Below are positions 1-31,777 of a stretch of 31,777 bases of DNA, one piece after another. Numbering within the stretch: the first letter of the stretch is position 1; every line of letters starts with the position of its first letter. Source of the DNA: Gemmatimonadota bacterium. Its GTDB lineage: Bacteria; JBHIER01; G020348925. Below the pieces are notes generated by a model. That model was not told the origin of the DNA, did no database searches, and saw only the letters and a list, made by a program, of their open reading frames with translations. The stretch spans positions 473,333 to 505,109 of the forward strand of contig CP070758.1 of NCBI GenBank assembly GCA_020348925.1, read 5' to 3'. The position numbers were made by a program, and so were the translations under genes.

Positions 1-1
1 A

Positions 2-781
2 GGCAATCTGACGAGTTTGAGGATCCTGAATATTGATTACACTCAGCTTTCAGGTTCCCTCCCTCCTGAGATTGGGAATTGTACGGAGTTGATACAGATA
101 TTTGCTGATAATAATCAACTGTCTGGTTCAATTCCGCCCGAGATCGGAAATCTTACAAACATGACAACACTTTGGCTTCAGACCAATCAACTCACGGATC
201 TACCGGATTTATCTTCTGATACGAGTTTGACCGTATTGAAAATCCAAGAGAACAAGCTCACCTTTGAGGATATTGAGCCGAACGTCTTTGTCCCCGATTT
301 CACCTATTCGCCTCAGGATAGTGTGGGCGAGGAACAGGATACCACTATAGAGCAAGGTTCAAGCCTGGAGCTTGCAGTTGCTGTCGGCGGAACGGCCAAC
401 CAATATCAATGGATGCAGGATGGGGTTGATATTCCAGGGGCAGAGAGTGGTTCATACGTCCTTGCCTCGGCGGATTCTTCACATGCTGGATCGTACGTTT
501 GCAGGATCACCAGCACGATTGCCACCGAATTAACACTCTACAGTAGACCCATCAATGTGAGACTGTCAGGTGGAGGAGTATGTGAACGCGGTGACGTCAC
601 TTGCGACGGCAGTATTGATCTCTTTGATCTGCTCACCCTTGTCAATCACATATTGGGGACCCAGGTCCTGGAGAAGAATGCATTGTGGGCGGCCAATTGC
701 AATGATGACGGAGAAATCGATCTTCTCGATTTGGTAGGTATTGTCAACGTCATATTGGGCATAGGCGAATGTGAGCCCTGA
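2..781 (+). CDS. Secreted LRR / Ig-like / dockerin protein (5' end outside window)
   Basis: The reading frame is already open at the first bases, so the N-terminus and any signal peptide lie outside the window. The visible ~259 residues start with plant-type leucine-rich repeats (LSGSLPPEIGN, then LSGSIPPEIGNLTNM), so at least three repeats are present here and probably more upstream. An Ig-like domain follows at about residues 100-190, with a Tyr-Gln-Trp core and a SYVCRI strand. The last ~65 residues form a type I dockerin: two calcium-loop halves (GDVTCDGSIDLFDLL and NCNDDGEIDLLDLVG) end in GIGECEP. LRR and Ig modules are binding domains, and a dockerin normally docks onto a cohesin. An extracellular adhesion or scaffolding role is therefore inferred, but no enzymatic function can be assigned. 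The dockerin closely resembles those of the next dockerin genes, suggesting a shared partner. Confidence 0.85.
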   Translation, partial: GNLTSLRILNIDYTQLSGSLPPEIGNCTELIQIFADNNQLSGSIPPEIGNLTNMTTLWLQTNQLTDLPDLSSDTSLTVLKIQENKLTFEDIEPNVFVPDFTYSPQDSVGEEQDTTIEQGSSLELAVAVGGTANQYQWMQDGVDIPGAESGSYVLASADSSHAGSYVCRITSTIATELTLYSRPINVRLSGGGVCERGDVTCDGSIDLFDLLTLVNHILGTQVLEKNALWAANCNDDGEIDLLDLVGIVNVILGIGECEP

Positions 782-1049
782 TTCCTAACTATTCTTGCGA
801 GAAACATCGCATGTTTTACCTGGACTCAGAGCGGTGATTGCCATTCAAAATCAACATGTTCAGAAAAATTTTCAAAATTCATATTTTCCAGGCTTTGTCC
901 GATAGTTATATTTCTGGAAAAGTGGGCGCTTTCAGGGGTAAGGTGAAAGTGGTGATAAGGCCAATTGGATTCGACAGACTATCGATCGATCCGGCTGGCC
1001 CGCAAAGTGCTTGTGTGCAACCTCAGTGTTTTCAAAATTGTGTGTCGCG

Positions 1050-3008
1050 GTGAACGTGCGCGCTTCGATTCTTCTCAGAGCAGAAAAGATACAAAAAGAA
1101 CTTGGTCTCCTTGTCATACTCACGACGATATGCGGGGCTCTGGCCAACACGTCAATCGCTCAGGTCGTGTACGATCTTAATTTAGGAAATGAAAACATAC
1201 GGATACAGGGCAGGAATCCGCTGGACGGTCTCGGCCGGGCTGTAGCCAGTGGTGATATCAACGGGGACGGCCTCGACGACATCATCATCGGGGCCTTCAG
1301 GGCCGATCCCGCCGGTGGTGAGGATGCCGGTGAGACCTACGTCATTTACGGCAGCACGGATTTCCCTATCGATCACACCATAGATCTGAACTCCGTCCCT
1401 GCGGATGTGACCGTCAGCGGCGCTCACGAACATGACAGACTCGGAAAATCACTCACGAGCGGGGATGTCAACGGCGACTCCATCGACGATGTTATCATCG
1501 GGGCCTACTGGGTCGATCCACCAGGCGGTGAGGATGCCGGTGCGACGTACGTCATTTTCGGCAGAAGGACTTTTCCGGTCCATCACACCATAGACCTGAG
1601 CTCAGTCTCTGCGGACATCACCGTTTGTGGTGCCCACGAGCACGATGAGTTCGGGAAATCCGTATCCAGCGGCGACGTCAACGGCGACTCCATCGACGAT
1701 ATCATTATCGGGGCATACCATGCCGATCCCCCGGACTGTGAGAATGCCGGTGAAACTTATGTCATTTACGGCAGCGGAAATTTCCCGCCCAACCATATCG
1801 TCGATCTCAATTCAGGGACCGCGGACATCACCATCTGCGGTGCTCATAAGTTCGATGAGTCCGGGAGATCGGTCTCCAGTTGCGATGTCAACGGTGACTC
1901 CGTTGAGGATATCCTCATCGGAGCACCCAATACAGATCCTGTTGGTGGGGCGAACGCCGGCGCGACAAATATCATTTACGGCAACCGTGCTTTTCCCGAC
2001 AAGCACAGGATCGATCTCGGGGTGACCTCAACTGATATCATCATATACGGCGATGATATTGACGACTGGTTCGGTTCCTCCACAGCGACCGGCGATATCA
2101 ACGGAGATGGCATCGACGATATGATCATCGGCGCCCATGGCGCCGGTTCAGGTGCCCGCCTCCTTTCCGGGAGAACGTACGTCATATATGGAGACGATCA
2201 TTTTCAGGGCGCGCAGTCCATAGATTTGAATACCATTTCGGCCGATGTTACGATTCTCGGAAATAATTCTTGGGATTTATCCGGCGAATCCGTATGCTGC
2301 GGCGATGTAAACGGTGATGGTTTCGATGATATGATCGTCGGAGCCCCTCAGGCCGACCCGTTCGGCCTTGTGCAGGACGCCGGAGAGATCTACGTTGTTT
2401 TCGGCAGCAGGAGCTTTCCAAAGAGATACACGATAGACCTCGATGCGGTCCCGGCGGATATCAGTATCTATGGCAAGAGTCCCTATGATTGGGCTGGTGT
2501 CTCGATAGCCAGTGGTGATATCAATGGAGATGGAAATGACGACATTATCATCGGGGCCTCCCAAGCCGATCCGGAAGGAGGCGCAGACGCCGGCGAGGTC
2601 TATGTCATCTATGGTTTTCCAACAGTAATAAGAGATTCCGATGGTGATGAAGTGCCGGATCAATTCGATAATTGCCCCCAATATCCAAATCCCGATCAGG
2701 GTGACGAAGATGCGGACGGTGCCGGTGACGAGTGCGACAACTGTCCCAAGATCTTCAATCCGAATCAGGAGGATTCCGATCGAGACGACACAGGCGATGC
2801 ATGCGAACCCCGACGTGGTGATGTCAACGGTGATTGGGATATCGATCTCTTTGATGTGGTGCTTGTTGCCAACCATATTTTAGGAACCCACATTTTGGGT
2901 GAGGACGTCCGCTGGTTGGCCGATTGCAATGGTGATGACACGATCAACGTCTTGGATGCCCTCGGAATTGCATATGTCATACTTGAAATCGGCTGTTGCC
3001 CGCCATAG
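1050..3008 (+). CDS. Secreted seven-bladed FG-GAP (integrin-alpha-like) propeller with TSP3 repeats and dockerin
   Basis: Seven calcium-binding FG-GAP blades are visible, each built as G-D-[IV]-N-G-D-x(2)-[DE]-D-[IMV]-[IL]-[IV]-G-A and spaced about 210 bp apart from roughly position 1250 to 2600. That is enough for a closed seven-bladed propeller. Two thrombospondin type 3 calcium repeats follow (DSDGDEVPDQFDNCP and a second ending NQEDSDRDDTGDACEP), then a C-terminal dockerin (GDVNGDWDIDLFDVV and DCNGDDTINVLDALG). The hydrophobic stretch LGLLVILTTICGALA near the N-terminus looks like a signal peptide. The start is uncertain: no ATG or clear ribosome site fits, a TTG at 1011 would put an unusually long segment before the signal, and GTG 1050 or 1056 is more sensible. 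Family knowledge suggests a calcium-stabilised surface adhesion protein. The cell-surface target is unknown. Confidence 0.85.
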   Translation: MNVRASILLRAEKIQKELGLLVILTTICGALANTSIAQVVYDLNLGNENIRIQGRNPLDGLGRAVASGDINGDGLDDIIIGAFRADPAGGEDAGETYVIYGSTDFPIDHTIDLNSVPADVTVSGAHEHDRLGKSLTSGDVNGDSIDDVIIGAYWVDPPGGEDAGATYVIFGRRTFPVHHTIDLSSVSADITVCGAHEHDEFGKSVSSGDVNGDSIDDIIIGAYHADPPDCENAGETYVIYGSGNFPPNHIVDLNSGTADITICGAHKFDESGRSVSSCDVNGDSVEDILIGAPNTDPVGGANAGATNIIYGNRAFPDKHRIDLGVTSTDIIIYGDDIDDWFGSSTATGDINGDGIDDMIIGAHGAGSGARLLSGRTYVIYGDDHFQGAQSIDLNTISADVTILGNNSWDLSGESVCCGDVNGDGFDDMIVGAPQADPFGLVQDAGEIYVVFGSRSFPKRYTIDLDAVPADISIYGKSPYDWAGVSIASGDINGDGNDDIIIGASQADPEGGADAGEVYVIYGFPTVIRDSDGDEVPDQFDNCPQYPNPDQGDEDADGAGDECDNCPKIFNPNQEDSDRDDTGDACEPRRGDVNGDWDIDLFDVVLVANHILGTHILGEDVRWLADCNGDDTINVLDALGIAYVILEIGCCPP

Positions 3009-3462
3009 GTGTTCCCGCATATCAAAAATCATATCGTTTTTTTTTAACCCATTGTCGCCCATTCTTCGTTGCACCTTTTACCGAATGCTTTTCAATAATA
3101 ATTGCCTTGGAATACGATTGAAATGAAACAATAAACCGTGAGGTGATGTCTTACGTTTCAAATGAAGAGCACGGCGAAATCGCAATCCCTGTTCGGTCAT
3201 TGCCATGAGCCGTAATCCCGGGCGCATGCAGCTCAGGCCCAGGTGACGCGACCTCCTGCAAAAAGAAAGATTGTTCTGTCATGCCCCGCGTCACGCGGCC
3301 CTCCTCGCACTGACGGGAGTGGAAAAACGTTTTGCTCAAAGATTCAAAATGTGCTTGCCAATACGCAGAAAATATAACTGACTATCGATAGAGATATATT
3401 CCGTCATCTTCAAAAGAGCGCGAACGAGCCCCATGAATCGCTCAATCAAAAGGAGGCCTCGT
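3009..3462. other. Gene-free stretch with short inverted repeats
   Basis: I see no credible gene here. A run of nine T sits at 3037-3045 shortly after the FG-GAP gene, but no stable hairpin precedes it, so I do not call a terminator. An 8-base inverted repeat (GTGACGCG at about 3243 and CGCGTCAC at about 3288) and a GGGC/GCCC pair just before it could form structure in a leader of the DUF1330 gene. No known riboswitch pattern is recognisable. An AT-rich patch around 3370-3410 may hold that gene's promoter. Confidence 0.4.
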
Positions 3463-3750
3463 ATGGCAGCATACGTTATAGCCCGAATCACCGTCACGAA
3501 CTGGGACCAGTACCAAAAGTATATCGCGGCAACACCGGCAGTGATCGAACAGTTCGCGGGGAAGTTTATTGCCCGCGGCGGCGAGACCGTCACATTGGAG
3601 GGACCTGAAGAGACACGACGCCTTGTCTTGCTCGAATTCCCCTCAATGGAACAGGCGAAGGCATTTTACAATTCACAGGACTACCAGGATGTAATAAAAC
3701 TCCGGGAGGGCGCTGCCACGGCTTCACTGGTCGCCATCGACGGCGTCTGA
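3463..3750 (+). CDS. DUF1330 family protein (dimeric alpha/beta-barrel)
   Basis: This encodes 95 residues matching DUF1330, a small ferredoxin-like-fold family related to antibiotic-biosynthesis-monooxygenase-like proteins. Typical landmarks are AYVIARITVTNWDQYQKYI near the N-terminus, a central FIARGG segment, and the LLEFPSMEQAKAFYNSQDYQ motif. The ATG at 3463 has a strong AAAGGAGG ribosome site seven to eight bases upstream, so the in-frame ATG at 3433 is disfavoured. There is no signal peptide, so the protein is cytoplasmic. The family's biochemical function is not established. The gene stands alone between two secreted-protein genes and looks unrelated to them. Confidence 0.88.
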   Translation: MAAYVIARITVTNWDQYQKYIAATPAVIEQFAGKFIARGGETVTLEGPEETRRLVLLEFPSMEQAKAFYNSQDYQDVIKLREGAATASLVAIDGV

Positions 3751-3841
3751 ACGAGCCTCGGCAACTGTAAGCATTACACAGACGAAACGACTATTCTCAA
3801 GGACCAGGAAGTTTTGCAACGTGAGCCTCATGAAAAAATAC

Positions 3842-3870
3842 TTGCGCACATCGTGTTAAAAAATTATGTT
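3842..3870 (+). promoter_or_regulatory. Candidate sigma-70 promoter for the C1A protease gene
   Basis: TTGCGC at 3842-3847 and TATGTT at 3865-3870 are separated by exactly 17 bases. The site lies about 100 bases before the protease start codon at 3972, leaving a leader of roughly 95 bases. The match is partial in both boxes. Confidence 0.4.
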
Positions 3871-3971
3871 ATTACCTCTGATAAGCGATGGGACTGAGAA
3901 TTTTGACACAAACGTGCGATCCCTCAACATACATGGACAAAATTACCACATCTCTCAGACAGGAGGTCATA

Positions 3972-6575
3972 ATGAGAACGTTTTTTCTTTCCGCTGTCAT
4001 CCTTATGTGCATTTTGATTGCTGGCAGTGCTCTCGCCGAGGATCGTGATATCTCCGAGAAAGCTCTCGAAGCCAAGCTCGAGGCCATACAAAAGGCCATT
4101 GAGGAGAAGGGAGCCAACTGGACGGCAGGCATGACCGATATCTTCAGGTTGCCACCTGAGAAATGGAAACGCAGATTGGGAGCTCTCGATTCAGTCTCCG
4201 AGGAAAAACTTCCCCAAGAGAAACTCCTCATTCGCTATTCCTGGCAGCCGGAATACTTTAGCTGGAACGATAGGGACGGGCAAGACTGGATGACGCCGAT
4301 TACAAATCAAGGGGACTGCGGAAGTTGTGTCGCATTCGGCACTATGGGCACCTTTGAAGGTCAGCTCAACATCTACCACGACGATCCGTACCTTGATATG
4401 GACCTCTCCGAAGCTCATCTCTTCTTCTGTGGCGACGGTTTGTGCGATGAAGGGTGGTACTCAAACGAAGCCGCTCAGTTCCTTCAGGAAAGCGGCGTTC
4501 CTGATGAGGCCTGCTTTCCATACACGGCAGGCGAAACGGGTGATGACCAACTCTGCGAGGACACGTGTCCCGACTGGCAGGACCGAGCTGTCAAAATTGC
4601 TTGCTGGGGATGGGTCGGAGGTGACGACGGTGTGAGAACCCCGGCGGAGATCAAAGAGCAACTCCTGCAGGGACCTCTCACCACAAGCATGCAAGTCTAC
4701 GACGATTTTCAGGCGTACGAAGGCGGCATCTACGAACACGTTTACGGGGAGGAGCCGGGCGGCCACTGCGTCTGTATCGTCGGCTGGGACGACACAACGG
4801 ATCCTCCCTGCTGGATCGTACGGAACAGCTGGGGAACAGACTGGGGCGAACGCGGCTACTTCCGGATACGGATGGGCTCGAATGAGGTGGGCATTGAAGG
4901 CCGAAGCCTCTTCATGGTGACCGGCGAGGCACCTGTCGGATATTTCTCCGATGGCGGTTACAACTACGGCAACGTGGAGATCGGCTATACGGAGGACTGG
5001 GAGATGAATATTGTCAACGAAGGCACCGGCAGTCTTCAAATCTACAGTTATTCCAGCACGCTTCCCGACTTCTATGTCAGTGCCCCGACCACGTTCCCTC
5101 AGACAATACCGCCGGGAGGTTCCCAGGACTTCACCATCACCTTTGCCCCCATCGCACTGGAAACGCGGCAGGGCCGGATGACATTTGACAGCAACAACTG
5201 CAAAGAACTTCCCGAGCTTCGACTCCGTGGAACGGGTATTGTTCGCTACGTCAGACCGACACCCACTTCATTAGAAGCGACGCTTTTTCAGGGTCAGACA
5301 ACCACCCTTCCCCTCACCTTGACGAATACCAGAGAGAGCACCCTCACATTCACCATTACGATTCTCAGGGATTGGCTCTCCGCGGACCCGGACAGCGGTA
5401 CCATGGAGGCCGGGGCCGACGTTACCGTTGATGTGACCTTCGATGCCTCGTCCGTTGAATCGGGAGAACATCATACAAATATACTTATATACACCGACGA
5501 CCCTGAGGATAATGTCGTCGTTGTACCGATCACGTTTTTTGTCGAGGAAGCTGTCATTACTGTTTCCACGCCTTCGACCATCAGGTTCACCGATCCCATC
5601 TTCGATCTGGGCATTGCCGTTGACACGGAGACGAAGATGAACAAAGCACTGGCGGAGGTATCCATGCAGGTGGGCTACGATCCGGAATTCCTGGAACTTC
5701 TCTCCGTCAATCCCACCTCCCGCTGCGACCACATGAGCGACTTCCTGTGGGAGGTGACCGAGCCCGGGCACGTTACCATCTCGGTCTCAGATGCCGCTGA
5801 CAACACAATCTCACCCGGAACAGGGGATGTGGTGGAATTCTCTTTCGAAATCCAGGAGGAGAGACCCTGCGAAAGCTCGACCATGTTGAACGTGAGTGAC
5901 GTACTCCTCAAGGACGCTTCGGGAGGTACCCTCGATGTTGCGTTTGAGGGGGGTTCCCTCACATTTCTGTGCAAAGGGGATGTCACCCTGGACGGGGCCG
6001 TGAACGTTCTGGACGTGTTAGCTGTCGTCAACCATATCCTGAGCCTCCAGATACTGGAGGGGGAGTCCCTCGACCGAGCCGATTGCAACGCCGATGTAGC
6101 AGTCGATATTCTGGACGCCCTGGGTATCGTCAACGTCGTTCTCGGCATCGGCGAATGCTCGCCAGGGGCTGTCATGACAGAACCCTCTCTTGAGGTTATT
6201 AAATTTCTGGAGACGCTGAAGCCGTATCTGTCGCCCCGGGATTTCTCCGATTTCATGACCATGGTCAAAGGGGGGACAGCGATCCCCACCGGATACAACC
6301 TGGGCCAGAATTACCCCAACCCCTTCAATCCGACGACTGACATCAGTTATCATATATCCCATGGCAGAGCGTCCGTTCCCATCACGCTCAAGATTTACAA
6401 CATCCTGGGGCAGCACGTCCGGACGCTGGTCGATGACGTTCAGGAGCCGGGGGATTACACCGTCACATGGGACGGGAAAGACGATCTGGGGACCGACGTC
6501 TCCAGCGGTATCTATGTCTACAGACTGGCTGCCGCTACCTTTTCCGCCAGTAAGAAGATGGCACTGCTGAAGTGA
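3972..6575 (+). CDS. Secreted papain-like (C1A) cysteine protease with cohesin-like domain, dockerin and C-terminal sorting domain
   Basis: The ATG at 3972 follows AGGAGGT at the right spacing and gives a clean signal peptide (cleavage after ALA, residue 22). The 867-residue product has a short propeptide, then a papain domain at about 95-316. Gln113 is the oxyanion residue, Cys119 (in QGDCGSC) the nucleophile, His265 (in GGHCVCIVGW) the base, and Asn285 (in RNSWG) completes the triad. Two beta-sandwich domains of ASH/choice-of-anchor type occupy about 323-525. A cohesin-like domain covers 527-666, with features such as YDPEFLELLSV and GTGDVVEFSFEI. A dockerin lies at 668-732, and a sorting domain from 775 (QNYPNPFNPTT) ends in KKMALLK. 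A protease bearing both cohesin and dockerin could be a link in a surface assembly. The residue after the nucleophile is Val, where papains usually have Trp. Confidence 0.92.
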   Translation: MRTFFLSAVILMCILIAGSALAEDRDISEKALEAKLEAIQKAIEEKGANWTAGMTDIFRLPPEKWKRRLGALDSVSEEKLPQEKLLIRYSWQPEYFSWNDRDGQDWMTPITNQGDCGSCVAFGTMGTFEGQLNIYHDDPYLDMDLSEAHLFFCGDGLCDEGWYSNEAAQFLQESGVPDEACFPYTAGETGDDQLCEDTCPDWQDRAVKIACWGWVGGDDGVRTPAEIKEQLLQGPLTTSMQVYDDFQAYEGGIYEHVYGEEPGGHCVCIVGWDDTTDPPCWIVRNSWGTDWGERGYFRIRMGSNEVGIEGRSLFMVTGEAPVGYFSDGGYNYGNVEIGYTEDWEMNIVNEGTGSLQIYSYSSTLPDFYVSAPTTFPQTIPPGGSQDFTITFAPIALETRQGRMTFDSNNCKELPELRLRGTGIVRYVRPTPTSLEATLFQGQTTTLPLTLTNTRESTLTFTITILRDWLSADPDSGTMEAGADVTVDVTFDASSVESGEHHTNILIYTDDPEDNVVVVPITFFVEEAVITVSTPSTIRFTDPIFDLGIAVDTETKMNKALAEVSMQVGYDPEFLELLSVNPTSRCDHMSDFLWEVTEPGHVTISVSDAADNTISPGTGDVVEFSFEIQEERPCESSTMLNVSDVLLKDASGGTLDVAFEGGSLTFLCKGDVTLDGAVNVLDVLAVVNHILSLQILEGESLDRADCNADVAVDILDALGIVNVVLGIGECSPGAVMTEPSLEVIKFLETLKPYLSPRDFSDFMTMVKGGTAIPTGYNLGQNYPNPFNPTTDISYHISHGRASVPITLKIYNILGQHVRTLVDDVQEPGDYTVTWDGKDDLGTDVSSGIYVYRLAAATFSASKKMALLK

Positions 6576-6600
6576 TTGAACCCCTCTGTGTGAACACAAC

Positions 6601-6634
6601 AAGCCCTTTTGAGACTATTCAAGAGGGCTTTTGT
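6601..6634 (+). terminator. Rho-independent terminator after the C1A protease gene
   Basis: A 12-base-pair stem (6601-6612 with 6619-6630, one G-U pair) has a six-base loop and ends in a short T run. It lies 25 bases after the protease stop and 35 bases before the M6 protease start. The T tract is short, so some read-through into the next gene is likely. Confidence 0.75.
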
Positions 6635-6665
6635 GGTTCTAAAATGAAAAGGTCCGAGGAAGATC

Positions 6666-9389
6666 ATGTTTTATAAAGGTACGCTTTCAGCCCTACTGTC
6701 GATCATCGTCATAACGAACGGTGCCTGGTCCGTCTCCCCGAAGCCGGGACTTTTCGACAAGGGAGGTTACTGCGCGAAAACTGCGGCCTGGATGCCCCGT
6801 ACTCAGCTCGGGGTGGATGTTCCCGAACCCCGCAAGGCTCCGGTGACAGGGAGTTTCAGGGCCATCGTGCTTCTGGTCGAATTCTCCGATCGTCGAGCCG
6901 ATAAAGAGAACCACTCCCAGGGGGCTTTTCGCACGTTGTTGTTCGATTCCACGGGAGTTGTGGTAACGGGAAGCATGCACGAATATTTCCAAGAGGTTTC
7001 TTACGGCCGACTGTTCCTATGGGGAGAGGTGAGTGTCTGGATGGAGGCCCCACAGACGAACAGCTACTATGCCGATGATCAGTTCGGCCAGGGGCGTTGG
7101 CCCAGAAATCGTGTCAGACTGGCCTACGACGTCGTCGCAGCCGCAGATCAGTATGTCGACTTCTCCCAGTATGATGGGGACGGAGACGGCATCGTCGACG
7201 CCCTCTTCATCGTCCACGCCGGAGCGGGTGGTGAGGAGACGGGCAAAACCAACGACCTCTGGTCCCACAAAGGCACACTCCCTGCACATTCGAACGGGAC
7301 GGGGTCAGGCTACGGAACCGACGATGGTGTCACAGTCGGACCCTATACGATGCAACCTGAGGAACATGAGGACGAGGGATTGATCAGCATCGGTGTCTTC
7401 TGTCATGAATTCGGCCATGTCCTGGGACTGCCGGATCTCTATGATCGGGACAACAGCATCGCCGGTATCGGGAACTGGGGCCTCATGGGCGGGGGAAGTT
7501 GGGGTGGGGACGGCCGATCGCCGGAAACTCCGGTCCATCTGTGTGCCTGGTCGAAGGAGCGAGTGGGCTGGATTGCGCCCATTGCGATGACACAAAACGT
7601 CCGAGACCAAACGATTCGGCGCGTCGAAGACCATAACGACGTCTATAAACTCTGGGCCCAGGGTATGCCAGCCACCGAATATTTCCTCATTGAAAATCGA
7701 CAGCCCGTTGGATTTGATTCCGAAATCCCAAGCGGAGGATTGCTGATCTGGCACATCGACAACTCGGTGACGACCCAGAATGACAACGAATTCGATAAAC
7801 TCGTCGATCTTGAAGCGGCCGATGGTGCGCGGGACTTGGACCGCGGTACGAACCGAGGCGACGCGGGCGACCCTTTCCCCGGGGCTGCAGAGAACGTCGC
7901 GTTTCATCTTTTCTCCCAACCAAACTCACGAACAAAAGGGGGCGCACCCTCCCAGGTCTCCGTCCTCAACATAGGCACCTCTCACGAAAGCATGAGGGCG
8001 GATCTTCAGGTCACAGCCGAAGTCCCCCTTTTCTCCCTAAAGGACATGACCGTCATCGACACTCGGGGTAATGCCAACGGAAGGGCCGATCCCGGTGAGG
8101 ATGTTGACTTTGTCATCGCCCTGGAAAATTTCGGCCGTGAGGCGTCCGGGCTTCGGGGGAAGGTGATGACCACGGATCAGCATCTTGAGATACTCCTCGA
8201 TGATGTTCCTTTTCACGATCTCCCCTTCAATGCCACAGGCACGAACGGGAGCAATCCTTTCGAGTTCTCCATCGCCACCTCGGCCGATCTCCACTACGCC
8301 TATTTCACTCTGAATCTCTGGGAAGAGGGGCACACGGACACGGCAGAGATACTCTTCAGACTCGTCATCGGTCAACCGGATGTGCTCCTTGTGGACGACG
8401 ATTACGATTCCGGGGATGGCTTATGGGTATTCGACGTTGAGGCGTATTACCGGGGAGCGCTGGACAGTGTAGGTGTCGTTCACGATTCCTGGACCTGGGC
8501 GGAGAAAGGCGCACCGGATGCTGCGCATCTCAAGACATATGATATCGTCATCTGGTTCACCGGACACGCGACGCCTTCATTGAGTCAGGAGGACATTCAC
8601 AATCTCACCTCCTTTCTCGACAGCGGAGGCGGATTGTTTCTTTCCGGCCAGGATGTGGGAGTGGGGCTCCAATCCTTACCTTTTCTATCAGACTACTTGC
8701 ATGCCCAATTCATCGAGAACAATTCAAACGAAGGCTTCATCGCGGCCGTTCCTGAAGATCCATTGAGCGGTGATATCCCCGGCCTTTTGGTTTTGAGTGG
8801 AAATGATGCCGCCAACAATCAGCCTTCCCCGGATGTCATCACCCCACTCTCCGGTGCGACACCTGTGTTTGAGTATACACCCTCGGGCCGGACGGCAGCC
8901 CTGAAGTATGCCGGTGCGTACAGGGTCGTCTATTTTGCCTTCGGTTTCGAGGCCCTCTCGGGTCTCGGCCCGGATAGCAGATCAATCCGGGAGCATCTCA
9001 TGGCCGGAATCATAGACTGGCTGAGGGCCGGAGCAACAGAAATCGAAGATACCCACGCGGATATTCCTCCACCTCATGACTATTCACTATCCCAGAATTA
9101 TCCCAACCCCTTCAACGCAACCACGACCATCCGCTATACCTTACCGGGTGGAGAATGGAAAACAGAATACGGAGAACGGAGAACACTATACCACACCACC
9201 CTCACAATTTACAACACACTCGGTCAGAAAGTACGAACGCTGGTCAATGAGGAAAAGGAACAAGGTGAGTATACAATGAAATGGGATGGTAGCGACAAAG
9301 ATGGGAGAGAGGTTTCAAGTGGGATCTACTTCTATCGTCTGGAAACAGGACCTTTCAGCAAAACGAAACGCCTGCTTCTCCTAAAGTAA
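6666..9389 (+). CDS. Secreted M6-family metalloprotease (immune inhibitor A-like) with C-terminal sorting domain
   Basis: This 907-residue protein starts with a signal peptide (LSALLSIIVITNGAWSVS). The M6 catalytic domain carries the zinc motif HEFGHVLGLPD: His247, Glu248 and His251, with the downstream G-x-P-D typical of the family. The preceding segments FRAIVLLVEFSDRRA and YFQEVSYGRL are also usual for M6. A linker of Ig-like character follows, then a class I glutamine-amidotransferase-like domain at about 590-790 (VLLVDDDYD, GGGLFLSGQD), a common partner in such secreted proteins. The last ~100 residues are a QNYPNPFNATT sorting domain. Unlike the neighbouring protease it has no dockerin. 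The CTD holds a short Glu/Arg-rich insertion absent from the other two CTDs here. A GAGGAAG site precedes the ATG. Function: extracellular protein degradation, inferred from family. Confidence 0.92.
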   Translation: MFYKGTLSALLSIIVITNGAWSVSPKPGLFDKGGYCAKTAAWMPRTQLGVDVPEPRKAPVTGSFRAIVLLVEFSDRRADKENHSQGAFRTLLFDSTGVVVTGSMHEYFQEVSYGRLFLWGEVSVWMEAPQTNSYYADDQFGQGRWPRNRVRLAYDVVAAADQYVDFSQYDGDGDGIVDALFIVHAGAGGEETGKTNDLWSHKGTLPAHSNGTGSGYGTDDGVTVGPYTMQPEEHEDEGLISIGVFCHEFGHVLGLPDLYDRDNSIAGIGNWGLMGGGSWGGDGRSPETPVHLCAWSKERVGWIAPIAMTQNVRDQTIRRVEDHNDVYKLWAQGMPATEYFLIENRQPVGFDSEIPSGGLLIWHIDNSVTTQNDNEFDKLVDLEAADGARDLDRGTNRGDAGDPFPGAAENVAFHLFSQPNSRTKGGAPSQVSVLNIGTSHESMRADLQVTAEVPLFSLKDMTVIDTRGNANGRADPGEDVDFVIALENFGREASGLRGKVMTTDQHLEILLDDVPFHDLPFNATGTNGSNPFEFSIATSADLHYAYFTLNLWEEGHTDTAEILFRLVIGQPDVLLVDDDYDSGDGLWVFDVEAYYRGALDSVGVVHDSWTWAEKGAPDAAHLKTYDIVIWFTGHATPSLSQEDIHNLTSFLDSGGGLFLSGQDVGVGLQSLPFLSDYLHAQFIENNSNEGFIAAVPEDPLSGDIPGLLVLSGNDAANNQPSPDVITPLSGATPVFEYTPSGRTAALKYAGAYRVVYFAFGFEALSGLGPDSRSIREHLMAGIIDWLRAGATEIEDTHADIPPPHDYSLSQNYPNPFNATTTIRYTLPGGEWKTEYGERRTLYHTTLTIYNTLGQKVRTLVNEEKEQGEYTMKWDGSDKDGREVSSGIYFYRLETGPFSKTKRLLLLK

Positions 9390-9452
9390 ACTCTCCACTT
9401 CGAACGAAGCCTCGATGGAGTCTCGCCCTCCCAAACCTCAATTCAAGAACGT

Positions 9453-9473
9453 GAGGGCAAGTGTCCTCTTTTT
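9453..9473 (+). terminator. Rho-independent terminator after the M6 protease gene
   Basis: Six-base-pair stem GAGGGC/GTCCTC (one G-U pair) with an AAGT loop is followed directly by five T. It lies between the convergent M6 and M14 genes and is oriented for the plus-strand transcript. Confidence 0.65.
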
Positions 9474-9477
9474 CGAA

Positions 9478-12102
9478 TCAACGTTTTTCACCCAGAAACC
9501 AACCAACAATAACAACGGCATCCACCACATCTATGAACCCGTCACTGTTTGCGTCGGCGGTCCAGAATTCGATCTCGTTCGCCTCTTTCAATCCCAGGAT
9601 GATATTGATCACGCTTAAAATATCAAGGACATCAATCTCACAGTTGCCGTTAACATCCCCAATCAATGGTTCCTGGATATCAATAGTGACATCTTGAATC
9701 ACGCTTTTTGAGTTGGCATCAGTCACTTCCACCGAGAAAAAAGCGGTCTCAATATCGGTGGGAATGCCTTCAATCAAACCCTCATCGGAATGAAATGTAC
9801 ACCCTTCCGGCAGAGTACCGGATACAATAGCCCAGGTATACGGCGACCAACCCCCGTTCGCCACCACATATCGGGAGTACGGTATGCCCACACTTCCGCA
9901 GGTGAGGTCGGCCGCCTCGATGCGCACCGGCGCCGAGTAGACAATATCGTCCGCAAAGACGTCGGACCAATTGCCGGCCGTATCTTTGTATCTGACGTAC
10001 ACCGTCTTTATTCCCGACTCATCAACGCCTCCGTATTCTGACAGATCCCAATCCAACCGTTCCGACATATAGTTTTCAGGTGGGGACCAGGATCCCCCGT
10101 CGTGACTGAACCTCATCTCATCCAAACCGCTGAGCTCCTCAAGGGCACCCAAAGCGTATAACGTCACACTCACCGAGTATGTCGTATCAGCCCCATTGTT
10201 TATTGAGATTGTCCCTGAATTTGGAGGTGACGTATCGATGTAAAAAGGTCCAATATGGACGGGAATTCCCCAGTTGCCCGCATTGTCTCCTGCCCTAATG
10301 TGAAAATAGTGATCATCCCCATCCTCTAAAGGTGGGCTGACCGAGACCACGACACTTTCCTCAAGGTCTTTTCGCCAATCCGGCGTTGATATCGCAATCA
10401 TGTCCCAATGATATGAGTATCCGTCCACCCCACTCCCCTCATCTCCCGTCCCATCCCAAAAGACGTATACAGTATTGGTTCCTGACCATTGACTGACACT
10501 GTGTGTGTGACTTCCTATATGTGTTGGTCCAAAGGGCGGTGTCGTATCTTTCCCGAAGCTCCAGCTCAATTGTCCCGATGCTCCGGTTACGTGACCGTTG
10601 ATATCCGAGACCTTGAAGTACAGAGTATGCATTCCATCAGACAGACCATAAAATCCTGGCACAATCCATCCGTCATCGTTCCATTCCGTTTCCTGAAGAT
10701 CCTCGAAGAGGAGCGTCCACTCGCCCCGATATGAATCGATCTGATACCATCCCTCAGCCAGTCCGAAATCATCATAAAAACCGAAATTTGAAAACGTTGG
10801 AGCCGAGCCATACCATTGGTTCTGGGGCTCGAGAATGGCTCCCATCGTCGGCGGCAGATCGGATCCGATCGCTCCGGCAATCTCCACGGCAAAGAGATTC
10901 GGGCCGAGATTTTCCAGAATGAGCGGTTCGATTCGTGCATGGGATGGATGAAATCCGTCACTCGTGCCACCCACTTCCGGTGTGATCCCGAAGACCATGT
11001 TTTTGGCCGTCTGCTCACCGTACAACCAGTCGTTGGTCCCTCCATTCGTAGGGTAGATCGTCCCCGAGGCTGAATTCCCCGACTCATAGCCGTTGAAGGC
11101 CGCCATACCCTGGGTAATACTCAGAAACGTGGCGTGATCGGGTGTGTTCTCGGCCACATATCCCCAGGGGAAGAGGAGCAAATTGCCGTACGCGTGATAC
11201 GAGAGAGAAATGACGATGTTATGGGTTTCAGCGAAATCGCGGATGGCTTGTGTCTCCGGTTCGGAGAACGGTTCAGACCCTCGAAAAACGTTCGAGCCCG
11301 GAATCGGGCTCGAGCCGATATCATCGAACCCCCACATGTAACCGTAATTCCGGTTGAGATCGACGCCGTACGTGCCATCGCCATTATCGCGGCGATTCTT
11401 CCGCCACCACATGTCCACTTCAAAGACGTATTCATGACCATCGGGATTGAGCATGGGTACAAGCCAGAGCTGGCGAGTATCCACAAGGTGCGTGACCTCA
11501 GGATCCGTACCGTAATTATCCACCAGATAGTGCATGAAATGGAGAAGAATCTCCGGCGTGATGATCTCCCGGGCGTGATGACAGGCCATGTAGAGAACTT
11601 CCGGTTCATGTGCTTCCTCCTCCAAGACGTTATCGGAGATCTTGATGGCCCATATATCTCGATCTGCCAGGCCCTGTGTTTTCTCCCAGCCATCCCCTAT
11701 GTCGTACAGTTTTCCGATGTCGGGGTGCGCGTCCTCAACGCTCCGCATCTCCGATAGCATCTCGGAGTATGTATGAAAGGGCTCGAAATAGTCCTGCTGC
11801 CGCATTGCAGTGCTCAGAGCATCAAGGTCATCAATCCGAACCGTCGTCTCAAAACCAAGATCTCGGATCTTCTTACCCTCTTCTTCTTGGACCACGACAT
11901 CAATAAACCGACCACTCTTGTCGTAGTGTGTGATGTCCGGATGAAGTCTGAGCAATCGGACAACACTCGCCTCATCTTTCCCCGAAAGGTCTACACGGAT
12001 CAATCTCCTCGGCAGGTCGTCAGAACGGACATTTCCTGCTGCGAGACATACGATCCCTATGCACACCAATCGTATAAAAAGATCCTGTTGTCCATATCTC
12101 AT
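9478..12102 (-). CDS. Secreted M14 zinc carboxypeptidase with Ig-like domains and dockerin
   Basis: The 874-residue product has a signal peptide, an N-terminal propeptide-like region (to about 100), and an M14 catalytic domain at about 105-405. Zinc ligands are His176 and Glu179 (in HHAREI) and His303 (in SYHAYG). The DLNRNYGY segment gives the substrate-carboxylate-binding Asn-Arg, and Glu376 (in ITPEVGG) is the catalytic base. Several beta-sandwich domains follow, including one with the SGTLPEG signature of putative Ig (He_PIG) domains. A dockerin ends the chain (DVNGNCEIDVLDILS and DANSDGFIDVVDAVV). An AGGAG site precedes the ATG. The gene begins 12 bases after the DUF4249 gene and is the last of an apparent three-gene operon with the TonB receptor. 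It presumably trims peptides whose products are imported; that coupling is inferred. Confidence 0.93.
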   Translation of the reverse strand: MRYGQQDLFIRLVCIGIVCLAAGNVRSDDLPRRLIRVDLSGKDEASVVRLLRLHPDITHYDKSGRFIDVVVQEEEGKKIRDLGFETTVRIDDLDALSTAMRQQDYFEPFHTYSEMLSEMRSVEDAHPDIGKLYDIGDGWEKTQGLADRDIWAIKISDNVLEEEAHEPEVLYMACHHAREIITPEILLHFMHYLVDNYGTDPEVTHLVDTRQLWLVPMLNPDGHEYVFEVDMWWRKNRRDNGDGTYGVDLNRNYGYMWGFDDIGSSPIPGSNVFRGSEPFSEPETQAIRDFAETHNIVISLSYHAYGNLLLFPWGYVAENTPDHATFLSITQGMAAFNGYESGNSASGTIYPTNGGTNDWLYGEQTAKNMVFGITPEVGGTSDGFHPSHARIEPLILENLGPNLFAVEIAGAIGSDLPPTMGAILEPQNQWYGSAPTFSNFGFYDDFGLAEGWYQIDSYRGEWTLLFEDLQETEWNDDGWIVPGFYGLSDGMHTLYFKVSDINGHVTGASGQLSWSFGKDTTPPFGPTHIGSHTHSVSQWSGTNTVYVFWDGTGDEGSGVDGYSYHWDMIAISTPDWRKDLEESVVVSVSPPLEDGDDHYFHIRAGDNAGNWGIPVHIGPFYIDTSPPNSGTISINNGADTTYSVSVTLYALGALEELSGLDEMRFSHDGGSWSPPENYMSERLDWDLSEYGGVDESGIKTVYVRYKDTAGNWSDVFADDIVYSAPVRIEAADLTCGSVGIPYSRYVVANGGWSPYTWAIVSGTLPEGCTFHSDEGLIEGIPTDIETAFFSVEVTDANSKSVIQDVTIDIQEPLIGDVNGNCEIDVLDILSVINIILGLKEANEIEFWTADANSDGFIDVVDAVVIVGWFLGEKR

Positions 12103-12114
12103 GATGCGTTACTC

Positions 12115-12897
12115 CTACTTAATATAGAAGAAACCAAATGTCCTGGCCGCCGATCCAAAGACCCCTTTGACCCCGGGAATATGATTGACATCGGGGGAAT
12201 CGGGATCTCCGGGATCGGACCTCGTATACCCGGCGTAGTTTTTGTCGACGGCGAAAATATCGATCCAGACCTGACCCTCCCTCTCCAGATCATAGGTGGG
12301 GATGTAATAGACCGTATCGGAAAAAGCATACGACTCGAATGTTACGGAGCTTCTCTGCGTCACGTGTATGTAATACTCCTCCGCCCCCTCGCTTTTCGAC
12401 CATCTTAACCTGAGAAAAGACTGCTGTTCAACACTGTCACCATACCCAGGGTAGAGTATCTGAAAATAGCCGGGAACCGTGGTCGTGGCTGAGAGCGTTT
12501 TCCCGTCCTGAGCTCTCACATCCAGGGTGTAGGTCGAGCTGTGCTGGACGCGAAAGGTCTCCGTGGCCCGATAGGTGCCGGACTGACCCGCCACTTCGGG
12601 CAGGATGACTTCCCGGTCATCCCCGGACAGGCGCACGATGGCCCCTGAAACGGCAATATCCATGTCCGGCTGTTCGATATCCAGCGTCCGCTCCACGTGG
12701 ACGCTGCTGGGCCCGATATCCGTCCGGAGGAGACAATGAACGGACAGCGTCTCCTCATACGCAACATCGGAGGTGGGGATCTCTATACATCCGCCCACCA
12801 GAAACAGACTTGAGATCACGATAGCACACCACATATCTCTTGTCGCGCCGGGATGATTAAACAGGCTCATCTTGATTGCCAATTTTTCTCTTTCCAT
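12115..12897 (-). CDS. DUF4249 family lipoprotein
   Basis: The 260-residue protein has an N-terminal hydrophobic stretch ending in the lipobox LVGGC, so it should be a lipid-anchored outer-membrane protein. The body (SVHCLLRTDIGPSSVHVERTLD, then a GAIVRLSGDD segment and a YTLDVRAQDGKTLSATTTVP strand pair) matches DUF4249, a family usually encoded beside TonB-dependent receptors in Bacteroidota and relatives. The ATG at 12897 has a GGAAG site, though ATG codons ten or twenty-two residues downstream would still keep the lipobox. The gene sits 21 bases after the receptor stop and 12 bases before the M14 gene. By analogy with receptor-associated lipoproteins it may help capture substrate, but the family's role is not established. 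Confidence 0.82.
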   Translation of the reverse strand: MEREKLAIKMSLFNHPGATRDMWCAIVISSLFLVGGCIEIPTSDVAYEETLSVHCLLRTDIGPSSVHVERTLDIEQPDMDIAVSGAIVRLSGDDREVILPEVAGQSGTYRATETFRVQHSSTYTLDVRAQDGKTLSATTTVPGYFQILYPGYGDSVEQQSFLRLRWSKSEGAEEYYIHVTQRSSVTFESYAFSDTVYYIPTYDLEREGQVWIDIFAVDKNYAGYTRSDPGDPDSPDVNHIPGVKGVFGSAARTFGFFYIK

Positions 12898-12918
12898 TTA
12901 TCAGTTCTTCCGTTCCAT

Positions 12919-15162
12919 CTAAAACGTCGCCCGAAAGCCCAAGGTCGGCAGAAGGGGAAACATTGTCACCTCCTTCCTCTTCGGGGGTGACACGTCATAG
13001 TCGAAGTAGTACCACAGAACATTCTTTTTGTTAATAACATTGATGACCTGGACGTACATCTGCAGATCCCAGTTCTTGAAGGCGAACGTCCGGGCCAGAC
13101 TGAAGTCAAGCCGGTTGTACACCGGGTATCGAAAGCCGTTCTTCGTCCCTTCCATGTTTTTCCAGTCATCCACGCCGTAGTCTTCCCAACTCCCGTCCCA
13201 GAAATTATACTCCCTGTGTTTATATCGGCCGATGATCCTTGAGTACGGCAGGCCGCTGCCGGCCGTCCATCGAACGTTCATTCCCCACTTGTCATTCAGA
13301 GGATAGGTCAGGACGCCGTTGAGCGCGTGCCGTCGATCGTACTTGGTGTAATAGCTCACCCCGTTCACCTCCTTCTTCGTCTGCGCGTAGCCGTACCCGA
13401 CCCAGCCCAAAAGCTTTCCCACAGTCTTCTTGACCAGGACCTCCACCCCCCAAGCCTCTCCCCTGCCTGTGTAGAAAAAATCATCCTCGTTGATAAACTC
13501 CCGGTTCACGGCCAGTATGTCTTTGATCTCCTTGAAATATCCCTCAAGGGTCAGGTTCACTTCCGGCGAAACCCACTGCTCCAAGCCAAGAATGTAGTGA
13601 GCGGCCCGGCCGGGTTTTTTCTCACCATCGGCAAACCACATCTCCATGGGTATGTAAAGGTCCTCATCGTTGAACGTCTTGAGATATTGATAGTAGATAC
13701 CCCAGGAGCCGTTCAGGGCCAGATCCTCACTGAGCCGGTACCTGAAACCGAGCCTCGGCGCCGCCCGCCAGAAATCTCCGAGGTTGAACCGGCTCAGCCT
13801 GATCCCGGGCTGTATCGACAGCAGCGGCGTGAGGGCCCATTTGTCCTGAAGGTAAAAATCGATCTCAGCCGGCCGCGTCGCATTCTCCAGCCCGACGTTC
13901 AAATCGACCGTGACGAGGTACGAGAACTTGTAGTTTCTCATCAGCATCCCGAAACGCAGCTCATGATCGTCCGAAGCGAGAAAGGTCCAGTCGCCCTGAA
14001 GCGTGGCGTCCTGTATCCTGTTGCGCATGACGAAGTGTTCGTCGTTGTCGGCATCCACGTCCGTGAAAAACGAGGTCCATGAAAGCAGAACATTGGATAT
14101 CACTCTCGTTCCGATAATGGACTGCCACGTAAGACCGACCGTTTTATTTCCCCAGGCCCAGTAGACGTCTTCCTGTTCCTCCTCATCGGGATCGTCCTCC
14201 TCATAATCGAAAATGTCCTTGCCGTACAATCCGCTCAGAATGAGGCGATTGTTCGGCCCCAGGGCATAGTTGATCTTGCCGTGAAAATCGTAGAAATAGT
14301 AGGGGAACTCTCTGTTGAACATCGGCACAATCTTGTCGAAATAGGTTCGCCGACCGGACAACATCCACGATCCTTTCGGGGATGGACCTTCGAGAGACAA
14401 CTTGGAGCTGAGGAGACTCACCTCCGCGACGCCTTGCATCTCCTGGCTGTTCCCGTCCTTGTTGATCACGTTCAAAACAGAGGCCAAACGACCGCCGTAC
14501 TGTGCCGGGAATCCGCCCAAAAGCAGTTCGGCCTCCTTGACCGCATCCACGTTGAATGTGCTGAAAATGCCTCCGAGATGATAGGGATTGTAGACCGTGA
14601 CGCCGTCCAAAAGGATGAGGTTCTGATCAGGGCTGCTCCCTCTGACGTAGAGCTGGCTAAAAAAGTCGTTCTGGGCCATCACACCAGGCAGCATTTGGAG
14701 GGACCGGAAGAGATCGGCCTCGGCCAGGGAGGGCATCATGCGGAGTTCCCGTGTACTCAATGACCGGTTGCTGACAGTGACCTCCGTTTCAAACTTGGCC
14801 CGCTCGCCGCTGGAAATAACGGCCTCCATTTCAATCACATTCAGCTCCAGGGAGGCATCGAAGGTGGCCGTCTGACCCGCTTTCACGGTGATGTCGCCCT
14901 CGGTTTTTTTGTAACCCACAATCGATGCCACGACGCGGTACGTCCCATCAGGCACGTTGTGAATGACGTAGTAGCCGTTCATGCCCGTCACCGCTCCCAA
15001 CCCCGTCCCACGCACCAGGACGTTGACATAGGGCAGCGTCTCGCCGTTTGAGCCGTCTCTGATGACCCCGCGTATCAGGCCCGTGTTCTCAAAACCCAGA
15101 TGAACTGAAACAAGGCAGAACAGCAAGAGGCACAGAAAGAGATGTGTACGACTTTTCAGCAT
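12919..15162 (-). CDS. TonB-dependent outer-membrane receptor with carboxypeptidase-regulatory-like N-terminal domain
   Basis: A signal peptide (LFLCLLLFCLVSVHLG) is followed by a CarboxypepD-regulatory-like beta domain at about 28-112 (IRGVIRDGSNGETLPYVNV, then GYYVIHNVPDGTYRVVASIVGY). A plug domain spans about 125-225, with SLQMLPGVMAQNDFFSQLYV, a DQNLILLDGVTVYNPYH strand and GGFPAQYGGRLASVLNV. The remaining ~500 residues are aromatic-rich alternating strands of a 22-stranded barrel, ending in LGFRATF with a terminal Phe as is usual for barrel insertion. At 747 residues it is normal to slightly short for this architecture. The receptor imports a large substrate using TonB energy. The neighbouring lipoprotein and carboxypeptidase suggest peptides, an inference from context only. 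Confidence 0.93.
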   Translation of the reverse strand: MLKSRTHLFLCLLLFCLVSVHLGFENTGLIRGVIRDGSNGETLPYVNVLVRGTGLGAVTGMNGYYVIHNVPDGTYRVVASIVGYKKTEGDITVKAGQTATFDASLELNVIEMEAVISSGERAKFETEVTVSNRSLSTRELRMMPSLAEADLFRSLQMLPGVMAQNDFFSQLYVRGSSPDQNLILLDGVTVYNPYHLGGIFSTFNVDAVKEAELLLGGFPAQYGGRLASVLNVINKDGNSQEMQGVAEVSLLSSKLSLEGPSPKGSWMLSGRRTYFDKIVPMFNREFPYYFYDFHGKINYALGPNNRLILSGLYGKDIFDYEEDDPDEEEQEDVYWAWGNKTVGLTWQSIIGTRVISNVLLSWTSFFTDVDADNDEHFVMRNRIQDATLQGDWTFLASDDHELRFGMLMRNYKFSYLVTVDLNVGLENATRPAEIDFYLQDKWALTPLLSIQPGIRLSRFNLGDFWRAAPRLGFRYRLSEDLALNGSWGIYYQYLKTFNDEDLYIPMEMWFADGEKKPGRAAHYILGLEQWVSPEVNLTLEGYFKEIKDILAVNREFINEDDFFYTGRGEAWGVEVLVKKTVGKLLGWVGYGYAQTKKEVNGVSYYTKYDRRHALNGVLTYPLNDKWGMNVRWTAGSGLPYSRIIGRYKHREYNFWDGSWEDYGVDDWKNMEGTKNGFRYPVYNRLDFSLARTFAFKNWDLQMYVQVINVINKKNVLWYYFDYDVSPPKRKEVTMFPLLPTLGFRATF

Positions 15163-15260
15163 GATATATGTGAGACAAGGCTATCTCTATTATGTTTCAA
15201 TGGAATTTTGAGAGAGAAAACATTTATTATTGGAAGCATACAGCTTACCAATTACACTTT

Positions 15261-15476
15261 TCACGTCCCCCCAAAACCGATGGACACACTATCTCCCTCA
15301 ACGATGACGGGCACGACCCTCTCGCCTTTCGAGTAGACCAGCATGTTCTCCAGCGAGGCCTCATTTTCCATCACATCGATGTATTCGACCGTATAGCCTC
15401 TTCGAACATAAACCTCGCGGGCCTTCTTCGTAAACGGACAGGCCTCTTTACCGTAGACCACAATTTTTCTATCCAT
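15261..15476 (-). CDS. Glutaredoxin-like protein of Uxx-star type (cysteine form)
   Basis: This small protein (71 residues) has a thioredoxin-fold pattern: KIVVYGKEACPFTKKAREVY, then VPVIVEGDSVSIGFGGT. The lone active-site Cys in CPFT has no resolving partner. The C-P-x-T motif and the GFGGT tail match the Uxx-star glutaredoxin-like family, in which many members carry selenocysteine at this site; here the codon is TGT, a plain cysteine. It starts four bases after the TolB-like gene's stop, and its ribosome site (GAGGGG) lies inside the end of that gene, so the two are likely translationally coupled. The protein is cytoplasmic. Why a redox protein is coupled to a secreted propeller is not apparent. 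Confidence 0.82.
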   Translation of the reverse strand: MDRKIVVYGKEACPFTKKAREVYVRRGYTVEYIDVMENEASLENMLVYSKGERVVPVIVEGDSVSIGFGGT

Positions 15477-15479
15477 TTT

Positions 15480-18014
15480 TCACCCCTCTAGAATGACCCG
15501 AACAATGCCCACGATATCCAGAATATCGATCTCCCCGTCATCGTTGTAATCCGCCCGCCAGAATTCCCCCGAATCGGGTTGATGCAACCCCAGAATGATG
15601 TTGACGCACAGAAGGACATCGAGGAGGTCAATCCGGGTATCGTCATTCACATCGCCCTTCATGCTCTCCGAATGAAACCAGTCGAAGAAGGTATCCATGG
15701 CAGGATGATTGGTGACGTTCACCGGATGGCTGCCGTCCATGTTGGCCACAAAGATATCCATATTTTCATCACCGCAGAACTGGATGTACGCAATTTTTGA
15801 GCCGTCCGGCGACCAGACCGGCAGCCAGGCTATTGTCGTCGTATCCGCGGTGTCGGTGACAGCCGTTTCAGTCAACGTCTCCACGTCGATAACATAAACC
15901 GCCCAGGGACCGCGGAGAAGGCCTTCTTGGAACCAATCCCCCGGACCCAGATACCGCTCGAAAGCCACATACCGACCGTCCGGCGACCAGACGGGATCGT
16001 GGTCCGAGTTTTCATTGTACGTCAATCTTTCAACAGGCCCCTGCCCATCCGTGATGTCCATAATGTAAAGCTGCTCCCTGCCGGTATCCCGATCCGATTT
16101 GAACACGATCTTCGACCCGTCCGGTGAAAACTCCGGATCGTTGTCAATGATATTTTCATTCCGCGTCAGTGTATCAACAACCTCCCCTGTCTTCGGTTCC
16201 ATGATATATATCTCGTCATCACCGTCCATCCATGAGACGAACAGCATCTGCGATCCATCCGGCGACCACGAAGAGTGGCCGTCAATGACGCTGTTTGACG
16301 TCAGTCTCCTCTCCTCCCCGCTGGCCACATCGAGATCGAATACCTCCCAGGAGAAAACATCACCAGGGTTCAACTCCCGGGTGAAGGTGACCCTCACTTC
16401 TGAGGCCGGTTCCAACAACTCTGACTTCGACACAATCTTAGATTGACCTCCCTCTTTCCGGACAAAAACATCCGGAAGCTCTTCATGGTAGGTGTTGTAG
16501 GTCAATCTGGAAATATGTGAGCCATCCATATTCATCAGGTAAAACTCATCCAAGGGGTCGTCCCGATTGGAGGTGAACACCATCTTTCCGGTCAGCTCCA
16601 CATCGATGCCCGGTGAAGCGCCGTGACTGTCGGAGGAGGAGCTAAAGTTCCCGGCCGTATCCATGGCCGTCACGGTGTACTCATAGATGAGTCCGTTCGA
16701 CAAGCCCGTATCTCGGTAAGCTGGCCAAAAGCTGAAATCGAGAAACTGAAAATCGGGCTCACCCTGCCCCTTCCGGAAGAGGGCGTAGAAGAACATATCC
16801 GGATCGGAGTTCGGATACCAGAAGACGGTCAGCGTCCCCTCGCCCGGGACGAATTGTCGTATTTTCGGTGTGGCCGGGGGAGCAGTGTCCTCGCCGGGCA
16901 CAACTTCCAGGGTGAAGATGATGTCAGGCAGACTATCGATCTCCGTGGTCCCAGCCCACGGATACCAATCAGGCTGCTCTTCGAAGGAGAACTCCGGCTC
17001 AGGCGTCACTTTGTGTCGATCCGATCCATCCGGGTTGACCACATAGATATCCCCGATGTCCCTGAGATCCTCGCTGATCACCCAGAAGACCAGCTTCGTG
17101 CCGTCCGGCGACCACGCGGGCATGATGTCAACGACATCGTTGCGGCTGATCTCGATCTCATCGTCCCCGTCGATATCGATGACGTACAGATCCCAATCGC
17201 CGAGCCCATAGTTTCCGATATCGTTGACGTGTCTGTAAAAAGCCACCCGAGTTCCGTCAGGCGAAATCTTGGGATCAAAATCTCCGAACCGAAAGGGTCC
17301 GGTACTGATGCCGGGAATCCGGGGAAACGTCAACTGCCTCTGGTTCGTACCGTCGTCATTCATGAGCCACACCCCGGAAGTCATTGTCGGATCACTCAGG
17401 ACCTCCTTTTTGAAAACAATGGTTCCACCCACCCAGTGAGGATCGGCCTCCAGAGTGTCCGGGGTATTGGTCAGGTTGACGATGTTCTCCCCGTTCACAT
17501 CCATGATGAAAAGATCCAGGTCCAGTCCTCCCGGCGGGCTGTTCCGGCTGGAGGCAAACAGGATTCGATCCCCTTCCGGAGACCAGACAGGAACCGCGTC
17601 AATGATGTTATCATTGTCGGTTAACAATTGAGGCTCGGAACCGTCGATGTTTCTGATACCGATCTCCGAGGAGAAGGCGTCGTCCTCGTTGATGTTACCA
17701 TCCCCGTTGAGATCCTCGGTAAATCGCGAAAAGAGGATTTTCGTCCCATCCGGTGAGACGTGAACGTGGTTCTCCTGATAGGGCGTCTCACTGAGCCTGA
17801 CCCGATGTGATCCATCGATATTCATCGACGCAATTGAGTACCACGCGGCAGAGAAGCGGTGGACGTCCATCCGCTCTGTCCCCCTGAGGAGTGATTTCCT
17901 CCTCAGAAATTCCTGCAGAGGAGAGCGAAGAGGGAAGGAGGTATCGACTGCTAACCCAATATTTGAGGCAGTGACCAGTATCAAACAGAAAAGCACGATG
18001 GGACATCTCTTCAT
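15480..18014 (-). CDS. Secreted TolB-like double beta-propeller (PD40 repeats) with Fn3-like domain and dockerin
   Basis: The 844-residue protein has a signal peptide (CPIVLFCLILVTASNIGLAVD). PD40/WD40-like repeats of the form [WIF]-S-P-[DE]-G-x-[KRQY]-[ILMV]-x-F occur about four times in the first half (WSPEGDRILFASS, ISPDGTRVAFYRH) and four or more times in the second (WSPDGSQMLFVSW, FSPDGSKIVFKSD, WSPDGRYVAFERY, WSPDGSKIAYIQF). Each is flanked by NMDGS or DVNGE turns. A fibronectin-III-like module (residues ~385-470) separates the two propellers. A dockerin forms the last ~65 residues (DVNDDTRIDLLDVLL and DYNDDGEIDILDIVG). These propellers usually mediate protein or ligand contacts; no specific target is evident. 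The DNA around the SPDG motifs is itself repetitive. The gene heads the minus-strand block that continues with the glutaredoxin-like gene. Confidence 0.9.
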   Translation of the reverse strand: MKRCPIVLFCLILVTASNIGLAVDTSFPLRSPLQEFLRRKSLLRGTERMDVHRFSAAWYSIASMNIDGSHRVRLSETPYQENHVHVSPDGTKILFSRFTEDLNGDGNINEDDAFSSEIGIRNIDGSEPQLLTDNDNIIDAVPVWSPEGDRILFASSRNSPPGGLDLDLFIMDVNGENIVNLTNTPDTLEADPHWVGGTIVFKKEVLSDPTMTSGVWLMNDDGTNQRQLTFPRIPGISTGPFRFGDFDPKISPDGTRVAFYRHVNDIGNYGLGDWDLYVIDIDGDDEIEISRNDVVDIMPAWSPDGTKLVFWVISEDLRDIGDIYVVNPDGSDRHKVTPEPEFSFEEQPDWYPWAGTTEIDSLPDIIFTLEVVPGEDTAPPATPKIRQFVPGEGTLTVFWYPNSDPDMFFYALFRKGQGEPDFQFLDFSFWPAYRDTGLSNGLIYEYTVTAMDTAGNFSSSSDSHGASPGIDVELTGKMVFTSNRDDPLDEFYLMNMDGSHISRLTYNTYHEELPDVFVRKEGGQSKIVSKSELLEPASEVRVTFTRELNPGDVFSWEVFDLDVASGEERRLTSNSVIDGHSSWSPDGSQMLFVSWMDGDDEIYIMEPKTGEVVDTLTRNENIIDNDPEFSPDGSKIVFKSDRDTGREQLYIMDITDGQGPVERLTYNENSDHDPVWSPDGRYVAFERYLGPGDWFQEGLLRGPWAVYVIDVETLTETAVTDTADTTTIAWLPVWSPDGSKIAYIQFCGDENMDIFVANMDGSHPVNVTNHPAMDTFFDWFHSESMKGDVNDDTRIDLLDVLLCVNIILGLHQPDSGEFWRADYNDDGEIDILDIVGIVRVILEG

Positions 18015-18147
18015 TTATTGAGACTCTCTCGGGAGCATGCTCGGCGACGTGAGAATGAAAGCGCTCCTTGAATGAAACATTGATACTGGAAAAATTATCG
18101 CGCTCGTACAAGAACCATAAGACTCACAAGTTCAGACAATGTATTTA

Positions 18148-18176
18148 AATAAACGGACCGCCCCTGAAAAAGTCAA
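18148..18176 (-). promoter_or_regulatory. Candidate sigma-70 promoter for the TolB-like gene
   Basis: On the minus strand TTGACT (18176-18171) is followed after 17 bases by TTTATT (18153-18148), about 130 bases before the start codon. The -35 box is good and the -10 box only fair. The rest of the 326-base divergent region 18015-18340 shows nothing else beyond the plus-strand promoter. Confidence 0.4.
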
Positions 18177-18267
18177 GGAAAAAGGTCGATCGAACGGAGA
18201 GAGAGACCGGGAAAAAATGTTACCATCGTATCTCTGAAATTTTCAGAAAAAAGATTTGAAAAAAGGG

Positions 18268-18296
18268 TTGACATTTGTACCCAAGAATGTTATCAT
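18268..18296 (+). promoter_or_regulatory. Near-consensus sigma-70 promoter for the lamin-tail gene
   Basis: TTGACA (18268-18273) and TATCAT (18291-18296) are separated by exactly 17 bases. Transcription would start near 18303, which excludes upstream in-frame start codons at 18275 and 18287 and supports the ATG at 18341. Confidence 0.75.
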
Positions 18297-18340
18297 TCAA
18301 TAGGTTTTCTGTCGCAGTACCGGACTCGGCGAGGAAAAGT

Positions 18341-19312
18341 ATGAGAGGCATATGCACTGTGGGGATGGCTCTCCTGTTTTGGATCAACAGCGGGTACTCC
18401 AACATCATTATTACCGAGGTCGCTATGAAAGCGAATCCCGATTGGGTAGAGATTTATAATGCCGGATCCTGGAGTGTCGACGTCTCTGGATTCAGACTGA
18501 CGGATCTGGACGGCACGGACAGTATTTTCGCCTCAGCCTCAGCAACGCTCCTGCCAAATTCCTATGCACTCATTCACTGGTCCGCGGGTACGGACGAGAC
18601 AGACGATGTGGGCGATCTCTATCCCCGGAACGGTTGCATCGATCTTTATTTGAACGACAAAGATTTAACCGGTACGGACGATCAGGCGGTTTTGACTGCC
18701 GGCGCCGACACCATCGATGCAGTCCTCTGGTCCAACGGTGACGGCGGAGGTCGAAATGACGAACTGAACGATTTTAATATACTTACACCTGAGTTCTGGG
18801 ATTCTCAGGATGTTGCCGATTGGATCGGATATGAAAGGTTTGCCTGGTCAGATACCGACGAAATGAGCGCAAAGGAATCGCTGGCTCGATATGTCAACGG
18901 AGCGGACGGTTACATTGATACGAATCGAAAAAACGATTGGTACAGGGCGGTCAACCCGACACCAGGCAGCCAAAATGATATGATCCTCTCTGTTCAGGCT
19001 GAACAAACTCCGGTACCTTTCATCATGGCTCTTGTCCAAAACTACCCGAATCCGTTTCGCACAAGAACTACTATCAGATATCAGACCGGAAATCTCAGAT
19101 CACCTCTCCATGGAACTCTTAGAATATATAATATCCTGAGCCAGGAAGTGAAGCTGCTTGTTGATGGGCCACTAATGAATGGCGATCATTCGGTTTCATG
19201 GAATGGAACCGATAACGACGATCATGATGTCGTGAGCGGAGTGTATTTTTTTCAATTTGAAATAGAGAACGGTCGTTGGTCGGAGACAAAAAAGATGATT
19301 GTGCTTCGTTAA
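18341..19312 (+). CDS. Secreted lamin-tail-domain (LTD) protein with C-terminal sorting domain
   Basis: The ATG at 18341 has a GAGGAAAAG ribosome site and gives a 324-residue protein with a short signal peptide (MALLFWINSGYS). The lamin-tail domain occupies about 22-135: IIITEVAMKANPDWVEIYNAG, the SVDVSGFRLTD strand, the SYALIHWS strand and the DTIDAVLWS strand. This domain occurs in secreted bacterial proteins and may bind nucleic acid or other polymers, but its role here is unknown. From about residue 235 the QNYPNPFRTRTTIRYQ start and the SGVYFFQFEIENG end mark a QNYPNPF sorting domain, so the protein should be exported by a type IX-like route. It has no dockerin. Confidence 0.88.
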   Translation: MRGICTVGMALLFWINSGYSNIIITEVAMKANPDWVEIYNAGSWSVDVSGFRLTDLDGTDSIFASASATLLPNSYALIHWSAGTDETDDVGDLYPRNGCIDLYLNDKDLTGTDDQAVLTAGADTIDAVLWSNGDGGGRNDELNDFNILTPEFWDSQDVADWIGYERFAWSDTDEMSAKESLARYVNGADGYIDTNRKNDWYRAVNPTPGSQNDMILSVQAEQTPVPFIMALVQNYPNPFRTRTTIRYQTGNLRSPLHGTLRIYNILSQEVKLLVDGPLMNGDHSVSWNGTDNDDHDVVSGVYFFQFEIENGRWSETKKMIVLR

Positions 19313-19335
19313 GTGGTCCGTGCACGGTGTCCACT
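19312..19335. repeat. Imperfect palindrome between the lamin-tail gene and ssb
   Basis: AGTGG and CCACT bracket the perfect palindrome CCGTGCACGG, just before the ssb ribosome site at 19341. No T run follows, so it could be a weak terminator, an operator, or an mRNA structure affecting ssb. Confidence 0.4.
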
Positions 19336-19356
19336 AATTGAAAGGAGGAGATGAAC

Positions 19357-19782
19357 ATGGCACGAGGAACAGTAAATAAGGCTATCCTGATCGGTCGCCT
19401 TGGAGCCGATCCTGAAATTCGCTACACACCCAGTGGACGGGCAGTGACAAATTTCCGCATAGCCACCAACGAAATCTGGAGGGACAAAGAAGGTCAACAG
19501 CAAGATCGAACCGAGTGGCATAGTATCGTCTTGTGGGATAAGTTGGCAGAAATCAGTGCCGAGTATCTGAAAAAAGGGAGCCACGTCTACGTTGAAGGCC
19601 GTCTCCAGACACGAACCTGGGAGGGGCAGGATGGCGTCCAGAGGCGGACAACAGAGATTGTCGCGCTACGAATGCAAATGCTGGACAAGAAAGGGGCTGA
19701 GTCCGAAGGACCCTTTGCCCCGGGCGAGCCGCCTGTCGATGAGGGTCCGGCTGCGAGTGAGGAAGATGACCTTCCATTCTAA
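19357..19782 (+). CDS. ssb: Single-stranded DNA-binding protein
   Basis: The product (141 residues) is a normal bacterial SSB. The OB fold runs from [20 protein letters not shown] through [10 protein letters not shown], the [17 protein letters not shown] segment and [19 protein letters not shown]. An acidic disordered tail ends in EEDDLPF, the partner-binding tip. Two in-frame ATG codons exist. The AAAGGAGG site at 19341-19348 is only two bases from ATG 19351 but eight from ATG 19357, so I use the latter. SSB coats single-stranded DNA in replication, repair and recombination. The gene has no obvious promoter of its own and may be read from upstream; a PTS IIA gene follows after 35 bases. Confidence 0.97.
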
Positions 19783-19817
19783 GAGACAGTTGTGATCCAA
19801 CAGCGCTGAGATCCATC

Positions 19818-20300
19818 ATGAAGAATACAAGGATACCCAGAATTTGGCGCCTGCTGAAAGCGAAAACCATCGCTCTTGACCTCAGTGAAAGAATAAAGGA
19901 AAAGGCCATTGAGGAACTGATCGACCTTTTGGTCGAGGCGAAGCTGCTTCCAGACAAAACAAGAGCTTTGGAAAATGTCTTAAAACGGGAGGAGATGATC
20001 AGCACGGGCATCGGTGAAGGTGTGGCCCTGCCACACGCCAAGTACGATAAGATAACTCAGCCTCTTCTCGCTTTGGGAAGATCCGAAGAGGGGTTAAAGT
20101 TCGACTCCCTGGATGGGAAAAAAGTACATTTGGTCTTTTTACTGTTATCGCCACAGGATGATCCTGCGAAATACGTCAAACTTTTAGGTAAAATAGCGAG
20201 GCTCTTGGATAGTAAAGAACTGAGGGATGCTGTCCGAAAAGCCGAGTCGCAACAGGAAATCATAGAAACGATCAAGGAAGCGGAGAGGAGACTGCGGTAA
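19818..20300 (+). CDS. PTS fructose/mannitol-type EIIA domain protein (PtsN-like)
   Basis: The 160-residue protein is a stand-alone EIIA of the fructose/nitrogen class. The active-site phospho-acceptor is His73 in GVALPHAKYD, preceded by REEMISTGIGEG and followed by VHLVFLLLSPQDDPAKYVKLLGKIARLL, all family hallmarks. No EIIB or EIIC component lies nearby, so a regulatory role like that of PtsN (EIIA-Ntr) is more likely than sugar transport. The N-terminal ~12 residues (MKNTRIPRIWRLL) are a little longer than usual, and the ribosome site is weak. PtsN is often linked to sigma-54 regulation in other bacteria; a sigma-54-type promoter does occur further along this window, but no link is shown. 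A strong terminator closes the unit. Confidence 0.9.
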   Translation: MKNTRIPRIWRLLKAKTIALDLSERIKEKAIEELIDLLVEAKLLPDKTRALENVLKREEMISTGIGEGVALPHAKYDKITQPLLALGRSEEGLKFDSLDGKKVHLVFLLLSPQDDPAKYVKLLGKIARLLDSKELRDAVRKAESQQEIIETIKEAERRLR

Positions 20301-20327
20301 CTGCGGATCTCTCAAGCGATGGGACGT

Positions 20328-20356
20328 AAAAGCGTATCATTGCGATACGCTTTTTT
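20328..20356 (+). terminator. Strong rho-independent terminator after the EIIA gene
   Basis: A perfect 11-base-pair stem (AAAAGCGTATC with GATACGCTTTT) has a five-base loop and six T. It lies 28 bases after the EIIA stop codon. Confidence 0.92.
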
Positions 20357-20428
20357 CATGTTGATGAAAATCTCTCCCTTTCCCGAACCCCACTTTGGGA
20401 ACAGAGACCTCACAGAAAGGAGTGAGAA

Positions 20429-21628
20429 TTGAAACGCAAAAGAAATTTACCGATTGTCCTTTTCTCCCTGTTCCTGTTCTCCGTCCTCCTTTCCTCAGGT
20501 TCTGCCCAACAAAGGGAAACCCGCCCCCGTGCCAGGGATTTAGGCATCGAGATCGGAATAGTCCAACCCGGACCGAACAATGCCATAACCGATGTTGAAG
20601 GAGTAAAGGTCGGCCACACCACCTTGATCCAGGGCGAAAATGTTCGAACAGGGGCCACGGCCATCCTGCCCCACGGCGGAAACATCTTTCAGGAAAAGGT
20701 ACCGGCGGCCGTTTATGTGGGCAACGGTTTCGGCAAGGCCACGGGGTTTACCCAGATTGAGGAGCTGGGTGAGATCGAGACGCCCATTATTCTGACGAAC
20801 ACTCTGAGCGTACCGACAGCAGCACAGGCCGTCATCGAATACACGCTCGGCCTCCCGGGCAACGAAGAGATTCGCTCGGTCAACGCCGTCGTCGGGGAGA
20901 CGAACGACGGCTGGCTGAACGACATGCGCGGCCGTCACGTCATGCAAAACCATGTCCTGGAAGCCATTCTGTACGCCCATGCCGGTCCGGTGGAGGAGGG
21001 TTCTGTCGGTGCAGGGACAGGAACGCACTGTCTCGGCTTCAAGGGCGGCATCGGCACATCGTCGCGGATTCTGCCCGAGTCCCAAGGTGGACATACGATA
21101 GGCGTTCTGGTTCAAACCAATTTCGGTGGCATTCTTCAAATCAACGGTGCACCGGTCGGTCGGGAGCTGGGTCGATTCTACATGAGCGAACACGTGCCAT
21201 ACAAAACGGACGGATCGTGCATGATCGTCGTGGCCACCGATGCACCGCTCGCTTCAAGGAACTTGAAGCGTCTGGCCCAACGGGCCATGCTCGGGCTGGC
21301 CCGCACCGGCACCTTCAGCGGCAACGGCAGCGGGGATTACGTCATCGCCTTCTCCACCCATACATCGGGCCGAAGACCCTACAAATCTGGGGAGAAAAGC
21401 CGTCAGGTCGAGCTGTTGCACAACGACGCCATGTCCCCCCTTTTTCTGGCCGTGGTGGAGGCCACCGAGGAAGCCGTTTACAATTCAATGTTCAAGGCCA
21501 CAACCATCGCCGGCCGCGACGGCCACAAAGAGGAAGCAATACCTATCGATAGAGTAATTGAGATTTGTAAAAAATACAATGTGCTCAATTGGAACAAGAA
21601 GTTACCATCCTGGAAGAAAGGAGAATGA
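20429..21628 (+). CDS. Exported P1/S58 family aminopeptidase (DmpA-like)
   Basis: The 399-residue protein belongs to the DmpA/BapA family of N-terminal-nucleophile peptidases, which self-cleave before a Ser and then remove N-terminal residues from peptides or amides. Landmarks are ARDLGIEIGIVQPGPNNAITDVEGVKVGHTT (the usual N-terminal block), AAVYVGNGFGKATGFTQIEELG, the ETNDGWLNDMRG segment and GSVGAGTGTHCLGFKGGIGTSSR. The presumed cleavage site is Gly262-Ser263 in TDGSCMIVVATDAPL, so mature alpha and beta chains should form. The TTG start at 20429 has an AGAAAGGAG site and yields a good signal peptide (IVLFSLFLFSVLLSSGSAQ), so the enzyme is probably periplasmic. It overlaps the YjbQ gene's ribosome site, suggesting coupled expression. 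The natural substrate is unknown. Confidence 0.93.
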   Translation: MKRKRNLPIVLFSLFLFSVLLSSGSAQQRETRPRARDLGIEIGIVQPGPNNAITDVEGVKVGHTTLIQGENVRTGATAILPHGGNIFQEKVPAAVYVGNGFGKATGFTQIEELGEIETPIILTNTLSVPTAAQAVIEYTLGLPGNEEIRSVNAVVGETNDGWLNDMRGRHVMQNHVLEAILYAHAGPVEEGSVGAGTGTHCLGFKGGIGTSSRILPESQGGHTIGVLVQTNFGGILQINGAPVGRELGRFYMSEHVPYKTDGSCMIVVATDAPLASRNLKRLAQRAMLGLARTGTFSGNGSGDYVIAFSTHTSGRRPYKSGEKSRQVELLHNDAMSPLFLAVVEATEEAVYNSMFKATTIAGRDGHKEEAIPIDRVIEICKKYNVLNWNKKLPSWKKGE

Positions 21629-21630
21629 AA

Positions 21631-22041
21631 ATGAGTGTCTATTCGAAAGAGTTGTCCGTACCTTCCCGGAAGCGGGTTGAGCTCTTATCGATGACAAGTC
21701 AGGTCGGCTCGGTCGTCTCCGAGAGCAAGATTAAGACTGGTATCTGTCTGCTTTTCTCACCGCACACGACCACGGCCATTTTTACAAATGAGAACGAGAG
21801 CAACCTATTGGCGGATATAGAGGAGGCCTTGGAGAAGTTGATCCCCGTCGGTGGCTCTTATCGACACAACCGGATCGATTCCAACTCCGACGCTCACTTG
21901 CGGGGAATCCTCGTATCAAACAGTCTGACCGTCCCGATTGAAGGCGGCAGCCTCGCCCTCGGAACCTGGCAGACCATCTTCTTCGCCGACTTCGACGGCC
22001 CGAGGCATCGGAGGGTGAAGGTTACGGTTGTGGGGGAGTAA
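21631..22041 (+). CDS. yjbQ: YjbQ family (UPF0047) protein
   Basis: The 136-residue protein matches YjbQ/UPF0047 over its full length: GICLLFSPHTTTAIFTNENES, the IPVGGSYRHNRIDSNSDAHLRG segment with conserved His residues, and the C-terminal block SLALGTWQTIFFADFDGPRHRR. Family members have been described as able to replace thiamine-phosphate synthase weakly (secondary activity), but the physiological role is unsettled. ATG 21625 overlaps the previous stop, yet the GAAAGGAG site fits ATG 21631 better. The protein lacks a signal peptide and is cytoplasmic. It is coupled to the S58 peptidase gene, and no functional connection between them is apparent. Confidence 0.93.
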   Translation: MSVYSKELSVPSRKRVELLSMTSQVGSVVSESKIKTGICLLFSPHTTTAIFTNENESNLLADIEEALEKLIPVGGSYRHNRIDSNSDAHLRGILVSNSLTVPIEGGSLALGTWQTIFFADFDGPRHRRVKVTVVGE

Positions 22042-22174
22042 GAGGGTTGCGTACCAGGTGCCCTCGAATCCTTCTGTCAATCCGACTGAGGGGGTGAAAT
22101 CTCCAACCGGCAACAATACAGATCACTCGATTCCGCTCGACGTGGCAGGAGAGGATTGTGTATGATGGTTTTCC

Positions 22175-22303
22175 TCACCGCTGCCTTTGCGACCATTTGC
22201 GGCGGTCGGATTTGAGGCGGGATTTGAGCTTCCTGAAAAGAAGCCGCTCCTTCTTCTGCTTCGGGACGACACTCACCTTCTGCCTGTTGTCAATCTTTCT
22301 CAT
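22175..22303 (-). CDS. Small basic hypothetical protein (42 residues)
   Basis: This short ORF starts with an ATG that overlaps the symporter stop codon as ATGA, and an AAAGAGGG stretch just upstream can serve as ribosome site. Coupled translation is therefore plausible. The predicted 42 residues begin MRKIDNRQKVSVVPKQKKER and are extremely basic: Lys and Arg make up about 40 per cent of the chain, only two acidic residues are visible, and there is no hydrophobic segment. I do not recognise a family. Such composition suits a nucleic-acid- or ribosome-binding peptide, but chance translation of a purine-rich stretch cannot be excluded. The ORF ends 134 bases before the convergent yjbQ stop. Confidence 0.45.
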   Translation of the reverse strand: MRKIDNRQKVSVVPKQKKERLLFRKLKSRLKSDRRKWSQRQR

Positions 22304-23730
22304 CCCTCTTTCCCCTTGAAGAACGGTCTCCATTTTTTCTCATCCGGCGGTGAACTCAACAGACTCAAGACAACCAAAAGAAGGATCGAACAGAAGAGGG
22401 CGGGATAGACGGCAGGCAGACCAAGTAGAAAATGGCCCTGCACCTTCCTGATGACCTCCCAAACAATCGTCACAATCATTCCGGCAAAGATAGAGATTGT
22501 GCCGGCCATGGGGGTTGCTCGTTTCCAGAAAAACGTGGCCAACAAAGCCGGTGTGATCCCCGCCCCATAGACCGTGTAGGCGGCATACGCGGCATCAAGG
22601 ATACGAGGGAAAAAAGATATGAGGGAATAAGAGCAAAATCCTAAAATAATAACCACAATACGGGAATAGAGCACCATCTTTCTATCCGAAACACCGGGGT
22701 TAATAAAACGCTGATAAATGTCGCGCATGATATTCGTGGCAGGCACCAAAAGGAAACTGTTGGCCGTTGAAATAATGATGGCCACGATGGAGGCAATTAA
22801 AATACACCCTATAGCCACCGGAACACCCTTGTGGGCTACAAGGAGAATAATCTTCCCCGATTCTGCCGTACTGAGACCTTTGAAGTAGCTCGAGCCGACG
22901 ACGGCCAGCGTCTGCAGTGCAATACCCAGAAGAATGACCCCGATCACCCAACCGACAACAGCCTTCCTCGCCTCCCTGGGACTCTTCGCCGAAAAGAACC
23001 GCTGATACATATTACCGTTCCCCAAAGCCAGGAGGAGCGTTGGTACGAAGTACCCCATGGCCCGCACCAGCGACATGTTGCCCAGAAAAGCATGCTTTCG
23101 AGGCGTGACATTGGCCACAATCTGCTCCATACCCCCCACGTGACTTATGAGAAAAGGAATAGCCAGAAAGACACCACCTATTATAATGAGACCGTTGATG
23201 ACATCGAGATAGGCCACAGAGATCATTCCCGCCGTGAGCGTATAAAAGACGACAAAGGCGGCCACCAGGATCATGGCCGTCTCCACCCCCACCCTGCCGT
23301 CGGAGATAATATTGAGGACCCAACCTCCGCCGCGAAACTGGTAGCTGACAATGGTAACATAAGCAATTATAGTCGTCACCGTGGCCAGCAGCCTGGCCCA
23401 TTGATTGTACCGTACCTCCAGAATATCAGGAACCGTATACTGTCCGAATTCCCGCACCCGACCGGCGATGAAAAAGACAATTATGATTCCTATCCACCCT
23501 CCAGCACTCCCGATTAATGAGGAATAGCCGTGATGGTAGCTCAAGTCAGCGACACTGAAGATGTCGCCGGAGCCGATCCACGTAGCCAGAAGTGTCCCCA
23601 CAAGGATTGGGGCCGTCAGTCTCCTTCCGGCCACCATAAAATCCTCCTGCGTCCTGGCCCGGAAGGAGAGCATCACCCCCACGGTGAAGAGGACGATGAG
23701 ATAAGCGACAATTGTGTATAAATGGGTCAT
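22300..23730 (-). CDS. Sodium:solute symporter family (SSS) transporter
   Basis: The 476-residue integral membrane protein has about 13 hydrophobic helices. It begins with a periplasmic-side segment and a TM1 stretch (IVAYLIVLFTVGVMLSF), then GTLLATWIGSGDIFSVADLSY, characteristic of TM2 and the unwound core. The segment SIVAIIISTANSFLLVPATN near the middle corresponds to the Na+-binding S-T-A-x-S helix of this superfamily, followed by the typical RDIYQRF. A C-terminal cytosolic tail is basic. The family couples sodium entry to uptake of sugars, amino acids, nucleosides or organic acids; the substrate cannot be read from sequence. The start lacks a clear ribosome site. The gene is downstream of the glycan genes by 152 bases containing a direct repeat, so it may be separately transcribed. 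Confidence 0.9.
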   Translation of the reverse strand: MTHLYTIVAYLIVLFTVGVMLSFRARTQEDFMVAGRRLTAPILVGTLLATWIGSGDIFSVADLSYHHGYSSLIGSAGGWIGIIIVFFIAGRVREFGQYTVPDILEVRYNQWARLLATVTTIIAYVTIVSYQFRGGGWVLNIISDGRVGVETAMILVAAFVVFYTLTAGMISVAYLDVINGLIIIGGVFLAIPFLISHVGGMEQIVANVTPRKHAFLGNMSLVRAMGYFVPTLLLALGNGNMYQRFFSAKSPREARKAVVGWVIGVILLGIALQTLAVVGSSYFKGLSTAESGKIILLVAHKGVPVAIGCILIASIVAIIISTANSFLLVPATNIMRDIYQRFINPGVSDRKMVLYSRIVVIILGFCSYSLISFFPRILDAAYAAYTVYGAGITPALLATFFWKRATPMAGTISIFAGMIVTIVWEVIRKVQGHFLLGLPAVYPALFCSILLLVVLSLLSSPPDEKKWRPFFKGKEG

Positions 23731-23746
23731 ATTGAGTTACGTCGTT

Positions 23747-23807
23747 CGGTTACGGTGACGAGGCCTGTTTCGTACGAAGCACGCTTCGTTGAACGGTTAC
23801 GGTGACG
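23747..23807. repeat. Direct repeat with central palindrome in the symporter upstream region
   Basis: The 14-base sequence CGGTTACGGTGACG occurs at 23747-23760 and again at 23794-23807 (47-base period). Between them is the perfect inverted repeat ACGAAGC/GCTTCGT with a two-base centre. The arrangement resembles a dispersed intergenic repeat or an operator region for the symporter gene. Confidence 0.55.
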
Positions 23808-23882
23808 TTCCACCCTTGATCGCCCGGTATATGTACGTCGGGAAAATAATATTACAGGTGTGTATCCCTAATACGATTGCAA

Positions 23883-24875
23883 TCAACCAGGACTCTCCTC
23901 AACCATTTCTACCACTGGCTCCGCCTCCTTCAAGGTCTTGCTTTCCTTACGAACAACAAAGAAGAACCCCCCTATAAGGCTGACCGCAAGGGTAATTGCG
24001 TAGACCAGAAGGGCCAGGGAGAGGGCTTCGGCAGAACTCCTCTCTATTCTGGCCAACAGGAATACATATCCCCCCTCTCTGAGACCAACGGCATTAATGG
24101 AAATCGGAATGAAGCCGACCAATCCAATCAGCGGCACAAATAATAAGAAATAGTAGAATTTAACGCCCAGCCCGAGAGTCAGGCTCACACAATAGACAAA
24201 GACCGCATTCATCAACTGATACACGATCGAAACAAAAAAGACGCCGCCCAGGGCATTCTTTGAGTCACGGTAGAGTTTGAGACATCCGTGTAACTTTTTT
24301 ATCCGCCGACCAAATTCGAGAAACTGAATTTCTTGAATCCATCTTTTCAGACCCCCCAAAGGCAAATCGTAAAATATCGAAACGAAAAGTATGAGTAAAA
24401 ATCCCAGAAACACAAACACGACCAGAAAAAGCCTGGGCTTATAATCGATTCTTCCAACAAGGAGTAATCCGATAAGGGCTAAGAAGACGATGGCAGTGAG
24501 CCCTATCACTCGCTCCATGAGCACTGACGCGGCGGACTCGGCCCTCCGCCCGCTCTTTCGGGCCAGATCAAGGGTCCGCACAATATCCCCACCGATACTT
24601 GTGGGCAAAAAATTGTTGACGAAAAAACCGATGAAATAGTAGATCACCAGGCTGTGAACGGAAACCTTCATATGATGAGCGTACAGCAGGAGTCTCCAGC
24701 GGAAAGAGATGACAACAATCGAAGCGATGTAAGCAAGAACCGCAAGGAGAAGAAACTCAAATCTCGATGCTTTGACCAAAGCCCAAATTTCAGAAAGATC
24801 CGTCTTCGACAGGAGAAAGACAAGGAGAGAAATGCCGACGGCTGCTTTCAGGAAGGTGGTGATGGCTCGCTTCAT
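23883..24875 (-). CDS. Flippase-like integral membrane protein (LPG synthase TM family, UPF0104)
   Basis: The 330-residue protein has about eight transmembrane helices and the PF03706 landmarks: a FRWRLLLYAHHMKVSVHSLV segment, FFVNNFLPTSIGGDIVRTLDLAR with the conserved G-G-D, and GLVGFIPISINAVGLREGGY near the C-terminus. This family includes the membrane domain of lysylphosphatidylglycerol synthase and AglD-type glycolipid proteins; here the soluble transferase domain is absent. Its ATG overlaps the TGA of the GT9 gene (TGATG), so the two are translationally coupled; a GTG one codon earlier is possible. The context suggests movement or assembly of a lipid-linked glycan, which is inferred. Confidence 0.88.
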   Translation of the reverse strand: MKRAITTFLKAAVGISLLVFLLSKTDLSEIWALVKASRFEFLLLAVLAYIASIVVISFRWRLLLYAHHMKVSVHSLVIYYFIGFFVNNFLPTSIGGDIVRTLDLARKSGRRAESAASVLMERVIGLTAIVFLALIGLLLVGRIDYKPRLFLVVFVFLGFLLILFVSIFYDLPLGGLKRWIQEIQFLEFGRRIKKLHGCLKLYRDSKNALGGVFFVSIVYQLMNAVFVYCVSLTLGLGVKFYYFLLFVPLIGLVGFIPISINAVGLREGGYVFLLARIERSSAEALSLALLVYAITLAVSLIGGFFFVVRKESKTLKEAEPVVEMVEESPG

Positions 24876-25966
24876 CACTTCTCCGTACCAGGTCCATTGT
24901 CAACCGGAAGCACATCGAGTGATCTCTCAACAGCTGCAAGCACATCTTCGACCGCAATGGATGTGAGACACTCGAAGTTGAGGCCCGCCTTGCATTCGAG
25001 ATGCTTCGTCGAATAGATGAAGCAGGGTTGGCAGGGAAGGTTCTTCTTCACGAGAACTCGTCTTTCCGTAAAGGGACCCACCCAGCGATCGTTCGTCGGA
25101 CCGAAAATCGCCACAAGGGGAACTCCTATCGCTGCCCCGACGTGCATCACGCCGGAATCGTTCGTAATCAGAAGGTTGCAGCGTTTGAGCAGAGCCGCCG
25201 TCTCTTTGACGGTGGTATCCCTGACAATGATAGGTTTGTGCCGGACTGTCTTGAGAATGAATGTATTGACCTCTTGATCATGAGGACCTTCGAACAGGAG
25301 AAATTCGCAATTATATCTCTCTTTCAACTGGTCTATGAGTGCAGCGAATTTCGCTTTGTCCCAGCATTTGAAGTGCATGTCCTTCAACGTCGTGCTCCAG
25401 ACGTGCATGCCGAAAACGTATGGCCACCGTGCCAGACCGTGCTCCTCCCAAAAAACCCCGGCCTTTTCAGTATCTTCTTTCGAGGGAAAGATCTCTAAGG
25501 TTGGTCTGAAATCCTCAGGACGCACGCCCAATAACTCCAACAGCCTCAAATTCTCCTCGACATTATGCAGTTCGTCCGATTCGAGGATCGTTTTGTGATT
25601 TAAAAAAGGAAAATGGATGAGGTTCTGGTGCTTGTAGCGGTGCCCCAGCCGCAGTTTGGCCCCGGCCAAGAAACTGACCATATTGTATTGCAGCCGATTG
25701 GCCGGAAAGGCAATAATGCTCATATCGAACCGCTCCTTGCGGAGGCGCACCATGAATTTCAGGGACTTGACAGATCCCTCCTTGAGAAATTCCCACAGAA
25801 TGACTTCATCGAGGTTCGGGTTGCCATCAAGAACATCGAACGAACTCTTGTACATGACAAGGGCTTTGATCTGGGCGTCGGGGAAATGGTCCCGCAGCAC
25901 CTTCAGGGCCGGGGTGAACATGAGCGTATCGCCCAAGCCCGGCAGACAGAGTACGAGTATTTTCAT
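24875..25966 (-). CDS. Glycosyltransferase family 9 (heptosyltransferase-like)
   Basis: The start is set at the ATG giving MKILVLCLPGLGDTLMFTPAL, the conserved GT9 N-terminus with its G-x-G-D loop; upstream in-frame codons have no family support. The 363-residue GT-B enzyme carries the nucleotide-sugar signature LLITNDSGVMHVGAAIGVPL at about 265-284, followed by AIFGPT. Four Cys near the C-terminus (312, 315, 325 and 333, in a C-x2-C arrangement) match a pattern seen in many GT9 proteins. Family members transfer heptose or related sugars from ADP-activated donors in lipopolysaccharide core synthesis. This protein is probably part of an envelope-glycan pathway with the methyltransferase, flippase and DUF2723 gene, but donor and acceptor are unknown. 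Confidence 0.9.
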   Translation of the reverse strand: MKILVLCLPGLGDTLMFTPALKVLRDHFPDAQIKALVMYKSSFDVLDGNPNLDEVILWEFLKEGSVKSLKFMVRLRKERFDMSIIAFPANRLQYNMVSFLAGAKLRLGHRYKHQNLIHFPFLNHKTILESDELHNVEENLRLLELLGVRPEDFRPTLEIFPSKEDTEKAGVFWEEHGLARWPYVFGMHVWSTTLKDMHFKCWDKAKFAALIDQLKERYNCEFLLFEGPHDQEVNTFILKTVRHKPIIVRDTTVKETAALLKRCNLLITNDSGVMHVGAAIGVPLVAIFGPTNDRWVGPFTERRVLVKKNLPCQPCFIYSTKHLECKAGLNFECLTSIAVEDVLAAVERSLDVLPVDNGPGTEK

Positions 25967-26047
25967 TGCCCGGAAGTCAGCCTGACAAACAAAGTATGAA
26001 CGCACAAAAGAAACAACGTACCATTCACAAAAAAGAAGAGGCGAAGG

Positions 26048-26797
26048 CTACCGATTCGCCTCAATCTCAATAAATACCGTTGACCCGAATTTGTTGACAA
26101 TAGGAATCCTGTCCAGGATACCGCTCAGTTTCACGTCCACTGATGAGTTCTTAAAAAGGCGCAGCGGCGGAAGTCGAAAGACCAGTATGGTATCGATTTT
26201 AACGGTACAATCTTTTTCGAAGGCCCGCCGCACGGCCTTGATGTCAACCTGGGATTCGCCGGGAGTGAAGCAACCGATGAGCCATTTTACAAACCGTACT
26301 CCCAGGATCTTTATGACCAGGAGTCTCAAATTATAGTAAAAAAAGTTTAAACTGCGGCGATGTGGCTCGCAGACAAATACGTGTCCTCCCCGACGCAACA
26401 CGCGCCTCACTTCCTCAAGGCAGGCGCTCTGATCCACCAAATGATGCAGGACTCCAATGAGAAGGACAAGATCGAAACGATTATTCGCAAAAGGGAGTAT
26501 CTCACCGTCGCACACAACCAACCCCCGGCGCAACGGATTCTGATTGAGGAGAGAAAAGACATAATCGGAGGCGACAAAGAGGTTGTCCCTGTCAAACTGT
26601 TGCTTGAACTCGCTCACACCGGCGCCAATTTCGAGAATATTCGTATCTTTCAAGCGAAAGCGTGCCAATCGCCGGTGAACCTCCTCCTTGAGCCGTTTCG
26701 TGTAAGGCCGATCCATGAGCTCCTGGTAGGATTCGACATCACCGAAGGCGTCTCTTTCGGCACGCTTTCTCTCCTGTGTGCGGTCTCTTTCCTCCAA
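26048..26797 (-). CDS. Class I SAM-dependent methyltransferase
   Basis: The 249-residue protein has the Rossmann methyltransferase motifs in order: NILEIGAGVSEF (motif I, SAM binding), VCDGEILPFANNRFDLVLLIG (motifs II-III, Methyltransf_11 type), HHLVDQSACLEEVRRVLRRGGHVFVCEPHRR (motif IV onward). It starts with TTG at 26797, preceded by AAAGGAAA, giving a charged N-terminus (MEERDRTQERKRAERDAFGD). It lies 81 bases upstream of the GT9 start and 69 bases downstream of the DUF2723 stop. It probably modifies a sugar or lipid intermediate, but the acceptor cannot be deduced. A hydrophobic segment around LRLLVIKILGVRFVKWL may contact the membrane. Confidence 0.9.
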   Translation of the reverse strand: MEERDRTQERKRAERDAFGDVESYQELMDRPYTKRLKEEVHRRLARFRLKDTNILEIGAGVSEFKQQFDRDNLFVASDYVFSLLNQNPLRRGLVVCDGEILPFANNRFDLVLLIGVLHHLVDQSACLEEVRRVLRRGGHVFVCEPHRRSLNFFYYNLRLLVIKILGVRFVKWLIGCFTPGESQVDIKAVRRAFEKDCTVKIDTILVFRLPPLRLFKNSSVDVKLSGILDRIPIVNKFGSTVFIEIEANR

Positions 26798-26866
26798 TAA
26801 CAGGTTTCCTTTCGATCACCCACTCACCTATTCGACGCTCAGTGTCACTGGAGAGAGGCTCTGATA

Positions 26867-29419
26867 TCATTGAGGTGATGTATCCGGCGGTGCGGTGGCC
26901 GGTTCGCTCAGCTTTTGCTCGTATTCCTTCAGCTTTTTCTGCATAGCGGTATCATTGGGATTTCGTGCCAGCCAGCCGCGGAGCACATTGATTGCCTGAA
27001 CGTAGTCTTGACTTCCGGCGTAGAGCTCCGCCAAACCTTGATAGGCTTGACCGAAATTGGGTCTCTCCTCGATCACTTCTCTGTATGTTTCCACGGCTTC
27101 CTGCACTTTGTTCGCCCTTTGTTGCAGCAGGGCCAGATTTATTTTCCCCTGAATGAAACCGGGATTGAACTGGAGCGATTTTTTGGTCTGATCAATCGCC
27201 TTCTCCCATTCTCCCATATTTGTGTAGAGCTGAGCCATGAAGATATACGTCCGCCAATCATCAATTGGAATGAGCTCATTAAGGCGTTCCAGTTCCTTGA
27301 GGGCAGCATCATTTTTACCCCGCTGCATATAAATCTGGGCCAGGTAGATGTAAGAAGCCTGGTAATTGGAGAGCAGCTTCATCGTCTGCTCGTCCTTGTA
27401 TATTTTCGGATCGTTCACCCCCCGATAGAGGTACATATCCCACAGATTGTAATGGGAGCGTTCGGGATCCAATTGCTCCAAGCCTTCCTCCTGAACCAAT
27501 CGCAGAACGAGCCCCTCCATTCTGAGATATTTGTCCAAATTGATCTTGTTTTCCGGAGAAACGGTGACGGCAAAGTAGATGGGCCGTTCCCACCTGTTCT
27601 GCTCAATGATCCGCATCACCATAATGTCCTGGACCGTCAGGTATCCGTATTGTCTCCCTTGAAAGGTGACCTCGCGGGAGGGTTTGAGATCCCAGGTGAG
27701 ACCTGACACGGATACCTTTCGCGTCTCCTCCTGAAAGAGCCGATCCGGAGTCGTTACTGTCAGCTTGGTATCGATGTACTCATCGTCCTTGTTGATCGGC
27801 ACCTTCGGTTCGTAGTCCCTCAACTGCTTGATATACCATGGGGTGTTGAGCAAGCTGAGGTTGACGACGCGAACATCCTTTCGAATTTCCTTCACCTCCT
27901 GCAAGAACCACAGGGGAAAGGTATCGTTGTCGCCGTTGGTAAAAAGAATGGCGTCGGGATCGCAGGAGATGAGGATGTTGTAAGCATAGTCATGGGCAAT
28001 ATAATTACCCGTGCGATCGTGAACGTGATAATTCTGGAAGAGGGGCACACAGGAGAATGCGATGCAGCACGCGGCACCTCCGTAAAGCGTCCCCCGGCCC
28101 GCTTTCAATCGAGACCGCAGCAATTCCAAGAGCCCGGATGCTCCGATGCCCAACCACAGGGGGTAAAAGGCATAGGCCTGGGTGTAGAAATAGTCCCTGT
28201 CCCTCACCTCCAATTGGTCACCCCGCGTGCCATCGGAAAAGTTAATATATATCAGTAATAAGAGACTCGCCGTGAGAAAGAACGAGAGGGTGAACATGGC
28301 CGTTCTCCGGTGGCGCTTCCAGTGATAGGCCATCCCGAAGAGACCCAACAGAACCGGAAGAAACCACAGCTCCTTGCTCATGTACTGTCCCCTGAAAAAA
28401 TACCAGAATCCCATCCGTCGGTGAGCCCCAAACTGGTTCGCCCAACTCCCTCGTCTGTGGAACATCCGGGTCACCATACTCTCCTGACCGTACTGCTTCC
28501 GCTCCATGAACATCTTGTATCGCTCCCAGCTGTCCGGGTTATTCTCATTGATGGATGGACCGAGTTTGGCACGAATGGGAATGTAGAGATACGTCGAATA
28601 CCCGATGAGGGCAATGAGAAAGGCAAAACCCAGGTATTTCCAGTTGAAACTGGTCTGCCGGGGACTCATGAGCATCACCAGCAGTGTCAGAGCCAAAGCC
28701 ACACCGCACAAGATGAAGAATATCATGATGGAGAAGAGCACGGTGGACAGGAGAATTCCGATGACCCAGAGTTTCCAATCGTACAGCTTCTCCCTGTCAG
28801 TCAGGATAATGTACAGAAAGACCGGAGGGGCCACAATAAAAACGGTCATATGATTGGTGATACCCAGAAAGAGGAGATAAATGACAAAAAACAGAAATCG
28901 GTCGCTGTCCCTTTCCTTGTACCGTTCGGCCCAGACGAGAATGAGCCACAGGACGAAACAGGTGAAAAACATGGCGATACCGTAAACTTCCGCCTCCGCG
29001 GCATTAAACCAGTAGGTATCTGAAAAGGTCATGAAGAGGGAGGCCACAATGCCGCCCGTGTACAGAATAATCCTCTTTTCGGTGGAATCGATGGGTCTCA
29101 GCCACTGCGACATGATTCGAATCGTACAGAGATAGAAAAAGGTCACAGCAAGGGCGCAAAACACAACCGAAATGAGATTGACTCTGAGGGCGATCTCTCG
29201 AATAAAAGGCAGAACAAGGATAAAGAATCGTCCCACCAGGATAAAGAGTGGAGCTCCGGGCGGATGAGGGACTCCCATAATATGGGAAGTGGCAATAAAC
29301 TCACCACAGTCCCAAAAGGGAACACTGGGTGACACCGTTTTTAAATAGGTAGCAAAGGGTATTACAAATAGGATCAAGGCGATGATTCGATTCCTTTTCC
29401 GTTCTGCCTTCTCATTCAT
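26867..29419 (-). CDS. DUF2723 (TMEM260-like) membrane protein with C-terminal TPR repeats
   Basis: The 850-residue protein has about twelve transmembrane helices in its first ~470 residues. The loop after the first helix (SVPFWDCGEFIATSHIMGVP, then HPPGAPLF) carries the Asp-Glu pair expected of GT-C glycosyltransferases; the DUF2723 family includes the eukaryotic TMEM260 O-mannosyltransferase. A soluble region follows, with ILFTNGDNDTFPLWFLQEV and VVNLSLLNTPWYIKQLRDY, both typical of bacterial members. From about residue 690 several tetratricopeptide repeats occur (SYIYLAQIYMQRGKNDAALK and YQGLAELYAGSQDYVQAINV). A periplasmic protein or lipid glycosyltransferase using a polyprenyl-linked sugar is the best guess. 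It is first in the group, behind its own promoter and a GGAGGA site. Confidence 0.9.
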   Translation of the reverse strand: MNEKAERKRNRIIALILFVIPFATYLKTVSPSVPFWDCGEFIATSHIMGVPHPPGAPLFILVGRFFILVLPFIREIALRVNLISVVFCALAVTFFYLCTIRIMSQWLRPIDSTEKRIILYTGGIVASLFMTFSDTYWFNAAEAEVYGIAMFFTCFVLWLILVWAERYKERDSDRFLFFVIYLLFLGITNHMTVFIVAPPVFLYIILTDREKLYDWKLWVIGILLSTVLFSIMIFFILCGVALALTLLVMLMSPRQTSFNWKYLGFAFLIALIGYSTYLYIPIRAKLGPSINENNPDSWERYKMFMERKQYGQESMVTRMFHRRGSWANQFGAHRRMGFWYFFRGQYMSKELWFLPVLLGLFGMAYHWKRHRRTAMFTLSFFLTASLLLLIYINFSDGTRGDQLEVRDRDYFYTQAYAFYPLWLGIGASGLLELLRSRLKAGRGTLYGGAACCIAFSCVPLFQNYHVHDRTGNYIAHDYAYNILISCDPDAILFTNGDNDTFPLWFLQEVKEIRKDVRVVNLSLLNTPWYIKQLRDYEPKVPINKDDEYIDTKLTVTTPDRLFQEETRKVSVSGLTWDLKPSREVTFQGRQYGYLTVQDIMVMRIIEQNRWERPIYFAVTVSPENKINLDKYLRMEGLVLRLVQEEGLEQLDPERSHYNLWDMYLYRGVNDPKIYKDEQTMKLLSNYQASYIYLAQIYMQRGKNDAALKELERLNELIPIDDWRTYIFMAQLYTNMGEWEKAIDQTKKSLQFNPGFIQGKINLALLQQRANKVQEAVETYREVIEERPNFGQAYQGLAELYAGSQDYVQAINVLRGWLARNPNDTAMQKKLKEYEQKLSEPATAPPDTSPQ

Positions 29420-29498
29420 GATTCGTTGTTCCTCCGGCTCTGCGTTTTAAAAACAAATATATGGTCACTGTTTCTTCAAAAATCGAAAAAGATCTTTA

Positions 29499-29527
29499 AA
29501 TATAGATGTGAAATAGAAAAGAATCAA
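29499..29527 (-). promoter_or_regulatory. Sigma-70 promoter for the DUF2723 gene
   Basis: On the minus strand TTGATT (29527-29522) and TATATT (29504-29499) are separated by exactly 17 bases, about 80 bases before the start codon. A perfect hairpin abuts the -35 box on its upstream side. Confidence 0.6.
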
Positions 29528-29553
29528 GAGGAGACTTAAAAAAGAGTCTCCTC
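29528..29553. repeat. Perfect hairpin between two divergent promoters
   Basis: GAGGAGACT at 29528-29536 and AGTCTCCTC at 29545-29553 form a perfect 9-base-pair inverted repeat around an A-rich loop. It touches the -35 box of the DUF2723 promoter and lies 45 bases before the fxsA promoter. It cannot be a terminator for either flanking gene, since both read away from it. Confidence 0.6.
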
Positions 29554-29598
29554 GAATAGGGTCCAGTCTGCAGCAGATGACTTTCTCAACGGAGACCC

Positions 29599-29627
29599 TT
29601 GTCCGCATTGGCAGAAGGTCGTATATT
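29599..29627 (+). promoter_or_regulatory. Sigma-70 promoter for fxsA
   Basis: TTGTCC (29599-29604), a 17-base spacer and TATATT (29622-29627) place the transcription start near 29634, which supports the ATG at 29656. Confidence 0.6.
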
Positions 29628-29655
29628 AGAGACGGATTCACAAGGGAAATGTTCA

Positions 29656-30054
29656 ATGCTGATAAAACTGATCCTCTTATTTACCCTCATACCCCTTGTC
29701 GAGCTGGCTCTTCTCATTGAGGTCGGTTCGCGCATAGGCATCGGTGCCACCCTGGCCATCGTCATTGCCACCGGCGTGCTGGGGGCCGTCCTCGCCAAAA
29801 GTCAGGGGCTGGCGATTCTCCACCGCATACGAAATGAAATCTCTACCGGTCAGCTTCCGGCTGACGCTCTCTTCGACGGAGCACTTATTTTAGCGGGAGG
29901 CCTTTTGCTTCTCACCCCAGGTCTGCTCACCGATGCCCTCGGATTTTCCTGCCTCATCCCTTTCTCCAGGAGGGGGATCAAAGATTGGCTGCGGCGCAAG
30001 ATACAGCTCAGGCTGGAACTCCGCAGGGGCCATTTCCCAGGTGAAAAAGAGTGA
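29656..30054 (+). CDS. fxsA: FxsA family membrane protein
   Basis: The 132-residue protein matches FxsA throughout: LLFTLIPLVELALLIEVGSRIG, the LAIVIATGVLGAVLAKSQGL helix, then GALILAGGLLLLTPGLLTDALGF before a basic cytosolic tail. Three to four hydrophobic segments place it in the inner membrane. In Escherichia coli, FxsA overproduction relieves F-plasmid exclusion of phage T7; its ordinary cellular role is not known. The ATG at 29656 follows AAGGGA and lies just downstream of a good promoter; the in-frame codon at 29599 falls inside that promoter and is rejected. The gene converges on the DUF6485 gene with a 14-base gap. Confidence 0.9.
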   Translation: MLIKLILLFTLIPLVELALLIEVGSRIGIGATLAIVIATGVLGAVLAKSQGLAILHRIRNEISTGQLPADALFDGALILAGGLLLLTPGLLTDALGFSCLIPFSRRGIKDWLRRKIQLRLELRRGHFPGEKE

Positions 30055-30068
30055 GGAAAACCGAAAGA

Positions 30069-30269
30069 CTACCGATTCTTATACGTTTCAAGAAACCGCC
30101 GAACGGACCGATCGTAGGTTCTCTCAACTTCAGCGGGGAAAAAGCACCCCGGGAGCTCGTTGGCCCGCAGATGATAGGCCACGCATTCACAACACAACCC
30201 TTTCCTGCTGCATGGGTCGTAAGTACATGTGCAGCTGGCCTTGTGCTCCTCAACTTTATCGCAACGCAT
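30069..30269 (-). CDS. DUF6485 family cysteine-rich small protein
   Basis: The 66-residue protein has eight Cys at positions 3, 13, 15, 20, 26, 27, 29 and 42. The core CTCTYDPCSRKGLCCECVAY followed by ELPGCFFPAEVERTYDRSV matches DUF6485, a small family of unknown function found in several candidate phyla. The Cys spacing suggests zinc or iron-sulfur binding, which is inferred only. The ATG at 30269 has a GGAGGT site seven bases upstream; an ATG five codons earlier overlaps that site and is less likely. The overlapping plus-strand reading frame has no family resemblance and is rejected. Confidence 0.82.
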   Translation of the reverse strand: MRCDKVEEHKASCTCTYDPCSRKGLCCECVAYHLRANELPGCFFPAEVERTYDRSVRRFLETYKNR

Positions 30270-30621
30270 CTCTTGAACCTCCATATTAACAAGTTTTTAC
30301 ACCATTGTACATTGTACGAAGAGAGGTCTCTATCGCCCGAACTCTTGAGAGCGATTGTTCTCCTGTCGATTCTGTACATCATTTAAATTTAAACTCACGT
30401 ACGTTTGATGAAGTTTCAATATCAAGTTTTTTGAAAGAAAATGCCTCATCCACCAATTTTGGTCAAATAACCCTGGTATCTGTTCAAATTAGGACACATC
30501 AAAAAGAATCGAATTCTTTTTTAAATAATATAATTTTAATAACTTATACAATATCGTACCACCACATCAATCCAAAAATCAGAATTAGAAGACTCGTTAC
30601 GAAAAAAGTTGAACTTTTATC
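30270..30621. other. AT-rich stretch without a supported gene
   Basis: The region upstream of the DUF6485 gene is strongly AT-rich, unlike the ~50 per cent G+C coding regions. The tandem ATTGTAC copies around 30304-30317 could be an operator near the DUF6485 promoter. A 106-codon plus-strand frame at 30305-30625 lacks a ribosome site and any recognisable motif. Confidence 0.4.
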
Positions 30622-30649
30622 TTGACACAAAATTGTAAAAGGATATATT
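30622..30649 (+). promoter_or_regulatory. Sigma-70 promoter of a candidate small RNA
   Basis: TTGACA (30622-30627) and TATATT (30644-30649) are separated by 16 bases. The predicted start is near 30656, directly at a 19-base repeat motif. No protein gene follows. Confidence 0.6.
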
Positions 30650-30655
30650 TAATCA

Positions 30656-30754
30656 TTGCGATGACAGAAAGGCGGATTTTTTTTTGCACACACCCCAGTT
30701 ACAAATCTTATGAATTACCGTTCTTCTGTTGTCGGAGACTTGTAAGATTGAACT
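30656..30754 (+). ncRNA. Candidate plus-strand small RNA (~100 nt)
   Basis: A promoter at 30622-30649 and a strong terminator ending at 30754 delimit a transcript of about 100 nt. Its 5' end reads TGCGATGACAGAAAGGCGG, then nine U, then the large terminator hairpin. A 45-codon frame from 30661 crosses the terminator and looks non-coding. I recognise no known RNA family. It could also be the leader of a longer, attenuated transcript, but nothing coding is seen downstream on this strand until 31432. Confidence 0.45.
30694..30754 (+). terminator. Rho-independent terminator of the plus-strand candidate RNA
   Basis: CCCAGTT (30694-30700) pairs with AACTGGG (30741-30747), and AATCTTA with TAAGATT inside it, giving 14 base pairs with a small internal loop. 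Seven T follow directly. The hairpin top is large, with about 30 bases. Confidence 0.7.
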
Positions 30755-30894
30755 GGGTTTTTTTCTGTGCGCGGGAACACCTTACGAAGAAATCATAGAC
30801 GCCTTCCATTGTCATGAATTAATGGGAGAACGGTCTGAGACCATCTCTCCAATGTGTCGATGAACCAACGTATTGGTTATTTAAAAAAAAGCAG
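30755..30894. other. Non-coding spacer with two small hairpins
   Basis: Between the two candidate RNA terminators I see CCATT/AATGG (30806-30825) and a two-part stem GGAGA-GGTC / GACC-TCTCC (30825-30850). They show local RNA structure but no known family, and no credible ORF is present. Confidence 0.4.
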
Positions 30895-30925
30895 AAAAAA
30901 AAAGCTGCCTTTTTCGGAGCAGCTT
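30895..30925 (-). terminator. Strong rho-independent terminator of the minus-strand candidate RNA
   Basis: On the minus strand AAGCTGC (30925-30919) pairs with GCAGCTT (30908-30902), a ten-base loop lies between them, and a nine-T run ends at 30895. Confidence 0.8.
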
Positions 30926-31090
30926 CGAATAACTTCTCTATGAATTTTTACAATGCGATGACAAACAGACAGAATGTATCGTCTGCACAATATTCTTCCC
31001 CAGTCGATGGCCTGCTCATGGACCGCCTGTCTGTCATCGCACGCAACAGAGGCATGGGTGGCCGTCGGCTGGGACCACATAGAATGTGTA
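30895..31090 (-). ncRNA. Candidate sigma-54-dependent structured small RNA (~195 nt)
   Basis: A sigma-54 promoter and a strong terminator bound this transcript. It can fold into three elements: a 5' hairpin GUGGUC/GGCCAC (31078-31058), a long hairpin closed by UGCGAUGACA/UGUCAUCGCA (31041-30954, further paired by GACAG/CUGUC), and the terminator. Frames on this strand (for example one starting MWSQPTATHASVACDD) have no known motif or ribosome site. The long rod shape and length recall 6S RNA, but I see none of its conserved sequence, so I leave the family open. Confidence 0.5.
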
Positions 31091-31101
31091 GGAATAATAA
31101 A

Positions 31102-31117
31102 GCAACTTTTATGCCAA
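31102..31117 (-). promoter_or_regulatory. Sigma-54 (-24/-12) promoter of a candidate small RNA
   Basis: On the minus strand the sequence TTGGCATAAAAGTTGC carries the invariant GG and GC exactly ten bases apart, as sigma-54 requires, followed by TTT. The start should fall near 31090. No protein gene with credible motifs lies downstream on this strand before a strong terminator. Confidence 0.6.
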
Positions 31118-31289
31118 ACGAATTCATGAATATCGAGACTTTCGCAACAGCATCTAAATTCATGATGTTAGTTCCATATTATAAAAAGCACGTTCATGTC
31201 ACAGCTTGAGTATTTGCCCCAAATTCTGGGGGAAATGACTTCAGCATTCAAAAAGAACCATGATATAACAAAATTGAACAATTAAATCG

Positions 31290-31366
31290 AACGATAAAGG
31301 TAAACCTCGAGTGATCGGGGGACACAAAGCAAACGGATCTCAAAGAGATGGCCGGGCTGCCGAAGT
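31290..31366 (+). promoter_or_regulatory. Class I cyclic-di-GMP riboswitch (GEMM-I)
   Basis: The aptamer core matches GEMM-I: ACGATAAAGGTAAACC, a CCTCGA/TCGGGG stem with a GTGA (GNRA) tetraloop at 31305-31320, then GGACACAAAGC, a short ATCTC/GAGAT stem, and GGCCGGGCTGCCGAAG. Aligned to the Vibrio Vc2 aptamer from memory, G20 is kept (31299), as are C46 (31325) and A47 (31326). Retaining G20 favours c-di-GMP over cGAMP. It lies in the leader of the secreted-protein gene at 31432. Confidence 0.88.
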
Positions 31367-31397
31367 CCGAAGGTAGGTAAGGGAGCTCGGTCTTTTT
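31350..31397 (+). terminator. Riboswitch-controlled terminator overlapping the aptamer
   Basis: The 3' aptamer strand GGCCGGGCT (31350-31358) can pair with AGCTCGGTC (31384-31392), a nine-pair stem with two G-U pairs, followed by five T. A CTGCC/GGTAG stem can form inside it. Aptamer and terminator are thus mutually exclusive, which predicts that ligand binding allows read-through (an ON switch). Confidence 0.65.
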
Positions 31398-31431
31398 ATT
31401 TGAAATTTTTAACAAACAAGGAGGTTCTTTC

Positions 31432-31777
31432 ATGAAACGAGTGGTAGGATGTGTTGGAGTCATTTCCCTCCTGGTGACAGTTTTAAGCGCCAGTGTAAGC
31501 CGTGCCCAGACCGCACCCACGGTCAACGGTCTCTTCTACGGCGACGGAGACACACTCAACTACTATCTCCTCGCCGAGGAAATCGACGGTCGCGGTTCCC
31601 TCTACTACAACCTTGTGGGAGATACCCTCTACATTGCCATGGTCGTGGACGCCACAGTCAATGACAATGTCTTCGGGACGAAAACATTGGACGACTCCTA
31701 TATGCTGAGTGCCAATTGGTCCGCTATCCATTTTGCCGATCGCTTGATCGGCTCCGACAACATGGAATTTGTGCTGA
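31432..31777 (+). CDS. Secreted protein under c-di-GMP riboswitch control (3' end outside window)
   Basis: The gene begins with ATG 31432 after an AAGGAGG site and continues past the window edge; 115 codons are visible. The N-terminus is a clear signal peptide (VGCVGVISLLVTVLSASVSRAQ). The next segment (NGLFYGDGDTLNYYLLAEE, then SLYYNLVGDTLYIAMVVD, then DDSYMLSANWSAIHFADRLI) alternates short polar and aromatic strands like a beta-sandwich. I do not recognise the family. Cyclic-di-GMP usually promotes attachment and matrix production, so an adhesin or matrix protein is a reasonable inference; the missing C-terminus may carry a sorting domain as in neighbours. Confidence 0.88.
   Translation, partial: MKRVVGCVGVISLLVTVLSASVSRAQTAPTVNGLFYGDGDTLNYYLLAEEIDGRGSLYYNLVGDTLYIAMVVDATVNDNVFGTKTLDDSYMLSANWSAIHFADRLIGSDNMEFVL

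Follow-up and report, generated by a model that had tools for sequence, protein, structure and literature searches.

An undescribed terminator-bearing RNA recurrently precedes predicted c-di-GMP-I riboswitches in a Gemmatimonadota genome

The closest described system is the pilM riboswitch of Geobacter metallireducens, an ON switch of the GEMM-I fold in which ligand prevents termination. The 3' strand of its aptamer, including the C that pairs with the ligand, is recruited into an overlapping intrinsic terminator, and pairing of this base (C75) in the terminator abolishes binding (PMC9262584). pilM senses cGAMP. A Geobacter cGAMP riboswitch becomes selective for c-di-GMP by an A-to-G change at nucleotide 20, and the synthases of cGAMP, the Hypr enzymes, are marked by a Ser (PMC6456294). 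c-di-GMP-I riboswitches are also found in heterologous tandems, the known partners being glycine and AdoCbl riboswitches, in which the c-di-GMP-I element is preceded by another RNA element that has a terminator of its own (PMC9481103).

The locus described here resembles both arrangements. It lies in a window, by which we mean the whole stretch of 31,777 nt that was analysed (bases 473333-505109 of a 5.04 Mb single-contig genome). Its riboswitch differs from pilM in the base at position 20, which is the one for c-di-GMP, and in standing ahead of a gene for a secreted protein. Taken alone, this riboswitch is ordinary. The arrangement with a second RNA, here called element X, is not, and what is new is a c-di-GMP-I switch that is recurrently preceded by an undescribed terminator-bearing RNA. 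The features of the window are as follows.

30622-30649, + strand: sigma70-type promoter of X (TTGACA, 16-nt spacer, TATATT), 11 of 12 consensus bases.
30658-30764, + strand: element X, a conserved structured RNA of 107 nt, from pattern and model searches and folding.
30998-31077, - strand: dispersed repeat Y (about 80 nt), situated between X and the riboswitch; the genome has two further partial copies.
31290-31365, + strand: c-di-GMP-I (GEMM-I) riboswitch aptamer, from RF03167 (59.5 bits), RF01051 (56.1 bits) and alignment.
31350-31397, + strand: alternative intrinsic terminator overlapping the aptamer 3' strand, from folding and duplex tests.
31419-31425, + strand: ribosome-binding site AAGGAGG, from sequence.
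31432-31777, + strand: 5' part (115 aa) of a secreted multidomain protein, MKRVVG...AQTAPTVNGLFYGDGD..., from the open reading frame, paralogs and homologs.

Infernal (cmscan) finds a single Rfam family match in the window, at 31290-31365 (+). The top-scoring family is RF03167 (c-di-GMP-I-GGC; 59.5 bits, E 8e-12), whose cut-off of 59 is exceeded by a marginal 0.5 bits; RF01051 (c-di-GMP-I) scores 56.1 bits against a gathering cut-off of 35, an excess of 21 bits. The initial annotation of this DNA had placed a c-di-GMP (GEMM-I) aptamer within 31290-31777 with its ligand-contact bases kept, and both points hold. The covariance scores are above threshold, and alignment to the covariance model puts G31299 directly before the first P2 pair, A31326 directly after the partner strand of P2, and C31360 next to the closing P1 pairs on their 5' side. 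By their position in the structure line we take these to be the Vc2 ligand contacts G20, A47 and C92, and all three are canonical (G/A/C). The aptamer also has a GUGA tetraloop on P2 and an extra A in P3, a combination common to one sister aptamer, L007.

The genome contains nine GEMM-I aptamers, that of the window and L001 to L008, and position 20 is G, not A, in every one. Given G31299 and the swap at nucleotide 20 in Geobacter (PMC6456294), the ligand of the window aptamer is predicted to be c-di-GMP. There are ten GGDEF domains in the genome, one degenerate and the other nine with the Asp of canonical cyclases; the Hypr Ser was present in none of the GGDEF cyclases read.

The 3' strand of the aptamer can alternatively form a terminator, as had also been recognised initially. 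Bases 31350-31358 pair with 31384-31392 (9 bp), and 31360-31361 extend this duplex by pairing with the GG at 31381-31383, so that C31360 is taken up. A U-run starts at 31393, and the sequence after the duplex is TTTTTATTT. The minimum-energy structure of the full leader includes the terminator, whose duplex is matched by 36 of 1000 dinucleotide shuffles, which is a modest result. Because the arrangement is that of pilM, we infer the same ON logic: with c-di-GMP bound, the aptamer would hold its own 3' strand including C31360, and without ligand this strand would pair with 31381-31392 to form the terminator, stopping transcription before the secreted-protein gene. Ligand is thus predicted to lower termination, and the ON switch proposed in the initial annotation gains support by homology with pilM. 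Overall, the window element has a genuine GEMM-I aptamer and is very probably a class I c-di-GMP riboswitch that acts as a transcriptional ON switch.

An overlapping terminator followed by a U-run is present in eight of the nine leaders of the genome, with the equivalent of C92 available for pairing. In the seven of these outside the window, between 0 and 22 of 1000 shuffles pair as well. The pairing is kept across the leaders although its downstream strand varies. The duplex test on the nine leaders gave no overlapping terminator for L008, which is also the only GEMM-I aptamer of the genome with a GGC-like G at model position 37. The sister aptamers and what lies downstream of them are listed here.

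L001 and L003: two pilin-like operons.
L002: TPR proteins, and further on a GGDEF protein.
L004: secreted protein or proteins with PKD domains.
L005: a further pilin-like gene.
L006: a paralog of the window protein.
L007: secreted protein or proteins with repeat and dockerin-like sequence.
L008 (G000:C1:526582-526659, - strand): a small membrane protein.

Most of the nine thus lie ahead of secreted or pilin-like genes, in agreement with the link from second messenger to secretome that had been proposed from the window alone.

Other readings of the aptamer and its terminator have to be weighed against this. The best-scoring family would file the aptamer with the c-di-GMP-I-GGC variants, which may sense a ligand other than c-di-GMP. 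The papers searched gave neither the meaning of 'GGC' nor the ligand of this class; from the model consensus, we take the name to refer to the G at model position 37. In the window this position is A31326, so the GGC feature is absent and the pocket, despite the RF03167 label, corresponds to an ordinary c-di-GMP-I aptamer. The RF03167 cut-off is also cleared by 0.5 bits as against 21 bits for RF01051, and within this genome only L008 carries the G. The filing as a GGC variant was rejected on these key bases, and we consider it highly unlikely. It is also conceivable that the aptamer senses cGAMP, like many Geobacter GEMM-Ib riboswitches, given that the closest architecture is found in Geobacter ON switches such as pilM. 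However, that class needs an A at position 20, where the window has G31299 and all nine aptamers have G, and the Hypr Ser is absent from the cyclases read; this candidate was rejected as extremely improbable. Finally, the terminator might be a chance pairing, with the element controlling translation or nothing. The shuffle rank of the window leader on its own would allow this, but the recurrence of the same terminator and U-run in eight of nine leaders argues against it, as does its rarity in other genomes: among 22 GEMM-I riboswitches of unrelated genomes, a comparable full-length significant duplex was found in one (L023; 0 of 300 shuffles). Chance pairing is therefore very improbable. The reading as a c-di-GMP-I riboswitch with an overlapping terminator is retained below.

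The initial annotation missed element X, 525 nt upstream of the aptamer, and c-di-GMP may not be the only input at the RNA level. A 26-base intergenic pattern has exactly two occurrences in the genome, each of them ahead of a sister riboswitch, and relaxed searches gave four copies of X, namely that of the window and those upstream of L007, L004 and L005. Their coordinates are as follows.

Window, 30658-30764, + strand.
L012, 9251-9358, - strand.
L014, 3599-3704, + strand.
L017, 6386-6496, + strand.

A model built from the four copies scores them at 90-110 bits in the whole genome, with the next best match at 20 bits; the four are the model's own training sequences, and the informative part is the absence of a fifth copy. 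Each of the four is followed on the same strand by a GEMM-I aptamer (four of the nine riboswitches in all), with gaps of about 126 nt (L004), 156 nt (L007), 195 nt (L005) and 525 nt (window). We estimate the probability of such placement at random to be of the order of 1e-13, a value that assumes independent positions and would be raised by common descent of whole leaders. The window and L007 leaders are clearly alignable only in X (with its promoter region) and in the aptamer.

X matches no Rfam family above the gathering cut-off. In 385 other genomes, from other phyla, the only matches scored about 25 bits (E 0.003-0.01) and none was convincing; mostly AT-rich and without the conserved motifs, they were judged to be chance. 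A gapped X pattern also fitted 27 viral contigs, which were rejected because none scored above 15 bits with the X model. Between X and the riboswitch, repeat Y (in its longer extent 30955-31077 on the - strand; other copies L105 and L106) contains GCGATGACAGACAGGCGG and has the 5' motif of X, scoring only 14 bits with the X model. It is probably not part of the switch.

The X RNA begins with GCGATGACAGA, and an invariant complementary TGTTGTCG follows about 65 nt later. Its 3' end is a terminator hairpin, with arms CCCAGTT/AACTGGG in the window, and then a U-run. The terminator covaries, in that the arms fit their own partners better than in the other 23 pairings (rank 1 of 24); covariation of the 5' helix is unsupported (rank 8 of 24). 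As long as the 3' arm of the terminator is missing, each of the four copies has the 5' helix as its minimum-energy fold. At full length the terminator is favoured by about 2.4 kcal/mol in the window copy and by about 5 kcal/mol in that of L014; the L012 and L017 copies favour the 5' helix. As modelled, this alternation looks like that of an attenuator, which X may be, the other option being a plain small RNA.

Each copy of X is preceded by a sigma70-type promoter, the end of which is 7-8 nt away (8 nt in the window). The four have 11, 10, 10 and 9 of 12 consensus bases, and 4, 48, 33 and 159 of 1000 shuffles are as good; the first values are those of the window, and the other three promoters have the same position and are individually weaker, that of L012 (159 of 1000) being no better than chance. 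A sigma54-like site stands 57-78 nt ahead of the aptamer in four of the leaders without X (L001, L002, L003 and L006), with 8-10 of 12 matches and 0 to 23 of 500 shuffles as good. An example of this motif is TGGCATTTTTTTCGCA, and RpoN is encoded in the genome. Within 130 nt of the aptamer, none of the four leaders with X shows a sigma70 match that exceeds chance, and all four lack the sigma54 motif. For the window aptamer, a search of the DNA just ahead of it gave no promoter above chance; a weak promoter-like site is present at 30947, between X and the aptamer. L008 has neither X nor a sigma54-like site.

The apparent exchange of X and the sigma54 sites between leaders suggests that the riboswitch mRNA is transcribed from the promoter of X. 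X neighbours the aptamer, and the promoter motifs are compatible with a single transcript. In the window and the three sister leaders, transcription would on balance start at the sigma70-type promoter before X, and X, itself ending in a terminator, would have to be passed before the aptamer, giving a two-step leader; in four of the remaining leaders, transcription seems to begin at sigma54-type sites near the aptamer. We give this co-transcription slightly better than an even chance, and any switching by X is likewise putative. The main competitor, which we rate at somewhat below even, is that X is an independent small RNA and that the riboswitch leaders use undetected promoters of their own. 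Such an RNA would be expected to have what X has, a full sigma70-like promoter and a terminator that covaries, and the 525 nt separating X from the aptamer in the window, with the promoter-like site at 30947 inside, are long for one leader and count against a tandem. On the other hand, a small RNA need not sit upstream of a GEMM-I aptamer on the same strand, as all four copies do, and the X leaders do not have the sigma54 motif that four leaders without X have. If co-transcribed, X would be a new tandem partner of c-di-GMP-I. It shares with the first elements of the glycine/c-di-GMP-I and AdoCbl/c-di-GMP-I tandems a terminator of its own ahead of the c-di-GMP-I element (PMC9481103), and differs from them in matching no Rfam family and in lying 126-525 nt upstream. 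It is a possible, if doubtful, further step that X represents a regulatory RNA of a new class, perhaps a riboswitch, alternating between 5' helix and terminator in series with the c-di-GMP-I ON switch.

The gene behind the riboswitch starts at ATG 31432, behind AAGGAGG, and encodes a signal-peptide-like N-terminus. It is cut by a 100-N assembly gap directly after the window, so that the 115 aa are only its 5' part. The product would be a large secreted protein, probably attached to the surface. It had been described as of no recognisable family. This stands for the N-terminal module, which no Pfam or NCBIfam model covers, but not for the protein as a whole: the genome encodes three paralogs, homologs occur at 18 loci in other phyla, and longer relatives carry GEVED, DUF11, cohesin and dockerin domains and C-terminal sorting tails. 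One paralog is a 1641-codon open frame with DUF11, cohesin-like and dockerin domains and no riboswitch upstream. The paralog behind the L006 leader has a GEVED domain and thrombospondin-type repeats and is frameshifted; the frameshift (G000:C1:2273483, L042) is near a run of G and is either an assembly error or a pseudogene mutation.

The 18 loci, ranging from Neomarinimicrobiota to Kiritimatiellae, Chloroflexota and Acidobacteria, share the N-terminal NGLFYGDGD module at 38-57% identity, and GEVED domains follow it in both homologs scanned. This unnamed module of about 240 aa, PTVNGLFYGDGD...HHSP, is widespread in secreted multidomain proteins of many phyla (L047-L063). One homolog, L048, which is labelled as a Thermoplasmatales archaeon, comes from a contig of 5 kb and is possibly misbinned. 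No riboswitch was found upstream of the homologous genes at the 17 loci searched in other phyla, and no plasmid homologs were found. AlphaFold2 modelled the module with a mean pLDDT of 61, and fold comparison gave only weak CBM9(-like) matches; with so weak a model, no fold is assigned to the module.

In this genome, then, a regulon of nine switches ties c-di-GMP to secreted and pilus-like proteins. Element X is a compact candidate for an undescribed leader RNA: each of its four copies is coupled to a c-di-GMP-I riboswitch, and X and sigma54 promoters seem to replace each other. If it does act in series with them, four surface-protein or pilin-like genes would obey two RNA-sensed signals.
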